A DNA stretch of 64,000 bases, from contig NZ_CP115160.1 of assembly GCF_027594545.1 (NCBI RefSeq), positions 4,088,501 to 4,152,500 of the forward strand, read 5' to 3'. Source of the DNA: Algoriphagus sp. TR-M9 (GTDB taxonomy: Bacteria > Bacteroidota > Bacteroidia > Cytophagales > Cyclobacteriaceae). Below the pieces are notes generated by a model. It ran no database searches, was not told where the DNA came from, and saw nothing but the letters and a program-made list of their open reading frames with translations. The position numbers were made by a program, and so were the translations under genes. Below, piece after piece: positions 1 through 64,000 of the stretch. Each line of letters starts with the position of its first letter. The first letter of the stretch is position 1.

Positions 1-2272
1 TCAACTTGCCTTTGCCATCATTCAAATAAAGTCTATCCTGGAACACCTCATCTCCCACATTATAGTCATATACTCCTCCGCTTGCGACGTACAAATCCAT
101 AAACCCGTCCCCATTCGCATCAAAAGCTATGGCCTCGGTGTCTTCAGCATCTTTGGCAACAGCAAATGCGGAGGACTCAGCGGGAGAAAAATCACCATTG
201 CTCCCCTGAAACTGTAGACTAGCACTTACTCCAGGGCCAGAACCTAAAAATAAATCCTCCCTACCGTCTCCATTGAAATCTGCCAGTACCATGGCTTTTC
301 CATTGCCGGAAACTGGATTGATCAGCAGTGGTTGACGCTTGTAATCATTGATTTGACGACCTCGCGGAAGCTCAATTTCTCCTGCTAATGCCAGATAAGT
401 CGCTTCCTTGGCAGTTTCATAAACTTTGCGTTCAGCATCAGCCTGCTTTAGCTCTAGGGTTTGATTGGCAGAAGGAGCATTTAACAGGCTGACTTTGCCT
501 CCTGGCCAGGACACTTTCAGGGAGTCTATCTGAGAAGTTTCTCCCAACCCAAAATGCAAAATGGGAGAAATAGACGATTGGTATCCCCTATAAGGGTTTT
601 GCTCCAGCATCTGGATCTGCCCATCGGCATATAGGGTCACCTTGGCGCCCAGCGCATAGGAATTCCCATTTTCTCCACTGAGTTTTATTTTTAGATAATT
701 GCCATTCCCCTGCTCAGCAGAGCGATTTTTATAAACAAAAGCCGGAAGATTGATATTATTGATGACTAAATCCAAATCCCCGTCATTATCCAAATCACTG
801 TAGGCTGCCCCGCTACTATTGGCCGGATGGGCTATTCCCCAGCTGGAAGTTTGGTTTTGGAAAGTCAAATCCGCACTATTTTGAAAAATATAGTTAGTCA
901 GATTCGAAGAAGGCATATTCTTCACCATATTGAGCAAGTCCTGACGCTTCAATTTGCCTCCGGAAGTGCGGACGTAATTGTCCATGTACTTCAGAAAATC
1001 CTGGTTATTGTAATCCCTCAGGTAACCATTGGTCACAAACAGGTCTTTCCATCCGTCATTGTCAAAATCTGCAAATAAAGGCGCCCAGCTCCAGTCGGTA
1101 TTAGACACCCCTGCCAGCTGTCCGATCTCCTGAAAAGTACCATCTCCGGCATTTACTTGTAGCATGTTTCGCATGTACTGATGATGGAAACCCCGGTCCA
1201 CATTCAGTTGAAATTTCTCAAAATTGTCAGGGGCCAGCAGTAGTTTCTGTCGTTCATTTCCCTCTGGTAGCATATCCAAAGTGAAGATGTCCTGGAGCCC
1301 GTCATTGTTGTAATCAGCAATATCATTTCCCATGGAAAAGTGTGACACATGCCCCATACGGTCTAAAATCTCGTCTTGGAAGGTACCATCTCCCTGATTG
1401 ATATAAAGATAGTCCGGCATAGCGTAGTCATTGCCAATGTAGATATCCGGATAGCCATCCTGATTGATATCAGAAATAGCCACACCCAATCCATAAGATA
1501 GGCTAGAACTGGAAATACCGGCCTGCAAGGTAATTTCCTCAAATTTCCCTCCCTTATTTTCAAAAAGCTGGGGGCCGGCTTCATGCTTTTGCTTCAGCAA
1601 TACCTGGGTCAAATTGACATCCTGATTCTGAATGGATTTAGTGTTATGATTGAGTAGAAAAAGGTCTAAGTCCCCATCCAGGTCAAAATCAAAAAAGCTG
1701 GCCGAGGTGCTGGGTGAGCTAGAAGCAATCCCATATTGCGCTGCCATTTCTTCAAATATAGGAATGCCGTTTTCATCATTCCCTTGATTGACAAAAAGTT
1801 GATTGGTTCGCTTCTCTGGGGGCAGATTTCCAGAATAGCACTGATAAATGTCTAATTTATTGTCCCCATTGATATCGACGAATACCACGCCGGTCTTCCA
1901 GGGTCCGTTTCTTCCGCTTACTCCAGAGAGCTGCGTGATCTCTTTGAATTTCAACTCCCCCTCATTCAGGTAAAGCTGGCTGCCGCTGACATTGGCAGAA
2001 AAGTATATATCATCCAATCCATCCTGATTCAGGTCTCCTATAGCCACGCCTCCTCCATTGTAGAGGTATTCGTACATCAGGACATTGAGATTGAGATTTT
2101 CCTCAATCTGATTGCTAAAAGTAATCCCGGACTCCTCCGGCTGTAGCAATTCAAAAACTGCTGGGGTAGTGGATTTTTCAGCTCTGGAAGTGCCTGCTGA
2201 ATCATCCGGCCCGGAGCAGGAAAGTATCAGGAAACTGAAAATTACTACTGAAATGGAATTTCTGGTCATCAT
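1..2272 (-). CDS. FG-GAP/VCBS-repeat lipoprotein (CRTAC1/UnbV-like), 3' end outside window
   Basis: The frame is open from an ATG-ATG start at 2272 to the left edge, giving about 757 residues without a stop, so the C-terminus is missing. A lipoprotein signal (FLILSC then SG) is followed by many FG-GAP/VCBS beta-propeller repeats with calcium-binding loops such as DLNQDGLDD, DINGDNKLD, DLDGDLD and DLDNDGDLD. A middle segment (ILHFGLGETSQIDSLKVSWPGG) matches the ASPIC/UnbV domain; a further FG-GAP block (LADFNGDGREDLF) follows. Proteins of this family are usually 1,100-1,200 residues and commonly sit downstream of SusC/SusD in Cytophagales. A surface lipoprotein helping substrate capture is plausible, but the substrate is unknown. 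It is the third gene of the SusC-SusD operon, separated from susD by a hairpin. Confidence 0.85.
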   Translation of the reverse strand, partial: MMTRNSISVVIFSFLILSCSGPDDSAGTSRAEKSTTPAVFELLQPEESGITFSNQIEENLNLNVLMYEYLYNGGGVAIGDLNQDGLDDIYFSANVSGSQLYLNEGELKFKEITQLSGVSGRNGPWKTGVVFVDINGDNKLDIYQCYSGNLPPEKRTNQLFVNQGNDENGIPIFEEMAAQYGIASSSPSTSASFFDFDLDGDLDLFLLNHNTKSIQNQDVNLTQVLLKQKHEAGPQLFENKGGKFEEITLQAGISSSSLSYGLGVAISDINQDGYPDIYIGNDYAMPDYLYINQGDGTFQDEILDRMGHVSHFSMGNDIADYNNDGLQDIFTLDMLPEGNERQKLLLAPDNFEKFQLNVDRGFHHQYMRNMLQVNAGDGTFQEIGQLAGVSNTDWSWAPLFADFDNDGWKDLFVTNGYLRDYNNQDFLKYMDNYVRTSGGKLKRQDLLNMVKNMPSSNLTNYIFQNSADLTFQNQTSSWGIAHPANSSGAAYSDLDNDGDLDLVINNINLPAFVYKNRSAEQGNGNYLKIKLSGENGNSYALGAKVTLYADGQIQMLEQNPYRGYQSSISPILHFGLGETSQIDSLKVSWPGGKVSLLNAPSANQTLELKQADAERKVYETAKEATYLALAGEIELPRGRQINDYKRQPLLINPVSGNGKAMVLADFNGDGREDLFLGSGPGVSASLQFQGSNGDFSPAESSAFAVAKDAEDTEAIAFDANGDGFMDLYVASGGVYDYNVGDEVFQDRLYLNDGKGKL

Positions 2273-2282
2273 GCTATAAAAT

Positions 2283-2316
2283 AATCTAAGCCACCCCAAA
2301 TGGAGTGGCTTAGACT
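2283..2316 (-). terminator. Intra-operon hairpin between SusD and FG-GAP genes
   Basis: A perfect 10-bp stem (TCTAAGCCAC at 2285-2294 with GTGGCTTAGA at 2305-2314) encloses a 10-nt loop. Read on the minus strand it lies after the SusD stop and is followed by ATTATTTTATAG, a weak U-rich run. It could be a leaky terminator or a 3'-end stabiliser that keeps SusC/SusD mRNA higher than the downstream lipoprotein mRNA. Confidence 0.55.
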
Positions 2317-2337
2317 AAAAATTAATAAAGCTTCATT

Positions 2338-4206
2338 TTATTCAAATCCAGGATTCTGGATCAGTTCTGAGTTTCTATTCATCTCATCTCTATGAATAGG
2401 AGTGAAATACATCTTATCCAACCATAGTCGGTTTTCCTTACCTGGATCAATTGGCTGAACCACATATTCATAGTCATAAATCTCAGGATCATAGCGGTAG
2501 GTAGAAAGCGTTTCTCCTGGCTTCAATGTACCAGTAATGGAAACGATATTCGCCTGACGACCAAAGGTTTCCTCTGCTACCATCCACCTTCTTACATCGT
2601 GGAATCTTTGTTCTTCATAAGCCATCTCTATACGTCTTTCGTTTCTATAGCGCTCCATCAGCGCTTCACCGGATTCAGTAATTGCAGGCTGCCCTACTCT
2701 AAATCTGATTTGGTTCAGCCAGTCTCTGGCTACGTCTTCCTGACCCAATTCCAAAGATGCCTCCACATAATTCAATACTGCTTCGGTATATCTCAAAAAT
2801 GGCCAAGGAACTTCCTGCCAGGTGTTCTGATCTACTATAGCCGGATCCGGATCTATAAACTTACGTACATAGTATCCTGTGTAGCTACCATTCCAGTCCT
2901 CAATAGAACTGTTTCTGGTATCCAATCCAAAATGTGGGACTATATCACCAGATCCATCTACTACCTCATAGGTTCCAGTTTGGATTTGCCCTAGTGGATC
3001 CTTAGGCTGATTGGCTGTGGATCTGGGCTTCCACTGTGCACCATCATACAGAATAGATGCATAGAATCTGGCATCCCGGTTTTCATAAGGACTAGAGGCA
3101 TGATCAGGATTTGACCAGTCAAACTCGGTACCGTCCATCATTTCATAATCATCTACTAGTAGCTGAACCGGGGTATTACCTGCCCAGTTATTATAGCCAT
3201 TAGGACCATTATAAAGTCCCTGACGTCCTCCGTCTTCCTGATTCATATTGATGAAGTACCTAGCAAAAATCAACTCATTCTCTCCACCATTTCTGGAAAG
3301 GGAATTATTGATATAGTTTTGTATACCTTCTTCATGTGATACAGGCTCAGACAGGCCATAAAGATTTCCGCTTCCTTTTTGGATCACTTCCATCGCAGCA
3401 GCCTGTGCTTTTTGCCATCTTTCAGTCTGGTTTCCACTGGTATAAGCAAGTAACCCAATATCTCCATATCCAGCCAACAGCGATGAATTTGCTTGAGCAG
3501 TAGGTGCATCATGTAGATCAGAAGCTGCATATAGTAATACTCTGGATTTCAAAGCTAAGGCAGCCAATTCTGACGTACGTCCATCCACCATAGACTTTCC
3601 AGCTAATAAAGAAGCTGCCTCATCTAAATCTGAGATGATAAAATTGATCGTCTCTTCATAAGTAGCTCTAGGCAAAGTATAAGACTCTTCTCCTAATTCA
3701 TATGGACGCTCTACCAACGGTACACCGCCGAAATACCTAGCGAGATCATGATAATAATAGGCACGCATAAATAAAGCTTCACCCATTAATCGGTCTACTA
3801 TACCCCCATCATTTGGGAACTGAGGCTCAGAAAGCTCATCAATTGCCAAGTTTGTCCTACGGATGTAACTGTAAAGCCTCTGCCAGTTCCAAGTTCTTCT
3901 ATCGGTGTTGTTCCATCCAACATCCGCAGGGTTTACTCTGGCTTCAGTGACCGTAGTAATACCTCTTCCCGGGTGAGTAAAGATGGCTTCATCAGTAAAA
4001 GAAGCCAACATTTCTTCATTAAAGCCTCCATTTCCCAAACCTTGGTAAATTCCTGTGACAAATGCTTCTGCCAATGCTGGATCAGACCATACCTGAGATT
4101 CAGATATTTCAGTTAGTGGCTCTGTATTCAGAAAGTCACCATTACAACTTGCTATGGTAAAGCAAGCTGAAATCATTATTACTAAGTGTTTTATATTTCT
4201 TTTCAT
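2338..4206 (-). CDS. SusD/RagB-type outer-membrane nutrient-binding lipoprotein
   Basis: This 622-residue protein has a lipoprotein signal with the lipobox cysteine at residue 21 (TIASC), then the SusD_3/RagB architecture. The N-terminal part contains the TPR-like helices (MGEALFMRAYYYHDLARYFG, ALALKSRVLLYAA). The C-terminal part ends with the typical RNERRIEMAYEEQRFHDVRRW motif and a short tail NPGFE. SusD-family proteins cap the SusC channel at the cell surface and bind oligosaccharides or peptides; the ligand cannot be read from sequence. The gene starts 12 bp after the SusC stop, so the two are translated from one transcript. Confidence 0.95.
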   Translation of the reverse strand: MKRNIKHLVIMISACFTIASCNGDFLNTEPLTEISESQVWSDPALAEAFVTGIYQGLGNGGFNEEMLASFTDEAIFTHPGRGITTVTEARVNPADVGWNNTDRRTWNWQRLYSYIRRTNLAIDELSEPQFPNDGGIVDRLMGEALFMRAYYYHDLARYFGGVPLVERPYELGEESYTLPRATYEETINFIISDLDEAASLLAGKSMVDGRTSELAALALKSRVLLYAASDLHDAPTAQANSSLLAGYGDIGLLAYTSGNQTERWQKAQAAAMEVIQKGSGNLYGLSEPVSHEEGIQNYINNSLSRNGGENELIFARYFINMNQEDGGRQGLYNGPNGYNNWAGNTPVQLLVDDYEMMDGTEFDWSNPDHASSPYENRDARFYASILYDGAQWKPRSTANQPKDPLGQIQTGTYEVVDGSGDIVPHFGLDTRNSSIEDWNGSYTGYYVRKFIDPDPAIVDQNTWQEVPWPFLRYTEAVLNYVEASLELGQEDVARDWLNQIRFRVGQPAITESGEALMERYRNERRIEMAYEEQRFHDVRRWMVAEETFGRQANIVSITGTLKPGETLSTYRYDPEIYDYEYVVQPIDPGKENRLWLDKMYFTPIHRDEMNRNSELIQNPGFE

Positions 4207-4218
4207 TATTTCGGGTTT

Positions 4219-7200
4219 TTAGAATGAAACAGAAAGACCAGTGTTGAGTACCCTTGCTTGTGGGTAATACTGCCCATTGGCGCTACTTGATTCAGGATCT
4301 AGTATCTTCAATTTGTCCCAAGTGAGTAGATTCAATCCATTTACATAGAATCTAGCATTTTGTATTCCAACTTTCTCAGTTATGTGAGCAGGAAGGTTAT
4401 ACCCGATCTCCAAGTTCTTCAATCTTAGGTAGTCTGTTTCTCTAAACCAGTACGTATTTCCACTGGAATAGTATTGATCATTTCTATTGGCAATTCTAGG
4501 GTGTACACTGCTAGGATTATCAATAGTCCATCTATTTTCATAGATATCTAAGAAATAGTTACCAATATTTCCTGACTCGTTAGCAGAGATATTTTGTCTT
4601 GCTCCCATTGCTCCTTGGAAGAGAATGGCCAAATCAAAGCCTTTCCAGTTTGCACTGAAATTCACCCCACCCTGGAAGGTAGGGATATTGTTCTGATCCA
4701 TACGTACCTGATCAAGCTGGTTGATTTCACCATCTCCATTATAATCTTTGAATCTCATATCACCAGGACGTAGGTTATTGGTGATAGCAGTATAGTCCAA
4801 GGTTTCTGCATCAATAGACTGCTGATCAGGGAATACTCCATCATACAGATAGACCAAACCTGTATTCATAGGACTACCCGTGGACATCTGCCAATCAGGT
4901 GCTCCTGGAGACTCATCCCAGAACAAAATGCTGTTCTTGGCATAGCCACCATTTACGCTAGCAGAATACTGGAATTCTCCTTTTCCACCTCGGATACCTA
5001 GATTCAAGTCAAATCCCTTGTTTTCAACCTCGCCTATATTCTCAGCAGGAAGGGAAAGTCCAGTAGTCTGTGGGACTGAGGCATTCCTTCTCCAAAGAAT
5101 ATTGGTACGCTTGTTATAGAACATATCAAATTCGAAGAAGATTTTGCCCTGCAAGAACTGACCTTCAAAACCTATATTGGAATTATTAGCAATCTCCCAA
5201 GTAATAGCATTGTTGGGAACTCTTGTCTCGAACAGGGTCTTGGTCTGAGCGCCATCTATGATGTAAGAGCTAAAGCCATAAGTGGAAAGGAATTGATACT
5301 CTTGCAATTCATCATCAAAGAAAATTTGATCGTTACCTAGCTGTCCCCATGATCCTCTGATTTTGAAGAAGTCAAAGGTACCGCCTAGGCTGTTTTGCCA
5401 GAATCCCTCATCAGATACAACCCAACCTAACATTATACCTGGGAAGAATCCAAATCTGGTATCCTCGGGGAAGATGTAAGAACCATCATATCTCCATAAG
5501 AACTCAGCGAGGTATTTTTCCTTGAAGTTATAAGCAACTCTACCGAAATAATTCAAACGAGCTCTGTTAAATGCTCCCCCACCATTATCCTTCTGCAAAT
5601 CACCTCCTGCAAACATCTGATCAACTGCCGGGGAAATAAAGAACCGTCTGTAAGCATTGAAGTCATTCCCCTCAATGGTCTCCCGGTTTACACCAGCTAC
5701 CACATTCAATGTATGAATGTCATTGAAGGTCTTATCATAATTGAACACACCACCTAGAAGTATATTCAACTGCTGGGAAGTAGACTCACTTAACCTAGGC
5801 TCTGCGGGACCTCTTTTACTAGGAACCAATACAGGGGTCACTCCATCCTCCTCAAATCCACTACCCATTTCGTATAAAGTCCATGGAATCTCCCACCTTT
5901 TGGTAGCTCTGATGTACTTATCTATGGCTGCAGTACCCGTGAACTTCAGACCTTCCACTCCAGGAATCTTGATTTCCAGGTTACCTGTAGTCTGAATGTA
6001 ATCTCTTTTATCACGATCGTATCCTGTAGCATTGGTGGTTACTACCACTGGATTTTGTCCATTTTCAATATCAGGCCCTGGTAGGCCGTTTGGCCAGTAC
6101 GCCGGCTGATTAGGCTTACCCCTCATCTGCATACGGAAAATTGGCTGAGCACCTACAGTAGGGAAGAATCTAGACTCCTCTCTGGCCATAATACCCAATC
6201 CTACTTTTACATACTCGTTGATATTCGCATCCAGATTGATACGGAAGTCATACTGCTTATAGCCAGTGGCAGCATCCTTATAGTATGCATCCTGGTTTTG
6301 GTAACCTAAGGAAGTCAAATACTTCACATTTTCGCTACCACCTACTAGCTGTAGATTATACCTACTCTGTGGTGACCAGGTTTTCAACGTTTCCCCGTAC
6401 CAGTCAGTATTTGGATAGTGCCAAGGATCAGAACCATTTCTATACAATTCCAATTCGTCCGGAGTATAAGGAGCAGATCTCAGAGATCCATCTGGCCGCA
6501 CATATTCACCTGATTGCTGATAAGCTGCATTTGCTGCTGACCACTCCTCCGTAGGAAGCTCATATACACTGAGGTCGTTCAGCATGGAAGCATACTGCGC
6601 TGCATTTGCTAAATCTGGAACTCTTGTAGGCTGAGCCCAACCCTGGTTCACCTGGAAGGTCAACTCTGGTTTACCAGTAGTACCTCTTTTAGTGGTGACC
6701 AAGATTACACCGTTGGCAGCTCGTGATCCATAAATCGCAGCAGAAGCATCCTTCAATACGGAGATATTCTCAATATCGTTTGGATTCAATCGCTCCAACC
6801 CACCAGCTCTTGCTGGAATTCCATCGATTACAATCAAGGCATCATTATTACCTAAGGTATTGGAACCACGGATACGGATACCAGAACCATCATATCCCGG
6901 CTCACCACTTCTGTTTACCGCTACTACCCCAGCCATACGTCCGGCGATGGAATTGGACAGGTTCATTGCTGGAGACTTGGTCAGTTCCTTACCTTTTACG
7001 GTAGCCACGGAACCTGTGATGGTCTCCTTCTTTTGCTCACCATATCCCACCACAATCACTTCTTCAAGAGATTGTGTATCCGGCAACAAGGTAAGATCAA
7101 AGGTTGATCGATTACCTACAGGGACTTCCATGGTAGTGAAGCCAATAAAAGACAACACCAACACATCTGATTCTCCTGAAACATTGACAGAGAATTTTCC

Positions 7201-7395
7201 ATCTATATCTGTCACGGCACCTACAGTGGTTCCTTTGACCACTACAGATACACCTGGAAGAGGTAAATTATCCTCGCCTGAAATGACGACACCAGACACC
7301 TCCCTCGTCTGGGCAAGCACTGAGCTCATCAGGCCCAGGCAAAATAGTAATGTTAAGCCACACAGCTTAAACTGAGTAAAGTTTCTCATTGGCAT
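4219..7395 (-). CDS. SusC/RagA-type TonB-linked outer-membrane transporter
   Basis: The frame extends up to an ATG at 7494, but the start at 7395 (MPMRNF; alternatively the ATG at 7389) gives a clean Sec signal peptide ending MSSVLAQ. After it come a CarboxypepD_reg-like domain (about residues 30-110), the SusC linker VIVVGYGEQKKETITGSV, a plug domain with GIRIRGSNTLGNNDALIVIDG and NPNDIENISVLKDASAAIYG, and a large beta-barrel ending in the aromatic LSVSF. The protein is about 1,058 residues, normal for the family. It imports a glycan or peptide across the outer membrane with the SusD partner encoded 12 bp downstream. The 5' region carries a palindrome that may be an operator. Confidence 0.95.
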   Translation of the reverse strand: MPMRNFTQFKLCGLTLLFCLGLMSSVLAQTREVSGVVISGEDNLPLPGVSVVVKGTTVGAVTDIDGKFSVNVSGESDVLVLSFIGFTTMEVPVGNRSTFDLTLLPDTQSLEEVIVVGYGEQKKETITGSVATVKGKELTKSPAMNLSNSIAGRMAGVVAVNRSGEPGYDGSGIRIRGSNTLGNNDALIVIDGIPARAGGLERLNPNDIENISVLKDASAAIYGSRAANGVILVTTKRGTTGKPELTFQVNQGWAQPTRVPDLANAAQYASMLNDLSVYELPTEEWSAANAAYQQSGEYVRPDGSLRSAPYTPDELELYRNGSDPWHYPNTDWYGETLKTWSPQSRYNLQLVGGSENVKYLTSLGYQNQDAYYKDAATGYKQYDFRINLDANINEYVKVGLGIMAREESRFFPTVGAQPIFRMQMRGKPNQPAYWPNGLPGPDIENGQNPVVVTTNATGYDRDKRDYIQTTGNLEIKIPGVEGLKFTGTAAIDKYIRATKRWEIPWTLYEMGSGFEEDGVTPVLVPSKRGPAEPRLSESTSQQLNILLGGVFNYDKTFNDIHTLNVVAGVNRETIEGNDFNAYRRFFISPAVDQMFAGGDLQKDNGGGAFNRARLNYFGRVAYNFKEKYLAEFLWRYDGSYIFPEDTRFGFFPGIMLGWVVSDEGFWQNSLGGTFDFFKIRGSWGQLGNDQIFFDDELQEYQFLSTYGFSSYIIDGAQTKTLFETRVPNNAITWEIANNSNIGFEGQFLQGKIFFEFDMFYNKRTNILWRRNASVPQTTGLSLPAENIGEVENKGFDLNLGIRGGKGEFQYSASVNGGYAKNSILFWDESPGAPDWQMSTGSPMNTGLVYLYDGVFPDQQSIDAETLDYTAITNNLRPGDMRFKDYNGDGEINQLDQVRMDQNNIPTFQGGVNFSANWKGFDLAILFQGAMGARQNISANESGNIGNYFLDIYENRWTIDNPSSVHPRIANRNDQYYSSGNTYWFRETDYLRLKNLEIGYNLPAHITEKVGIQNARFYVNGLNLLTWDKLKILDPESSSANGQYYPQARVLNTGLSVSF

Positions 7396-7506
7396 TTTAG
7401 GTTTATTATTAATAAATATTAACATTCGAAGTTGAGGGTAATTAAAACCAATTGCAAACTGTTTATTGCTGAAAAATGACTGAATCATGACCATTCCTTC
7501 TGATAT

Positions 7507-7528
7507 TATTGTTCTGAATTGAACAATA
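7507..7528. promoter_or_regulatory. Palindrome upstream of the susC operon (putative operator)
   Basis: TATTGTTC (7507-7514), a 6-bp spacer and GAACAATA (7521-7528) form a perfect 8-6-8 inverted repeat, 112 bp upstream of the preferred susC start. It is the only strong dyad in the susC upstream region. No adjacent regulator gene is present in the window, so the binding protein is unknown. Confidence 0.4.
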
Positions 7529-7634
7529 TTGCATTATTCTGATAAAAACAGTAGGATTCTTCTAAATCAACATAAAGGCTGAAAATTGATTTAGGTCAAA
7601 AAAAATTGGGATAAATTCCTTCAAAAACCTCCCA

Positions 7635-8291
7635 TTACAGCCTTCCAACAATCATTTTAGTTGGAATTCTTACCGCCCACATTCCGCGTAAGTCACCAAT
7701 TTTATGGCCTTTGGCTAAATCATTTGGGTAAAGTGCATTCAATTTTTCCAAGGTGGATTTGGATATTTCGGTTTCAGGATTTCCATGACAACTCAGGCAG
7801 AAGCCATTCGGGATCACTATGGCCTTCGTATATAACAGAGCCTGAGCATTTTGTGTTTTTTGAATATTCGGTTCGTTTGGAATGTCGTTTTCAGAATTAT
7901 ACGCATAGGCATCCAAAATCGGAAATTCCGCCTCATCAGGCAGATCTTTGGGATTTCTGGCCCGGGTAGAAACCCGCCTGATTTCTACGCCGAATTGCTC
8001 ACTCAATTCCTTCACTATAGGAGTGGCGTTGGCGTTGCAAAATTCCACCGCCCCATCCGGACCTTGATCAGCCACAGCATTTTTCAATTGGCCCATAAGT
8101 GCGGCCTGAGCAGCCTGAGTAATGGAATCCCCCCAGATCATAGCCTCCTCTGTGATTTCCACTTCCGAGAGTTTTTTCACCTCCATGTTTTTATTTACAG
8201 CTTCAAAAACCTCCTTGGAAACCCGCTCTCGAGGGCCACAGCCGGAAATCGCTATTACAAAAACTATGATAATGGATAATGAAGCTTTCAT
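7635..8291 (-). CDS. DUF3365 (Tll0287-like) c-type haem lipoprotein
   Basis: A 218-residue protein with a lipobox cysteine at residue 18 (AISGC). The body resembles the DUF3365/Tll0287-like haem domain: an N-terminal helix bundle with AVEFCNANATPIVKELS, then RRVSTRARNPKDLPDE, and a single c-haem motif CLSCH at residues 165-169 followed by the typical GDLRGMWAVRIP ending. Such proteins bind haem covalently and are often the sensory part of redox kinases; here the domain stands alone and is predicted to be lipid-anchored in the periplasm. It is in the same direction as the susC operon but upstream of it, with no close partner, so its role is not known. Confidence 0.85.
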   Translation of the reverse strand: MKASLSIIIVFVIAISGCGPRERVSKEVFEAVNKNMEVKKLSEVEITEEAMIWGDSITQAAQAALMGQLKNAVADQGPDGAVEFCNANATPIVKELSEQFGVEIRRVSTRARNPKDLPDEAEFPILDAYAYNSENDIPNEPNIQKTQNAQALLYTKAIVIPNGFCLSCHGNPETEISKSTLEKLNALYPNDLAKGHKIGDLRGMWAVRIPTKMIVGRL

Positions 8292-8697
8292 AGTAAAATG
8301 ATCTGATTATCCGCAATGATGCCAGTAGTTAAAGAAGAGGCTGGAAAGTAGCCGATAATCGTCCACCGACAACAGTCCACTGCCTACAGCACGTAGAAAA
8401 AAACCTTAACCCATAATTTCTCTCGCTACTGGTAAAAAGCGGATAACCATAATTTAATATAAGTATAGTCAAATCTACAAATCTTTAACATCTCCACCCT
8501 ATGAAAAAGCTGATTTACCATGGCAATTGATAGTTGACCCAGTCTTTGGCTCAGCATAAGATCATGATAGGTTTAGGATTCAATGGGGATCTGCGACTTT
8601 TCTGCAGGCAAAACGAGTGTTTTACTTATAAACGACTTCCTTAGCTTCCTCTAATTCACTTATTTTGAAATATATTAGATCTTGAATACTTTTCTCC
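8292..8697. other. Intergenic region with a short degenerate 14-bp repeat
   Basis: About 400 bp between two divergent genes. The only structure I can support is at 8361-8389, where two 14-bp units (GTCCACCGACAACA, GTCCACTGCCTACA) match at 10 of 14 positions. No credible small ORF or RNA gene was seen. Promoters of the DUF3365 gene and of the YCF48-like gene must lie here, but no clear TAnnTTTG box stands out. Confidence 0.5.
8361..8389. repeat. Degenerate 14-bp tandem repeat (GTCCAC family)
   Basis: Units at 8361-8374 and 8375-8388 agree at 10 of 14 positions; GTCCAC recurs with a 14-bp period. It resembles in period, not sequence, the TCTTG/TCTAG repeats at 45053-45108 and 48747-48780. Confidence 0.45.
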
Positions 8698-11505
8698 ATG
8701 CAAAAACGCCTAGGTCTGCTCTTTTTGGGATTTCTCCTCTCGTTTCAGTCTTTTGCACAGACCTGGACCAGAATGCAAAGCTGGGGCCTTGATCTGGAAG
8801 CCATTACCTGGATCAATGAAAACCTGGGCTTTGCCGTAGGCGAAAACCTAATCATCCGCACCCAGGACGGGGGAACTACCTGGGAGGAAATGCAGGTCAG
8901 TTATGAGGGGAAATTATTAGATCTGACTTTTATCACTGAAAACCAACTCATCGCGGTTGGAGAAAATGGACTGATACTCAGAAGCGGGGATGGAGGGAAA
9001 ATCTGGTCCACTATTAATTCTGGCACAGCCTTGGACCTCAAAAGCATCAGCGGAATCTCATCCAACAAGCTTCTGGCCATAGGCGCTCAGGGAATCATAC
9101 TCCGATCTGAAGATGCCGGGCAAAGCTGGCAAAAGCTAAACTCTGGCAGTACCCAGAGCCTGAATGACATCCACTTTGCATCTGCCGATACAGCATTCAT
9201 CGCAGCCAATGCAGGAGAAGTTTTAAGAAGTGTGGATCAGGGAAATACCTGGACTCCACTCAGCAGCGGACAAAGCACAAATCTCAATGCCATCCGCTTT
9301 TCCAGTTCCCTCATAGGTTATGCCGCAGGAAACGCAGGCCTTATTCTCAAAACCCTAGATGCCGGAGAATCCTGGTCACCACTCATTTCACCGGTGAGTA
9401 CAGATCTGCACAAAATAGAAATCAGCCCGCTGGACAGCCGCATCATTACGATAGTAGGCACAGAAGCCACGGCTTTGAGATCTACTAATTCAGGGGCAAG
9501 CTTTGGCAAAGCAAACTTGGGCGCCACAAACACTAGGTATTTGAAGGGTTTGGCATTCAAGCCAGGCAGCAACGCGGTCTTTGCCGTAGGCCAGGAGGGA
9601 TACCTGATTTCCTCCACCAATGCGGGGAGCAGCTATTCGCAGCGCTTGGCCGGTATCCGAAACAACTTCCATTATACAGATTTCAAAACGGATAGGCTAG
9701 GCTACTTTGCCGGACAAAATGGAGCCGTGTATGTCACTTCCAATGCTGGGACATCTGTAGTGCCCAGACCCATTCCGGAGCCAGTGGACATTCAAGGCAT
9801 GGACTTTTGGAACAACTCTTTCGGCTATATAGGCCTGGAAAACGGCAAGATTTACCGCACCGGAAACAGCGGAGCCAGTTGGGTGGCAGTTCCGGCTCAA
9901 ACCACAGCTACCATCACCGGCTTTTACCTATTTGCTACTTCGGTCATCTACGCCTCGGGCACCCACGGCTACATCACCCGCTCTTTTGACTCCGGCGCCA
10001 CCTGGGATAATAGCATTATTTCCAATACCGAGGAGGACCTGCGAGATCTGATGTTTTTCGACTTCCAATATGGATTTGCCATTGGCAAAAACGGTCATAT
10101 CAGTTGGTCCAATGGGGGCAATGAATGGGAAACCTTGCCCAAAATAACCAATGAAAACCTGACCGCACTTGCTAAACTGGACACCACCCAGGCAGTAGTG
10201 GTAGGAGAAAATGGGGTAATCCTACGCACTGAAGACAAAGGCAGAACCTGGGAGCAAATCCAAACTGCGGTCACCAGTGATTTCTCCTCCGTGGACTTTT
10301 GGGATACTGCCATAGGATTTATTTCCGGAGAAAATGGAGTCACTCTGCAGACCAATGATGGAGGAAAAACCTGGAGGCAGCTGCCCTCTGGCACCAGTAG
10401 AAACCTACATGCAATCAGTACCGGGAATCCAAACTCAGCCTTTGCCGTGGGAGATGACGGCACTTTGCTTCAATATATCTGCAGCACTCCGGGCGCTTTG
10501 GGAGAAATTTCCGGTCCACCAGAAACCTGCCTGAGCACCAGTACTTATGAGATCCCAGACGGTGAAGTGCTCGGTTCGGAGCTCGTGTGGAGAGTAGATG
10601 GAGGGGAGATCATTTCCGGACAGGGAACTTCCCAGATAGAAGTACACTGGCAAAGGCCAGGCAGAAACGGGGTCTTTGTCAGCAGGCAAAGCTTCTGTGG
10701 AAATGGAAAAACCTCTGCCATGGAGGTACTCACCGGAGAAATCCCCGATGGAGAAATCCCCATCCTAGGTAATGGAGCTGTCTGCGCAGGAGAGACCAAC
10801 ACATACACAGTGACGGAGCTCCCGGGGGTGAGCTATACCTGGAAAGTTTCCGGAGGGGAAATCATCACAGGACAAGGCAGTGCTGAAGTAGGTATCCTAT
10901 GGAACCAAACCGGGGAGCAAAACCTGGAAGTACAGCTAGAAAACTCCTGCGGAAAAGCTGCACCTTTACTATTACCCATCAGCGTGAACAAAGCTCCTGA
11001 TCAGCCCGGCGCCATAGTCGGGGAAGACCTGGTGGGGCTATGGGAATCTACCTACACCGTACCTGCTGTAGAAGGTGTAAATTACAAATGGGAAATATCC
11101 GGTTCCAGTGCCTCTATCCTGGAGGGGCAGGGCACCAACAGCGTAAAGGTACTTTGGCAGGTAGAAGGAGAATATACTCTAACGGTAGCGGCTCAAAATG
11201 AATGTGATCTGGGCGAATCCCAACAGCTAAACGTAAAAGTCAGTGTAATCACCTCAGTTCCGGAAAAAGCGGATGTGAACATTACAATCTATCCCAATCC
11301 CTCCTCTGGAAAAGTCAAAATACAGCTAGGAGAAGGCAACTGGAATTCCTTGAAAGTAGTCCATGCAATAGGCTATGAAATTGTGGACCAGTCCATCGCA
11401 GCAGGCACTGAAGAAATCACGCTTAGCGACCTACCCAAAGGCATATTGCTGATTTATTTGGAAAGCAGAACAGAAGTAGTGGTCAGGAAGGTGCTGGTGG
11501 AGTAA
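8698..11505 (+). CDS. Secreted YCF48/BNR-repeat protein with T9SS type A sorting domain
   Basis: The 935-residue product begins with a signal peptide (LGFLLSFQSFAQ). Residues 20-600 contain about a dozen YCF48/BNR-like beta-propeller blades of about 43 residues, each with a variant of AVGENGVILRTEDKGRTWEQ. Residues 600-860 look like three PKD-like or immunoglobulin-like modules (ISGPPETCLSTSTYEIPDGE, VSGGEIITGQGSAEVGILW). The last 75 residues form a T9SS type A sorting tail (ITIYPNPSSGKVKIQL, ending VVVRKVLVE). The protein is therefore expected to leave the cell through the type IX system and be attached or released at the surface. Propellers of this type are named after a photosystem II assembly factor, but in heterotrophs they are generic binding scaffolds; the ligand is unknown. 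Confidence 0.9.
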   Translation: MQKRLGLLFLGFLLSFQSFAQTWTRMQSWGLDLEAITWINENLGFAVGENLIIRTQDGGTTWEEMQVSYEGKLLDLTFITENQLIAVGENGLILRSGDGGKIWSTINSGTALDLKSISGISSNKLLAIGAQGIILRSEDAGQSWQKLNSGSTQSLNDIHFASADTAFIAANAGEVLRSVDQGNTWTPLSSGQSTNLNAIRFSSSLIGYAAGNAGLILKTLDAGESWSPLISPVSTDLHKIEISPLDSRIITIVGTEATALRSTNSGASFGKANLGATNTRYLKGLAFKPGSNAVFAVGQEGYLISSTNAGSSYSQRLAGIRNNFHYTDFKTDRLGYFAGQNGAVYVTSNAGTSVVPRPIPEPVDIQGMDFWNNSFGYIGLENGKIYRTGNSGASWVAVPAQTTATITGFYLFATSVIYASGTHGYITRSFDSGATWDNSIISNTEEDLRDLMFFDFQYGFAIGKNGHISWSNGGNEWETLPKITNENLTALAKLDTTQAVVVGENGVILRTEDKGRTWEQIQTAVTSDFSSVDFWDTAIGFISGENGVTLQTNDGGKTWRQLPSGTSRNLHAISTGNPNSAFAVGDDGTLLQYICSTPGALGEISGPPETCLSTSTYEIPDGEVLGSELVWRVDGGEIISGQGTSQIEVHWQRPGRNGVFVSRQSFCGNGKTSAMEVLTGEIPDGEIPILGNGAVCAGETNTYTVTELPGVSYTWKVSGGEIITGQGSAEVGILWNQTGEQNLEVQLENSCGKAAPLLLPISVNKAPDQPGAIVGEDLVGLWESTYTVPAVEGVNYKWEISGSSASILEGQGTNSVKVLWQVEGEYTLTVAAQNECDLGESQQLNVKVSVITSVPEKADVNITIYPNPSSGKVKIQLGEGNWNSLKVVHAIGYEIVDQSIAAGTEEITLSDLPKGILLIYLESRTEVVVRKVLVE

Positions 11506-11671
11506 GGAATTGTAAATTACTTGGAGTGTTTTACACTTTCCTGCCAGTAGAGCTAAACGAAACAAGGACCTGAGAAATCCGCGAAATGGAAAACCTTCGG
11601 TCGTCAGTATTTTACCCACCCAAAGCTAAGGCCATGGCCTAACTGGCAACTTCACTGAAAGGCAAGACTCA

Positions 11672-12199
11672 TTAACTCTGCTCCCCTCGGATATTTACAT
11701 ATTGGAAGATATCTCCTACGGTACTGTTTTTAATAAATGCTTTTTTCAGGATGGCTTCAGGGAAATAACCTGCCTTTTCCAGCACATTCATAGACTGTCC
11801 GTTGAAGTCGTAGACCTGGGCGAAAATCCGCTCAATGTCAAACTTCTCAAAAATATATTTGGTATAGAGCTTAACTGCCTCTGTGGCAATTCCCTTGCCC
11901 CAAAACGGCTCTCCTATCCAAAAACCCAACTCCATATTGGTTCTCAATTCGTCTCGTCCACGCTCGGAACCTATGGAACCCGCCAGTTTACCCTCGTATT
12001 CTATCGCAAAATTTTGAGGTGGATTGAACTTCTGATTATGTTCTATCCAATACCTAGCATCATGAATGGTATAAGGCTGAGGATAACTATCCTTCAGGTT
12101 CATGGCTATTTTGGGGTTATTTGCCAGGGGATAGAGCTGATGGAAATGCGCTTCATTCCATGTCACCAGTCGTATTTCTCTTTCTCCTGTAATAATCAT
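11672..12199 (-). CDS. GNAT-family N-acetyltransferase (RimJ/RimL-like)
   Basis: A 175-residue protein of normal GNAT length. It has the RimJ/RimL-type opening (REIRLVTWNEAHFHQLYPLANNP), a motif A acetyl-CoA loop (GFWIGEPFWGKGIATEAVKLY, with the G-x-G-x-A pattern), and the conserved C-terminal VYDFNGQSMNVLEKAGYF. It should acetylate an amino group of a protein or small molecule; the substrate cannot be predicted. It stands alone between a plus-strand gene and prfA, about 85 bp downstream of the prfA stop on the same strand. Confidence 0.9.
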   Translation of the reverse strand: MIITGEREIRLVTWNEAHFHQLYPLANNPKIAMNLKDSYPQPYTIHDARYWIEHNQKFNPPQNFAIEYEGKLAGSIGSERGRDELRTNMELGFWIGEPFWGKGIATEAVKLYTKYIFEKFDIERIFAQVYDFNGQSMNVLEKAGYFPEAILKKAFIKNSTVGDIFQYVNIRGEQS

Positions 12200-12283
12200 A
12201 AAAGTCTGATGGTTAATTCTTCAAGATAATAGGCTAAATGCAGAATCAATAAAATTCTCCGAAAATTTATGCAAATGTCCGGC

Positions 12284-13363
12284 CTAATCCTCTAAACCGC
12301 TGGTTTGCATCTTCTCCAGATTTTCTGCCAATCGCAAAGCGGAGATAAAATCCTCAATATGACCATCCATAACCTCGGGGAGATTATACACAGTTTTATT
12401 GATCCTATGGTCCGTCACCCGGGACTGTGGATAATTATAGGTCCGGATCTTGTCTGACCTATCCCCAGAGCCTACCATAGATTTACGCTGTGCTCCCACC
12501 GCATCATTGTGCTTGGCCAGTTCGATTTCGTATAGTCTGGAGCGCAATACTTTCAGCGCTTTCTCAAAGTTTTTGATCTGGGATTTTTCATCCTGGCAGG
12601 TCACTACCAGCCCGGAAGGTTCATGAGTCAAACGCACGGCAGAGTAAGTGGTATTCACAGACTGTCCTCCAGGACCTGAGGAGCAATAGGTATCTTTCCT
12701 CACGTCATTCATATCGATATTAACCTCCACTTCGTCCATCTCGGGCAAAACAGCCACAGAGGCAGCAGAAGTGTGAACCCGGCCTTGGGACTCCGTGGTA
12801 GGTACACGCTGCACACGATGAACGCCTGATTCATACTTCATTCGCCCATATACATCGTCTCCACCAGTGATCGTAGCTATGATTTCCTTGTAGCCACCAG
12901 CTGTACCAAAAGTAAGATCCAGTACAGTCAATTTAAGATTTTGCTGCTCACAAAAACGCTCATACATCCGGAATAAATCTCCTGCAAAAATGGAGGCCTC
13001 GTCTCCTCCTGCTCCGGCTCTGATTTCCAGAATACAATCCTTCGCATCATTAGGATCTTTAGGAATGAGCAGTTGCTTCAACTCATTCTCCAACTCCTCC
13101 TTTCTAGGTCGCAATTCATCCAATTCTGCCTTGGCCATCTCCCTGAAGTCCGGATCCTTTTCCTTGTCCAGAATCTCCTTGGAGCTGGCAAGATTTTCCA
13201 GCACGAGCTTATACTCATCGTACACTGCTACAATTTTCTCAAGGTCCTTGTATTCCTTGGTCAGCTTCGTGTATTTGCTCATATCTGCCATAGACTCCGG
13301 CAGAATGATCAGTTGCCCTACTTCCTCGAAACGTTCTTTGATTGATTGTAATTTGTCCAGCAT
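12284..13363 (-). CDS. prfA: Peptide chain release factor 1
   Basis: The product terminates translation at UAA and UAG codons. It carries the GGQ motif in [16 protein letters not shown], which enters the peptidyl transferase centre. The tripeptide loop reads [20 protein letters not shown], that is PTT, the P-x-T form of RF1 rather than the SPF of RF2. The length from ATG 13363 ([14 protein letters not shown]) is 359 residues, normal for RF1. A TTG further upstream (13384) lies inside a TACTTTTG promoter box, so the ATG is preferred. It is convergent with nothing and lies alone on the minus strand. Confidence 0.97.
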
Positions 13364-13381
13364 AGTATTTTTATCGCTGCG

Positions 13382-13389
13382 CAAAAGTA
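13382..13389 (-). promoter_or_regulatory. -7 box of the prfA promoter
   Basis: TACTTTTG on the minus strand fits the Bacteroidota TAnnTTTG -7 element. Transcription would start near 13376, about 13 nt upstream of the ATG at 13363, which rules out the upstream TTG as the start. Confidence 0.5.
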
Positions 13390-13477
13390 GGAAATTTATC
13401 CGGAGTCAGAATATCCATAGTTACATATAAACTTCAGGTCGCTGTAGCGAATGACTATTTTGATGCGTTTCCTAGCT

Positions 13478-13702
13478 ATGAAGCATTCCCTATTTTTACT
13501 CCTTTGTTTGGCTTCCCTTTTCACCATAGCCTGTGAAAAAGAAGAGCCCTTAAAAAACTGCATAGACCCGGAAAGAATCAGAACCGGACCCTGTACTTAC
13601 GAATACAATCCTGTATGTGGCTGTGACGGCAAAACATACGCCAATGCATGTGCCGCTGACCTGGCCGGAGTAACTTCCTGGACAGAAGGGGAGTGTAAAT
13701 AG
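13478..13702 (+). CDS. Kazal-type serine protease inhibitor domain lipoprotein
   Basis: A small lipoprotein of about 74 residues: hydrophobic signal, then lipobox FTIAC and acidic EKEE. The mature part holds six cysteines in a Kazal-like arrangement centred on PVCGCDGKTYANAC and ending WTEGEC, so the whole mature protein is one Kazal domain. These domains inhibit serine proteases by presenting a rigid loop between the second and third cysteines (here TYEYNP). Bacterial versions are common in marine Bacteroidota, but their targets are mostly unknown. An ATG at 13451 is in frame, but the start at 13478 gives a standard signal peptide. It is convergent with glmS and shares a palindromic terminator. 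Confidence 0.85.
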   Translation: MKHSLFLLLCLASLFTIACEKEEPLKNCIDPERIRTGPCTYEYNPVCGCDGKTYANACAADLAGVTSWTEGECK

Positions 13703-13703
13703 A

Positions 13704-13732
13704 AAGGCTGTCCGATCGGACAGCCTTGCAAT
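13704..13732. terminator. Bidirectional terminator between the Kazal gene and glmS
   Basis: A perfect 24-bp palindrome (arms AAGGCTGTCCGA and TCGGACAGCCTT, 13704-13727) sits between the convergent stops at 13702 and 13734. It lacks long T tracts, so termination may rely partly on the stem. Confidence 0.65.
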
Positions 13733-13733
13733 G

Positions 13734-15575
13734 TTATTCTACTGTAACAGACTTCGCCAGATTTCTAGGCTGATCTACATTACATCCCCGCATCACGGCG
13801 ATGTGATAGGAAAGCAACTGTAACGGCACCACCGCTACCAAAGGAGCAAAAGCCTCGTGGGTTTCAGGGATCTCAATCACGTGATCTGCCATGGCTTTCA
13901 CCTGAGTATCTCCCTCTGTCACTACTGCTATCACTTTTCCTTTTCTGGCTTTTACTTCTTGTATATTACTTACTACTTTTTCATAAGAGCTGTCTTGGGT
14001 GGCGATGAAAATCACCGGCATTTCCTCATCTATCAGCGCAATAGGCCCGTGCTTCATCTCCGCTGCTGGATAGCCTTCTGCATGAATATAGGAGATCTCC
14101 TTCAGCTTCAGAGCCCCTTCCAAAGCCACAGGGAAGTTATATCCACGCCCCAGGTAAAGTGCGTTGGACACGTCCTTGTATTCTTCGGAAATGTACCTGG
14201 CCACCTCATTGGTCTGAAGCGCTTTTTCTACTTTCCCAGGTATGGCTGCCAACTCATGCAGGAGTTGAATGTATTTGCTTTCTGGCAAGGTTCCGCGCTG
14301 ATAGCCCAGCTTCAGTGCCATCATTGCTAACACGGAAATCTGTGCGGTAAATGCCTTGGTAGAGGCCACTCCGATCTCCGGTCCTGCATGGGTATAGGAG
14401 CCTGCATGAGTGGTTCTGGGAATAGAAGATCCCACTACATTACAAACTCCGAAAATAGTAGCTCCCTTGGACTTGGCTAGCTCTATGGCTGCCAGTGTAT
14501 CCGCAGTTTCTCCAGATTGGGAAATCGCGATCACGAAGTCTTTTTCGCCGATCACCGGATTTCTATACCTGAATTCAGAGGCGTACTCCACTTCAACTGG
14601 TACCCGGGCAAACTCCTCAAAGAGGTACTCCGCCACCAAGCCTGCATGCCAAGAAGTCCCGCATGCTGTGATGATTATCCGCTCAGCATTCTGGAATTTA
14701 TTCATGTAGTCTCTCAATCCTCCCAGGACCAACCGACCCGATTTGGCATCTAATCTTCCCCTCAGACAGTCCGCTATAGATTTAGGCTGCTCAAAGATCT
14801 CCTTGAGCATAAAGTGATCGTATCCCCCTTTTTCTATAGCTTCCAATTCCATTTCCAACTGGTTGATGTAGGGATTGGTGTCCACATTTTCTATGGTTTT
14901 GACCTGAAGTCTGTTATTCCTGATCACGGCGATCTCATAATCATCCAAGTAAACCACCTTATTCGTGTATTCTATAATCGGAGTGGCGTCAGAAGCCAAG
15001 AAATACTCGTCCTCGCCAACGCCAATCACCAGAGGTGAACCCTTACGGGCAGCGATCAATGTATCCGGCTCCTCCTTATTGATCAACACGATAGCATAAG
15101 CACCCACTACTTTATGTAGCGCTAGGCGCAAAGCTTCTTCCAGACTACATTCATTATTCAGCTGAATGTCTTCTATAAACTTGATAAATACCTCCGTGTC
15201 AGTATCGGAATGAAAAACGTATCCCTTCTTCTGGAGATCCTTCTTCAGTACTTCATAATTTTCAATAATACCGTTATGGATCATCGCCAGCTTCTCAGAA
15301 GAAGAATAATGAGGGTGGGCGTTGACATCATTGGGCTCGCCATGTGTGGCCCAGCGGGTATGGCCTATGCCTATTTTGGAGGTAAGGTCAACACTGGAAG
15401 TGAGGTGCTTCTCTAGCTCAGATACCTTCCCTTTCTTTTTGTAAATACTCAATCCAGCATGGTCTAGAAGTGCTACTCCTGCACTATCATAACCTCGGTA
15501 TTCCAATCGCTTTAATCCTTTGATGATAATGGGCAAGGCTTCCTGCTGTCCCACGTAAGCTACAATTCCACACAT
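13734..15575 (-). CDS. glmS: Glutamine--fructose-6-phosphate aminotransferase (isomerizing)
   Basis: This enzyme makes glucosamine-6-phosphate from fructose-6-phosphate and glutamine, the entry step to peptidoglycan and LPS amino sugars. The 613-residue product has the N-terminal nucleophile glutaminase domain starting MCGIVAYVG, with Cys2 as the catalytic nucleophile after Met removal, GHTRWATHG and HNGIIENY. Two SIS sugar-isomerase domains follow (ITACGTSWHAG, AISQSGETADT). The C-terminus DQPRNLAKSVTVE is the conserved active-site tail. No glmS ribozyme is visible in the 5' region. It lies downstream of a DUF4270 gene, separated by a strong terminator, so it has its own promoter. Confidence 0.98.
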   Translation of the reverse strand: MCGIVAYVGQQEALPIIIKGLKRLEYRGYDSAGVALLDHAGLSIYKKKGKVSELEKHLTSSVDLTSKIGIGHTRWATHGEPNDVNAHPHYSSSEKLAMIHNGIIENYEVLKKDLQKKGYVFHSDTDTEVFIKFIEDIQLNNECSLEEALRLALHKVVGAYAIVLINKEEPDTLIAARKGSPLVIGVGEDEYFLASDATPIIEYTNKVVYLDDYEIAVIRNNRLQVKTIENVDTNPYINQLEMELEAIEKGGYDHFMLKEIFEQPKSIADCLRGRLDAKSGRLVLGGLRDYMNKFQNAERIIITACGTSWHAGLVAEYLFEEFARVPVEVEYASEFRYRNPVIGEKDFVIAISQSGETADTLAAIELAKSKGATIFGVCNVVGSSIPRTTHAGSYTHAGPEIGVASTKAFTAQISVLAMMALKLGYQRGTLPESKYIQLLHELAAIPGKVEKALQTNEVARYISEEYKDVSNALYLGRGYNFPVALEGALKLKEISYIHAEGYPAAEMKHGPIALIDEEMPVIFIATQDSSYEKVVSNIQEVKARKGKVIAVVTEGDTQVKAMADHVIEIPETHEAFAPLVAVVPLQLLSYHIAVMRGCNVDQPRNLAKSVTVE

Positions 15576-15628
15576 AGAGAAAAATTCTTAATTAATTTTT
15601 GAACTTCCCCAAAGAAACAGCTTTCATG

Positions 15629-15673
15629 CCAAAAAAAATAGCCGTCTTCTTAAAAAAAAGAAGACGGCTATTT
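15629..15673 (-). terminator. Rho-independent terminator after the DUF4270 gene
   Basis: On the minus strand a perfect 16-bp stem (15636-15651 with 15658-15673; core AGCCGTCTTCTT) and a 6-nt A/T loop are followed by a run of eight T. It ends the transcript of the DUF4270/glycogen-synthase-like pair and insulates glmS. Confidence 0.9.
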
Positions 15674-15694
15674 CTAGCTTCTTAAAAGCAGCTT

Positions 15695-17122
15695 TTATCG
15701 TATTTTAGAATACACTGCCCTTACTTTTATTTTGTTTTTATCTACCACAAACTGCCGAAGTGATCTGCGAAATGCGTCTCCTCCTATACTGTTTTTGCTG
15801 TAGACATAGCCCCCATAAAGCAACCAATCTTTTCTGACCAAGTCCCCTCTGAAAATTGCATTGATGTGAGAAGTAATCAATTGGCCGTAAATCCCAGTGT
15901 CAGGGTCTATCCTAACTGATACAGGCGATGACACATTTGGAACCATATTTCCTTCTTCATCCATAATGACCTGGGGTTGACCATCTCCTTGTACAAGCAG
16001 ATAAGCTCCATCTTCATTCTCCAGAAATTCATTGCTTTCATCAGTAAAATAAACCGAGAATGCTGAAGGTGGATAATCTCCTTCCTCGTAAGATTCTATA
16101 GCGCCTACTTCTAAACTGACCTGATTAAAGGTAATTCCACTCAGGGTGTCCAAAAATGAATCTAGAGGACTGGTATCTAAGCGTATAGCGATACCCACGC
16201 CGGACTTCATGCCTACCTGAGCACCCACATCATAGCTTTCCTGAGGTTCGGTGACCACCTGAGTTGGGGTTCCTGCACGATCGCTTTTTACGCCTGAAAA
16301 ACTTCTGGTCGCCACCGTCTGCGTACTGCCTGAGAGTCTTATTCCGGTAGGGATACTATAACTGGTAGATACGGTATCACCTTCATAATGGTAATAAGCA
16401 GTAATGCCTGTGTTAGCACCCAAGCCCACACCCACTGTGCTATTATCTCCTTCTCTTGCCTTAATCGCTATTCCCGGAAAGTACTCTCTGAATGAAATTA
16501 GATTATTAAACTCAGGGCCAGTCTGCATTTTCTGAAAGATCTCATCAGCAAAAGCCTCTTCTAACTGCATATTCACCAATGAATCGGTATTTTCTCCGAA
16601 AACCACTTCTCCGGAAGAAAAAGCTTCGGCTTCATAGGCTAGGGCATCAAAGTTGTAATAGACCGTATCCAGAATCTGCTCCTGTAGCTTATGAATGGAG
16701 AAATACTTGGGCTGATCCAAGTCATTTCCACTGACACTTACCACATTCAGTTGGAAGAAAATAGAATCCAGCAAGGCGTTCTCCGCTGGACGGGAAGCAT
16801 CAGGATTTATTGCCACTCTGGCGTAACCAGTAGCGGAGGTTTTTCCAAAAAAATCATCCTCTTCCTCCCCTACAATAAGTACAGCTTGATTGGTGGTATT
16901 GAAAGAATCCAATAGCACCACTTCGGCTGGCAATTCAAAATCCTCGAAGAACACTCCGATCTGATTGTTGCCAGGCGCAAGCTCGATCCCCACTGTGGCA
17001 GGGTCACTACATGAACTGATAAGAAATAAGGACAAGATGGCCCCAAGGGCCAGATTAACCGGCGAGGTTGGTGTAAATACCGTAAAGCTCTTCGTGAGCT
17101 TGTTCTTCTGATTCTGCTTCAA
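15695..17122 (-). CDS. DUF4270 family lipoprotein
   Basis: About 475 residues with a lipobox (LFLISSC then SDP), then the DUF4270 pattern: TVGIELAPGNNQIGVFFEDF, LDSFNTTNQAVLIVGEEEDDFFG, YARVAINPD, and later SVRIDPDTGIYGQLITSHIN. DUF4270 proteins are Bacteroidota surface lipoproteins of unknown function. The start is unresolved: there is no ATG or GTG between the preceding stop and the lipobox. The only usable codons are TTG at 17122 or 17134, which make the gene overlap the end of the glycogen-synthase-like gene by about 70-80 bp in another frame. The lysine-rich n-region thereby encoded (KQNQKNKLTKSF) fits a signal peptide. It is the second gene of that operon. Confidence 0.85.
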   Translation of the reverse strand: MKQNQKNKLTKSFTVFTPTSPVNLALGAILSLFLISSCSDPATVGIELAPGNNQIGVFFEDFELPAEVVLLDSFNTTNQAVLIVGEEEDDFFGKTSATGYARVAINPDASRPAENALLDSIFFQLNVVSVSGNDLDQPKYFSIHKLQEQILDTVYYNFDALAYEAEAFSSGEVVFGENTDSLVNMQLEEAFADEIFQKMQTGPEFNNLISFREYFPGIAIKAREGDNSTVGVGLGANTGITAYYHYEGDTVSTSYSIPTGIRLSGSTQTVATRSFSGVKSDRAGTPTQVVTEPQESYDVGAQVGMKSGVGIAIRLDTSPLDSFLDTLSGITFNQVSLEVGAIESYEEGDYPPSAFSVYFTDESNEFLENEDGAYLLVQGDGQPQVIMDEEGNMVPNVSSPVSVRIDPDTGIYGQLITSHINAIFRGDLVRKDWLLYGGYVYSKNSIGGDAFRRSLRQFVVDKNKIKVRAVYSKIR

Positions 17123-17873
17123 TGCTGATGTCAAACTTCTTGTCTTTTGAGAAATCCTCGATTAGTTGGTTTAATTCTGCGGAGACTTCTCCGCCTTTGA
17201 CCACCAAGTCGGCATATTCCATACCTATCTTGATGAATCCTGTAAAGTCTTTGCTTTTCAAAGGTGCTAAAATAGTATCATCAATATCTACCATCTTAAC
17301 CTTGTTTAACAAATCATCGCCAAAGGTATGAGAAAATCCGTTGTTATAAATCGCGAATACAGATTTGGTATCCTTAAATAAAGGCTCGCTCTTATAGGTA
17401 GTTTTCAGATACATCGGTATCAAACTGGTCATCCAGTCATTGCAATGCACGATATCCGGGGCCCAGCCCAGTTTTTTCACGGTTTCTATCACTCCTTTAC
17501 AGAAGAAAATAGCCCGCTCATCATTGTCCTCGTAAAACTTCTGCTGCTTGTCATGGAACACATGCTTGCGCTGGAAGTAGTCCTCGTTATCAATAAAATA
17601 AACCTGCAACTTGGCATTAGGGATAGACGCAACTTTGATCACCAATGGTTTTTCTTCCTCTCCTACTGCGATATTGATCCCGGAAAGCCTCACCACCTCA
17701 TGAAGGCGGTTTTTGCGCTCATTGATCAAACCGAATCTAGGCACCAAAATCCTGATCTCCATGCCGCGCTCTTGCATAGCCTGAGGCAGAGATCTTAAGA
17801 AGTTAGCTACTTCGGAAGTTTGAAGAAAAGGGTTGATTTCACTGGCAACGTAGAGAATACGTAATTTGGACAT
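17055..17873 (-). CDS. Glycogen/starch synthase catalytic-domain-like protein, GT5 N-terminal half only
   Basis: The 272-residue product matches only the N-terminal Rossmann domain of GT5 glycogen synthases: LRILYVASEINPFLQTSEVA resembles the ADP-glucose-binding opening, and DIVHCNDWMTSLIPMYLK matches the D-W motif. The C-terminal GT-B domain with the catalytic E-x7-E region is absent; the protein ends in an acidic, lysine-rich tail. Half-length homologues beside panC are familiar in Bacteroidota, so this is probably not a fresh truncation. Without the second domain normal glucosyl transfer is doubtful; a regulatory or binding role is possible. It is divergent from panC and shares a 130-bp promoter region with it. 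Confidence 0.85.
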   Translation of the reverse strand: MSKLRILYVASEINPFLQTSEVANFLRSLPQAMQERGMEIRILVPRFGLINERKNRLHEVVRLSGINIAVGEEEKPLVIKVASIPNAKLQVYFIDNEDYFQRKHVFHDKQQKFYEDNDERAIFFCKGVIETVKKLGWAPDIVHCNDWMTSLIPMYLKTTYKSEPLFKDTKSVFAIYNNGFSHTFGDDLLNKVKMVDIDDTILAPLKSKDFTGFIKIGMEYADLVVKGGEVSAELNQLIEDFSKDKKFDISIEAESEEQAHEELYGIYTNLAG

Positions 17874-17913
17874 GCTTATTGGATTTTAAGTTGAAGGTGA
17901 AAAAACAACTGCG

Positions 17914-17921
17914 CAAAGATA
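17914..17921 (-). promoter_or_regulatory. -7 box for the glycogen-synthase-like gene
   Basis: TATCTTTG on the minus strand matches TAnnTTTG, 41-48 bp upstream of the ATG at 17873. It lies back to back with the panC promoter. Confidence 0.5.
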
Positions 17922-17942
17922 ATAAAAAAAGCCTAAATAGCC

Positions 17943-17971
17943 TTGTTTTTCTGAATATTAATCTAGATTTG
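17943..17971 (+). promoter_or_regulatory. panC promoter (TTG-N18-TAGATTTG)
   Basis: A -33 TTG at 17943-17945 and a -7 TAGATTTG at 17964-17971 are separated by 18 bp, a very good match to the Bacteroidota housekeeping promoter. Transcription would begin about 25 nt upstream of the TTG start codon of panC. Confidence 0.65.
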
Positions 17972-18002
17972 CCTCTATTTACCCATCCTAAACCCTTACA
18001 CT

Positions 18003-18851
18003 TTGAAGGTCATCCATACCGAGGCAGATTGGAACAAATACTGGCTTGATTGCATCAAAACCGACAAAAACATTGGATTAGTCCCTACCATGGGCGCATT
18101 ACATCAAGGTCATTTAGACCTGGTCAGACAGGCCAAATCCAGCACAGACATCGTCATCGCCTCCATCTTTGTCAATCCTACTCAGTTCAACAACCAAGAA
18201 GATTTCGATAATTATCCTATCACGCTAGAACAGGATCTGGAGAAACTGGAAAAGGAAAAAGTTGACTATGTATTTGTGCCAGATACGGATACCATGTACC
18301 CCAGCCAGCCTAAACTCAGTATTGATTTCGGAGAACTGGAACGCGTTTTGGAAGGTGCCTTTCGCCCGGGACATTTCAACGGAGTGGGAATTATCGTAGC
18401 TAAGCTTTTCAACATAATACGGCCCCACAAGGCTTTCTTTGGTCAAAAGGACCTGCAGCAAACCGGCATAATCAAACGACTGGTCAGTGACCTCTCCATC
18501 CCCGTCCAACTGGAAATAGTTCCCACCAGAAGGGAAAAGGACGGGCTGGCCATGTCTTCTAGAAATGTGCGCCTGTCACAGGAGGAAAGGCAGGCCTCAC
18601 TCTTATTATACAGCAGTCTGACAAAAGCCAAGGAGGAACTTTTGGCTAAGCAACCTTGGTTGAAGGTGCAGCAACAAATCCACCGCGATTTTGAGCAGGC
18701 TCCTTTGGCAAAGCTGGAATATTTCGAACTCATTCACCCTGAGAGCTTTGAAGGATATTCAGAATTTGATTTAAAGCAAAAATCATCCATTTGCGTAGCA
18801 GCTTACATTGGAAATGTCAGATTGATCGATAACCTTCCAATAATTCCTTAA
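18003..18851 (+). CDS. panC: Pantothenate synthetase
   Basis: Condenses pantoate and beta-alanine with ATP to make pantothenate (vitamin B5, CoA precursor). The 282-residue protein has the ATP-binding GLVPTMGALHQGHLDLV with HQGH at residues 34-37, the FVNPTQF substrate loop, the GxxRPGHFNGV segment and the KMSKS-like KDGLAMSSRNV. The start codon is TTG at 18003: the next ATG encodes the Met of the PTMGALH motif itself and cannot be the start. panD, which makes the other substrate beta-alanine, follows after 21 bp. Confidence 0.97.
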   Translation: MKVIHTEADWNKYWLDCIKTDKNIGLVPTMGALHQGHLDLVRQAKSSTDIVIASIFVNPTQFNNQEDFDNYPITLEQDLEKLEKEKVDYVFVPDTDTMYPSQPKLSIDFGELERVLEGAFRPGHFNGVGIIVAKLFNIIRPHKAFFGQKDLQQTGIIKRLVSDLSIPVQLEIVPTRREKDGLAMSSRNVRLSQEERQASLLLYSSLTKAKEELLAKQPWLKVQQQIHRDFEQAPLAKLEYFELIHPESFEGYSEFDLKQKSSICVAAYIGNVRLIDNLPIIP

Positions 18852-18868
18852 TTTTGCGGCAAAATTAA
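18848..18868. promoter_or_regulatory. 21-bp palindrome between panC and panD
   Basis: TTAATTTTGC, one G, then GCAAAATTAA: a perfect 10-1-10 inverted repeat that begins at the panC stop codon and ends 4 bp before the panD ATG. It contains TAATTTTG (18849-18856), a match to the -7 consensus. It may be an operator, a promoter-operator overlap, or an RNA hairpin that blocks panD initiation. Confidence 0.5.
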
Positions 18869-18872
18869 ACCA

Positions 18873-19220
18873 ATGCAAATCCAGGTACTGAAATCAAAGA
18901 TTCACCGGGTGAAAATCACTCAGGCAGAATTGCACTATGTAGGTTCGATCACGATCGATGAAGATCTGATGGATGCGGCGAATCTTATTGAAAATGAAAA
19001 AGTGCAAATCGTAAACATCAACAATGGTGAACGATTGGAAACTTACGTGATTACCGGGGAGCGTGGCACCGGACAGGTTTGTCTCAACGGCCCCGCAGCC
19101 AGAAAAGCCCAAGTCGGAGATATCGTCATCATCATTTCATACGCCGGAATGGAATTCGAAGAAGCCAAAAAACACAAACCTACCATCGTCTTCCCCGACG
19201 ATCAAAATAAACTGATTTGA
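18873..19220 (+). CDS. panD: Aspartate 1-decarboxylase (pyruvoyl-dependent proenzyme)
   Basis: Makes beta-alanine from aspartate for pantothenate synthesis. The 115-residue proenzyme contains YVGSIT, with Gly24-Ser25 as the self-cleavage site that gives the pyruvoyl group. [21 protein letters not shown] and the NGPAAR loop ([13 protein letters not shown]) are also typical. Length matches the family. It is expressed with panC, and its stop codon overlaps the TTG start of the next gene (TTGA). Confidence 0.97.
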
Positions 19221-20224
19221 TCAATTCTAAGCGCATCAAACAAATCATCCAGATCCTGCTCTCCTTTGGGATAGCGGTCTGGATTTTTTGGTTTTTGTAT
19301 CGCGATATAGAACTAGAAACCCTGATTGCTCAGGTCAAAGCGAGTAACTGGGCCTGGATTATCGGCTCATTAACTATTTCACTGTTCGGGTATTGGATTC
19401 GGGGATGGAGATGGACGCTGCTGATCAACTCAGAAGAAGGGGAAAAAGTAACCCCCACACGTTCATATCACGCAGTGATGGTGGGATACCTCGTCAATAT
19501 GCTGGTGCCCAGAGCTGGAGAAGTAGCCAGATGCGGGGTACTGACCCGGACCAATGGCATTTCCCTGGGCCACCTGCTGGGTACGGTGATTTTAGAACGC
19601 AGCATTGACCTGCTCTTTCTGATAGGCACTATTCTGCTGGCCTTTACCGTGGAGCAAGATCTATTCTTATCCTTAGCCGGGCAGCTGGTTGATTTTTCAT
19701 CCTTAGGTGAGAGCCTACTGTCAAACCTCCCGTTTGTGGTCACATTTGCAGCTATTATCCTACTGGCGATCTGGATGATCTTCAGAAGGTATAAAGACCA
19801 CGGGTTGGTCAATAAAATCCAACATTTTTTCAGAGAGATCCTCTCCGGACTGAAAAGAATAGGGCAACTGAATAATCCTGTTGGATTCTGGACCAGCTCC
19901 ACACTTCTCTGGATTATTTACTTTTTGACCATGTACACGGTTTCCTTGGGAATCCAAAGCACTGCCAATTTGTCCTCTGGAGAAGTCCTTCTAGTCATGG
20001 TAATGGGTAGTATTGGCATGGTGGCGCCTGTTCAGGGTGGTATTGGCACCTTCCATGCCCTGGTGGCTTTCATTTTGATACAGCTGGGCATATCCGAAGT
20101 AGATGGTAAAATTTTCGCAGCTATTATCCACGGCACCCAGGTAATACTCGTCATTGTGATGGGACTGATCAGCTGGATTATAATGTTGAAAACTCCTAAG
20201 TGGAAACAACCCGAAACTTCGTAA
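19217..20224 (+). CDS. Lysylphosphatidylglycerol synthase TM region/UPF0104 family membrane protein
   Basis: A 335-residue protein with about eight hydrophobic segments and the UPF0104 signatures RGWRWTLLI near residue 65, [31 protein letters not shown] and [16 protein letters not shown]. It corresponds to the membrane part of MprF without the cytoplasmic aminoacyl-transferase domain. Stand-alone members are widespread; suggested roles in lipid flipping or transport are unproven. Translation starts at a TTG that overlaps the panD stop by four bases, so translational coupling to panD is likely, although a functional link to CoA synthesis is not evident. Confidence 0.85.
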
Positions 20225-20255
20225 GTTCGTACTCACAATTGCAAACATTAAGACC

Positions 20256-20945
20256 ATGATATTAATACTAATCGTTGTTGTTTTTGCCATCGCAGGTTTT
20301 GCGGTCAGCAGAACATTAAAAAGCAAATTCAAGAAATATTCGCAAACTGCACTTCAGGCCAATCTCTCTGGAGCAGAGATCGCTAAGCTTATGCTCGCAG
20401 ATAATAATATCTCCGACGTACAAGTCCTATCTGTGGAAGGACAACTCACGGATCATTATAACCCTGCAAACCGGACCGTAAACCTAAGCCCAGATGTGTT
20501 TTATGGAAGAAATGCCGCAGCAGCAGCAGTAGCTTCTCACGAGTGTGGCCACGCCGTACAGCATGCCACTTCTTACACTTGGCTAAATCTAAGATCCACC
20601 CTTGTTCCTATTCAAAACAGCGCGAGCAAGATTTTGAATATCGTCTTGATTGCATCTCTTTTCGGGGGCTTTGCGCTGGGACTACCTTACGAATGGGTAG
20701 GTTTTATAGTAGTAGGTGCATACAGTGTGATGACCTTATTCACTATCGTAACTTTGCCGGTAGAGTTTGATGCCAGCAGAAGAGCTTTGGCATGGGTCAA
20801 AACCAGAAACATTGTAACCCCTGAAGAATATGGCATGTCAAAAGACGCCTTGAAATGGGCAGCCATGACTTATGTGGTAGCAGCTCTTGCCTCCATGGCC
20901 ACCTTGGCCTATTACATCTTTATCTTTTTTGGAAATAGAGATTGA
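20256..20945 (+). CDS. Zinc metallopeptidase, YugP-like (Zn_peptidase_2)
   Basis: The 229-residue membrane protein starts with one transmembrane helix, then has NPANRTVNLSPDVFYGR, followed by the zinc site SHECGHAVQH near residue 94 (HExxH). FDASRRALAW lies between the C-terminal membrane helices. This is the complete YugP family pattern. Such enzymes are presumed membrane-associated peptidases with unknown substrate. It follows the UPF0104 gene by 31 bp and is closed by a strong terminator, so it is probably the last gene of the panC transcript. Confidence 0.9.
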   Translation: MILILIVVVFAIAGFAVSRTLKSKFKKYSQTALQANLSGAEIAKLMLADNNISDVQVLSVEGQLTDHYNPANRTVNLSPDVFYGRNAAAAAVASHECGHAVQHATSYTWLNLRSTLVPIQNSASKILNIVLIASLFGGFALGLPYEWVGFIVVGAYSVMTLFTIVTLPVEFDASRRALAWVKTRNIVTPEEYGMSKDALKWAAMTYVVAALASMATLAYYIFIFFGNRD

Positions 20946-20966
20946 TCCAAATCAAATAAGAATTAT

Positions 20967-21001
20967 AGAAGAGGGGCGATGATTGCCCCTCTTCTTTTTT
21001 T
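20967..21001 (+). terminator. Rho-independent terminator after the zinc peptidase gene
   Basis: Stem GAAGAGGGGC (20968-20977) with GCCCCTCTTC (20985-20994), 7-nt loop, followed by at least six T. It lies immediately upstream of the acyl-CoA dehydrogenase gene and rules out the in-frame upstream start at 20983 for that gene. Confidence 0.92.
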
Positions 21002-21042
21002 GGCATATATTCCTAGCTTTAGGTAAACCCAAATTGAATATT

Positions 21043-22182
21043 ATGCAATTCCAACTGACCGAAGAACAACAGGCAGTACAAGAAGCAGCTAGAGATTTCG
21101 CCAGAAATGAACTGCTTCCAGGTGTCATTGAAAGAGATATAGAGTCCAGATTTCCTACGGAAGAAATCAAGAAAATGGGCGAACTCGGATTTATGGGCAT
21201 GATGGTAGATCCCAAATACAGTGGTGGTGGAATGGATACTGTTTCTTACGTCATAGCGATGGAGGAACTCTCCAAGATAGATGCTTCTGCATCCGTGGTC
21301 ATGTCCGTCAATAACTCCCTGGTCTGCTGGGGCATGGAAAAATACGCTTCGGAAGCCCAGAAGGAAAAATATCTAAAACCTCTGGCCTCCGGGCAAAAAC
21401 TTGGAGCTTTTGCGCTATCAGAACCAGAAGCCGGCTCTGATGCCACTTCCCAAAAAACAGAAGCAAGACTTGAAGGTGACCATTACATTTTGAACGGCAC
21501 CAAAAACTGGATCACCAACGGTTCCAAAGCCGATACCTACCTTGTCTTTGCGCAAACAGACCGAGCTCTTGGTCATAAGGGAATTTCGGTATTTATAGTA
21601 GAAAAAGGATGGGAAGGATTTACCGCAGGACACAAAGAGGACAAACTAGGAATCCGCGCATCTGATACCACTTCCTTGATGTTTTCAGATGTCAGAGTTC
21701 CAGCAGAAAACAGAATTGGAGAGGAGGGTTTTGGATTCAAGTATGCCATGGAAACCCTAAATGGGGGGAGGATTGGAATTGCCGCCCAGGCTTTGGGCAT
21801 TGCAGCTGGTGCTTATGACTTTGCGCTAGCCTATTCACAGCAAAGAAAAACCTTTGGTAAAACAATCTCCCAGCATCAGGCAATTCAGTTTAAATTAGCA
21901 GATATGGCTACGAATATTGAAGCCGCCAGACTATTGGTCTACAAGGCTGCATGGCTTAAAGATCAAGGTCAGGACTACACCCAGGCGTCTGCTATGGCAA
22001 AACTATACGCCTCCCAGGTAGCTATGGATGTAAGTATAGAAGCTGTCCAAATTCACGGAGGTTACGGATATGTGCGGGAATACCATGTGGAGCGCCTGCT
22101 ACGGGATGCCAAAATCACACAGATATATGAAGGTACCTCAGAGATTCAAAAAATAGTGATATCCAGAGGGATCCTAAAGTAA
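21043..22182 (+). CDS. Acyl-CoA dehydrogenase (short/medium chain type)
   Basis: FAD enzyme for the first oxidation step of acyl-CoA degradation (fatty or branched-chain acids). From ATG 21043 (MQFQLTEEQQ) the length is 379 residues. Visible motifs are AFALSEPEAGSDATSQKT (FAD/substrate loop), the WITNGSKAD segment, RQKTFGK-like QQRKTFGKTIS, and the catalytic-base region QIHGGYGYVREYHVERLLRDAKITQIYEGTSEIQ, with Glu in YEGTSE. These fit a butyryl-CoA or related short-chain enzyme, but chain length is not decidable. The reading frame runs on upstream through a terminator hairpin, so the longer start is wrong. Confidence 0.95.
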   Translation: MQFQLTEEQQAVQEAARDFARNELLPGVIERDIESRFPTEEIKKMGELGFMGMMVDPKYSGGGMDTVSYVIAMEELSKIDASASVVMSVNNSLVCWGMEKYASEAQKEKYLKPLASGQKLGAFALSEPEAGSDATSQKTEARLEGDHYILNGTKNWITNGSKADTYLVFAQTDRALGHKGISVFIVEKGWEGFTAGHKEDKLGIRASDTTSLMFSDVRVPAENRIGEEGFGFKYAMETLNGGRIGIAAQALGIAAGAYDFALAYSQQRKTFGKTISQHQAIQFKLADMATNIEAARLLVYKAAWLKDQGQDYTQASAMAKLYASQVAMDVSIEAVQIHGGYGYVREYHVERLLRDAKITQIYEGTSEIQKIVISRGILK

Positions 22183-22268
22183 TCTTCGCACCCTATACTT
22201 TCAGGATAAGTTTAAAGAAAAATCTGCCTTTTTTAAATTTTTTAACACCGTCTACAGAAAATTCATGT

Positions 22269-22295
22269 TTGGCAGTTAGAAAAGTTATATTTTTG
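22269..22295 (+). promoter_or_regulatory. Promoter of the AraC-type regulator gene
   Basis: TTG at 22269-22271 and TATTTTTG at 22288-22295 with 16 bp between them fit the Bacteroidota promoter; the ATG follows 26 bp later. Confidence 0.5.
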
Positions 22296-22321
22296 CAGTT
22301 CTAATATTATTCTACTTATTC

Positions 22322-23248
22322 ATGGAATATTACAACAAGGTCATAGAATCAGTCAATGTCAGGTTCATTCGTGGAAATAATTTTCATGTAGAAAAGCCTG
22401 TTACCATCAGTGACTATTCTGAATCGGACAATACACTCATTCTATTGCACCATGGCACTATCAAATTTGGTGAGGATCAAGAATTGCTCAATGAAGGAGA
22501 AGTACTTTTCCTTCCTGCTGAGCAGAAAACCAAATTGACCATAGGTGGCAGCCCAAAGAAAACTGAGCTCGATAAAGAACAATTTCAGGAGAACAAGAAG
22601 AAGTATCTACAAAGCATCAGCTTTAGAGATATTAAAAACACAGAGGATGATTGCCTCTCCATCGTAGGCTTTGAATCCAAGGTATTTGATGTGGTTAATT
22701 TCTTCAACTCCCTGGATATACCTCCCTTCATCATTCGCTTTAATGATCGGCTTGCGACCATTATAGAAGATCTAATGAAGGAAGTGGAAGTGAGCAATGT
22801 AGGAAAAGAGAGAGCTCTGCGATCCCATACCGAGCTGCTGGTGATAGAACTGCTGCGGCATATTCTGAAAAACCGTCTGTTCCTAGAGGAGCTTTCTACC
22901 AATGCCACTTACTTCAAGGATCCTAGATTGATCGACCTGTTCAATTACATCAAAACCAATCTGGGCGGTGATCTGTCCAACAAGGTACTCGCTAAGGTGG
23001 CCAATGTATCAGAAGATTATGTGGGGCAATATTTCAAAATGCTCACTGGCATCAATCCACAGGACTATATAGAATACCAAAGAATGGAAGCTGCTGTAGA
23101 ACTACTACGGACTACCAAAAAATCCATTAGAGATATAGGCAAAGAAGTGGGCTACAAAGATACCGCATATTTCTGCCGCAGATTCAAGATGATGTATGGT
23201 GTCCCTGCCGGGAAAATGAGAAGAAGGGAATCTTTAATTAACGTTTAA
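22322..23248 (+). CDS. AraC family transcriptional regulator
   Basis: A 308-residue protein. The C-terminal third is an AraC/XylS double helix-turn-helix: ANVSEDYVGQYFKMLTGINP with YIEYQRMEAAVELL, then SIRDIGKEVGYKDTAYFCRRFK. The N-terminal 90 residues resemble a cupin-like sensor (LILLHHGTIKFGEDQELLNEGEVLFLP), and the middle helical part may dimerise. The ligand is unknown. Its stop overlaps the convergent PcrB-like gene by 15 bp, and a terminator for it lies inside that gene. Confidence 0.92.
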   Translation: MEYYNKVIESVNVRFIRGNNFHVEKPVTISDYSESDNTLILLHHGTIKFGEDQELLNEGEVLFLPAEQKTKLTIGGSPKKTELDKEQFQENKKKYLQSISFRDIKNTEDDCLSIVGFESKVFDVVNFFNSLDIPPFIIRFNDRLATIIEDLMKEVEVSNVGKERALRSHTELLVIELLRHILKNRLFLEELSTNATYFKDPRLIDLFNYIKTNLGGDLSNKVLAKVANVSEDYVGQYFKMLTGINPQDYIEYQRMEAAVELLRTTKKSIRDIGKEVGYKDTAYFCRRFKMMYGVPAGKMRRRESLINV

Positions 23249-24013
23249 AGACGCATTCCTAAAAGACTTACATGCTAAGACCTCGGCCAAAAAACCGGGG
23301 TCTTTTTCTATGGCATTGCCCACTACTATGAGATCAGCTCCTGCATAAAACGCGCGGTTGGCTTTGTCCACAGTATCTATCCCTCCTCCTACTATCAAAG
23401 GGGCATCTATGGCAGATTTCACTTGGGAAATCACCTGCTGAGCTACCGGAATACTGGCTCCACTACCTGCTTCCAGATAGCAATAGTCCATACCCAAAAA
23501 CTTGCCAGCCAGGGCTGTAGCTTCTACAAAATCTGGAGCTGTGTTTGACAAGGGGGTAGTTTGACTGACATTCTGCACGCTGGTTTGATCTTGGTCGTTG
23601 ACGAGTAAATAAGCTGTCGGCAAAACCTCAATATCCATTTGATTGATCCTGGGAGCAGCCTGGACTTGCTGACCAATCAGGTATTCCGGGTTTCTACCGC
23701 TGAGCAATGAAAGGAAAAGTATCCCATCTGCCTGTTCATCGACCTGAAAACTAGAACCGGGAAAAAGCACCACCGGAATATCCCCAGATATGCTCTTGAC
23801 CTTTCGGACCACCTCTACAAAGTTATCCCGACCCAGCTGGCTACCGCCCACAAAAATCAAATCCAGGTCAGACTCTGCTACCCAATCAAAGGTATCCTGA
23901 AATGCCTTCAGACATGCTATTTTATCGGGATCTATAAGCCAGGCCAGGCCCTTTCTTTGAGCGCTGTGCAGCTTTTGGAGGATTTTACTTATCCGATTCT
24001 TCGACTTGAGCAT
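23234..24013 (-). CDS. Geranylgeranylglyceryl/heptaprenylglyceryl phosphate synthase (PcrB/GGGPS family)
   Basis: Joins a polyprenyl diphosphate to sn-glycerol-1-phosphate, the archaeal-type ether-lipid step. The TIM-barrel protein has LAWLIDPDKI near the start, the VGGSQLG strand, PVVLFPGSS, the conserved YLEAGSGASIPV and the phosphate-binding GGGIDTVDKAN plus ADLIVVGNAIEKD. From ATG 24013 it is 259 residues; the frame reaches further up but overlaps the upstream gene. Bacteroidota members are long-chain GGGP synthases; the prenyl chain length here cannot be fixed by eye. It is the last gene of a three-gene operon with two small membrane proteins. Confidence 0.9.
   Translation of the reverse strand: MLKSKNRISKILQKLHSAQRKGLAWLIDPDKIACLKAFQDTFDWVAESDLDLIFVGGSQLGRDNFVEVVRKVKSISGDIPVVLFPGSSFQVDEQADGILFLSLLSGRNPEYLIGQQVQAAPRINQMDIEVLPTAYLLVNDQDQTSVQNVSQTTPLSNTAPDFVEATALAGKFLGMDYCYLEAGSGASIPVAQQVISQVKSAIDAPLIVGGGIDTVDKANRAFYAGADLIVVGNAIEKDPGFLAEVLACKSFRNASLNVN
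23277..23307 (+). terminator. Terminator of the AraC gene, embedded in the convergent PcrB-like gene
   Basis: AAGACCTCGG (23277-23286) pairs with CCGGGGTCTT (23295-23304) with one G-U pair, loop CCAAAAAA, then TTT and C. It is oriented for the plus-strand regulator, although it encodes C-terminal residues of the minus-strand enzyme. Confidence 0.7.
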
Positions 24014-24368
24014 CTTCTGTTTCAGGATTAAACAGATTAGGGAGAAACTTCTCTTTGGCAAGTGCCAGACCCAAAATCAGCAGGCGCTGTCTGAGGGACG
24101 GCCAAATCGAAGATTTAGATTCCTGGGTGAGCTTTCGCTCTATCTCCTCACTCAGCAATCCTTCCCTGGCGAGCACCTCCATTGCTTTCTCTGTAGATCG
24201 GTTTTTTCGCTTTTTCCTAGACTGTATGATCGCAAAAGCAATCAAGCCCCCAGCAAGAGCTATCCCCCCTACTTTGACCCAATCTGCAGACTCAGCTTTG
24301 ACCAGTTCAAGCTGCCTGGCAAAGGTTTCTTGCAGTTCTACTTCCTTTTTTTTGAGGTCTTTACTCAT
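23985..24368 (-). CDS. Small membrane protein, function unknown (YtxH-like layout)
   Basis: A 127-residue protein with an N-terminal charged helix (MSKDLKKKEVELQETFARQL), one transmembrane segment near residues 33-50 (VGGIALAGGLIAFAIIQ) followed by a basic stretch RKKRKNR, and an acidic tail. I do not recognise a named family. It overlaps the holin-like gene by 8 bp and the synthase gene by 29 bp, a tight operon. The order holin-like protein, single-helix protein and lipid enzyme suggests a role at the membrane, but there is no direct evidence of function. Confidence 0.75.
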   Translation of the reverse strand: MSKDLKKKEVELQETFARQLELVKAESADWVKVGGIALAGGLIAFAIIQSRKKRKNRSTEKAMEVLAREGLLSEEIERKLTQESKSSIWPSLRQRLLILGLALAKEKFLPNLFNPETEDAQVEESDK

Positions 24369-24723
24369 TGTTGTTCTTTTTAAAAAACTTCACCGTAAAT
24401 ATGAAATTACTCAAGGTGTCACTGGTCTTTTTCTGAAGAGATTTATTCTCACGGGTGATTAACAAAAAGCATAGCAATAAGAAATAAATCAATCCTACGA
24501 TCACAAAACCAAGGTATGGGGATTCAAGTTGCTGGCTAATATAAAATGCCAAAGCCAGACTCATGAATAGTAACACCAACAATAGACAGCCTCCCATCAA
24601 GATGAGGACAAGAATCCTGGACAAGACTTTAATGAATTCCTCCTGAACCTCCTGTTTGACTATATCTACCTTGGTCTCTACCAGGCCTTTTAATGTCTGA
24701 ATTAGATCTCCGATTTTAAACAT
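24361..24723 (-). CDS. Phage-holin-family (superfamily III-like) membrane protein
   Basis: From ATG 24723 the product is about 120 residues: an amphipathic helix (GLVETKVDIVKQEVQEEF), two strong transmembrane helices (VLILMGGCLLLVLLFMSLALAFYI and LGFVIVGLIYFLLLCFLLI), and a basic tail. This is the layout of the chromosomal holin superfamily III (PF07332-like) proteins found in most Bacteroidota, where they are housekeeping and not prophage genes. No other phage gene is near. It heads the operon with the small membrane protein and the PcrB-like synthase. A TTG start six bases upstream is possible but unlikely. Confidence 0.75.
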   Translation of the reverse strand: MFKIGDLIQTLKGLVETKVDIVKQEVQEEFIKVLSRILVLILMGGCLLLVLLFMSLALAFYISQQLESPYLGFVIVGLIYFLLLCFLLITRENKSLQKKTSDTLSNFIFTVKFFKKNNNE

Positions 24724-24795
24724 GCTCAAAAATTTGAAAGGTGTTTACCCCATTTAATACTCCACAATATACTCGAATTGATAAAAGCAAAAAAA

Positions 24796-25395
24796 TCAAG
24801 CAATCAGCTCATCTTCCTGCTCCAGATAGAAGGTATAGCGCAAAACCAGTTCCAATGCAAAGGCAATGGCCTCATTAATAGTGAATTGCTGGCAAAGTGA
24901 CTGATCTATCTCCTCTAATCGGGAGTAATAAGCCGTAGCAAGCGGAATAGCCATATCAGAATTAATTCGCTTGGTCGTACTTAAAAACGCATCTGATTTC
25001 TCTGATTTGAGCACCTTGCAGATAATGAGGTCTTTTTTGCCGTATTTGGTTCTTCTGGCAGAAGCGGAAAACAATCTACAGATCAATCCCCTTTTGCTGT
25101 GATTGCCACAAAAACCCTTTGCCCCGTCCAAAGAAGTAGGCCTATAGACCACGCAGGAAGCACCCTCTTCCAACTGCTCAATTTCCGCTAAAGTAGCTTC
25201 AGCCAGACCTTTTTGCTGAAGGTCAAAAGCCAAAGGAAGAAACTCCAAAGGATTAGCTGGTACTTTGGGATTGGCGCAGCAAAAGCCACATCCAGTAACA
25301 CAAGCTAAACCGCTCTCAGTGACAAACTGTTTTGTCTCTGACTCAAGCTCTCCGAATATTTCCAGTGTAGCCCGAGATTTTGCTGCAAGATCCAT
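24796..25395 (-). CDS. YkgJ-family cysteine-cluster protein
   Basis: About 199 residues with the cysteine pattern of the YkgJ family (PF03692): CVTGCGFCC near residue 35, then CVVYRP, GFCGNHSKRGLICRLF and a later CKVLKS. The cysteines probably bind an iron-sulphur cluster or zinc; family function is not established. The ATG at 25395 (MDLAAKSR) is preferred to a TTG at 25416 because a TACTTTTG box at 25414-25421 covers the TTG. Confidence 0.85.
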   Translation of the reverse strand: MDLAAKSRATLEIFGELESETKQFVTESGLACVTGCGFCCANPKVPANPLEFLPLAFDLQQKGLAEATLAEIEQLEEGASCVVYRPTSLDGAKGFCGNHSKRGLICRLFSASARRTKYGKKDLIICKVLKSEKSDAFLSTTKRINSDMAIPLATAYYSRLEEIDQSLCQQFTINEAIAFALELVLRYTFYLEQEDELIA

Positions 25396-25413
25396 CGTAT
25401 GAATTATAGTCCG

Positions 25414-25421
25414 CAAAAGTA
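25414..25421 (-). promoter_or_regulatory. -7 box of the ykgJ-like gene
   Basis: TACTTTTG on the minus strand, 19-26 bp upstream of the ATG at 25395, matches TAnnTTTG and helps to fix the start codon. Confidence 0.45.
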
Positions 25422-25567
25422 CGCCAGTCTACTCCATTTGATGCCCTTTGCAAATATTTTTTTTACATTGAGCTTCAGTGCATTGCGATCTCAGCATTCG
25501 GATTTTGGGCTAATCTGTGTCCAATTACAATCAGAGATCGTTTTCTTAGAATAAACAACAAAAGCTT

Positions 25568-26290
25568 ATGAGCAATATTGAAGATAAAAGTGCCGAGGAT
25601 AAAATCCTTCAGGCATTTAAGGATAGGGATTGGAGCGAAATCAAAAGTGATGACTCTTGGGCAATTTTTAAAATCATGTCTGAGTTTGTGGAAGGCTTTG
25701 AAAAACTGGCCAAAATTGGCCCCTGTGTGTCCATTTTTGGATCGGCCAGAACCAAGCGAGATCACGAGCACTACAAAACAGCGGAGGAAATCGCCGCCAA
25801 ACTGGTCAGGCATGGTTACGGTGTAATCACAGGTGGTGGCCCCGGAATCATGGAAGCTGGAAATAAAGGAGCCCACTCAGAGGGAGGAAAATCAGTGGGT
25901 TTAAATATAGTCCTACCCTTCGAACAGTTTAACAATATCTATATCGACCGCGACAAGCTACTGACCTTCGATTACTTCTATGTCAGAAAAGTCATGTTTG
26001 TCAAATACTCCCAGGGATTTGTAGTCTTGCCTGGAGGGTTCGGTACCATGGACGAACTTTTTGAAGCACTTACACTCATCCAAACCGGCAAAATAGGCAA
26101 ATTCCCCATCGTCCTGGTGGGCAAGGACTATTGGTCGGGTTTAGTAGACTGGATTAGATCTACACTGCTGAGCCATCAATATATCAATGAGGAGGATTTA
26201 TCCTTATTTTCCGTAGTAGATACTGCTACTGAGGCAGTCAAGGTCATAGACGACTTTTACAGCAAGTATTTACTTAGTCCTAACTTCTAG
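25568..26290 (+). CDS. LOG family protein (TIGR00730, Rossmann fold)
   Basis: A 240-residue protein with the nucleotide-binding ITGGGPGIMEAGNKGA and the LOG signature VVLPGGFGTMDELFEALTLIQTGK (PGGxGTxxE). Family members cleave the ribose from nucleoside monophosphates (cytokinin-activating or AMP/CMP nucleosidase-like). An N-terminal helical extension of about 50 residues precedes the fold. Bacterial LOG proteins are usually monocistronic, as here; the physiological substrate is not evident. Confidence 0.93.
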   Translation: MSNIEDKSAEDKILQAFKDRDWSEIKSDDSWAIFKIMSEFVEGFEKLAKIGPCVSIFGSARTKRDHEHYKTAEEIAAKLVRHGYGVITGGGPGIMEAGNKGAHSEGGKSVGLNIVLPFEQFNNIYIDRDKLLTFDYFYVRKVMFVKYSQGFVVLPGGFGTMDELFEALTLIQTGKIGKFPIVLVGKDYWSGLVDWIRSTLLSHQYINEEDLSLFSVVDTATEAVKVIDDFYSKYLLSPNF

Positions 26291-26472
26291 TCTTTTCTTT
26301 TAGAACACAGGGATCTAAAGCCTCCAGCTGGTAGAATCCATCAGGCTACAAAACAGGTCGGGAAAGGTTATAACTATTGAAAGCTAAATTTTAATCAGAT
26401 GAAATCAAGCATGACCCGAAGCGACACACAGAGGGATGATTATAATTCATGCGAAGATTCCATCCCGTTTCC

Positions 26473-26498
26473 TTCGTCACGGGACAGGTTGTGACGAA
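26473..26498. promoter_or_regulatory. Inverted repeat upstream of a lipoprotein gene
   Basis: TTCGTCAC (26473-26480) and GTGACGAA (26491-26498) form a perfect 8-10-8 dyad ending 21 bp before the ATG at 26520. It may be an operator or a leader hairpin. Confidence 0.4.
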
Positions 26499-26519
26499 TA
26501 AAAATCAAATTATAAACAC

Positions 26520-27161
26520 ATGAAAACATGCGCTTTATTACTCAGTCTTTTTATCTTCTTTGCCTGCAATCCAAAAGCAAATAGTGGTGACAAAATAAAG
26601 ACAGATGAACCGGAAAGAGCCGAGGCTTTAGCGACGGAAAATCCGCCTGCAAAGGAAGATCCAGACCCTACAGATGACATAGCCGCGGAGGAATACCTTT
26701 TACCTTCTAGCTCAATGGCAACGGCGGCAATCGTAAAAGAAAGTCTCCAACGGAAATTTAAAGCGGACATTGAAAAAAACATCCTGGAAAAAGAGGCAAG
26801 GAAATTCGTCCAATTTGAGTATGACTTAAATGCAGATGGGACCAATGAGATTTTAGTTGGACTAGTCGGACCGTACTTTTGTGGTTCTGGAGGATGTACC
26901 CAGTTTGTGATGGATCATGAAGGAAAAATAATCACAACTTTTACGGTGTCTGATTACCCAGTAGTAATCGATAAAAACAAAACGAATGGCTGGAATGACC
27001 TATTCATCAGAAGCGACGGAGAATATAGAATTATCAAATTTGATGGAAGTTCCTATCCTTCCAACCCCTCACTAGAACCGGCATTAGGTACCATTCCAGG
27101 TGATGGGTTACCCAGAGCATTGGACTTTATTCATGACAAATATCCTTGGTTTAGATTCTAG
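26520..27161 (+). CDS. Hypothetical lipoprotein with a calcium-loop-like segment
   Basis: A 213-residue protein with a lipobox (FIFFAC then NPKAN) and an acidic, proline-rich linker (residues 20-60). The C-terminal domain contains the DLNADGTNEILVGL loop, then GSGGCTQFVMD and NGWNDLFIRSDGEYRIIKFDG, resembling one FG-GAP-like or repeat-containing domain as in many Gram-negative periplasmic proteins of unknown function. It is separate from the LOG gene (229-bp gap with an inverted repeat) and is followed closely by the lytic transglycosylase gene, which has a separate TAAATTTG box at 27175-27182. Confidence 0.75.
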   Translation: MKTCALLLSLFIFFACNPKANSGDKIKTDEPERAEALATENPPAKEDPDPTDDIAAEEYLLPSSSMATAAIVKESLQRKFKADIEKNILEKEARKFVQFEYDLNADGTNEILVGLVGPYFCGSGGCTQFVMDHEGKIITTFTVSDYPVVIDKNKTNGWNDLFIRSDGEYRIIKFDGSSYPSNPSLEPALGTIPGDGLPRALDFIHDKYPWFRF

Positions 27162-27214
27162 CTCTATAAGTTGCTAAATTTGGCCTATAAATCAGACGAA
27201 CAAAAAAGCCCCTC

Positions 27215-28159
27215 ATGCAAAAGTCTTCACAGGCACTTCTCTATTTTTTGGTATTTGTCGCACTAGGAATGTCAGCCTATGCGCTGTGGAAAAGCCCTGA
27301 AACCGCAGAGCAAAGCCTGCCTGAAACTGCAGATGTAGCCTTACTGAAGACCATGCCAAATCCTGGTAAGGATGATTCCCTAAGGCTTTTCGACCTACCG
27401 GAGGAACTTACTTTTGCAGGTGAAAAAGTCCCCTTGGATGTGCCAGATGTAAAAGAACGCCTGGAGCGGGAAATCTATGTAAATGCTTATTGGCAATCCA
27501 ACATGATTCTCTTGATGAAGAGGTCCTCCAAGTATCTTCCCCAAATAGAAGCGATCTTGGCCGAAAACCAGGTTCCGGAGGATTTCAAGTACTTAGCTAT
27601 GGCCGAATCAGCGCTAATGAATGTGACCTCCCCGGCAGGTGCCAGAGGATTTTGGCAGATCATGGAAGGTACTGCAAAAGATTATGGACTGGAAGTTTCA
27701 AGGGATGTGGATGAGCGTTATCATTTGGCAAAATCAACTACTGCAGCTACTAAATACCTGAATAAAGCCCACCGCAGATTTGGTGACTGGACAGCAGTGG
27801 CAGCTAGTTACAATATTGGTCAGGCCGGTTTTGAGCGCAGGCAAAGAGATCAGTTTGCTCATGACTATTACGACTTATACCTGAACGAGGAAACCAGCCG
27901 TTACCTTTTTCGAATTTTAGCCTTTAAGGTAATATTTGAAAACCCCGGTGATTTCGGATTCCATTTGCGACCATCAGACTATTACCAAAATCCTACTTTC
28001 CGCACCGTAAAGGTGGATTCTGACATCAATAATCTAGCTGCCTGGGCCAAAGATCAAGGCAGTACCTACAAGGAACTGAAGCTGTACAATCCCTGGCTTC
28101 GTGACAAAGACCTCAATGTGAGGCGTGGAAAATCCTACCAAATCCAGCTTCCTGAATAA
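27215..28159 (+). CDS. Lytic transglycosylase (SLT/MltD-like)
   Basis: Cleaves the MurNAc-GlcNAc bond of peptidoglycan with formation of 1,6-anhydro-MurNAc. The 314-residue protein has an N-terminal membrane anchor or signal, then the SLT domain: FKYLAMAESALMN with the catalytic Glu of AES, SPAGARGFWQIMEGTAKDYGL, and WTAVAASYNIGQAGFERR. The C-terminal end (KDLNVRRGKSYQIQLPE) resembles a LysM-type remnant. Length and domain order fit short MltD/MltC-type enzymes of Bacteroidota. It acts in the periplasm. Confidence 0.93.
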   Translation: MQKSSQALLYFLVFVALGMSAYALWKSPETAEQSLPETADVALLKTMPNPGKDDSLRLFDLPEELTFAGEKVPLDVPDVKERLEREIYVNAYWQSNMILLMKRSSKYLPQIEAILAENQVPEDFKYLAMAESALMNVTSPAGARGFWQIMEGTAKDYGLEVSRDVDERYHLAKSTTAATKYLNKAHRRFGDWTAVAASYNIGQAGFERRQRDQFAHDYYDLYLNEETSRYLFRILAFKVIFENPGDFGFHLRPSDYYQNPTFRTVKVDSDINNLAAWAKDQGSTYKELKLYNPWLRDKDLNVRRGKSYQIQLPE

Positions 28160-28306
28160 TCACCAAGGCATGTAAAAAGACCTATTTCTCCCCAGGAAAT
28201 GGGGTCAGAACTGAGTCGCTGAAAAAACCTAAGTCTTTTCAAACCAACTCGCTCATCTTTGGGTTATCATCTTTCTACTCGGCTTCTGCTTACCCTCGAA
28301 ATTTTG

Positions 28307-28314
28307 TACCTTCG
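28307..28314 (+). promoter_or_regulatory. -7 box of uvrA
   Basis: TACCTTCG, close to the TAnnTTTG consensus, lies 25-32 bp upstream of the uvrA ATG at 28339. No LexA box was recognised. Confidence 0.4.
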
Positions 28315-28338
28315 CCGATTGTATTTGCCAAGCTATTT

Positions 28339-31170
28339 ATGAGTCAAACTACTTCTACACAGGAAGAATTTATAGAAATATTCGGTGCCCGAGAGCACAA
28401 TCTCAATAACCTAGATCTGAAGATCCCCCGAAACAAACTCGTGGTGGTGACAGGCCTCAGTGGAAGTGGTAAAAGCTCGCTGGCTTTTGACACCATCTAT
28501 GCAGAAGGGCAGAGACGCTACATGGAATCTTTCTCCGCCTACGCGAGATCATTTTTGGGAGGAATGGAGCGGCCTGATGTGGACAAGATTAATGGGCTTT
28601 CCCCGGTGATAGCCATAGAGCAAAAAACCACCTCCAAAAACCCAAGATCCACGGTGGGCACAGTTACTGAGATCTATGATTTTATGAGACTGCTTTTTGC
28701 CAGAGCGGGCGAAGCTTACTCTTACCACACCGGGCAAAAGATGGTGAGACAGACGGAAGATCAAATAATAGAACAGCTGTTCAGCAATTTTTCCGGCAAA
28801 AAACTGTACATCCTAGCTCCTGTGGTGAAAGGCAGGAAAGGACACTACCGTGAGCTCTTCGAGCAGGTCAGAAAGATGGGTTTTTCCAAAGTCCGTATAG
28901 ATGGAGTGGTGATGGACCTGGTGCCAAAAATGCAGGTGGACCGATACAAAATCCACGATATTGAGATTGTTATCGACCGGATCATAGCCGAGGAAGCAGA
29001 CCGCTTCCGTATCACTCAATCCCTGAAATCAGCACTTCAGCATGGCAAAGGTGTCATTATGATCCGAGAAGAATCCGGTGAAATCCATCATTTTTCCAAA
29101 TACCTGATGGATCCGGAAACTGGCCTTTCCTATGATGAACCTGCTCCCAATACCTTTTCTTTCAATAGCCCTTACGGTGCTTGCCCCACTTGCAACGGCC
29201 TGGGCATAACCGAAGAAATCACCCGGGAAAGCATTATCCCAGATGCCTCGCTGAGTATCACGCGTGGAGGAATAGCTCCTTTGGGGGATTATAGAGACAT
29301 CTGGATTTTCAAAAAAATCGAGGCCATTCTGAAGCATTACAAATGCAGCATCAGTACTCCTATCAAGAATCTGCCGGAGCATGTAGTGGATATTTTGCTC
29401 CATGGTGATAAGGTAGAAGTAGCGGTGGACTCAGTAAAACACCCCGGGACCAAATGGCATACCACTTTCGAAGGAATCATCAATTTCCTGAAGAAATACC
29501 AAGAGGGGAGTTCGGACAAAATCCAAGATTGGGTCAGCGAGTTTACCATTACTCAAACCTGTCCAGACTGTGATGGCTATCGCTTAAAAAAGGAAGCCCT
29601 ACACATCAAAATAGACGAGAAACACATCGGCCAATTGGCAGTGATGGATATTGGGAGTTTAGGAAAGTGGTTTGAAGGTTTAGAAAGCAGACTTTCCGAT
29701 AAGCAAAATACCATCGCTGCAGAAGTGCTCAAAGAAATCCGAAAACGAATCGGTTTTTTGCTCAACATAGGCCTGGATTACCTTTCCTTAAACCGCCCGC
29801 TTCGCACACTTTCAGGAGGTGAAGCTCAGCGTATCAGACTGGCTACACAGATCGGCACTCAGCTGGTGGGCGTACTCTATATTTTGGATGAACCAAGTAT
29901 AGGACTTCACCAGCGGGATAATGTCAAATTGATCCAAGCCTTGCAAAGCTTGCGTGATCTAGGCAACTCAGTTCTGGTGGTGGAGCACGACAAAGACATG
30001 ATGCTAGAGTCAGACTATGTCCTGGACATGGGACCTGGAGCCGGACGGCACGGGGGAAATATCGTGGCTGCCGGTACACCAGAAGAAATACTCCAATCAT
30101 CAGGAATCACAGCAAAATACCTGGCCGGAAAAATAGGATTGCCTGTACCAAAAGATAGGCAAAAAGGCAGTGGTAATTACCTGGAAATAAAAGGAGCCAG
30201 TGGCAATAACCTCAAAAACGTAGATTTAAAGCTACCCCTGGGCGCCTTGATTTGTATCACGGGGGTTTCCGGTAGTGGTAAAAGCACCCTGATCCATGAG
30301 ACACTCTATCCCATTCTCAACCAGCACATCTACAAGTCCAAAAAATCTCCTATGCCCTATAAAAAGGTGGCAGGACTGGAGCATCTGGACAAGGTGATCG
30401 AAGTGGACCAATCTCCAATCGGACGGACACCTAGATCAAATCCAGCTACATACACGGGAGTATTCTCAGATATCAGAGCCCTATTTACTGAGCTCCCTGA
30501 AGCCAAAATCAGAGGTTATAAGCCCGGACGATTTTCCTTCAACGTGAAAGGAGGTCGATGTGAAGACTGCGAGGGGGCCGGAATGAAGCTGATTGAGATG
30601 GATTTTCTGCCAGATGTACACGTTCCCTGCGAGACCTGCAAAGGCAAACGATACAACAGAGAAACCCTGGAAATCCGGTTCAAGGGCAAGTCGATTTCAG
30701 ATGTACTGGACATGACAGTGGAGCAGGCTGTAGCATTTTTCGATAAACAGCCTAAGATTTTGAGAAAGATCAAAACCCTGAATGAAGTAGGTCTAGGATA
30801 TATCACCCTGGGGCAGCATGCCACCACGCTCTCAGGAGGAGAGGCTCAGCGGGTAAAATTAGCCACAGAACTATCCAAAAAAGACACCGGCAAGACCTTT
30901 TATATCCTCGACGAACCCACCACTGGATTGCATTTCCAGGACATTGAATTACTGATGCTGGTCGTGAAAGGCCTGGTAGAAAAAGGAAACACTGTCCTGA
31001 TCATTGAACATAATATGGATGTGATCAAAATGGCCGATTACATCGTAGATCTAGGCCCCGAAGGAGGAGACAAAGGAGGCAGTATCATGGTTCAGGGCAC
31101 TCCGGAAAAGGTAGCTGCTACACCAGAGAGCTATACCGGTAAATTCCTCAAACTGGAGTTAAACCCCTGA
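28339..31170 (+). CDS. uvrA: UvrABC excinuclease subunit A
   Basis: DNA-damage recognition ATPase of nucleotide excision repair. The 943-residue protein has two ABC modules: Walker [10 protein letters not shown] at residues 39-47 and GVSGSGKST near 640, signatures [17 protein letters not shown] and [17 protein letters not shown], and D-box sequences [12 protein letters not shown] and [12 protein letters not shown]. Zinc-binding CPTCNG / CPDCDG and CEDCEGAG / CETCKGKR pairs are in place. It is complete and of normal length. Confidence 0.98.
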
Positions 31171-31188
31171 AAAAGACTCAAATCAAAG

Positions 31189-31223
31189 CTTAGCTCCATT
31201 TATCAAATTAAAAATGAGCTAAG
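31189..31223. promoter_or_regulatory. Long-loop inverted repeat before the LytS-like kinase gene
   Basis: CTTAGCTC (31189-31196) and GAGCTAAG (31216-31223) are perfect arms around a 19-nt loop; there is no T tract, so it is more likely a leader element or operator than a terminator. Confidence 0.3.
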
Positions 31224-31249
31224 GCATGGGATATTTATCTTTGGGGATT

Positions 31250-32302
31250 ATGAATAGAGCAAAACTATATTGGTTGCTGCAGATCGTGGGGTGGGGTGGC
31301 TTTGCCTTTGTCATTATATTCTTAGCATCACTTACAGGGGAAATCGCCTCAGTGCAGGTTTGGGCATTCATAGTATTGGCCGCTACCAATCTGATTTCTT
31401 CCCATTTTCTAAGGTATATAGTCAAAACCTATAATTGGTTTAAGTTAAGTATCCCCCAACTGCTCTTCCAGTCCTTCTTGGCTATTATTGCCTTGGGTTT
31501 TGCAAATGTAGTTGCGCAAATACTGATCAATATTGCTTTTGGTACCCTGAATCCTGAGGAGGATTTTAAGGTATTGGTGATTCTCGCAAACCTGATCCTG
31601 GCCATCTTGGTTTTTGCGCTGTGGTTTTTGGTCTATTTTCTGGTTCACTTCCTAGACAACTATAATTCCACCCTGAAGTACGAAGCCAAAATCAACGAAA
31701 TCAGATTAAATCACCTCAAAAGCCAGCTGAATCCACACTTCATTTTCAATGCCCTGAACAGTGTGCGGGCCTTGGTAGATGAAGACCCCATCAAAGCCAA
31801 ATCAGCCATTACCCGGATTTCGAACATGCTGCGCTTTTCGCTGATGATGGACAAAAAACAAACCATTGAGTTTGGGGAAGAGCTCAATACGGTCAGAGAT
31901 TACCTGGAGCTGGAATCCATACGTTTCGAAGAACGCCTGAAGGTGGTTTACCACATAGAAGATGAAGCTTACAACTACAAGATCCCGCCCATGATGATAC
32001 AGACCATAGTAGAAAACGGCATCAAACATGGCGTTTCCAACCTAGTAAAAGGTGGTGTCATAGAGATCAAATGCCGAGAGGGACTTGCCGATGATTTGTA
32101 TATTCAGGTCAAAAACAGTGGACATTTGACCCATCCTCCTTCCCTCAAATCAAGTGGTGAGCAAGGCCATGGTCTCAGCAATACCGTACAAAGACTGAAG
32201 TTAATATATGGAGATAAGGCAAGCTTGCGTATCTTCAACTCCGGAAACCAATTCGTAATCACGGAGATAAAAATCCCGAAGCAAAAAATTACATTCGAAT
32301 AA
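31250..32302 (+). CDS. LytS/YehU-type sensor histidine kinase
   Basis: From ATG 31250 (MNRAKLYWLL; an ATG at 31226 is also in frame) the product is 350 residues. Four transmembrane helices occupy residues 1-140, followed by a His_kinase domain (PF06580) with LKSQLNPHFIFNALNSVRALV, where the His of NPHFIFN is phosphorylated, IPPMMIQTIVENGIKHGV as N box, and GHGLSNTVQRLKLIYG as G box. The cognate LytTR regulator starts 13 bp downstream. The signal is unknown. Confidence 0.93.
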   Translation: MNRAKLYWLLQIVGWGGFAFVIIFLASLTGEIASVQVWAFIVLAATNLISSHFLRYIVKTYNWFKLSIPQLLFQSFLAIIALGFANVVAQILINIAFGTLNPEEDFKVLVILANLILAILVFALWFLVYFLVHFLDNYNSTLKYEAKINEIRLNHLKSQLNPHFIFNALNSVRALVDEDPIKAKSAITRISNMLRFSLMMDKKQTIEFGEELNTVRDYLELESIRFEERLKVVYHIEDEAYNYKIPPMMIQTIVENGIKHGVSNLVKGGVIEIKCREGLADDLYIQVKNSGHLTHPPSLKSSGEQGHGLSNTVQRLKLIYGDKASLRIFNSGNQFVITEIKIPKQKITFE

Positions 32303-32315
32303 AAACCCCAGAAGA

Positions 32316-33050
32316 ATGCGAGCCATAGTAATTGATGATGAAAGATTAGCGAGAAAAGAATTAATCAATCTATTAAATCAGCTGGAAAGTGTAGAGGTAG
32401 TCGGTGAGGCTGTCAATGTAGAAGATGCGAAAGAAAAAATAACTCAACTCAATCCTGATGTGATTTTTCTGGATATACAAATGCCTGAAAAAACCGGCTT
32501 TGAGCTATTGGAAGAGTTAGAAAATGTACCCCACGTCATATTCACCACCGCGTATGATGAATACGCGCTCAAGGCATTCCAGGTAAATGCGCTGGATTAC
32601 CTGCTGAAGCCTATAGAACCCAAAAGGCTGGAAGAGGCCATTACCAAACTGCAGAGCAAAATAGATGGATTTACCAAGTCTGAGGAAGCCCAAAGCTCAT
32701 CAAACCAAAAGAAACTCACCTTAGAAGATCAGGTCTTTGTGAAAGATGGAGATCGCTGTTGGTTTGTGAGACTATCCAATGTGCGGCTTTTTGAATCAGA
32801 CGGAAATTACATCAAGGTCTATTTTGACAATTTTAAACCAATGATCCACAAGTCATTGAATGCACTGGATGAAAGACTGGACGAAAAATCATTCTTCCGG
32901 GCCAGCAGAAAACACATCATCAATCTCGGCTGGGTAGAAGGAATAGAACCTTGGTTCAATGGTGGATTAGTAGTGACCTTGAGAGGTGGAGACAGGATAG
33001 AAGTCAGCCGTAGACAGGCTGCGCGATTCAAAGAAATGATGAGTCTTTAA
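32316..33050 (+). CDS. LytTR-family response regulator
   Basis: A 244-residue response regulator: receiver domain with the acidic pair in VIDDERLAR, the phosphoacceptor Asp in DVIFLDIQMPEKTGFE and the conserved Lys of LLKPIEPKRL. A LytTR DNA-binding domain occupies about residues 140-244 (WFVRLSNVRLFESDGNYIKVYF, FFRASRKHIINLGWVEGI). It forms a two-gene operon with the LytS-like kinase 13 bp upstream and should be its partner. Confidence 0.95.
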   Translation: MRAIVIDDERLARKELINLLNQLESVEVVGEAVNVEDAKEKITQLNPDVIFLDIQMPEKTGFELLEELENVPHVIFTTAYDEYALKAFQVNALDYLLKPIEPKRLEEAITKLQSKIDGFTKSEEAQSSSNQKKLTLEDQVFVKDGDRCWFVRLSNVRLFESDGNYIKVYFDNFKPMIHKSLNALDERLDEKSFFRASRKHIINLGWVEGIEPWFNGGLVVTLRGGDRIEVSRRQAARFKEMMSL

Positions 33051-33172
33051 GTTTACATATATAAAAAAGCATTTGATTTCTTTGCTTTAATTATGTAAAT
33101 AGTGGATAAATGGTTTTCACATACCATTTTGTTCACTTCTCATTACAAAAACGCAGTATCTGTCAGCTACTT

Positions 33173-33928
33173 ATGAAAGAAGAGCGGATTTTAATCGTCG
33201 AAGACGATATCAGCATCGCAGAGAATATCCAGGAAATCCTAGAGCTCCTGGGCTATGTCAATATAGACATTGCAAACTCAGCCAATCAGTGCATCAAAGT
33301 GATCAAAAAGTCACGACCTGATTTGATATTTATGGATATCAAACTAAAAGGGGACAAAGATGGGATTGAACTTGGAGAAATTGTAAAACAAATGGTGGAA
33401 GCCCCACTCGTTTACGTGACCTCCTATTCCGACCCCACCATCATAGAGCGGGCAAAGCGAATCAATCCTGCCGGATTCATCGTGAAGCCATTTAACACCA
33501 ATGATATCCATGCTATCGTCGAAATCGTCCTTTATAACAAAAGAACCAAGCCAAGCACAGATGCTCCTTCCAGCAAAAGCCCCAGCGAGAGTCCATATTT
33601 AGTAGCAGACTCCGTGTTTATTAAGGCAGACAATGCCTTTGAAAGAGTACCCTACGAGGATATTTACTACGTAGAGGCTAATGGCAATATGGTGACTATC
33701 TCTACCAAAAACAGGGAATATAGCATCAGAAAGTCCATGAAAGAAATAGAAGAAATCCTGCCATCCCAGTTTTTTCTCCGTGTACAAAAATCCTACATCG
33801 TGCACCTGGGACAGATCGAAAGCTTCAACACCAAAGAAATCACCCTTCACTCAGGAGCGATAGTACAAGTAGGAAGACAATACTACAACAGCTTCCTGGC
33901 AAAGCTCAATACTATTACAGAAAGCTAA
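33173..33928 (+). CDS. Second LytTR response regulator, no adjacent kinase
   Basis: From ATG 33173 (MKEERILIVEDD) the product is 251 residues: a receiver domain with EDD, the Asp of DLIFMDIKLKGDKDG and Lys of IVKPFNTNDI, then a serine-rich linker, and a LytTR domain (IYYVEANGNMVTISTKNREY, FFLRVQKSYIVHLGQIESF). The receiver resembles the CheY-like group with the MDIxLxGxxDGIE motif, unlike the first regulator, so it is not a simple duplicate. It may receive phosphate from the upstream kinase or from one elsewhere. A terminator follows. Confidence 0.92.
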   Translation: MKEERILIVEDDISIAENIQEILELLGYVNIDIANSANQCIKVIKKSRPDLIFMDIKLKGDKDGIELGEIVKQMVEAPLVYVTSYSDPTIIERAKRINPAGFIVKPFNTNDIHAIVEIVLYNKRTKPSTDAPSSKSPSESPYLVADSVFIKADNAFERVPYEDIYYVEANGNMVTISTKNREYSIRKSMKEIEEILPSQFFLRVQKSYIVHLGQIESFNTKEITLHSGAIVQVGRQYYNSFLAKLNTITES

Positions 33929-33935
33929 AACAAAA

Positions 33936-33959
33936 AGGCGGGTAAAAACCCGCCTCTTT
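33936..33959 (+). terminator. Rho-independent terminator after the second LytTR gene
   Basis: AGGCGGGT (33936-33943) and ACCCGCCT (33948-33955) with an AAAA loop, then CTTTA. Confidence 0.7.
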
Positions 33960-34019
33960 AGCTTAACCAAACAATCAACCAAATTAACCCTTACAGGTTT
34001 TCTTAGGGGATTTCACCCG

Positions 34020-34250
34020 TTATAAGTTTCGGAGTGCTTCAGATGCATCTCCAGTATTTTCAGGTTCGAACACTTCATCAGCGTTAGACCCTATCACTTT
34101 GCCGATATTGCTAGTTGGTTTAGTATATTCAATAAGGGCAGTTTGATGTGCTAATTTTGTCTCCTCTTTTGCTTTTAAGACTATGGTAATTGCCATTACC
34201 AAGCCCAGAGCAGCACAGACATTTTTTTGGGAAAATAGTGAGGTAGTCAT
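34020..34250 (-). CDS. Small hypothetical membrane-anchored protein
   Basis: A 76-residue frame from ATG 34250 with a hydrophobic segment around residues 10-26 (VCAALGLVMAITIVL), followed by a charged, partly disordered tail. It occupies otherwise empty space, convergent to the second LytTR gene and divergent from a lipoprotein gene. No family is recognised; it could be a real small protein or a chance frame. Confidence 0.4.
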   Translation of the reverse strand: MTTSLFSQKNVCAALGLVMAITIVLKAKEETKLAHQTALIEYTKPTSNIGKVIGSNADEVFEPENTGDASEALRNL

Positions 34251-34671
34251 GGTAGTAAATAAGTTGGTTTAATCTCTATACCAGCTATATTCCAAAAAGT
34301 GACCCAAAGTATAAAACCCCTCCCAAATACATTTTAAGGGGCTTTCATAAAAATTAACTGTACGTAAGTGGACATATTCCTGCCAAGGACGGACAAAAAA
34401 CCATGTATTTACCACATTTGGAGTATATGTATTTCAAAATCGGGGAAGCGCTTATTTCACTTCCTGACATGGATGCACACAATTATTCCCGACCAAAAAA
34501 ATAATAAGGTCAGCTACTAGGTGGATTTCACTCTTTAAGTGAGAAAGCAGATCCTAAAACAGGATTTTATTCAAAAGAATTTCTACATATTCCGAACCAT
34601 GAAACTAATCTCCTTTTAAACCCAACCATAAAGTTATATCTTCGTAAAATCCCCTAACCAACTAACAAATC
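34251..34671. other. Intergenic region between two divergent genes
   Basis: About 420 A/T-rich bases. It must hold the promoters of the lipoprotein at 34672 and the small gene at 34250. TATATCTTCG near 34636 is a weak match to a -7 box. No RNA gene, repeat or other ORF was recognised. Confidence 0.4.
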
Positions 34672-36024
34672 ATGCGAAATTTTAACAGCTTACTTATCGC
34701 TCTTGTACTACTAGCTCCATTATTGTTAAGCTCCTGTCAAGAGGATCCATTCACTCCTGCGCCCAATCCCGATCCTGTGGAGTATGTGCGACTGGATGAT
34801 GAATTAAATTTTCACACCATCCCAAAGTCAGGTGAAATTGTAAACTTTCAATTCGACAGAATTGATGGCTATCAGTTCAAAACTATTTTCCTGATGGCTG
34901 ATGAGGACACTTTAAGTCAGGCTGAATTTACAACTTCCGAATACAATACCCATGATAAGTTGGCAGCCAGTGTTTCACATCAATTCGATCCTGAGAAAAA
35001 CTATTATTTCCTGGTGGAAGCTGTGGACTACAACACTCCCAATACCCGTTATACATTTGAATTACCAGCATACAATCACGTCTTTGCAGAAGCCTATACC
35101 TTTCAAAAGATTGCGGAGTTTGACCGTATGACGGATTACGATTTCAGCCCCTCCAGGGACTATTTGTTTGTCAGTGATTTCAGTGGCAATGAGTTTAGCA
35201 TTCATAGAGTTGATCTCAAAAGCCAATCTATAGAGACTTATTTCTCTAAAAGTGAGATTTACGGAAACTTGATTCGTGCTGCATCTGATCATGAATTTAT
35301 ATTCACTGGACTACCAGATGAATCCTACGATCCAGAGCACCCGGATAGAGCCTTTCTCAGAAAAATGGATATTCATACGAAAACATCCTCAATCATAGGG
35401 GACTATTCATCGAGTTACGGAAGAGTCTCCAGAATCATTGAAGGCAAAATGATAGTTAACGCGACTGAGCCATCTATATATACTCAAAAGGCTATAGATA
35501 TTAAATCTGGTGAAAATGTGAGTTTGGGCGACATTCAAAATTTTGTTCGTGAGTATAATTATGATCAATTGATTCTGGGTGATTACTTCATCGAGCCAAG
35601 TGATTTAAGCTTAAATCCTATTCCACACACAGACGAAGAAGCCTACTTTCTTTACGAGGATGAAAATGGCTATTTATTTTATATGGAAACCCTTCCTCGA
35701 GAGGAGGCACTGTCATACAGCAAAATCTTTGTCTATAAGGAAGGTGAGAAACTTTTCGAGACCAAAGAAGTTGACTTGGGTTACGCACAGCTGTTTAATA
35801 AATTTAAAGTTACAGATGGCAAATTCACTTATTATAAAAGCCATAAAAGTAACCACAGTTATTTAATAGATGGTTTATATAGCGTAGACCTCAATACCGG
35901 TGAAGAAACCTTGATTCATGCGGATTTTAGTCCGTATTATCTAGCGGTCTATGACTTTGGTGATAAAGGGATTATCACACAGCGTGGCTGGGAATTCAGT
36001 TTTATGGAAAAAATTCAGCCCTGA
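34672..36024 (+). CDS. Hypothetical lipoprotein with possible beta-propeller
   Basis: A 450-residue lipoprotein (lipobox LLLSSC then QEDP). The first 120 mature residues look like one immunoglobulin-like domain; the rest shows irregular beta-rich repeats (DYDFSPSRDYLFVSDFSGNEFSIHRVDLKSQ; LAVYDFGDKGIITQRGWEF) as in divergent WD40-like propellers. No catalytic motif was recognised. It stands alone, ended by a bidirectional terminator shared with phoH. Confidence 0.7.
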   Translation: MRNFNSLLIALVLLAPLLLSSCQEDPFTPAPNPDPVEYVRLDDELNFHTIPKSGEIVNFQFDRIDGYQFKTIFLMADEDTLSQAEFTTSEYNTHDKLAASVSHQFDPEKNYYFLVEAVDYNTPNTRYTFELPAYNHVFAEAYTFQKIAEFDRMTDYDFSPSRDYLFVSDFSGNEFSIHRVDLKSQSIETYFSKSEIYGNLIRAASDHEFIFTGLPDESYDPEHPDRAFLRKMDIHTKTSSIIGDYSSSYGRVSRIIEGKMIVNATEPSIYTQKAIDIKSGENVSLGDIQNFVREYNYDQLILGDYFIEPSDLSLNPIPHTDEEAYFLYEDENGYLFYMETLPREEALSYSKIFVYKEGEKLFETKEVDLGYAQLFNKFKVTDGKFTYYKSHKSNHSYLIDGLYSVDLNTGEETLIHADFSPYYLAVYDFGDKGIITQRGWEFSFMEKIQP

Positions 36025-36025
36025 T

Positions 36026-36063
36026 AATCAAAAAGCTGTCTCTTGAGAGACAGCTTTTTGATT
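36026..36063. terminator. Bidirectional terminator between the lipoprotein gene and phoH-like gene
   Basis: Perfect 17-bp arms (36026-36042 and 36047-36063, core AAAAAGCTGTCTC) with a 4-nt loop; the stem ends in A5/T5 runs so it can act in both directions between convergent genes. Confidence 0.92.
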
Positions 36064-36082
36064 TTAGCCCGTAAAGGATTTA

Positions 36083-37429
36083 TTACAACAGTTCGTTCGC
36101 TAAATTCGCCAACTCTGATCGTTCACCTTTCTCGAGTTTGATATGCGCATAGAGGGGATGATCTTTTACCCGATCAATCAAATAGGACAAGCCATTTGAC
36201 TGGGAATCCAGATACGGTGTATCGATCTGGAACACATCTCCGGTGAATACTATTTTGGTGTTTTCACCAGCTCTGGAAATAATAGTTTTGATCTCGTGAG
36301 GGGTCAGGTTTTGTGCTTCATCTACGATAAAGAAAATATTTGAAAGCGACCGCCCACGGATATAAGCCAAAGGCTGAATCACCAGTTTCTCCTGGTTCAC
36401 CAGTTCTGTAATCTTCTGAAACTCCTTATCCGTCTCTTTGTACTGATTTTGGATGAATTTCAAGTTGTCCCAAAGCGGCTCCATATATGGATTCAGCTTG
36501 GACTTGATATCTCCCGGCAGGTAACCTATGTCTTTGTTGCTGAGTGGCACAATCGGTCTCGCGAGGAAAATCTGCTTGTACTCTCTTCTTTGCTCCAAAG
36601 CTCCGGCTAGTGCCAATAATGTCTTCCCTGTACCAGCCACACCCTGAATCGATACCAGCTTAATATTAGGATCGGTGATAGCGTGAAGCGCAAAAGTCTG
36701 TTCGGCATTTTTAGGCTTGATGTTATAAGCCAATTTCTTATCCACCCGCTCCACTATATTTTCCAAAGAATTATAGTAGGCCAAAACCGAGTTCTTATCA
36801 CTTTTGAGAATATAATACGCATTTGATTTACGCTTGCGGGTTCCGAGTACTGCTTTTGCTTCGATATACCCTACATCATAAAGCGTATTGATATGCTCAG
36901 GATTTACATTCTCCAGAATGTATTTCCCGGTATTCTCCAGCTCATTGATGTTTTTGATCTTACCTGTCTCGTAATCCTCGGCCAAAAGGTCCAGGGATTT
37001 GGCCTTCAGCCGCAGATTGATATCCTTACTGACTAGAATGACCTTTCTGCCTTTCTCATTTTGCTTGAGATATAAGGCACAGTTCAGGATTTTATGATCA
37101 TTTTTCTCCTCTCCAAAAATCTCATTGGCATTGATCTGATTTTCAGGATTCATCAGCACCCTGAAATTACCCCGGGTTTTGCCATTGAGTGGTGTCCACT
37201 CATGGATCATATGATCCTGAGACAGCTTGTCCAGCAGGCGTATGAATTCTCTAGCTTCAAAATTCTTGGTGTCATTGCCTTTCTTGAATTGATCAAGTTC
37301 CTCTAGCACCGTGATCGGGATGACCACATCATGCTCGGCAAAGTTCATTATGGAGTTGTGTGCATATAGGATTACCGAGGTATCCAGCACAAAGATTTTC
37401 CGATCTTTATCGGATTTGGCTTTAGGCAT
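36083..37429 (-). CDS. PIN-PhoH fusion ATPase (PhoH2/YlaK-like)
   Basis: The 448-residue protein joins an N-terminal PIN nuclease domain (residues 8-150; FVLDTSVILYAHNS, EELDQFKKGND, LVSKDINLRLKA supply the acidic residues) to a PhoH ATPase domain (Walker A SIQGVAGTGKTLLALA, Walker B FFIVDEAQNLTPHE, and FTGDVFQID). PhoH2-type proteins are RNA helicase/ribonucleases. It is the longer housekeeping form without an upstream antitoxin gene. A palindrome about 110 bp upstream may be regulatory. Confidence 0.93.
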   Translation of the reverse strand: MPKAKSDKDRKIFVLDTSVILYAHNSIMNFAEHDVVIPITVLEELDQFKKGNDTKNFEAREFIRLLDKLSQDHMIHEWTPLNGKTRGNFRVLMNPENQINANEIFGEEKNDHKILNCALYLKQNEKGRKVILVSKDINLRLKAKSLDLLAEDYETGKIKNINELENTGKYILENVNPEHINTLYDVGYIEAKAVLGTRKRKSNAYYILKSDKNSVLAYYNSLENIVERVDKKLAYNIKPKNAEQTFALHAITDPNIKLVSIQGVAGTGKTLLALAGALEQRREYKQIFLARPIVPLSNKDIGYLPGDIKSKLNPYMEPLWDNLKFIQNQYKETDKEFQKITELVNQEKLVIQPLAYIRGRSLSNIFFIVDEAQNLTPHEIKTIISRAGENTKIVFTGDVFQIDTPYLDSQSNGLSYLIDRVKDHPLYAHIKLEKGERSELANLANELL

Positions 37430-37539
37430 GCGTAGGTTTTATAGTGGATCTGTATGAATTTAATTTAGAAAAATAATCGCGCTATTATCAAAAAATCAAT
37501 AATAAATTAAGGTTAAATCCTCAGTCCAATCCGCTATAC

Positions 37540-37559
37540 TATTGACAGTCAAGTCAATA
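37540..37559. promoter_or_regulatory. Palindrome upstream of the phoH-like gene
   Basis: TATTGAC (37540-37546), AGTCAA, GTCAATA (37553-37559): a perfect 7-6-7 dyad between the SNF2 terminator and the phoH-like start. A candidate operator; no binding protein known. Confidence 0.3.
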
Positions 37560-37594
37560 AAAATCGGGCAAAATATTGAATTCTGCCCGATTTT
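37560..37594 (-). terminator. Terminator after the SNF2 helicase gene
   Basis: Minus-strand hairpin: AAAATCGGGCA and TGCCCGATTTT are perfect 11-bp arms around a 13-nt loop; the stem ends in a T run. Confidence 0.8.
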
Positions 37595-37603
37595 AGGTTT
37601 TTC

Positions 37604-40543
37604 TTATTCCAGTAGTGCAGCTATATCTGCCTGATCCAGACTTTTCATAAAGCTTTCTTCCGTATTGATCAGTTCACCTGCCAAAGCCAATTTTCGATTC
37701 TGAAGTGCCATGATCTTCTCTTCCACCGAATCTCTGGTGATAAACTTATAAATGATCACCTTATTTTGCTGACCTATTCTATGAGCCCGATCGATCGCCT
37801 GTGCTTCCACGGCAGGATTCCACCAGGGATCCAAGAGGAAGACATATTCCGCCTTGGTCAGGTTCAGTCCCACTCCACCAGCTTTTAGGGAGATCAGGAA
37901 TACTTTGATTTCCTCATCCTCCTGAAATTTCTCCACTTGCTCCTGTCTGTCCTTTGTGGTACCATCCAGATAGGCGTATGGAATTCCCTCTTGGTCCAGG
38001 TATTCTTTCACAATAGCCAAATGCCTGACAAACTGACTAAATACCAAGACCTTGTGGCCCTCAGAAATGGTGGAATGAAGCATATAAGTCACATCTTCCA
38101 GCTTACCGGATTCCCCTTCGTAGTCGTCCCGAACCATCTTGGGGTGGTTCGCTATTTGTCGCAACTGTGTCAAGCCGCGCAATAAGGTGAATTGCTGGTT
38201 ATTCCTTCCGGTACTCTGCATATCGGAGATAATTTTCTCTCGATAATACCCTTTCACTTCCTCATAGACTTCTTCCTGCGCAGCAGTCATTGCCGAGAAT
38301 TTCACATTGGTGATTTTTTCCGGAAGATCGGTAGCCACCTGGGATTTGAGCCTTCGCAGAATAAAAGGCTTGGTCATCGCATGTAGTTTGCTTGCCTTGT
38401 CCTTATCGCCTTGCTTCTCTATGGGCAGCAAAAACTGTTTCTTAAATGAATTCTGGTTACCCAAAAGCCCCGGGTTGATAAAGTTCATCTGGGACCAAAG
38501 GTCCATGGTTCCATTCTCCACCGGAGTACCGGTCAATATCAGTTTCTGCTTACTCTTCAGTTTATTCACCGCAGAAGCGATATTACTTCCTGGGTTTTTG
38601 ATCGCTTGGGATTCATCCAAAATGATGTAATTGAAAAAGAACTCCTTCAGCACATCCACGTCCAAACGGGTAATGCCGTATGAAGTGAGTACTAGATCAT
38701 AATCACCAAATCTCCAGGGGTCTTTGATTCGCTGTGTTCCGGAATAGACGAGAATCTTCAGCTCAGGCGTGAATTTTTTAGCTTCTAACTCCCAGTTATA
38801 AATAAGCGAAGTAGGCATTACCAGCAAAGAAGTAAATCCTGGGTTTTGCTCCTTCTCATGAGCCAGCAAAGCCAAGGTTTGGACCGTTTTACCCAAACCC
38901 ATGTCATCTGCGAGACAGCCCCCAAACTTAAACTCATTCAAAAACCTCAGCCAGTTATACCCGGCATGTTGGTACGGTCTGAGCGTTCCTTCAAAGTTGC
39001 TTGGAAGTGCATATTCTTCTATGGACTCAAAGTCTCTCAAGCGCTCCAGCTTTCTACTCAAAGTCACCTGCACCAGATTGCCCTCTTCCATCTCTCTAGC
39101 CAAAGCCAGGTGGTGCTTACGCAAAACCATGGTATTATCATCCCCTCTGTCCTCCATGAAATTGAACAGCTCGGAGTAGTTCACAAACCAGGAAGCAGGA
39201 ATTACCGCTATTTCACCATTGGGCAATTCGAACTCAGACTTACCTTGAAGAAGTAGCTTCCTAAGCTTGGCAAAAGGCACGAGGTACACCCCAAATCTGA
39301 TCTCAGCTTTGACGTCAAACCAGTCAATATTCTCATTGACTTCTATAGAAATCTGCGCCTTACCTATGTTGTAAACCTTACCTTTCGGATTTGGCTTTTG
39401 CCTGATCTTGATCCCTTCTATATCCAAAAAGTCCTCATGATCTGAGATCCATTCAAATGCCTGCGTTTTCGGCAAGGCTTCTTTTCCAATTTTAAAATCC
39501 AACCCCTGATCCCGCAGCATCTTGATGAAGGATTTTTCTTTTTGGGTACTGCGAATAGTTTTATAAAAAGTATACTCACCGTCTTTCTCCTCTAGCCTCA
39601 CTGTATTTCCTGTCTGATCCGAACTGACAGCCTGCACAGGAAAATCATTTTCACCGTATTTGAACCTCAGCTCAAACACCATTTTGTCTTCTTCTAGACG
39701 CTCTCCTTCTTCCCCAAAAAGATTCTTGCCAGAGCCACCCGGCAGTTCGCTCAAATACATGAACACCTCAGGCGTACCCCGCTCTATGTTGATATCAAAA
39801 CCGATCGATTTGACGTCAAACTGGGAAATCAAATTGGACATAAACCCTCGGTAGTAGCTAGGCTCTATCCGCTTATCTATTACGATAAATTTCTTCTTCA
39901 GAAATGCCTTTAGTTTTTTACCATCTATGCCTTTCTCAAAATGAAATAGCTGGTCATTTACGATCAACCAACCTGGGTCATTACAAATGAAGTATCCATT
40001 TTTATACTGCCAGTCTAATTTCTCTCCCTTGAACTTGATTGATGGCCAATAATGGGTATTGTCTTCATTTTTATGAAAATGAAACAGCACAGTGGCCCGC
40101 TCTGCATTGACAGTTATTTCCTTCCATACAGGATTGCCATCGCTGCCCATTTCAAAAAGTCGCTTGCCGATCAGCAAGGGCATTGCCTTGGACCGTTTCT
40201 TTTCCAAGACCTCTTCTAAAGCCTCTTGGGTCTTCTTATCTTCTGTTTTTGGGTCAAAAATTTTGTGCAAATACTCCTTGGGACGGATATTTCCCCTTTT
40301 GATAAAAGGCTTTACTACCACCTCTGGATTCATAGAATCCATGATTTTTATCAATTCATAGTCTTTTTTATCCAATCCTGCATCAAACTCGGAGGCATTG
40401 GCAGAACTGATGTTCTGGTGGGCCAGGGATAAACGCCCTTGATCATCTAACTGCACTACAAAGGATTCTAGCAAGAGACCTAAAAACTCATGGCTATAAA
40501 TAGAATAAACTATCTGAAAGGGCTGATCAGAATCTACTATCAT
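37604..40543 (-). CDS. SNF2-family DEAD/DEAH-type helicase
   Basis: A 979-residue Swi2/Snf2 ATPase. The N-terminal 500 residues form a poorly conserved accessory region. The helicase core includes motif I ADDMGLGKTVQTLAL, motif Ia LLVMPTSLIYNW, motif II ILDESQAIKNP, motif III LILTGTPVENG, motif V SLKAGGVGLNLTKAEYVFLLDPWWNPAVEAQ and motif VI DRAHRIGQ. These proteins are DNA translocases; bacterial members are probably linked to transcription or RNA polymerase recycling. No neighbouring methylase or restriction gene suggests a defence role. Confidence 0.93.
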   Translation of the reverse strand: MIVDSDQPFQIVYSIYSHEFLGLLLESFVVQLDDQGRLSLAHQNISSANASEFDAGLDKKDYELIKIMDSMNPEVVVKPFIKRGNIRPKEYLHKIFDPKTEDKKTQEALEEVLEKKRSKAMPLLIGKRLFEMGSDGNPVWKEITVNAERATVLFHFHKNEDNTHYWPSIKFKGEKLDWQYKNGYFICNDPGWLIVNDQLFHFEKGIDGKKLKAFLKKKFIVIDKRIEPSYYRGFMSNLISQFDVKSIGFDINIERGTPEVFMYLSELPGGSGKNLFGEEGERLEEDKMVFELRFKYGENDFPVQAVSSDQTGNTVRLEEKDGEYTFYKTIRSTQKEKSFIKMLRDQGLDFKIGKEALPKTQAFEWISDHEDFLDIEGIKIRQKPNPKGKVYNIGKAQISIEVNENIDWFDVKAEIRFGVYLVPFAKLRKLLLQGKSEFELPNGEIAVIPASWFVNYSELFNFMEDRGDDNTMVLRKHHLALAREMEEGNLVQVTLSRKLERLRDFESIEEYALPSNFEGTLRPYQHAGYNWLRFLNEFKFGGCLADDMGLGKTVQTLALLAHEKEQNPGFTSLLVMPTSLIYNWELEAKKFTPELKILVYSGTQRIKDPWRFGDYDLVLTSYGITRLDVDVLKEFFFNYIILDESQAIKNPGSNIASAVNKLKSKQKLILTGTPVENGTMDLWSQMNFINPGLLGNQNSFKKQFLLPIEKQGDKDKASKLHAMTKPFILRRLKSQVATDLPEKITNVKFSAMTAAQEEVYEEVKGYYREKIISDMQSTGRNNQQFTLLRGLTQLRQIANHPKMVRDDYEGESGKLEDVTYMLHSTISEGHKVLVFSQFVRHLAIVKEYLDQEGIPYAYLDGTTKDRQEQVEKFQEDEEIKVFLISLKAGGVGLNLTKAEYVFLLDPWWNPAVEAQAIDRAHRIGQQNKVIIYKFITRDSVEEKIMALQNRKLALAGELINTEESFMKSLDQADIAALLE

Positions 40544-40700
40544 AATATTATCAAATTGAAAGAACCTCCAATGGTAAGGGATTAAGCAAGAGGAGGATCA
40601 ATCCGGGTTAGTCATCCCAAAAAAGGGAAAAGTAAGTTGAAAATTACAAAAAATAGCTGTCAAAGTCATGAATTACCCCAACAATCTCCTTTAAAACCCA

Positions 40701-40737
40701 AAAAGTCCTCAAAATCAATACTAGATTAAGAGGACTT
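40701..40737 (-). terminator. Terminator after lspA
   Basis: Minus-strand hairpin with arms AAGTCCTC/GAGGACTT (40730-40737 and 40703-40710) and a 19-nt loop followed by a T run. Confidence 0.55.
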
Positions 40738-40762
40738 ATAAGATAGCTAGTCAAGAAGTTTC

Positions 40763-41392
40763 TTAGGAAACCTGATCCACTTCCTCTGTTTTAGGATTTT
40801 CTGATTCTACTTTCTTTTCTGGAAAAAACCTGCCCTGAAAGATCAGAATCATGGCTACCCCCACAAAAATAGAAGCATCGGCTACATTAAATATAGGCCA
40901 TAGTGCAGTATAGCTACCTCCCCAAAGTGGAATCCAGTCCGGCAGGTATCCTTCCCATATATCGAAATAAAACATATCAACTACCTGCCCATGAAACCAG
41001 GGCGTACTCGCATTATAAGGCGCATTATTTAGCCACACTCCGTAAAACACAGAATCTATCAGGTTGCCAATAGCACCTCCCAGGATCATAGCAATACAAA
41101 CTATATAAAGTGCTGGCTGTTTCTTCTCAATAATGTGATAAAGGTAATAGCCTATACCTACCATGGCCACCAGGCGGAATGATGTCAAAAGCAACTTACC
41201 ATAATCTGACCCCAGCTCCATCCCAAATGCCATTCCGGGGTTCGTCGTATAGTGCAGTTTGAACCAGTCTCCGAAAACAGGAATCTGCCCCGGTGAACCA
41301 AAATCCATTTCGAAGTGCACGAGCATTTTGACCGCTTGGTCTATGATGATTACCAGTAAAGCAATGCCAAAGTATTTCAGGTATTTATTCAT
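40763..41392 (-). CDS. lspA: Lipoprotein signal peptidase (signal peptidase II)
   Basis: Membrane aspartyl protease that removes signal peptides from prolipoproteins, needed here for the many lipoproteins in the window. The 209-residue protein has four transmembrane helices and both catalytic Asp motifs: GGAIGNLIDS and FNVADASIFVG. TTNPGMAFGME is the conserved first loop. A loop of about 40 residues is inserted between the two Asp motifs, as in Bacteroidota LspA. It lies 13 bp after ileS. Confidence 0.97.
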   Translation of the reverse strand: MNKYLKYFGIALLVIIIDQAVKMLVHFEMDFGSPGQIPVFGDWFKLHYTTNPGMAFGMELGSDYGKLLLTSFRLVAMVGIGYYLYHIIEKKQPALYIVCIAMILGGAIGNLIDSVFYGVWLNNAPYNASTPWFHGQVVDMFYFDIWEGYLPDWIPLWGGSYTALWPIFNVADASIFVGVAMILIFQGRFFPEKKVESENPKTEEVDQVS

Positions 41393-41405
41393 TATCTAAA
41401 TTTTG

Positions 41406-44400
41406 CTATTTGGCTTTTTCTACCAAAATAGCCAGTTCAAACTCATCCATATCAAGGACTGTTCCGCCCTTCACTTCTGCACTCAACAACAGTTCCATTG
41501 CTTGTACCTCCGTACGAATGTATTCCCCAAAAGATTCAACCGCATTTTTCACCAACTCATTATCTTCAGCAATAGTGATGTTCACTTTATCCTGAACTTC
41601 CAATCCCATGTCTTTTCTTAGATTCTGGATACGGTTTACCAAATCTCTAGCCACGCCTTCCTGCTTCAATTCATCAGAAAGCGTCACGTCAAGTGCCACA
41701 GTCACTCCCAAATCGGAAGCTACAGACCAGCCAGGAATATCCTGAGACGTGATCAATACTTCTTCCAAAAGTAACTCCAGACTTTCTCCGTCCAAATCTA
41801 CCATGATTTTACCTTCACGCTCAATCTCAGCGATTTCGGATTGACCCCAGCTTTTGATTGCCGCTACCACAAAACGCATTTTTGGCCCCAATTTCTTACC
41901 CAAAACAGGAAGATTTGGCTTCACATTTTTCACCAAAATACCGGAAGCATCGTCGATGAATTCAATGTCCTTGATGTTCACTTCGGACTTGATCAATTCA
42001 GCCAAGTGCTCGATCTGAGCTTTTGTCTTTTCTTTCAAAATAGGAATCAAGATGCGCTGCAAAGGCTGACGCACTTTCATTTTCTCTTTCTTACGAAGGG
42101 AATGAACCAATGAGGAAATGGTCTGAGCCAACTCCATGCTTTCTTCCAGATCTTTGTTAATCAAAGCTGCATCGGCATCCACCCAATCCGTCAAATGCAC
42201 GGAAGATTTTGCCTCAGCGCCTGATTCAGTCAGGTTTTGGTACAACCAATCCGAATAGAAAGGCGCAAAAGAGGACATCAACTGAGAAAGAGAAAGCAAG
42301 CATTCGTACAAGGTCTCATACGCCGCTTGTTTATCCGCATTCATTTCTCCTCTCCAGAACCGCTTTCTCGCCAGTCGCACATACCAATTTGACAATTGAT
42401 CTATGGTGAAACTCATGATCGCACGGGTTGCTTTGGTTGCATCGTAATTGTCCATCGCTTCTTCGACTTCAGAAATTAATGACTGAAGTTTGGAAACGAT
42501 CCACTGATCTAGTTCAGCACGCTCGCTTACTGGAACTGCCTTGGATTTGTCGTAAACGAAAGCATCCAGATTCGCATAAAGCGCGAAGAAATTATAGGTA
42601 TTCTGAAGTGTGCCAAAGAAGCGACGCTGCACCTCCGTTACACCATCCAGATTGAATTTCAAATTATCCCAAGGATTGGCATTGCTTAGCATGTACCAGC
42701 GGACAGCATCTGGGCCGTATTCTTTTAAGGTCTTGAACGGATCAACTGCATTGCCCAATCGCTTGGACATTTTGTTGCCGTTTTTATCCAGCACAAGTCC
42801 GTTTGCAATCACGTTTTTGAAAGCCACGCTATCAAATAACATCACCGCAATCGCATGAAGTGTAAAGAACCAGCCACGAGTCTGATCCACACCTTCCGCT
42901 ATGTAATCTGCCGGATAATTGGCGTTGAAAATATCCTCGTTTTCAAATGGATAATGCCACTGCGCGTACGGCATGGCTCCAGAATCAAACCAAACATCGA
43001 TCAAATCTGATTCACGGAACATTTTTTCTCCTGAAGCAGAAACCAAAATCACATCATCCACATACGGACGGTGAAGATCTAATTCCTTGCCTTCGTATGG
43101 AGATTTTTCCATGAAGCCTTTTGCGATAGATTCCTCAACCGCCTGTTCAAGCTCAGCGATAGATCCTATACAACGCTCTTCTTTTCCATCCTCAGTTCTC
43201 CAGATCGGAAGCGGAGTGCCCCAGAATCGGGATCTGCTCAAGTTCCAATCCACTAGATTTTCAAGCCAATTGCCGAACCTACCCGTTCCGGTAGCCTCAG
43301 GCTTCCAGTTGATGGTTTTGTTCAGTTCTACCAAGCGGTCTTTGTACGCAGTGGTTTTGATAAACCAGCTGTCCATTGGATAGTAAAGCACCGGCTTGTC
43401 AGTTCTCCAGCAATGTGGATAACTGTGCTCATATTTCTCGACCTTGAAGGCCTTGTTTTCATTTTTCAAGATGATAGAAATGATCACGTCGGTGCTCTTA
43501 AAGTCCGCCGCGTTCTCATCATCCTCGGTGTAGTTTTTCACATAGAAATCATCCGCACCATATTCTTTATGCGCAGTTATGCCATGTTCAGCTACTTTTT
43601 CCAGCAGGTATTCACCTACCATAGTGATAAACTTTCCTCGCTTATCCACAATCGGAAGATCCTTTCCTTGCTCATCCTTGACAAAGACACCAGGCACATT
43701 ATTTTGTGCCAAAGTTCTAAAGTCATCCGCACCAAATGCTTTCGCAAGGTGGACTATGCCCGTACCATCTTCGGTAGTCACATAGTCACCAGAAACGACC
43801 GTGAAAGCTGGGTGTGCAAGCGCCAAACCAGCTATCGGGAACAATTGCTCGTATTCCCAACCCAGCATATCCTTTCCTTTGAATTCCTCGATTACTTCGA
43901 AAGGAATCAATTTGTCGCCGCGGTTGTAATCCTCCAATTTCAGCTCAGCTGCTTTTGGATTCAGGTAGGCGTTCATTCTGGCTTTCGCCAAAATCACTGT
44001 GCAAGCATCGAAAGTATATGGATTGAAAGTTTTCACTTTCACATAATCCAAGTTCTCACCGATCGCCAAAGCTGAGTTTGCAGGCAAAGTCCAAGGCGTA
44101 GTCGTCCAAGCAAGGATATAGGTGTTTTCCTGACCTTTCAGTTTGAACTGAGCCGTGATGGAAGTGTCTTTTACGTCCTTGTAGGTCCCTGGCTGATTCA
44201 GTTCGTGTGAACTTAATCCAGTACCAGCAGCCGGAGAATAAGGCTGAATGGTATAGCCTTTGTAAATGAGATCTTTTTCGTAAAGCTTCTTTAGCAAGCT
44301 CCAAACCGACTCGATATACTTAGGCTCAAATGTGATGTAGGGATCATCCAGATCCACCCAATAGCCGATTTTCTCGGTCATATCGTCCCACTGATCCTTG

Positions 44401-44783
44401 AATCGCATGACCGTCTCCCGGCACTTTTGGTTGTAATCTTCTACGGAGATTTTCTTCCCGATATCTTCCTTGGTGATACCCAATTCCTTCTCTACCTGCA
44501 ATTCCACAGGCAAGCCATGAGTATCCCAACCGCCTTTACGCTTCACTTGGAAGCCTTGAAGCGTTTTGTAGCGACAGAAAACGTCCTTAATTGCGCGTGC
44601 CATCACGTGGTGAATTCCCGGAGTACCATTTGCCGAAGGCGGGCCTTCGAAAAAAGTAAATGTCTCCGCACCCTCACGGTTGGCTACTGATTGCTCGAAA
44701 ATCTGGTTTTCTTTCCAGTACTTCAATACAGATTCCCCGATTTCGGGATAATCCACTTGTTTAAATTCCTGATATGTCTTCAC
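41406..44783 (-). CDS. ileS: Isoleucyl-tRNA synthetase, eukaryote-like (type 2) with GIHH signature
   Basis: Charges tRNA-Ile. The start is a GTG at 44783 (M-KTYQEFKQV), giving 1,125 residues; a TTG seven codons upstream is less likely. The class I KMSKS loop reads KMSKRLGN (from residue 671), the form of type 2 IleRS. The HIGH motif is altered: PPSANGTPGIHHVMAR has GIHH at residues 56-59, with the first and third positions swapped relative to H-x-G-H. The editing domain (CP1) is present, with WTTTPWTLPANSAL. The long C-terminal region follows. Type 2 enzymes resist mupirocin, and this swap is associated with further resistance. lspA is downstream in the same operon. Confidence 0.97.
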   Translation of the reverse strand: MKTYQEFKQVDYPEIGESVLKYWKENQIFEQSVANREGAETFTFFEGPPSANGTPGIHHVMARAIKDVFCRYKTLQGFQVKRKGGWDTHGLPVELQVEKELGITKEDIGKKISVEDYNQKCRETVMRFKDQWDDMTEKIGYWVDLDDPYITFEPKYIESVWSLLKKLYEKDLIYKGYTIQPYSPAAGTGLSSHELNQPGTYKDVKDTSITAQFKLKGQENTYILAWTTTPWTLPANSALAIGENLDYVKVKTFNPYTFDACTVILAKARMNAYLNPKAAELKLEDYNRGDKLIPFEVIEEFKGKDMLGWEYEQLFPIAGLALAHPAFTVVSGDYVTTEDGTGIVHLAKAFGADDFRTLAQNNVPGVFVKDEQGKDLPIVDKRGKFITMVGEYLLEKVAEHGITAHKEYGADDFYVKNYTEDDENAADFKSTDVIISIILKNENKAFKVEKYEHSYPHCWRTDKPVLYYPMDSWFIKTTAYKDRLVELNKTINWKPEATGTGRFGNWLENLVDWNLSRSRFWGTPLPIWRTEDGKEERCIGSIAELEQAVEESIAKGFMEKSPYEGKELDLHRPYVDDVILVSASGEKMFRESDLIDVWFDSGAMPYAQWHYPFENEDIFNANYPADYIAEGVDQTRGWFFTLHAIAVMLFDSVAFKNVIANGLVLDKNGNKMSKRLGNAVDPFKTLKEYGPDAVRWYMLSNANPWDNLKFNLDGVTEVQRRFFGTLQNTYNFFALYANLDAFVYDKSKAVPVSERAELDQWIVSKLQSLISEVEEAMDNYDATKATRAIMSFTIDQLSNWYVRLARKRFWRGEMNADKQAAYETLYECLLSLSQLMSSFAPFYSDWLYQNLTESGAEAKSSVHLTDWVDADAALINKDLEESMELAQTISSLVHSLRKKEKMKVRQPLQRILIPILKEKTKAQIEHLAELIKSEVNIKDIEFIDDASGILVKNVKPNLPVLGKKLGPKMRFVVAAIKSWGQSEIAEIEREGKIMVDLDGESLELLLEEVLITSQDIPGWSVASDLGVTVALDVTLSDELKQEGVARDLVNRIQNLRKDMGLEVQDKVNITIAEDNELVKNAVESFGEYIRTEVQAMELLLSAEVKGGTVLDMDEFELAILVEKAK

Positions 44784-45102
44784 TGTATCCTTTCTTAAGG
44801 GCAAGTAGGTGATAATTTATTTTTGGGCGTGCCCCCGTCTGAAAAAGCCGGGGTCGGGCTATCCGCTATATCCCGCCCCGATTGCATCGGGTTGCGGGAT
44901 GCCGCTGCTATCCCTCACGCAATCAAGGAAACATCCTCCTCAAAAGCAGGCACAAAGATAGGAGAAATCCCCCTTTTTGGGAGGGTGAATTGGAAAAAAT
45001 GCCTGTCTGGACTTAAAGGTCTTCCGAAATCAATTTTCTAATCTTATATTCCTTTTGATTCTAGACTCTTGGTTCTAGGCTCTTGGATCTTGATTCTTGC
45101 TA
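44784..45102. other. Repeat-rich intergenic region between fic and ileS
   Basis: About 320 bp downstream of the Fic gene and upstream of ileS, both on the minus strand. It contains the structured repeat at 44825-44920 and the degenerate 14-bp tandem repeats at 45053-45108. The stretch 44930-45050 shows nothing I can support. A 72-codon open frame on the plus strand across the repeat is not considered a gene. Confidence 0.6.
44825..44920. repeat. Structured intergenic repeat / possible ncRNA element upstream of ileS
   Basis: About 96 bp with nested complementarity: GCGTG (44827-44831) with CACGC (44916-44920) closes it; CCCCG (44833-44837) pairs with CGGGG (44849-44853); ATCCCGC (44870-44876) pairs with GCGGGAT (44894-44900); an inner hairpin CCCGAT/ATCGGG (44877-44882, 44886-44891) has a TGC loop. 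Unpaired blocks GGGCTATCCGCTATA and GCCGCTGCTATCCCT resemble each other. I recall similar blocks (GGGCTATCCGCT, ATCCCTCACGC) between genes of other Bacteroidota, but cannot verify it. Orientation of any transcript is unknown. Confidence 0.55.
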
Positions 45103-45108
45103 CTAGCT
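45053..45108. repeat. Degenerate 14-bp tandem repeat (TCTTG/TCTAG family), copy 1
   Basis: Four consecutive 14-bp units: TTTTGATTCTAGAC, TCTTGGTTCTAGGC, TCTTGGATCTTGAT, TCTTGCTACTAGCT. The array includes the stop codon of the Fic gene (45103-45105). A second array of the same family ends at the stop of the M28 peptidase gene. Confidence 0.7.
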
Positions 45109-46215
45109 ACTAATTACCAACTCATAACTCACACTTCGTCCCCCACCTTGCGGCAAAAAGACGCCTAATTCCACCAAAGCCTGCAAATCCCGGGTAGCTG
45201 TCGCTTTCGAGGCTTTGGTGATCGCCATGTATTTCTTGGCAGTCATCCCTACTTCAAAACCAGCTGGACCTTCTGCTAGCATGCGATTGATAGCTTTCGA
45301 ATGTCGGTCATTGAGCATATCCTTGAAACGGTCAAAGAATTTGACTTTTTGAAGTGTAAAGTTGATCAATTGTTCTGCACTTAGCTGCGCATCGAAAACT
45401 GTGTCAGCAAAGTAATCCAACCAATCGGAGATTTCGTTTGCGCTTTGTCCGTTTTTCAAAGCACTGTAATACTCATTTTTCTTCGCCTCAATCGTGCTGG
45501 AAAGACTGATCAAGGTCGCATGTCCCAGGCCTTGATGAATCGCTTTTTCTGCCAAAGCCCGACCGATACGTCCATTTCCATCCTCAAATGGGTGAATCGA
45601 CTCAAAGTACAAATGCGTGATCGCAGACCGGATCAAAGGATTGTTTATCTCCTTGGTATTGCCCGGAGCAGTTTCGTTAAACCAAGAAATAAAAGCTGCC
45701 ATTTCTGAAGGAACCTGCGTAGAGGGTGGTGCTTCGAAATGCACGATTTCTTTCCCGATAGCTCCTGAAACCACCTGCATGGGAGCAGAATCTGCTCGCC
45801 ATTGACCAGCGCGCACATAGCGATTGCCTTCCATGAGCAGTTCATGCCAGTCAAAAAGCATTTCTTGAGTCAAGTCTTGGGCAAATTCGGATCGTACCTT
45901 GATCATCAGTTTAGCTATTCCTTTTGCCCGCTGATCTTTGACGAGTAAGGGTTGCTCCTCATGGATTCCCAGATTCTTTTTGATGGAAGACATCACATCG
46001 GGGCGACTGAGAAATTCACCTTCAATCTCGGAAGTTTTGATGGCCTCTACCACCATCATTTCCAGAAGCAGTTCAGTCTGATTTCCTTCAGACAAACCAA
46101 TGAGCACACCAGATAATTGCCCGGATTTCATAAGAAAATCAGGCAGTAGTTTTCCTGATTTACCTTCTTTGTAGGTAAATTTTGGCCAATCCGACTGTTC
46201 CCAATTATAACTCAT
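45103..46215 (-). CDS. Fic family protein with DUF4172 N-terminus and C-terminal winged HTH
   Basis: A 370-residue AMP-transferase-type protein. DUF4172-like opening (YNWEQSDWPKFTY); inhibitory-helix motif TSEIEG at residues 61-66 fits (S/T)xxxE(G/N) of class II Fic; catalytic HPFEDGNGRIGR at 208-219 with His, Asp, Asn and both Arg intact. Residues about 305-370 are a winged helix (MAITKASKATATRDLQALVELG, then wing GGGRSVSYEL). It should transfer AMP from ATP to a hydroxyl side chain or reverse this. The target is unknown. The promoter and ATG are covered by a palindrome, repeated once upstream, which suggests autoregulation. The stop lies within a degenerate repeat. Confidence 0.95.
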   Translation of the reverse strand: MSYNWEQSDWPKFTYKEGKSGKLLPDFLMKSGQLSGVLIGLSEGNQTELLLEMMVVEAIKTSEIEGEFLSRPDVMSSIKKNLGIHEEQPLLVKDQRAKGIAKLMIKVRSEFAQDLTQEMLFDWHELLMEGNRYVRAGQWRADSAPMQVVSGAIGKEIVHFEAPPSTQVPSEMAAFISWFNETAPGNTKEINNPLIRSAITHLYFESIHPFEDGNGRIGRALAEKAIHQGLGHATLISLSSTIEAKKNEYYSALKNGQSANEISDWLDYFADTVFDAQLSAEQLINFTLQKVKFFDRFKDMLNDRHSKAINRMLAEGPAGFEVGMTAKKYMAITKASKATATRDLQALVELGVFLPQGGGRSVSYELVISS

Positions 46216-46243
46216 GAGCCAAATATACTGCTTATTCGGCTCA
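46214..46243. promoter_or_regulatory. Fic operator palindrome 1, over the promoter and start codon
   Basis: Half-sites 46214-46226 (ATGAGCCAAATAT, 11/13 of consensus ATGAGCCGAATAA) and 46232-46243 (TTATTCGGCTCA, inverted) are 5 bp apart. The minus-strand -7 box TATATTTG (46220-46227) lies within it, and the fic ATG is at its edge, so a bound protein would block initiation. The transcript would start at or near the ATG. Confidence 0.7.
46220..46227 (-). promoter_or_regulatory. -7 box of the first fic gene
   Basis: TATATTTG, then GGCTC and ATG-edge: only four bases separate the box from the start codon, predicting a leaderless or nearly leaderless mRNA. The same TATATTTGGCT precedes the second fic gene. 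Confidence 0.55.
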
Positions 46244-46257
46244 AAAAATAAATAATT

Positions 46258-46288
46258 ATGAGCCGAATAATCGATTTATTCGGCTCAT
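46258..46288. promoter_or_regulatory. Fic operator palindrome 2 (perfect)
   Basis: ATGAGCCGAATAA (46258-46270), TCGAT, TTATTCGGCTCAT (46276-46288): perfect 13-bp arms. Its centre is 44 bp from that of palindrome 1, about four helical turns, so two dimers could bind on one face. It lies between the divergent fic and GH43 genes. Confidence 0.75.
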
Positions 46289-46387
46289 GATAAGAAAAAC
46301 CTCATATTTTGACACTTTTACACCAAGAGCATTTTCATTTGAAAAGCACTGCTTAAATTTCCAATTCATACGACTTTACCCCTTATT

Positions 46388-47419
46388 ATGAAACTTAGCT
46401 ATACTTTATTAACTGGGACTATTGCTTTAGCTTTTGCCTGCTCTTCCCCAAAAACAGTAGAAGAGAAAGAAGCTCCTAAGCGCGCCGGAAATCCTATTTT
46501 TGAAGGCTGGTATGCAGATCCTGAAGGAATCGTCTTTGGGGATGAATACTGGATCTATCCGACTTTTTCCGCAGGATATACCGATCAATTGCATTTCGAT
46601 GCCTTTTCATCCAAGGACCTAGTGACCTGGGAAAAGCATGAAAACATCCTCGACACTGCCGCTATCAAATGGGCCAAACAAGCCATGTGGGCACCCGCGG
46701 CAATCGAAAAAGACGGGAAATATTACCTCTTCTTTTCTGCCAACGACATCCAGCGACCGAGCCGCCCGGGCTGGGATCCGAATAATGATATCAACCATTT
46801 TGGAGGATTGGGTGTAGCTGTGGCTGATTCACCAAGTGGACCATTTAAGGATCATATTGGCGAACCTTTGCTTTCAGAGTTTTATAATGACGCGCAACCT
46901 ATTGACCAGTTCGTTTTCAAAGACACCGACGGCACATACTATATGCTTTACGGAGGCTGGAGTCATTGTAACATTGGGAAACTGAATGCCGATTTCACAG
47001 GATTTGAGCCTTGGGAGGATGGAGAGCTTTTCCATGAAATCACCCCGGAAGGCTACGTAGAAGGACCTTTTGTATTTATCAGAGAAGGGAAATACTATTT
47101 TATGTGGTCTGAAGGTGGCTGGACAAATGACAGTTACAAAGTAGCCTATGCCATGTCTGACAATATCCTTGGCCCTTGGGACAGAATCGGCACCATTCTG
47201 GAAAAAGACACTACTATCGCCACTGGTGCGGGTCATAATTCCGTGATTCAAAAGCCGGGGAGCGATGATTGGTACATGGTCTATCACCGCAGACCTATTC
47301 CAAATGAAGGCAGAGACCATCGTGTGACGGCGATTGACGAGCTGGAATTCAACGAAGACGGGACCATCAAGCCGGTGAAAATGACTTTCGAAGGCGTGGA
47401 AGCGAACCCAATCAATTAA
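46388..47419 (+). CDS. Glycoside hydrolase family 43 lipoprotein
   Basis: A 343-residue lipoprotein (ALAFAC then SSPK). The mature part is a GH43-like five-bladed propeller: GWYADPEGIVFGDEYWIYPT with the conserved ADP-E opening (catalytic base Asp), AMWAPAAIEKDGKYYLFFSAND, and EGPFVFIREGKYYFMWSEGG carrying the probable acid Glu; GAGHNSVIQKPGSDDWYMVYHRR contains the conserved His. GH43 enzymes cleave arabinosides, xylosides or galactans; specificity is not clear. It is divergent from the first Fic gene across the palindromes and reads toward the second. Confidence 0.93.
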   Translation: MKLSYTLLTGTIALAFACSSPKTVEEKEAPKRAGNPIFEGWYADPEGIVFGDEYWIYPTFSAGYTDQLHFDAFSSKDLVTWEKHENILDTAAIKWAKQAMWAPAAIEKDGKYYLFFSANDIQRPSRPGWDPNNDINHFGGLGVAVADSPSGPFKDHIGEPLLSEFYNDAQPIDQFVFKDTDGTYYMLYGGWSHCNIGKLNADFTGFEPWEDGELFHEITPEGYVEGPFVFIREGKYYFMWSEGGWTNDSYKVAYAMSDNILGPWDRIGTILEKDTTIATGAGHNSVIQKPGSDDWYMVYHRRPIPNEGRDHRVTAIDELEFNEDGTIKPVKMTFEGVEANPIN

Positions 47420-47481
47420 CCCCTTGATTTTAAGCGTATTTGCAAGCTTAGAAATACGGAACGAAAATAAAATAAGAAAAT

Positions 47482-47519
47482 CTTTATTTTACCTTTATTT
47501 CTTAAAGTAAAATATAAAG
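47482..47519. promoter_or_regulatory. Imperfect inverted repeat upstream of the second fic gene
   Basis: CTTTATTTTAC (47482-47492) and GTAAAATATAAAG (47507-47519) are inverted with a 14-bp spacer (core TATTTTAC/GTAAAATA perfect). It ends 3 bp before the TATATTTG box of this gene. The area is A/T-rich, so chance is possible. Confidence 0.45.
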
Positions 47520-47522
47520 GAT

Positions 47523-47530
47523 TATATTTG
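47523..47530 (+). promoter_or_regulatory. -7 box of the second fic gene
   Basis: TATATTTG, then GCT and ATG at 47534: spacing of three bases implies a leaderless transcript and confirms the ATG over the TTG at 47528. Confidence 0.55.
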
Positions 47531-47533
47531 GCT

Positions 47534-48685
47534 ATGCCACGCATAGAAAAATTTGAATCCGGACATTTTGAAACTGCTTTCCAGTACAAATATTTTGTAC
47601 CGAACAAAGTAGATGTGGATTGGTTTTGGGATTCTCCTTTACTCAATAAGCTTCTGGAAAAAGCCGCAATAAAGCTGGGAGAACTGAATTCCTATGCACG
47701 CATGGTGCCGAATATTGATTTGTTTATTCAACTCCATGTGGCAAAGGAGGCTGTGGTTTCCAGCAAAATCGAGGGCACGCAAACACGGATAGAGGAAGCG
47801 TTATTGCCCATCGAAGACATACAGCCGGAGCGTAGAGATGATTGGCAGGAAGTGAATAATTACATCAATGCGCTCAATGCTGCCGTTTCCCAGCTGGAAC
47901 GCTTGCCTCTTTCGTCCAGATTACTTCGCAATACCCATGAGCTATTAATGCAAGGGGTGCGTGGGGAAAATAAACAGCCTGGGGAATTTCGCCAAAGCCA
48001 GAACTGGATCGGAGGAAGTTCCTTGGCAGATGCTGTATTTATCCCTCCACAGCATCTATTGATTCCTGAGCTCATGAGTGACCTCGAGCAATTTCTTCAC
48101 AACGAAGAAGTTTTCGTCCCAGATCTAATCAAGATCGCAATCGCGCATTATCAGTTCGAAACCATACATCCATTTTTGGATGGAAATGGGCGGGTAGGGA
48201 GATTATTGATTACCCTATTTCTGGTCAGCAAAGGCATTTTGGATAAGCCATTACTGTATTTATCCATGTTTTTTGAGAAAAACAGAAGTCTATACTACGA
48301 TAAACTTTCTGCTGTAAGAACAAAGAATGACCTTCTGAACTGGGTTAGCTTTTTTCTGATCGGAATCGAAGAGACGGCATCAAAAGCAGTAAGCACACTC
48401 TCTCATGTGCTGCTGCTGAAAGAGCAGAAAGAACAACTAATCGATACGGAATTCGGCCGTAGAAGTTCCAGCGCAAAGGTTTTGTTGCACGGGCTTTTCC
48501 ATGAACCGACCATTTCGGTTGAAAAAGCTGTTGCATTGACTGGATTAAGCTTCAAAGCAGCGAATGACTTGGTGCAATTGATGCGCGAAAAAGGAATTCT
48601 CACCGAGCAAACTGGCCAATCCAGAAATAGAATCTTCGTATTTGAAGAGTATTTGCAAGCCTTCGAATATGGTGAAGGAAAGTAA
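47534..48685 (+). CDS. Fic family protein with Fic_N and C-terminal winged HTH
   Basis: A 383-residue protein of the Fic_N/Fic/HTH type, different from the first one. SSKIEG at residues 76-81 is the class II inhibitory motif; catalytic HPFLDGNGRVGR at 212-223 is intact; residues about 305-370 form a winged helix (TISVEKAVALTGLSFKAANDLVQLMREKG, then wing QSRNRIFVF). It should be a self-inhibited AMP transferase; the target is unknown. An inverted repeat and a TATATTTG box precede it, and a 17/18 direct repeat of the upstream A-rich segment overlaps its stop codon. Codon usage looks like that of the neighbours. Confidence 0.95.
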   Translation: MPRIEKFESGHFETAFQYKYFVPNKVDVDWFWDSPLLNKLLEKAAIKLGELNSYARMVPNIDLFIQLHVAKEAVVSSKIEGTQTRIEEALLPIEDIQPERRDDWQEVNNYINALNAAVSQLERLPLSSRLLRNTHELLMQGVRGENKQPGEFRQSQNWIGGSSLADAVFIPPQHLLIPELMSDLEQFLHNEEVFVPDLIKIAIAHYQFETIHPFLDGNGRVGRLLITLFLVSKGILDKPLLYLSMFFEKNRSLYYDKLSAVRTKNDLLNWVSFFLIGIEETASKAVSTLSHVLLLKEQKEQLIDTEFGRRSSSAKVLLHGLFHEPTISVEKAVALTGLSFKAANDLVQLMREKGILTEQTGQSRNRIFVFEEYLQAFEYGEGK

Positions 48686-48706
48686 AATAAGAAAAGGTAA
48701 AACAAA

Positions 48707-48742
48707 ACCCCGAGATTGATGAGATCTCGGGGTCTATTTTTT
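48707..48742. terminator. Terminator between the second fic gene and the M28 peptidase gene
   Basis: ACCCCGAGAT (48707-48716) with ATCTCGGGGT (48724-48733), 7-nt loop, then TCTATTTTTT on the plus strand. Confidence 0.85.
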
Positions 48743-48746
48743 ACAC

Positions 48747-48780
48747 TCTTGATTCTAAATTCTAGCTTCTTGGCTCTTAA
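48747..48780. repeat. Degenerate 14-bp tandem repeat (TCTTG/TCTAG family), copy 2
   Basis: Units TCTTGATTCTAAAT (48747-48760), TCTAGCTTCTTGGC (48761-48774) and the partial TCTTAA, which contains the stop codon of the M28 peptidase gene. Same family and position as copy 1 at 45053-45108. Confidence 0.65.
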
Positions 48781-50021
48781 AAAACAACCTTCACTTCCTT
48801 TTTCTCTCCACCTCTCTGATAACCAAGAAGCACTTCGTCACCTTTTTGGAAAGAGCTTAGTGCTCTCATATAGCTCATCATATCCACAATCGTAGAATCG
48901 CCCATCTGCACCACCACGTCACCTTTCATCAGTCCAGCAGCCTGAGCTGGTTTGTCCTCAGAGACACCGTCGATTCGCATTCCTTTTCCATCATAAAGAT
49001 AATCCGGAACAACGCCAAGGGAAACTGTGAATCTTGGAGAATCACCTGAGGAATCTTTCGTCTTCGTAAAAGCAAGTTTTGGCTCTGCGTCCAATTGATC
49101 CACCAAGCGATCAATGTATTTCACCACAAGCAGCAAACCGTTGTAATTGATCAATTCCGAATCATCAGAAGGTTTGTGGTAATCCTCATGCTGCCCGGTG
49201 AAAAAGTGTAGTACCGGAAGATCCTGGAGATAAAAAGAAGTGTGATCCGAAGGACCTACTCCTGATTCAGAGGTTACTAATTTCAAACTATCTGCATTTG
49301 CCAAATCCAAAGCAGGAAGGAAACTAGGACTGGTTCCCACACCATTGATTGCAAGCGTCTTTTCAGCATTCAATCGACCTACCATATCCATGTTGATCAT
49401 GTAATTGACTTGCGAAAGCTCGATGGTAGGATTTTTTACAAAGTAATTCGAACCCCAAAGTCCATTTTCCTCGCCAGAGAAAGCGATGAATAGAAAGTTG
49501 CTTTTGTGCTCTTCATGTTTTAGGATTCTAGCCAAAGCGACTAAAGCAGCTGTTCCGCTGGCATTGTCATCTGCTCCATTGTGGATCGCAGAGTCACCAC
49601 GGTGTAAAGAACCATTTCCGCCCATTCCCAAGTGATCAAAGTGCGCTCCGATGACTATGGTATTTTCAGACTTATTATCAATGAAGCCAATCACATTTCT
49701 TCCTGTCACACCTTCACCGTCTGTTCCGATTACGGCTTCCTCATGAGGATTAGTGGGTTTTGATACGGTGAAGGGTTGGAAATATTCTTCGGTACCCTTT
49801 GGCAGCAAACCTACTTCTTTGAACTCAGCCGCAAGGTATTCAGCCGCCTTTTGCTCGCCTGATGTTCCTATCGCGCGACCAGCTAGCTCATCTGCAGCTA
49901 GATAGGTAACATCTTCCTTCAATCCAGCTTTTAAGCTTTCATCTGAAGGAGCAGTATCGCAACTCCATATTAGTAATGCTCCTGCAACTGCAGCTAGCGT
50001 ATATTTTGGTGAAAAGTTCAT
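48777..50021 (-). CDS. M28-family metallopeptidase with C-terminal PDZ domain
   Basis: From ATG 50021 (MNFSPKYTL; an ATG at 50033 is the alternative) the lipobox is LLIWSC. The M28 domain has all zinc-site elements: GAHFDHLGMGG (His, Asp), NGADDNASGTAAL (bridging Asp), FSGEENGLWGS (Glu base and ligand), NMDMVGRL (Asp) and SDHTSFYLQ (His). A PDZ domain occupies the last 100 residues (GMRIDGVSEDKPAQAAGLMKGDVV). It is probably an exported aminopeptidase on the periplasmic face. Back-to-back promoters separate it from the TolB-like gene. Longer upstream starts (50072) lie inside the promoter. Confidence 0.93.
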   Translation of the reverse strand: MNFSPKYTLAAVAGALLIWSCDTAPSDESLKAGLKEDVTYLAADELAGRAIGTSGEQKAAEYLAAEFKEVGLLPKGTEEYFQPFTVSKPTNPHEEAVIGTDGEGVTGRNVIGFIDNKSENTIVIGAHFDHLGMGGNGSLHRGDSAIHNGADDNASGTAALVALARILKHEEHKSNFLFIAFSGEENGLWGSNYFVKNPTIELSQVNYMINMDMVGRLNAEKTLAINGVGTSPSFLPALDLANADSLKLVTSESGVGPSDHTSFYLQDLPVLHFFTGQHEDYHKPSDDSELINYNGLLLVVKYIDRLVDQLDAEPKLAFTKTKDSSGDSPRFTVSLGVVPDYLYDGKGMRIDGVSEDKPAQAAGLMKGDVVVQMGDSTIVDMMSYMRALSSFQKGDEVLLGYQRGGEKKEVKVVF

Positions 50022-50041
50022 GTCTTTTGTCATATTTTGCC

Positions 50042-50065
50042 AAAGATAATAAATGGTAACTTTGC
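50042..50065. promoter_or_regulatory. Back-to-back promoters of the M28 and TolB-like genes
   Basis: Minus-strand TATCTTTG (50042-50049) and plus-strand TAACTTTG (50058-50065) are separated by 8 bp, so the two -33 regions fall within each other's transcription unit. Both match TAnnTTTG. Confidence 0.6.
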
Positions 50066-50094
50066 GCAGCAATTCTAATAATTCATAGCTTATA

Positions 50095-51204
50095 ATGAGA
50101 CAAATCCTTTTTTCCCTGCTGCTGATTTCCTTTGCATGCAGCCCAAAAACAGAAGTTCAAACTGAAATAGAAACAGCAGTACATTCGGCATCAGATTCTT
50201 TGCTGCTGACGCCTGAGGAAATGAAGTATCTGAAAAACATCAAGCAACTGACCTTTGGGGGAAATAATGCAGAGGCTTATTGGTCATTTGATGATTCCAT
50301 GTTGGTTTTTCAATCGGACTACAGTGAGTGGGGAGCAGAATGCGATCAGATATTTTATACCAATTGGAAAACCGATGATTTGAAAAATAACGCCCCTAAA
50401 CGCCTGAGTACGGGTTTAGGAAGGACTACTTGTTCTTATTTTCTTCCAGATAACAAAAGTATAGTCTATGCATCCACGCACCCAGGAGGGGAAAATTGCC
50501 CGCCGGTGCCGGAGAGAAGAGAAGACGGCAAGTATGTGTGGCCTATTTATGATTCCTTCGACATTTTCACAGCAGATTTGGAAGGCAATATACTTTCACA
50601 ACTAACCAGCGAACCGGGATACGATGCGGAAGCTACAGTTTCTCCAAAAGGTGATAAAATCGTGTTCACCTCCTTGAGAACCGGTGATTTGGAGCTTTTC
50701 ACCATGAATATTGATGGCTCGGATGTGAAGCAGATCACTTCAGATTTGGGTTATGACGGTGGCGCATTTTTCTCACCGGACGGTAGTAAAATAATCTGGA
50801 GAGCCTCAAGACCAACTTCAGATGAGGATGTAAAAGTGTATAAAGACTTACTAGCTGAAGGTTTGGTAATGCCAACGAGCATGGAACTCTATGTGGCAAA
50901 TGCTGATGGAACGGACGTAAAAAAGATCACTGACCTTGGCAAAGCCAACTGGGCACCGTTCTTCCATCCATCTGGAGAAAAGATCATTTTTGCCTCAAAT
51001 CATCAAACGGAAAGAGGCTATCCTTTCAACCTATTTATGGTCAATCTGGATGGAACTGGGCTTACACGAATTACACACGATGGTACTTTTGATGCATTCC
51101 CGGTATTCTCTAACGATGGCAAATATTTGGTTTTTTCCTCCAATAGAAACAACGGCGGAACTAGAGATACGAATCTTTTTGTGGCTGAGTGGATAGGAGA
51201 TTGA
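50095..51204 (+). CDS. TolB-like/PD40 repeat lipoprotein
   Basis: A 369-residue lipoprotein (LISFAC then SPK) composed mainly of WD40-like PD40 blades: AEATVSPKGDKIVFTSLRTGDLELFTM, GAFFSPDGSKIIWRASR, WAPFFHPSGEKIIFASNHQ and FPVFSNDGKYLVFSSNRN. This is the TolB-type beta-propeller, usually a protein-interaction scaffold in the periplasm. No peptidase domain follows. The neighbouring M28 gene shares the control region, so the two may work together, for example in peptide handling; this is inference. Confidence 0.9.
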   Translation: MRQILFSLLLISFACSPKTEVQTEIETAVHSASDSLLLTPEEMKYLKNIKQLTFGGNNAEAYWSFDDSMLVFQSDYSEWGAECDQIFYTNWKTDDLKNNAPKRLSTGLGRTTCSYFLPDNKSIVYASTHPGGENCPPVPERREDGKYVWPIYDSFDIFTADLEGNILSQLTSEPGYDAEATVSPKGDKIVFTSLRTGDLELFTMNIDGSDVKQITSDLGYDGGAFFSPDGSKIIWRASRPTSDEDVKVYKDLLAEGLVMPTSMELYVANADGTDVKKITDLGKANWAPFFHPSGEKIIFASNHQTERGYPFNLFMVNLDGTGLTRITHDGTFDAFPVFSNDGKYLVFSSNRNNGGTRDTNLFVAEWIGD

Positions 51205-51281
51205 CCTAAAAAAGTACCGACTTTTCTGTTTTTCAAATAGAAATAAAAGCAGTATTATTAAAGTCCATTAAATTAACCTTT

Positions 51282-51632
51282 ATGAAATTAAAATATTTAC
51301 TACTGCTCCTCGCCTTCGGACTAATAGTTTATCAATCCTGTACCAGTACCAAAAATGCTACACGTAATGATTTGGCATTGACCACTTATGATAAAGATAT
51401 CCAGCCTATAATGATTGCTCACTGTACACCATGTCATTTTCCTGAGGGTGAGAAAGATCAGTTAGACACATATGATCGTGTACTTTCGCGAATCGATGAT
51501 ATTCTAGACAGAACACAAAGAGATACTTCTGAAAAAGGGTTTATGCCTCATAAGCTAAAAAAGCCTGCACTAAGTAAGGAGGAATTAGCTGTTTTCTTCA
51601 AATGGATGGAGGATGGGATGCCTGAAAAATGA
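51282..51632 (+). CDS. Cytochrome c-like haem lipoprotein
   Basis: A 116-residue lipoprotein (lipobox cysteine 20). A single haem motif CTPCH occurs at residues 48-52 in the sequence DIQPIMIAHCTPCHFPEG, as in c-type cytochrome domains of Bacteroidota; PGxGFMPHK-like GFMPHK later in the chain may give the axial Met. It is probably a surface or periplasmic electron carrier, or a remnant PSD1-like domain; the partner is unknown. It follows the TolB-like gene by 77 bp and ends with a terminator. Confidence 0.8.
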   Translation: MKLKYLLLLLAFGLIVYQSCTSTKNATRNDLALTTYDKDIQPIMIAHCTPCHFPEGEKDQLDTYDRVLSRIDDILDRTQRDTSEKGFMPHKLKKPALSKEELAVFFKWMEDGMPEK

Positions 51633-51657
51633 GTTTGTATCTATTTTAATTTTTCAG

Positions 51658-51686
51658 AAGACTGTCAACCCTCTGGCGGTCTTTTT
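51658..51686 (+). terminator. Terminator after the haem lipoprotein gene
   Basis: AAGACTG (51658-51664) and CGGTCTT (51677-51683) pair with one G-U, followed by TTT. Confidence 0.55.
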
Positions 51687-51720
51687 GCACTATTTAAAGC
51701 TAACCAATTGAAAAACAGCC

Positions 51721-52185
51721 ATGAAGTGCACCTATATGCTTTTTCTTAGTGCAATACTTGTGCTTGCCTGCAAAGGCCCTAAGGAAGATTCCCCAATTGA
51801 TGTAGCATTTTCCCCAGATGAAGAGCACGTCGAAGAAATCAACACGGAATGCTTTAGATATTTCGGGGAAAAAGACACAGTCTTTCTTACCACCCATATT
51901 GATGGTACGAATATCACTGGCACGCTAGACTATTCCTTTTTTGAGAAGGACAAAAACAGCGGTACAATTGAGGGAGAAATCCGTGACAATATGATCATCG
52001 CTGAATATACTTTTCAAGCCGAGGGACTAACTTCTAAGCGTCAGGTGGTATTCAAAAACACTGAAGAAGGATGGAAAGAAGGGTTTGGCGAGATGAAACC
52101 GGTGGATGGAATCCCTGCTCAGGTCAATATAGATTCGCTAAAATACAATCACGATATGATCTTGACTCCAGTGCCCTGTGATTAA
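51721..52185 (+). CDS. Hypothetical lipoprotein
   Basis: A 154-residue lipoprotein (ILVLAC then KGPK). The mature part reads as a small beta-rich domain (VFLTTHIDGTNITGTLDYSFFEKDKNSGTIEGEI, IIAEYTFQAEGLTSKRQVVFK), like lipocalin-related or META-type small lipoproteins, but no family is recognised. One Cys near each end of the domain (ECFRYFG, PVPCD) could form a disulphide. Stands alone. Confidence 0.75.
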   Translation: MKCTYMLFLSAILVLACKGPKEDSPIDVAFSPDEEHVEEINTECFRYFGEKDTVFLTTHIDGTNITGTLDYSFFEKDKNSGTIEGEIRDNMIIAEYTFQAEGLTSKRQVVFKNTEEGWKEGFGEMKPVDGIPAQVNIDSLKYNHDMILTPVPCD

Positions 52186-52315
52186 ACATGAGCGGCCATT
52201 TTTGACTTTCTGATCTCAATTGCCTAATTTCTAAACTCAACTCGCCCAAAATCACCTTTTTAAGGGGCTGCAAAACCTCTGTCTGTTTAAGTTAAATCCT
52301 TTTTAAATTGAGTGT

Positions 52316-53233
52316 ATGAAATACTATTCCCGATTGGTAATCCCATTTCTGGTCACATTTGCCCTTGCTTTTTCCAAGCTATACTTCGGTGAAGAAGCTA
52401 AAAACTGGGAGGGAGTCTTTGCTTATTTACCGCATATCAATACTGTTCTTATTATAGTTGGGTTCACGTGGTGCCTCTTAGTGGGTATGCAAATTGTCAA
52501 GAGGATCTTTCTGAAGCAATATGACATCTCACAAGAAGATAACCTTCGGGCAAGGAAAGTTTTAACCCAGATCAATTTACTGGTGAAAATTGCCAACTTT
52601 CTTATCCTACTGCTTGGTATAGGATTAATTCTACTGTCCTTTGAATCTGTACGAAAAGTTGGTGTCGGATTTTTTGCCTCGGCAGGAGTTGCGGGAATTA
52701 TCATTGGTTTTTCTGCTCAGAAAGCCATTGGAACGCTGATAGCCGGGATTCAGATTGCTTTTACCCAGCCTTTTCGACTGGAAGATGCCGTGGTCGTAGA
52801 GGGAGAATGGGGTTGGATTGAAGAGATTAATTTGAACTACATCGTCGTGCGAATCTGGGACCTTCGAAGGCTTGTGCTACCGACCACTTATTTCCTTGAG
52901 AACCCATTTCAGAACTGGACCAGAACCTCCGGAGATTTACTTGGGTCGGTGTTTTTATATACAGATTACACCATTCCTTTTGAGGAGCTGCGCAAAGAAT
53001 TGGACAGGATTTTAGAAACTACAGATCTCTGGGACAAAAAAGTGAAGGTGCTTCAAGTCTCAGATGCGAAAGAATTCACCGTAGAAACCCGTATTTTGGT
53101 GAGTGCCAAAAACTCTCCCATAGCTTGGGATTTACGTGTGTATGTTCGGGAGAAAATGATTGAGTTTATTCAAAAAAATTACCCGGAAAGCCTCCCAAAA
53201 ACCAGGGTGGAAATGACTCAGAGAGCTACTTAG
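52316..53233 (+). CDS. MscS-family mechanosensitive ion channel
   Basis: A 305-residue channel-type protein with three or four N-terminal helices and the MscS pore helix AGVAGIIIGFSAQKAIGTLIAG, followed by the beta domain GIQIAFTQPFRLEDAVVVEGEWGWIEEINLNYIVVRIWDLRRLVLP with TTYFLENPFQNWTR. The C-terminal domain is short, as in the small-conductance class. It opens on hypo-osmotic shock to release solutes through the inner membrane. The next gene starts 5 bp later. Confidence 0.95.
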   Translation: MKYYSRLVIPFLVTFALAFSKLYFGEEAKNWEGVFAYLPHINTVLIIVGFTWCLLVGMQIVKRIFLKQYDISQEDNLRARKVLTQINLLVKIANFLILLLGIGLILLSFESVRKVGVGFFASAGVAGIIIGFSAQKAIGTLIAGIQIAFTQPFRLEDAVVVEGEWGWIEEINLNYIVVRIWDLRRLVLPTTYFLENPFQNWTRTSGDLLGSVFLYTDYTIPFEELRKELDRILETTDLWDKKVKVLQVSDAKEFTVETRILVSAKNSPIAWDLRVYVREKMIEFIQKNYPESLPKTRVEMTQRAT

Positions 53234-53238
53234 ACGAT

Positions 53239-53628
53239 ATGTATTACGACATTTTGATGTTTAGCCATTTGGCGACAGTAGTGCCCTGCATATTTTTGGG
53301 AGCTTACTTACTTTTCGCAAAAAAAGGCGGCTTAACGCATAGAAACCTTGGTGCTTTATACATGAGTTTGATGCTAATTACTGCTGTTATCGCCCTGTTT
53401 ATTGAAGCACAAGTGGGAGATAGACTTTTCAATCATTTCGGATACATTCATCTTTTTTGTTTGCTTGTTTTTTGGACTGTTCCCACAGCATTTTTGTCCA
53501 TCAAAAAAGGAAAAGTCAAAACCCATCAGCGAAAAATGATCTTACTTTATGTAGGAGCTATCATTTTAGCAGGTGGATTTACACTCGCTCCTGGAAGATA
53601 TTTGCATGGTGTTTTTTTCGGAGGATGA
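53239..53628 (+). CDS. DUF2306-like four-helix membrane protein
   Basis: A 129-residue protein with four transmembrane helices, histidines in helix 1 (MFSHLATVVP), loop 2 (HRNLGALYM), helix 3 (FGYIHLFCLLVFWTVP) and before helix 4 (HQRKMILLYVGAIILAGGFTLAPGRYLHG). This resembles DUF2306 and cytochrome b561-type helices, so haem binding is possible. It follows the MscS gene by 5 bp and is likely co-transcribed; function is not known. Confidence 0.8.
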   Translation: MYYDILMFSHLATVVPCIFLGAYLLFAKKGGLTHRNLGALYMSLMLITAVIALFIEAQVGDRLFNHFGYIHLFCLLVFWTVPTAFLSIKKGKVKTHQRKMILLYVGAIILAGGFTLAPGRYLHGVFFGG

Positions 53629-53651
53629 ACGCTTAGGCTTTCTCTCTAAGA

Positions 53652-55181
53652 CTATAAGGCATTCAAATTCTTCAAGTATTCTTCTGCCTGATTAATTAAT
53701 TCTTCCTTATTTTTCAATTTGTCCAGCGTACGATAAGCCATTCCGATTCTGGGGTTGTTTTCCAACTTTTCCCTGTTTCGATTATAAAAATGCCAGTAAA
53801 GGCTATTGAAAGGGCAAGCTCCCTCACCAACTTTTTTGCTAGAACTATAAGCGCAATGACTGCAGTAATTGCCCATTTTATGGATGTAATTTGCCGAGGA
53901 AACGTAGGGTTTGGTTCCCACAATCCCTCCGTCAGCAAACTGGCTCATCCCACGCGTATTAGTGATCTCTACCCATTCGATGGCATCGATATATACACCC
54001 AGATACCATTGATCCACCTCATCGGGATGAATGCCGGCTAGCAAAGCAAAATTACCGATCACCATCAATCGTTGAATGTGATGCGCATAAGCCAGGTCCA
54101 ATGATTGACCGATGGAGTGGCTAAGGCATTTCATTTTGGTATCTCCTGTCCAAAACCAATCAGGAAGCTTTCTCTGGTGATTGAAGAAATTCAATTCTGC
54201 AAATTCAGGCATTTTTGCCCAGTAGATTCCCCGCATATATTCTCTCCATCCTATGATTTGACGAATAAATCCCTCCGCCTGAGAAATAGCAATCGTGTCT
54301 TGATGTTCCTTCCAATAAGCCTCTACTTTTTGAACTACCTCCAGTGGAGAAAGCATCTTGGTGTTCATGGCAAAACTCAGCCTGGAGTGAAAAAGGAAGG
54401 GATCCCAGGTGGTCAAAGCATCCTGATAGTCACCAAAATGAACCAGCAGCTGTGTACAAAAGTGGTCCAAAACCTCCAGACTTTCTTCCCGGGAGCAAGG
54501 CCAGGTAAACTCTTCCTCGTCTATTTTCCCAATGGTTTTTACGTTAGCCTCAGTTAGCATTTTTACCACATCGGAAACTGGCTTTGGGTGGGTTTTAGGC
54601 TTTCGCAAAAGGCGCTTATCTTTCAGCGCAGCTCTGTTTTCATGATCAAAATTCCATTTACCGTGAAGTGGCTCTTTTCCATCCATCAGGATCGTAAAGT
54701 CTTTTCTCATTTGTCGGTAAAAACTCTCCATTAGGTACGTTTTCTTTCCATGGAAAAAGTCTTTCACGTATTCCCGCTCTGTCAAAAAATGCTCTGAATC
54801 TACACTACGACAGGGAATAGACAGGTTTTTACAGATTGATTTTAATTGAGTATCAAGTCGGTATTCGTCGGGGAGTTGGTATTCGAACTGTTCAAAGTGG
54901 TGTTCCTTGACCTTTCCTTGGATCATTTTCTCTAAATCCTGACTATTATCTTCTTGGTCTAATTTCACATAGTTGACCGTATGCCCCTGGGTTTTGAGAT
55001 GCTGGGCAAAGTTTCTCATGCTTAGAAAAAATGCAACTACTTTTTGAATATGATGTGCTACATAATCAGTCTCTTGCATGAGCTCAAGCATGAGGTAAGT
55101 CACTGAGGAATCCTTCTCATCAAACCAAGAATGTTGGGCATTCAGTTGGTCTCCAAGAATCAATCGTAATGTTTTGGGCAT
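53652..55181 (-). CDS. FeS-containing cryptochrome/photolyase (PhrB/CryPro-like)
   Basis: A 509-residue protein of the deoxyribodipyrimidine photolyase-related (PF04244) family. It opens with LRLILGDQLN (antenna domain), then has the FAD-binding region with RQIIGWREYMRGIYW and SLDLAYAHHIQRLMVIGNFALLAGIHPDEVDQWYLGVYIDAIEWVEITNTRGMSQ (in short motifs), and three C-terminal cysteines YCSHC and GACPFN with one earlier in the cluster region, for the 4Fe-4S cluster. These are 6-4 photolyases with a lumazine or related antenna. The ATG is immediately downstream of the terminator of the PorP gene. Confidence 0.95.
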   Translation of the reverse strand: MPKTLRLILGDQLNAQHSWFDEKDSSVTYLMLELMQETDYVAHHIQKVVAFFLSMRNFAQHLKTQGHTVNYVKLDQEDNSQDLEKMIQGKVKEHHFEQFEYQLPDEYRLDTQLKSICKNLSIPCRSVDSEHFLTEREYVKDFFHGKKTYLMESFYRQMRKDFTILMDGKEPLHGKWNFDHENRAALKDKRLLRKPKTHPKPVSDVVKMLTEANVKTIGKIDEEEFTWPCSREESLEVLDHFCTQLLVHFGDYQDALTTWDPFLFHSRLSFAMNTKMLSPLEVVQKVEAYWKEHQDTIAISQAEGFIRQIIGWREYMRGIYWAKMPEFAELNFFNHQRKLPDWFWTGDTKMKCLSHSIGQSLDLAYAHHIQRLMVIGNFALLAGIHPDEVDQWYLGVYIDAIEWVEITNTRGMSQFADGGIVGTKPYVSSANYIHKMGNYCSHCAYSSSKKVGEGACPFNSLYWHFYNRNREKLENNPRIGMAYRTLDKLKNKEELINQAEEYLKNLNAL

Positions 55182-55206
55182 AAAAAAAGGCTTTTATTTA
55201 AAAGCC
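55182..55206 (-). terminator. Terminator of the T9SS pair, abutting the photolyase start
   Basis: Minus-strand GGCTTTT/AAAAGCC (55200-55206 and 55189-55195) with a 4-nt loop, then seven T reaching to the photolyase ATG (55181). Confidence 0.85.
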
Positions 55207-55229
55207 CTTTTTCCGCTACTTTGTTTTGA

Positions 55230-56258
55230 TTAATACTTGAAACAAGGCATTGAAGAGGTTCTTCCTGCGCCTCGTTTATTGGTAGCAAGAAAACTATATC
55301 GTAAGCTGATCTCATGGGCTCCACCGGTGTTGGCATTTCCCAGAGAAGAAAGTGTGAAATCGTGGCTATATCCCACATCCAGTCCACCGCCTAAAGAAAT
55401 ACCAACTAGTCCGATGATTGCTTCATGATTGGGTAGTTCTGTTTTCTGAACAGGAATGCCTCTATACCATACGCCCAACACAATAGGCTGGATATTTACC
55501 TGTGCCCCCATATCCAGCTGAGAAAATGACCCTTGATTTTTATAGTTGAATGCCAATGTTAACTCTTTGGTACCCATTCTTTGGTTTAAATACTCGGTAG
55601 AAGTGCCCCCAGAGAGATCAAACCTCACTCCTCCATGTGCCGAAACTTTCAAAGGCAGTTTGCTATTTTCCCCATCAATGAATGAAATATTAGGTTGGGT
55701 TAAATGATGTCCAGCTAAACCAAACCATATATTTTCATTGTGAAAAACCATCCCGAAACTGTAGTCCATGAACTGATGGCTGATGCCATCTCCTAGGCTT
55801 TCTCCACTGGTCCCACCTACCGTTCCCGTTTGATCATCAATCTGACTTCCAAAAATCAAATCTCCGAAATAGGCATCCCTATCCATATAACTGACTTGCC
55901 CGCCCATTCTTAAGAATGATCTAAACCCCAAGCGCATCCTGTACGAGTAAGTAGCGCCAATTTCTGTCATGCTTAGATTGGCCATGCTTTGCTCGGAGCG
56001 ATTGACGATCACCCCTACACCGCTATTGGCACTGAATATATAATGGTCCGCATAGGCAGAGTAGGCGTTAAAGGTTTGGTCAAGACCAGGCCATTGATTT
56101 CTATAGTTCACGCCTATTCTAGTCATCTCCGATGATCCTGTCATTGCTGGGTTTAAATACAATGGAGCAGCATAAAACTGCGAGTATTGAATGTCTTGCC
56201 CATTCGCTTTTGGGCAAAGCAAGCTCAGGGTAATAAGTAGCAGATAAACGTTTTTCAT
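55230..56258 (-). CDS. PorP/SprF-family T9SS membrane protein, copy A
   Basis: A 342-residue outer-membrane protein: signal peptide ending PKANG, then the PorP/SprF opening DIQYSQFYAAPLYLNPAMTG and NYRNQWPGLDQTFNAYSAYADHYI. It ends at a predicted beta-strand plus an FKY tail. SprF-like proteins are needed to export and retain type B T9SS cargo such as SprB at the cell surface. The cargo gene is 3 bp upstream on the same strand, so the pair is co-transcribed. It is a clear paralogue of the protein at 60158-61201. Confidence 0.93.
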   Translation of the reverse strand: MKNVYLLLITLSLLCPKANGQDIQYSQFYAAPLYLNPAMTGSSEMTRIGVNYRNQWPGLDQTFNAYSAYADHYIFSANSGVGVIVNRSEQSMANLSMTEIGATYSYRMRLGFRSFLRMGGQVSYMDRDAYFGDLIFGSQIDDQTGTVGGTSGESLGDGISHQFMDYSFGMVFHNENIWFGLAGHHLTQPNISFIDGENSKLPLKVSAHGGVRFDLSGGTSTEYLNQRMGTKELTLAFNYKNQGSFSQLDMGAQVNIQPIVLGVWYRGIPVQKTELPNHEAIIGLVGISLGGGLDVGYSHDFTLSSLGNANTGGAHEISLRYSFLATNKRGAGRTSSMPCFKY

Positions 56259-56261
56259 ATT

Positions 56262-58334
56262 CTATCTTATAAGGGTGACTCCTCCGGTTTTAGTGAATTG
56301 CTCGCCATCTTTGGAGGTGTAGGTGATTTGATATAAGTAATTGCCAGGAGGTGATGCCTGACCTTGGTGTGTTCCATCCCAGCCCGTTGTTTCTTGGCTA
56401 GCAGTGGCGTACACTTTTTCTCCCCAGGTATTGAAAACTTCCATGGAGAAATCGGAGACGGATTTAAGCTTGGGCATAAAGGTGTCATTTAGGCCATCTC
56501 CATTTGGGGTGAAAGCATTCGGTATGGTGATAAACTCTAATGGGGCATTTACTTGGATAATGTTTTTCTCTTGGCTAGAGCAGCCATACAGGTCATAAGC
56601 CGTCAAAGTGACTTCATAGCTTCCGGCCTTGTCAAATACATGAATTGGATCACGGTCTGTGGATTTGGCTCCGTCTCCAAACTGCCAATCCCAGGCCATG
56701 AACTCCTCCGCTATGATACTCTCAAAGATGATCTCCTCATTGACCTGCACCTCAGGCTCGCTGCTGATTTCAAGTTTACGGTAACCAAAGTCTAACCTCC
56801 CGGCTTGGTTGATACTGGCTGGAAAATCAACCTTTACTGCTGTTTCTGAGCTACATCCCAAGGCATCAATTACCGTTACACTCAGCTGGCCTGAGGAGTG
56901 AAAATTGATTTCCCTGTTTTCTTTTTCACCGGAACTCCAGTGAATCTGGTAAGGAGCTTGGCCTCCTTGGATAGACACCCATGCGATGCCGGTAAAATCC
57001 CCCTGTTCGCAGTCCACGTCAAAAGTGGTCTCGATGCGGGCGCTCAACGCAGCCACTTCATTTATGGAAAAAGAACGGCTTACTTCACAGCCACTTTCAT
57101 CAGAAACCTTTATTTCATAGGATCCAGCTTTAAGGTTTTCTCGGTCCAATCCTGCATTGATGTCATCTGTCCAAGACACTTTAGTAGCGCCATCTGCACC
57201 ATTTAGTTTGAGGCTGATTCTTCCTAATCCCGAATTTGCGCAGTTTGCATCTTCAAGCTCTAACACTTCTATTTCTAAAGCGGATTTGGTTTCTACCCTA
57301 AATTGATTTTGCATAGTACACCCAGATGCATCTGATATAGACACCGTATAAATACCAGCCGAAAGGTTCTCCAAGCTAGGGCTGGTGCTACCATTGTCCC
57401 AGGCATAAGTGTAAGGCTCTATCCCTCCGGACGGCTTCAGCTCAATCTGGCCATTACCAGCTCCAGCGCATGATTCATTTACCACTGAGGACTCCAGTCT
57501 CATGGCTGCAGCAGGCTCCAGCACATAGGATGCCTGGAAAGAACATCCCGTTTTATCTTGCACCAATACTTCATATTGTCCAGCCGGGACACCGGTAAGC
57601 TCAGGCGTGCTGGCTCCATTGCTCCAGGTGTAACTATAAGGAGCCTGGCCACCAGATACTTTTAAAGATATGGCTCCTGAATTTTGATTCTGACAGGTGG
57701 GATCCTGGATTACTTCACTCACGGCGATGCCTTCTGAAGCTGCTTTTACTTCAAAAGAAACAGTAACATCGCAGTTAAACTTATCTGCTACCGTGACGGA
57801 ATGAATTCCTGGGGCTAAATCATTTACTTGCCATTCATCAATCACCCCATTACTCCAGGTGACCTTATAGGGCTCGCCCCTTCCTACTTTTACACTGATA
57901 GCCGCAGAACCATCTGTGCCAGATCCACAAGTAGCATCCTTCACTTGAATAGGATCAAGAATCAACGGGTAAGGAGGCTGGACCACAATTCGCTCAGTAT
58001 GCACTGTGCCTACCGCATCGGTGATTTCCACTGTATAGGTTCCAGCATAGAGATCCGTGCGGTCTTTGCTTGTCTGTAGGGTGTTCCATTTATAAGTATA
58101 AGGTGCCACTCCACCAGAAACCGAAAGTATGATGTGCCCTTTTTCAGCATGGGAACAAAGTGCCAATTTTCCACTGACCTTAACTGATATTTCATCAGCG
58201 CCCTGGCTTTGCTGGATTTGGGGACCAAAGAATTCATCTGGAGCTATGGCTTGGGAATAGGCACAGGTACTCATTGCCCACTGCGAAAGCAGGACAAGCC
58301 AGACCAGACTATATATCCAATTCCTATTTTTCAA
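56262..58334 (-). CDS. SprB-repeat/PKD protein with T9SS type B sorting domain
   Basis: A 690-residue secreted cargo protein. TTG start with a signal peptide ending STCAYSQA. Six SprB-like repeats of about 65-70 residues follow (for example SGGQAPYSYTWSNGASTPEL, AGQYEVLVQDKTGCS), then a PKD domain (WDWQFGDGAKSTDRDPIHVFDKAGSYEVTL), and a C-terminal type B (gliding-motility CTD) tail: IPNAFTPNGDGLNDTF, FNTWGEKVYA, GWDGTHQGQ, PPGNYLYQITY. It is probably exposed on the surface as an adhesin. Its PorP partner is encoded 3 bp downstream. Confidence 0.93.
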   Translation of the reverse strand: MKNRNWIYSLVWLVLLSQWAMSTCAYSQAIAPDEFFGPQIQQSQGADEISVKVSGKLALCSHAEKGHIILSVSGGVAPYTYKWNTLQTSKDRTDLYAGTYTVEITDAVGTVHTERIVVQPPYPLILDPIQVKDATCGSGTDGSAAISVKVGRGEPYKVTWSNGVIDEWQVNDLAPGIHSVTVADKFNCDVTVSFEVKAASEGIAVSEVIQDPTCQNQNSGAISLKVSGGQAPYSYTWSNGASTPELTGVPAGQYEVLVQDKTGCSFQASYVLEPAAAMRLESSVVNESCAGAGNGQIELKPSGGIEPYTYAWDNGSTSPSLENLSAGIYTVSISDASGCTMQNQFRVETKSALEIEVLELEDANCANSGLGRISLKLNGADGATKVSWTDDINAGLDRENLKAGSYEIKVSDESGCEVSRSFSINEVAALSARIETTFDVDCEQGDFTGIAWVSIQGGQAPYQIHWSSGEKENREINFHSSGQLSVTVIDALGCSSETAVKVDFPASINQAGRLDFGYRKLEISSEPEVQVNEEIIFESIIAEEFMAWDWQFGDGAKSTDRDPIHVFDKAGSYEVTLTAYDLYGCSSQEKNIIQVNAPLEFITIPNAFTPNGDGLNDTFMPKLKSVSDFSMEVFNTWGEKVYATASQETTGWDGTHQGQASPPGNYLYQITYTSKDGEQFTKTGGVTLIR

Positions 58335-58860
58335 TGAATTTCAGGTTATTACCTAGTATTCTTTCATTTTCGACCGGGTTAATTTGCCGTACAAATGAAG
58401 ATTACTGTATTTCATTATTTAGAATATTATTTTTTGTATTTAATATACCGCAAAATGATATTCTTTTATTTGGTGATTTTATCGAAATAAGTAGATAAAA
58501 ATTCTTATTTGCAAGAGTTTTGAGCTAACCTGAAAAAACGAAATGCATCTTCAAAAAGTATAGTTTTTCTTTAAATATTACCATAATCAAAAAACAGCTG
58601 AAATGATGCTTTTTTTTAGGTATCAAAAGACAAAAGCCTGTTTTTCAGGTATGAAAAAAATTTTCTAAGATTATTAAAAAAAATCCCTGCAACTCTATTC
58701 TAGCGATCACCATCGTAAAATCGCCAAAACTACGGGAGATGAATAGGTATTCTTCATTCGGTAGAGTTGGTGGAGCCAAGCTCAAAAATCGATTGAGGCA
58801 AACGGGAATTTTAATTAATTAAGGCTCCCAATAGGAATAAGAACTCTTTGCTAACTGCAT
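58335..58860. other. A/T-rich intergenic region
   Basis: About 525 bp between the two T9SS pairs, same strand on both sides. It should carry the promoter of the SprB-like gene. TTAATTAATTAA (near 58812) is a 12-bp palindrome, and AGGTATCAAAA and AGGTATGAAAA (near 58620 and 58650) form a short direct repeat. No gene, RNA or clear promoter box recognised. Confidence 0.45.
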
Positions 58861-60060
58861 TCACCTTATAAGGCTGAAAACCCCATCTTGGATGATTTCC
58901 ACTCCTGAGCTAGTGCGGAAAAACCCTTTGTACACATAATTACCTTCGGGAGCTAATTTTCCTTTCCAGGTACCATCCCAGCCTTCAGAATCGAGATTTT
59001 GGGTAAAAAATAGTAGCTCACCCCAGGTATTAAACACATAAAAATCCATATCCACTACCCCTTTAAATTCAGGTTTGAAATGCTTATTCTTCTTTCCGGA
59101 GGGTGAAAAAGCATTAGGGAATATCACGAGGTAATCATCTCTGACTTCAACCAATCGCTCAAAAGTATGCAAGCAACCAATAGCATCCTCTGCAGTCAAT
59201 ACCACAGAATAAATTCCCTTAGCCCCAAAAGAATGTGTTGGGTTTTGAATAGTAGCTTCATGACCATCACCAAAATCCCAATGCCAAGAGCTGACTTCCC
59301 AAGGCGTAACATCAAAAAAGTCTACAGGCTGTAACACCTGCGCCGTTCCATTTTGCAGCACATTGCCCATACCCAGATTAGTCTCGTAGTCAAAAGCAGG
59401 CTCTAAAGTTGAAAGTGCTATGGTCACATCTAGGGGCTTCCAAGCCGACCAGCATTCGAACTCTTTAAAGCTACTTCGAATTGAGTAAGAACCATTTTCC
59501 TGTTGGTCATAAATATCATCAATCGAAACAGTATTCCCAGACGGACTGACTAGTTGATAATCATAAACTTCAGGGTCAAACTCTTCGATAGATAAGCTCA
59601 AATCTACCGATCCATCCGGATCGCATACCGTGGGAGGCTTAGTAGTCTGTAGCCTTGGCACATGAAAAACACGAACTTTGATATGCTTCATAGGAGAGGG
59701 AGGCATATTAGGTCCGGATAGCTCTACATAGTAGTTATAGGTAGAGGCTTGGATGTAGGTATTGGCAGTGGACTCATATTTCAACCCAAGAATAGTCAAT
59801 TCTCCATTGCTGCCCAGCTGATATTCAATTCCATTGAATGTTCCATCCGAAATTACGGAAGTACCGCTGGCATCATGGTACCAGGTATATTGTGCATCGC
59901 TTCCGGCTTGGCCAAATCCAGGTTCCACGGTGACAGGATCACCTTCGCAGATTTCCCAAGTGTCAGGATCAATCACCTGAGCAAACAAGCAAACGCTAGG
60001 TAAAAAACCCATTAATAGCGCATAAATGCTAAAAATATTTAACAGCCTGTTTTTAAGCAT
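58861..60060 (-). CDS. PKD protein with T9SS type B sorting domain
   Basis: A 399-residue cargo: signal peptide (SVCLFAQ), an immunoglobulin-like part (EICEGDPVTVEPGFGQ), a PKD domain (SSWHWDFGDGHEATIQNPTHSF) and a type B tail: VIFPNAFSPSGKKNKHF, FNTWGELLFFTQ, GWDGTWKGKLAPEGNYVYKGFF. It is shorter than the neighbouring SprB-like cargo and lacks SprB repeats. Its PorP-type partner is 97 bp upstream on the same strand. Confidence 0.92.
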   Translation of the reverse strand: MLKNRLLNIFSIYALLMGFLPSVCLFAQVIDPDTWEICEGDPVTVEPGFGQAGSDAQYTWYHDASGTSVISDGTFNGIEYQLGSNGELTILGLKYESTANTYIQASTYNYYVELSGPNMPPSPMKHIKVRVFHVPRLQTTKPPTVCDPDGSVDLSLSIEEFDPEVYDYQLVSPSGNTVSIDDIYDQQENGSYSIRSSFKEFECWSAWKPLDVTIALSTLEPAFDYETNLGMGNVLQNGTAQVLQPVDFFDVTPWEVSSWHWDFGDGHEATIQNPTHSFGAKGIYSVVLTAEDAIGCLHTFERLVEVRDDYLVIFPNAFSPSGKKNKHFKPEFKGVVDMDFYVFNTWGELLFFTQNLDSEGWDGTWKGKLAPEGNYVYKGFFRTSSGVEIIQDGVFSLIR

Positions 60061-60157
60061 TGATCTGTTTTACTTGCTTACATCAAATGACATTAAAATA
60101 GGAAAGGCCAGGAACGAATAGCTGTTTAACGGTGCTCCGGCAAACCCATGATAATGA

Positions 60158-61201
60158 CTAGTATCTAAAGCATGGTATAGTCCTGGCTCTCGCATTCCTG
60201 CTTTTTGGATCTCCCCATAAAAATCTATAAGTCAAGGATATTTCATGAGCTCCTCCACTATTCTTCTGACCCAATTTTGAAATAGTTACATCATAAGAAT
60301 AACCTATATCCAATCCGCTTTCCAATGAAACTCCCACCAGTCCGATGATGGCCTCATTATTTGGTAAATCGTTTTTAGTCGGCAAACCCCTATACCAAAG
60401 CCCCAAAACCAGTGGTTCCAAGAATAACTGTGTGCCTACATCAAGTTGATTGAATGGGTCTTGCTGTTTGTAATTGAAAGCAAAAGAAATGGATCGCTCT
60501 GCATAGGCATGAGTAAAATAATCCCTTCGCCCTCCTGCTAAGTCAAAGCGAATTCCTCCTTGCGCAGATAGTTTCATGGGGAGTTTTGAAATCTGGTCAT
60601 CCACAAAAGAGGTGTTTGGCTCAGTGATATGATGGGCCGAGGCGCCAAGCCAAATCTTATCAGAATAAAACATCCCCCCAAAGCTATAATCCACAAAGCT
60701 ATAGCGGCTATCTATTGGAATGCCATCGAGTTCATCGGTAATCCCACCTACTGTGCCATTGATGATATCAATCTGAGACCCAAAGACCAAGTCGGAGAAA
60801 AAAGCATCCCGCTGCATATAGCTGACCATCCCTCCGATTCTGAAAAACATATCTTCACCGAGCTTTAGCCTATAGGCGTAGGACAAACCAATTTCATTGG
60901 TGGAAAGATTGGCCATACTTTCCTGACTGCCATTGAAAATCAGACCTACCCCACTATTGTAATCAAAAATATAGTGGTCGATGTATGCTGAATAAGAATT
61001 AAAACTATGATCTAACCCTGGCCACTGGTTACGGTAATTCACCCCGATACGGGTGAGTTCGCTGGCCCCAGTCAAAGCCGGATTCAGGTAAAGTGGCGCT
61101 GCATAGAATTGAGAATACTGGGTATCCTGAGCTTTGGCATCTGGAAAAATGCAACAAATAGCCCCAATAGCTAAGAATACACAAATGACTATTCTATTCA
61201 T
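60158..61201 (-). CDS. PorP/SprF-family T9SS membrane protein, copy B
   Basis: From ATG 61201 (MNRIVICVFL; a TTG two codons upstream is less likely) the signal peptide ends DAKAQ. DTQYSQFYAAPLYLNPALTG, NYRNQWPGLDHSFNSYSAYIDHYI and ESMANLSTNEIGLSY match copy A closely over the first 90 mature residues and throughout. Both should serve outer-membrane export of type B cargo. The order relative to the cargo gene is the reverse of copy A: here PorP is first, then the cargo. Confidence 0.93.
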   Translation of the reverse strand: MNRIVICVFLAIGAICCIFPDAKAQDTQYSQFYAAPLYLNPALTGASELTRIGVNYRNQWPGLDHSFNSYSAYIDHYIFDYNSGVGLIFNGSQESMANLSTNEIGLSYAYRLKLGEDMFFRIGGMVSYMQRDAFFSDLVFGSQIDIINGTVGGITDELDGIPIDSRYSFVDYSFGGMFYSDKIWLGASAHHITEPNTSFVDDQISKLPMKLSAQGGIRFDLAGGRRDYFTHAYAERSISFAFNYKQQDPFNQLDVGTQLFLEPLVLGLWYRGLPTKNDLPNNEAIIGLVGVSLESGLDIGYSYDVTISKLGQKNSGGAHEISLTYRFLWGDPKSRNARARTIPCFRY

Positions 61202-61224
61202 ACACAACTACACCCAACCTATTA

Positions 61225-61232
61225 CAAATCTA
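61225..61232 (-). promoter_or_regulatory. -7 box of T9SS pair B
   Basis: TAGATTTG on the minus strand, 24-31 bp upstream of the ATG at 61201, fits TAnnTTTG. Confidence 0.45.
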
Positions 61233-61430
61233 TGATTTCACGGACAGGAAGAGGTTAATTTATTATGATTTCGCGTTTTATAACTACTAGGGCTTATGAT
61301 TGGGGCATTCAATCAAGGAAGTTATAAATCAATGCTTTGATGTGCAGAAGATTCTATTTCTTTCTATTCACATTAGCCCGACTTTGATTCAATAATTATA
61401 CCAAAATCTAAGCCAGTACGGATTATCACC

Positions 61431-62663
61431 TTAAATATCCAAGATCACCTGATCTTTCAGCAAAGCTGCAAATTCTTCTCTTCTACGGATTAAATGTGCT
61501 TTACCTTCCCACACTAGCACTTCAGCAGGGCGAACTCTGGAATTGTAATTAGAAGCCATGCTAAAGCCATAAGCCCCGGCATTTCTAAACACGAGCAAAT
61601 CGCCTTTTCTGACCTCCGCTATCTGCCGGTCCTTGGCAAAGGTATCCGTCTCACAGATGTAACCTACCACATGATAGTTTTTCACCTCGCCCGATGGGTT
61701 GCTTAGATTGTACACATCGTGATAGGCATCATACATCATAGGTCTGATCAGGTGGTTAAGACCGGTATTCACCCCTACAAAGGTGATCTCTGGGGTCTTT
61801 TTAACCACATTTGCCTCCACCACCAGGTAGCCAGCTTCACTTACCAGAAACTTGCCAGGCTCCAGCCACAGTTCCAACTTCCTGCCATACCGCTCGCAGA
61901 ACGTATTAAAGGCCTCAGAAACTTTGGCTCCAACTTCTTCCACATCAGTAGCCGGGTCACCTGCCTTGTACGCCACTTTAAATCCCCCTCCACAATCCAA
62001 GAACTTAAGATCCGGAAAGTTCATCGCTGCTTCAAACAAGACATTGCCTCCTCTGAGGAAAATCTCAGCATCCAAAATATCAGAACCCGTATGGATATGG
62101 AGCCCCACGATTTTCAGCTTATATTTTTTCACCACTTCTAAAATCTCCTGAAGCTGTTCTATAGAAACACCAAATTTACTTTGGCTATGGCCAACAGAAA
62201 TTTTTGCATTTCCTCCCGCCATGATATGCGGATTGATGCGGATACAGGCAGGCACGGAATCTCCGAATGCTGCCCCAAAATCCTCCATCAAGGATATACT
62301 GTCCAGGTTGACCATTACTCCCATAGCTACCGCCTCCTCGATCTCACTGAAATGTACCCCGCTAGGCGTGTACATGATTTCATTTGAGGTGAAGCCTGCT
62401 TCCATACATAGCTTGATTTCTTCCACAGATACCGCGTCTACCCCTTCTCCAGCCTTTTTCACCAGCTTAAGCACATTGATATTAGAAAGTGCTTTGGTAG
62501 CATATTTTATTCTCAAAGGGACTTTAGAAAATGCAGATTGAAGGGATTTGATCTGGCTCATGATTTTCTCCCCATCATAAACATATACTGGATTACCATG
62601 CGCTTCGGCAATGGACTGCAAGCTGACGCCTTGTAATTCTTGTGGATTTTGAACTGCTGACAT
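61431..62663 (-). CDS. lysA: Diaminopimelate decarboxylase
   Basis: PLP enzyme making lysine from meso-diaminopimelate. The 410-residue protein (ATG 62663, MSAVQNP) has the PLP lysine in RIKYATKALSN, HIHTGSD, the DCGGGFK phosphate-binding segment, EPGKFLVSEAGYLV, and the C-terminal CETDTFAKDR active-site Cys motif and AGAYGFSMASNYNSR. It is of normal length. A TTG in frame at 62693 is excluded since a TATCTTTG box lies at 62681-62688. Confidence 0.97.
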   Translation of the reverse strand: MSAVQNPQELQGVSLQSIAEAHGNPVYVYDGEKIMSQIKSLQSAFSKVPLRIKYATKALSNINVLKLVKKAGEGVDAVSVEEIKLCMEAGFTSNEIMYTPSGVHFSEIEEAVAMGVMVNLDSISLMEDFGAAFGDSVPACIRINPHIMAGGNAKISVGHSQSKFGVSIEQLQEILEVVKKYKLKIVGLHIHTGSDILDAEIFLRGGNVLFEAAMNFPDLKFLDCGGGFKVAYKAGDPATDVEEVGAKVSEAFNTFCERYGRKLELWLEPGKFLVSEAGYLVVEANVVKKTPEITFVGVNTGLNHLIRPMMYDAYHDVYNLSNPSGEVKNYHVVGYICETDTFAKDRQIAEVRKGDLLVFRNAGAYGFSMASNYNSRVRPAEVLVWEGKAHLIRRREEFAALLKDQVILDI

Positions 62664-62680
62664 GTGATGAAATTTGGGGG

Positions 62681-62688
62681 CAAAGATA
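62681..62688 (-). promoter_or_regulatory. -7 box of lysA
   Basis: TATCTTTG on the minus strand, 18-25 bp upstream of the ATG at 62663. Confidence 0.5.
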
Positions 62689-62874
62689 GCCAAATAACAA
62701 AAAAAGGATGCCTTAATTCACTTTTTCAACTGCCTAAAGCCTAATTTAGAATAAGCCCCGCAGGAACTGGCAACAAGCTGATCTGCTTATAATGAAACAA
62801 AGCTAGAAGTCTAGCGCTGGGTTAAATATTGTTAAGCTCCCTGAATGCCCTGATTATAGGTTTAAATTTGTACA

Positions 62875-64000
62875 ATGTCGAAAAGTAATATCACACTGAT
62901 CATAGTTCTGATGTCCCTGGCTAGTTTGGGATTGATCGCTTTTCAATTCTATTGGGTGAACAATGCCATCCGGATCAATCAAGAGCGATTTGACCAAAAT
63001 GTCTATCAGGCACTATCCAGCACGGTAGCCCAGCTGGAGCAGAGTGAGACTTCCGACGCTGTCTTTACCTATCTGGCTAGGGATTCGGCCTTGCAGAAAT
63101 CCCTATTTGAAAAGATCGAACCCATTCAATTGCAGATACACTCCCGGGCTGTCCGACGTAACAGGCCGTCTATGGTAGACACCATGTTTCAGGAGCAAGC
63201 CCCTACGGTAAGCCCCACTTTCAGAAGAATGCTGGAGTCCAGAGGCGTAGAAATAGGCGCGTTAAAGGAATTAGAAGCATTTTTCGCCTATATGACTCCG
63301 GAGCTGGCTTCAAATTTATTTACACCTGATGAAATGGAAATTCTCCTTCAGGAGAAAGAAAGGCAGCTTCAGTACCTGGACAGATTGGAAAAAATGCCTA
63401 AAAAACCTACGCAGGCTACCACCCAGTACTACACAGAAATGATCCCTGAAGTCAATATTTCCCAGGATTTCATGGAAAAAATCCAAAAAGCCAATCTCAA
63501 AATTGACTATTTCAATAGAATGTGGGAAGAGATGGCAGAAGGGCAGCGGGCAATTTTGGACAGACTGGATACTGCACAGGTAAAAAAAATGGTGAAAGGG
63601 GAGTTACTTGACCGCAATATTTCCGAGGACTTTGAACTGGGCCTGCTCAATGATGATGGGCGAATCCTTCCCATAGGACAGGTTAAAGAACAGTTTACCT
63701 TAATCCAAAAAGGAACCCAGGCAAAGCTTTTTCCTAATGATATATTAGGAAAAAACAATTACCTCTACATCTACTTTCCTGAGAAAAGGACCCATGTCAT
63801 CAAGGAAGTCTGGCTACCGATTTCCAGCAGTATTTTATTTATTGTAGTGATTATCTTTTGCTTCATCTATGCCATACGGGTGATCTATAGACAAAAAGCA
63901 CTTTCTGATACCAAGAATGACTTCATCAATAATATGACCCATGAGTTCAAGACTCCCCTGGCTACCGTGAGTCTTGCGGTGGAGGCACTGCAGGACCCTG
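62875..64000 (+). CDS. Sensor histidine kinase, 3' end outside window
   Basis: The frame is open from ATG 62875 (MSKSNITLIIV) to the right edge, about 375 residues. It has an N-terminal transmembrane helix (LIIVLMSLASLGLIAFQFYW), a periplasmic sensor part of some 280 residues rich in acidic helices, a second transmembrane helix (SSSILFIVVIIFCFIYAIRVI) and then the start of the HisKA domain, NNMTHEFKTPLATVSLAVEAL, with the phosphoacceptor His. A TAAATTTG box (62863-62870) sits only four bases before the ATG, so the mRNA may be leaderless. Confidence 0.9.
   Translation, partial: MSKSNITLIIVLMSLASLGLIAFQFYWVNNAIRINQERFDQNVYQALSSTVAQLEQSETSDAVFTYLARDSALQKSLFEKIEPIQLQIHSRAVRRNRPSMVDTMFQEQAPTVSPTFRRMLESRGVEIGALKELEAFFAYMTPELASNLFTPDEMEILLQEKERQLQYLDRLEKMPKKPTQATTQYYTEMIPEVNISQDFMEKIQKANLKIDYFNRMWEEMAEGQRAILDRLDTAQVKKMVKGELLDRNISEDFELGLLNDDGRILPIGQVKEQFTLIQKGTQAKLFPNDILGKNNYLYIYFPEKRTHVIKEVWLPISSSILFIVVIIFCFIYAIRVIYRQKALSDTKNDFINNMTHEFKTPLATVSLAVEALQDP

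What the first reader, a model, noticed from the sequence alone, without database searches (positions are those of the whole stretch)
46214..46288. Two-dimer operator of a Fic-HTH gene covering its promoter and start codon
Seen in sequence: four half-sites of consensus ATGAGCCGAATAA (13/13 twice at 46258-46270 and 46276-46288, 12/13 and 11/13 at 46232-46243 and 46214-46226) form two palindromes, each with a 5-bp spacer, centres 44 bp apart. The minus-strand TATATTTG box is inside palindrome 1 and the Fic ATG is at its edge. Established: class II Fic proteins carry an inhibitory helix, and many have a C-terminal winged HTH of unknown role. Inference: this Fic protein represses itself, with two dimers on one helix face, and AMP transfer could be coupled to DNA release. 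The GH43 gene on the other side could share the control.
Basis: partly seen in the sequence, partly recalled or inferred. Interest (0 to 1): 0.8.

Follow-up and report, generated by a model that had tools for sequence, protein, structure and literature searches.

The report
Self-operator of a Fic AMP-transferase gene
A bacterial enzyme gene (Fic type) carries in front of it two matching DNA dyads that its own DNA-binding tail very probably reads to switch the gene off, and the dyad letters change together with the reading amino acids across its family.

Summary
Two 29-bp dyads (TGAGCC-N17-GGCTCA; 46215-46243 and 46259-46287, centres 44 bp apart) lie in front of a DUF4172-Fic-winged-HTH gene of an Algoriphagus-like genome; the proximal one ends on the start codon. 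Of 81 scored relatives, 73 have two such dyads (>=17/24 matches); 0 of 80 control regions have one. In the genome only these two sites match within 2 mismatches. Paralogues and remoter relatives keep the geometry but use other half-sites (TGAGGC, TGAGCT, TGCGGA, TGCGGT, TGCAAC). Among 351 protein columns, residue 337, first of the predicted recognition helix, is most informative about half-site base 6, also on a tree built without the HTH. So the Fic protein's own wHTH reads the dyads, most likely as a dedicated self-repressor. Dyad steps of about 33, 44 and 53 bp fit one helix face. GH43 co-control is not supported (GH43 neighbour in 9 of 79 loci). Coupling of AMP transfer to DNA release is untested. 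CccR of Yersinia is the published precedent; new here is the family-wide operator with a recognition code. No binding or repression was measured.

The parts
45103..46215 (-). fic gene, 370 aa: DUF4172 (res. 3-84), Fic domain (res. 115-223, HPFEDGNGRIGR at 208), class II inhibitory motif TSEIEG (61-66), C-terminal winged HTH (helix 326-333, recognition helix 337-349, wing strands 353-356 and 363-366)
46215..46243 (-). proximal dyad over promoter and start codon, minus strand TGAGCCGAATAA-GCAGT-ATATTTGGCTCA
   Evidence: proximal centre at -14 from the ATG in 66 of 90 subfamily loci
46259..46287 (-). distal dyad, minus strand TGAGCCGAATAA-ATCGA-TTATTCGGCTCA; a perfect 13+13 palindrome when taken as 46258-46288
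   Evidence: second dyad kept in 73 of 81 scored loci
46220..46227 (-). TATATTTG, fits the Bacteroidota -7 box TAnnTTTG (consensus recalled); 4 nt before the ATG, so a leaderless mRNA is likely (inference)
46213..46215 (-). Fic start codon ATG, overlapping the outer base of the proximal dyad
45169..45207 (-). codons for recognition-helix residues 337-349 (coordinates worked out by hand from the gene start); residues 337 and 341 covary with half-site bases

Best explanation
The two dyads are the operator of the fic gene, read by the winged HTH of the Fic protein itself. A symmetric Fic dimer places one recognition helix in each arm of a 29-bp dyad, the outer half-sites about two turns apart; a second dimer sits 44 bp upstream on about the same helix face. 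Bound dimers cover the promoter (TATATTTG) and start codon and block RNA polymerase, so the enzyme holds its own level low. The circuit is dedicated: the genome has no other good site. Shown by computation: dyads, geometry, conservation, and covariation of half-site bases with residues 337 and 341. Inferred: binding in the cell, dimers as the bound form, repression rather than activation, cooperativity. The purpose is also inferred: a class II Fic AMP-transferase is potentially toxic, so a self-limited level plus a built-in inhibitory helix makes a one-gene module resembling a toxin with its own repressor.
For: Two dyads (>=17/24) in 73 of 81 scored loci, 0 of 80 controls with even one. In 237 deduplicated family loci a consensus-free 29-bp dyad >=10/12 in 166, vs 5 of 153 controls. 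Of 351 protein columns x 12 operator positions (210 loci) the best pair is residue 337 x base 6 (1.05 bits; next column 0.66); in the 118 loci with C at base 3, 1.02 vs 0.63. On a tree from residues 1-290 (HTH left out) 16 of 33 base-6 changes share a branch with one of the 46 changes of residue 337 (expected about 5; none of 2000 draws as high), the largest excess of all columns. Code: K337 in an xTATR-type helix goes with TGAGCC in 79 of 80; R337 there with TGAGGC in 4 and TGAGGA in 1 of 5; K/R337 with I/V341 goes with TGC[A/G]AC in 14 of 15 (the other TGCCAC); among TGCGG sites T/S/N337 goes with T/C in 32 of 34 and other residues with A in 56 of 62 (2 G sites left out). Residue 337 opens the predicted recognition helix 337-349 (pLDDT 90.3). 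The own-genome paralogue has P337 and TGAGCT dyads at the same -14 and -58. No other site below 3 mismatches in the genome; 17 of 21 exact dyads in 395 class genomes abut a DUF4172 gene. CccR represses itself through a palindrome.
Against: No binding or expression data for this protein. Loci are related, not independent; the Fisher value ignores the tree. In the all-loci table the next pairs involve base 3 and columns all over the protein, i.e. the split into subfamilies, not contacts. For base 5, residue 337 leads the tree test only narrowly (excess 5.2; K307 and P89 4.9), and residue 341 is not significant there. Under 40% identity only 13 loci could be predicted and poorly (base 5 8/13, base 6 6/13). 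Twelve of 222 called half-sites failed the anchor filter and were dropped. A caller without anchors (162 of 231 loci, 127 in TG register) kept 337 x base 6 on top by corrected score, with a smaller margin and a larger raw value for K327 x base 5. 43 of 210 loci show only one dyad by their own half-site. Four exact dyads in three genomes have no DUF4172 gene beside them. The sign of control rests on position and on CccR.
Confidence: 0.86

Rival explanations
1. Another cellular regulator reads the dyads and fic is one of its targets.
For: No direct binding data for the Fic protein; four exact sites in three genomes lack a DUF4172 gene.
Against: No other site below 3 mismatches in the genome; 17 of 21 exact sites in 395 genomes abut a DUF4172 gene; half-site bases track the Fic recognition helix.
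Confidence: 0.04
2. The dyads act as RNA hairpins (attenuator or translation control at the start codon).
For: Perfect inverted repeats; the proximal dyad reaches the start codon.
Against: With the -7 box in the right arm, as in this gene, the dyads lie upstream of the expected transcript (inference; no start site mapped); both dyads share one half-site; 37 of 131 dyads with A or T at base 9 in both arms are unpaired there (not decisive alone); covariation is with protein residues.
Confidence: 0.02
3. The dyads exist mainly to control the divergent GH43 gene.
For: They lie between the divergent genes; GH43 is beside fic in 9 Algoriphagus loci.
Against: In 70 of 79 loci no GH43 relative was found in the DNA held; 59 of the 67 of these that were scored have two dyads.
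Confidence: 0.02
4. Fic binds its operator but activates, or only marks, its promoter. This shares the self-binding part of the best explanation.
For: The sign of control was not measured; the distal dyad lies upstream of the core promoter.
Against: The proximal dyad overlaps the -7 box and start codon; the one measured case seen, CccR, is a repressor.
Confidence: 0.06

Closest known systems
CccR of Yersinia pseudotuberculosis (PMC9755527; abstract, section 9, section 10 part 1 of 2 read)
   Same: Class II Fic domain, C-terminal HTH, dimer, represses its own gene through an inverted repeat at its promoter
   Different: Published footprint AGATAATCAT-N26-ATGATAATCT, one palindrome with a wide spacer; here two 29-bp dyads TGAGCC-N17-GGCTCA in phase. 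CccR is also a secreted effector; secretion was not tested here.
CbFic2 of Coxiella burnetii, PDB 8CIL (PMC10628234; abstract, section 12, section 15 part 1 of 2, passages)
   Different: Described as a histone AMPylase/deAMPylase tested with random DNA; the authors leave sequence specificity open. Whether its gene has such an operator was not looked at (referred).
SoFic family (PADLOC SoFic; PMC12249575, passages only)
   Same: Fic plus C-terminal domain, dimer; PADLOC SoFic model at 1.6e-47 for this protein
   Different: The model fits the second Fic of the window far better (3.9e-116); the NCBIfam SoFic cut-off is not reached (67.2 of 550 bits).
Type II toxin-antitoxin autoregulation (recalled)
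   Same: A toxic-enzyme module whose product binds palindromes at its own promoter
   Different: Here enzyme, inhibitory helix and DNA-binding domain are one polypeptide.

Membership tests
DUF4172-Fic-wHTH proteins | PF13776 and PF02661 over their curated cut-offs | tested here: met
   81.1 vs 25 bits and 63.1 vs 24 bits
DUF4172-Fic-wHTH proteins | C-terminal winged HTH | tested here: met
Class II Fic | Fic motif HPFx(D/E)GNGRxxR and N-terminal (S/T)xxxE(G/N) | tested here: met
   HPFEDGNGRIGR at 208, TSEIEG at 61; by loose patterns 229 and 230 of 233 family proteins
Autorepressing Fic-HTH (CccR-like) | Inverted repeat at own promoter read by own HTH | tested here: met
   Dyads at own promoter and covariation with the recognition helix; computational only
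Autorepressing Fic-HTH (CccR-like) | Operator sequence and geometry published for CccR | tested here: not met
   29-bp dyads with N17 between TGAGCC arms, against 10 bp-N26-10 bp
Autorepressing Fic-HTH (CccR-like) | Measured repression and DNA binding | not testable with these tools
   Needs the bench
SoFic anti-phage family | Curated NCBIfam SoFic cut-off | tested here: not met
   67.2 of 550 bits
Type II toxin-antitoxin module | Separate antitoxin gene in the operon | tested here: inconclusive
   Only ORFs of at least 80 aa were listed; a shorter partner was not sought

The most novel reading that the evidence does not exclude
DUF4172 Fic proteins are one-gene modules in which the operator is part of the brake on the enzyme: a dimer on its own operator is both the repressor and the AMP-removing or silent form, free monomer is the AMPylating form, so loss, titration or copying of the operator (for example in phage attack) sets the enzyme free. 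A short recognition code (residues 337 and 341) lets members drift to different operators.
Probability: 0.15. Interest if true: 0.85.

Novelty: new variant of a known kind. Interest (0 to 1): 0.64.

Why it matters
The role of the C-terminal winged HTH of Fic AMP-transferases is largely open: one case (CccR) was shown to repress itself, and for the close relative CbFic2 DNA specificity was left open by its authors. The data here say that in the DUF4172 branch, sampled mostly in Bacteroidota, the HTH is a sequence-specific reader of the gene's own promoter, with a defined 29-bp dyad, defined spacing and a predictable residue-to-base code. Binding, specificity swaps and the link between DNA occupancy and AMP transfer become testable with short synthetic DNA.

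Tried and rejected
An exact dyad pattern in 395 phylum genomes matched only the own genome; it was too strict, as the gene-first search then showed. GH43 control as the main purpose: rejected. RNA hairpin: rejected, see rivals. Insulation of paralogues: 15 of 17 same-genome pairs differ in hexamer, but shuffling expects 14.2, so there is no evidence of selection against sharing (pairs with an uncalled member left out). The -7 box inside dyad 1 as a family rule: rejected. Motif strings in papers: 68 papers hold one of four strings; the 15 listed look unrelated by title and abstract start. Literature searches (capped lists of up to 25 rows) and passages of a 2026 review showed CccR and no other Fic protein with its own HTH shown to repress itself; passages of PMC3667792 held nothing on HTH. 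The library is open access only, so absence is weak evidence. In one search residues past 300 are spanned by few rows, so missing HTH matches there mean nothing.

Rows dropped: one search left out L083, L086, L088 (N-terminus not aligned). One search took 247 loci, skipped L086, L088, L113, L116, L118, L156, and removed 4 duplicate upstream regions (241 to 237); L045, L050, L081, L083, L087, L162 (odd-length translations) stayed in the dyad counts but not in the 231-row alignment; 222 loci with a called half-site and an ungapped helix, 12 dropped by the anchor filter, 210 used. Partial and one stop-bearing hit were not fetched.

Full report

Rarity. In the own 4.82-Mb genome TGAGCCRAWTN9AWTYGGCTCA finds these two sites at 0 mismatches and then three at 3 mismatches (control 1). 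In 395 genomes of the class, with up to 1 mismatch (reversed control: 1 site), 21 exact sites occur in 14 genomes. By comparing coordinates, 17 of the 21 abut a DUF4172 gene (one of these, G563, in a short open frame of 108 aa) and 4 do not. Of the 4, two are a pair 44 bp apart in G772; one in G790 is a full dyad followed by half of a second, near a gene resembling the one downstream of fic in L045, which looks like an operator left after loss of fic (inference); one in G549 follows a RadC-like ORF (name recalled), with a 466-aa ORF holding a weak Fic-domain match (E 4e-9 over 82 residues) about 0.6 kb away. Of five 1-mismatch sites one (G748) is beside its fic gene, four lie elsewhere.

Conservation. 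The search of named genomes gave 79 loci, by record title mostly Bacteroidota genera, with some MAGs labelled Kiritimatiellales, Lentisphaerae, Chlorobiota, Pseudomonadota and Gammaproteobacteria, and two Pontiellaceae. With five loci, 81 were scored: 73 have two dyads or more at >=17/24, 7 one, 1 none; the 80 control regions peak at 16. By complementarity alone, 76 of 79 upstream regions have a 29-bp dyad >=10/12 against 0 of 78 controls; even window lengths stay near background (3-8 of 79 against 1-2 of 78) (first part). Family-wide (237 loci) it is 166 against 5 of 153 controls at >=10, and 214 against 20 at >=9.

Other half-sites, same geometry. Remoter members (30-38% identity) use TGCGGA, TGCGGT, TGCAAC and others; there the consensus-free test is weaker, 14 of 23 against 2 of 23 controls. 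The own-genome paralogue uses TGAGCTATAGAA with dyads at -14 and -58, exactly as in the window gene.

Covariation. In 210 loci residue 337 x base 6 is the top pair of 351 x 12 (1.05 bits; next column 0.66); the pairs ranked after it mostly join base 3 to columns all over the protein and reflect the subfamily split. Within loci with C at base 3 (118) the three best corrected pairs are 337 x base 6, 341 x base 5 and 337 x base 5; 337 and 341 are one turn apart on the helix. Within loci with A at base 3 (90) the wing residue 358 x base 9 leads, narrowly. On a tree from residues 1-290, 16 of 33 base-6 changes share a branch with a change of residue 337 (expected 5.1; 0 of 2000 draws as high); residue 341 shares 5 of 9 base-4 changes (expected 0.9); base 5 is less clear. 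Predicting half-sites from helix residues of relatives under 60% identity: base 5 182 of 189 against 138 of 189 from the nearest such relative, base 6 165 against 116; under 45%, 75 and 69 of 80 against 61 and 53; under 40% only 13 cases, 8 and 6 right against 7 and 5. A caller without anchors kept 337 x base 6 on top by corrected score.

Spacing and promoter. By each locus's own half-site, 163 of 210 have two dyads, 43 one, 4 three. Steps are 44-45 bp in 79 of 85 in subfamily A; in the rest 33-34 (44) or 52-55 (37) of 86. A third dyad in L090 and L029 again keeps 44; in L204 and L133 the third step is 67 and 33. The main values differ by about one helical turn, which suits dimers on one face; as the third dyad lies upstream of the promoter, contact between dimers is more likely than promoter geometry alone (inference). 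TAnnTTTG lies in 69 of 90 subfamily A upstream regions against 14 of 153 controls: in 57 at the upstream edge of the proximal dyad, in 8 in its right arm, the window gene among them; in the rest in the right arm in 24 of 120.

Neighbours. GH43 is beside fic in 9 of 79 loci, all Algoriphagus. I looked at the flanking ORFs of 13 loci only; the 11 without GH43 show other neighbours. 59 of 67 scored loci without GH43 have two dyads.

Mechanism. I read this as direct self-repression by Fic dimers covering promoter and start codon. Shown: operator, geometry, code. Inferred: binding, sign, cooperativity, purpose. CccR represses itself, and its regulatory and toxic activities were reported as independent; CbFic2 dimerises on DNA and a switch from AMPylation to deAMPylation was proposed (abstract; section 15 part 1). 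The first speaks against, the second for, coupling of catalysis and DNA. Nothing here decides it.

Novelty. Autorepression by a Fic protein with its own HTH was seen once in the library searched. The family-wide, self-specific operator with a residue-to-base code was not seen in the searches named in Tried and rejected.

Noticed in passing
window 47482-47536 and 47528-48685 (+): A second Fic gene (SoFic-like, PADLOC 3.9e-116) lies beyond GH43, with an AT-rich inverted repeat (47482-47519) and TATATTTG (47523-47530) just before an ATG at 47534; some relatives (L272-L274, L280) also have long dyads upstream, so self-operators may extend to SoFic-type genes; no control was run.
   Followed up: partly
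own genome C1:2100132-2101214 (L163): A 41% identical paralogue has the same two-dyad layout (-14, -58) but half-site TGAGCTATAGAA and P337 instead of K337.
   Followed up: yes
L286 2044-2116, L287 2022-2050, L285 2003-2031: Copies of the operator without a DUF4172 gene beside them; L287 looks like an operator left after loss of fic.
   Followed up: partly
L090 and L029 upstream regions: A third dyad a further 44 bp upstream keeps the spacing.
   Followed up: yes
L158 and L173 upstream regions: Two members with ALND instead of ALRD in the helix have TTCGG instead of TGCGG half-sites, suggesting that R342 reads the G of TG; perhaps a single event.
   Followed up: no
L010-L020 upstream regions: In Algoriphagus the -7 box seems to have moved from the upstream edge of the proximal dyad into its right arm next to the ATG; some species there have TATATTCG instead.
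   Followed up: partly
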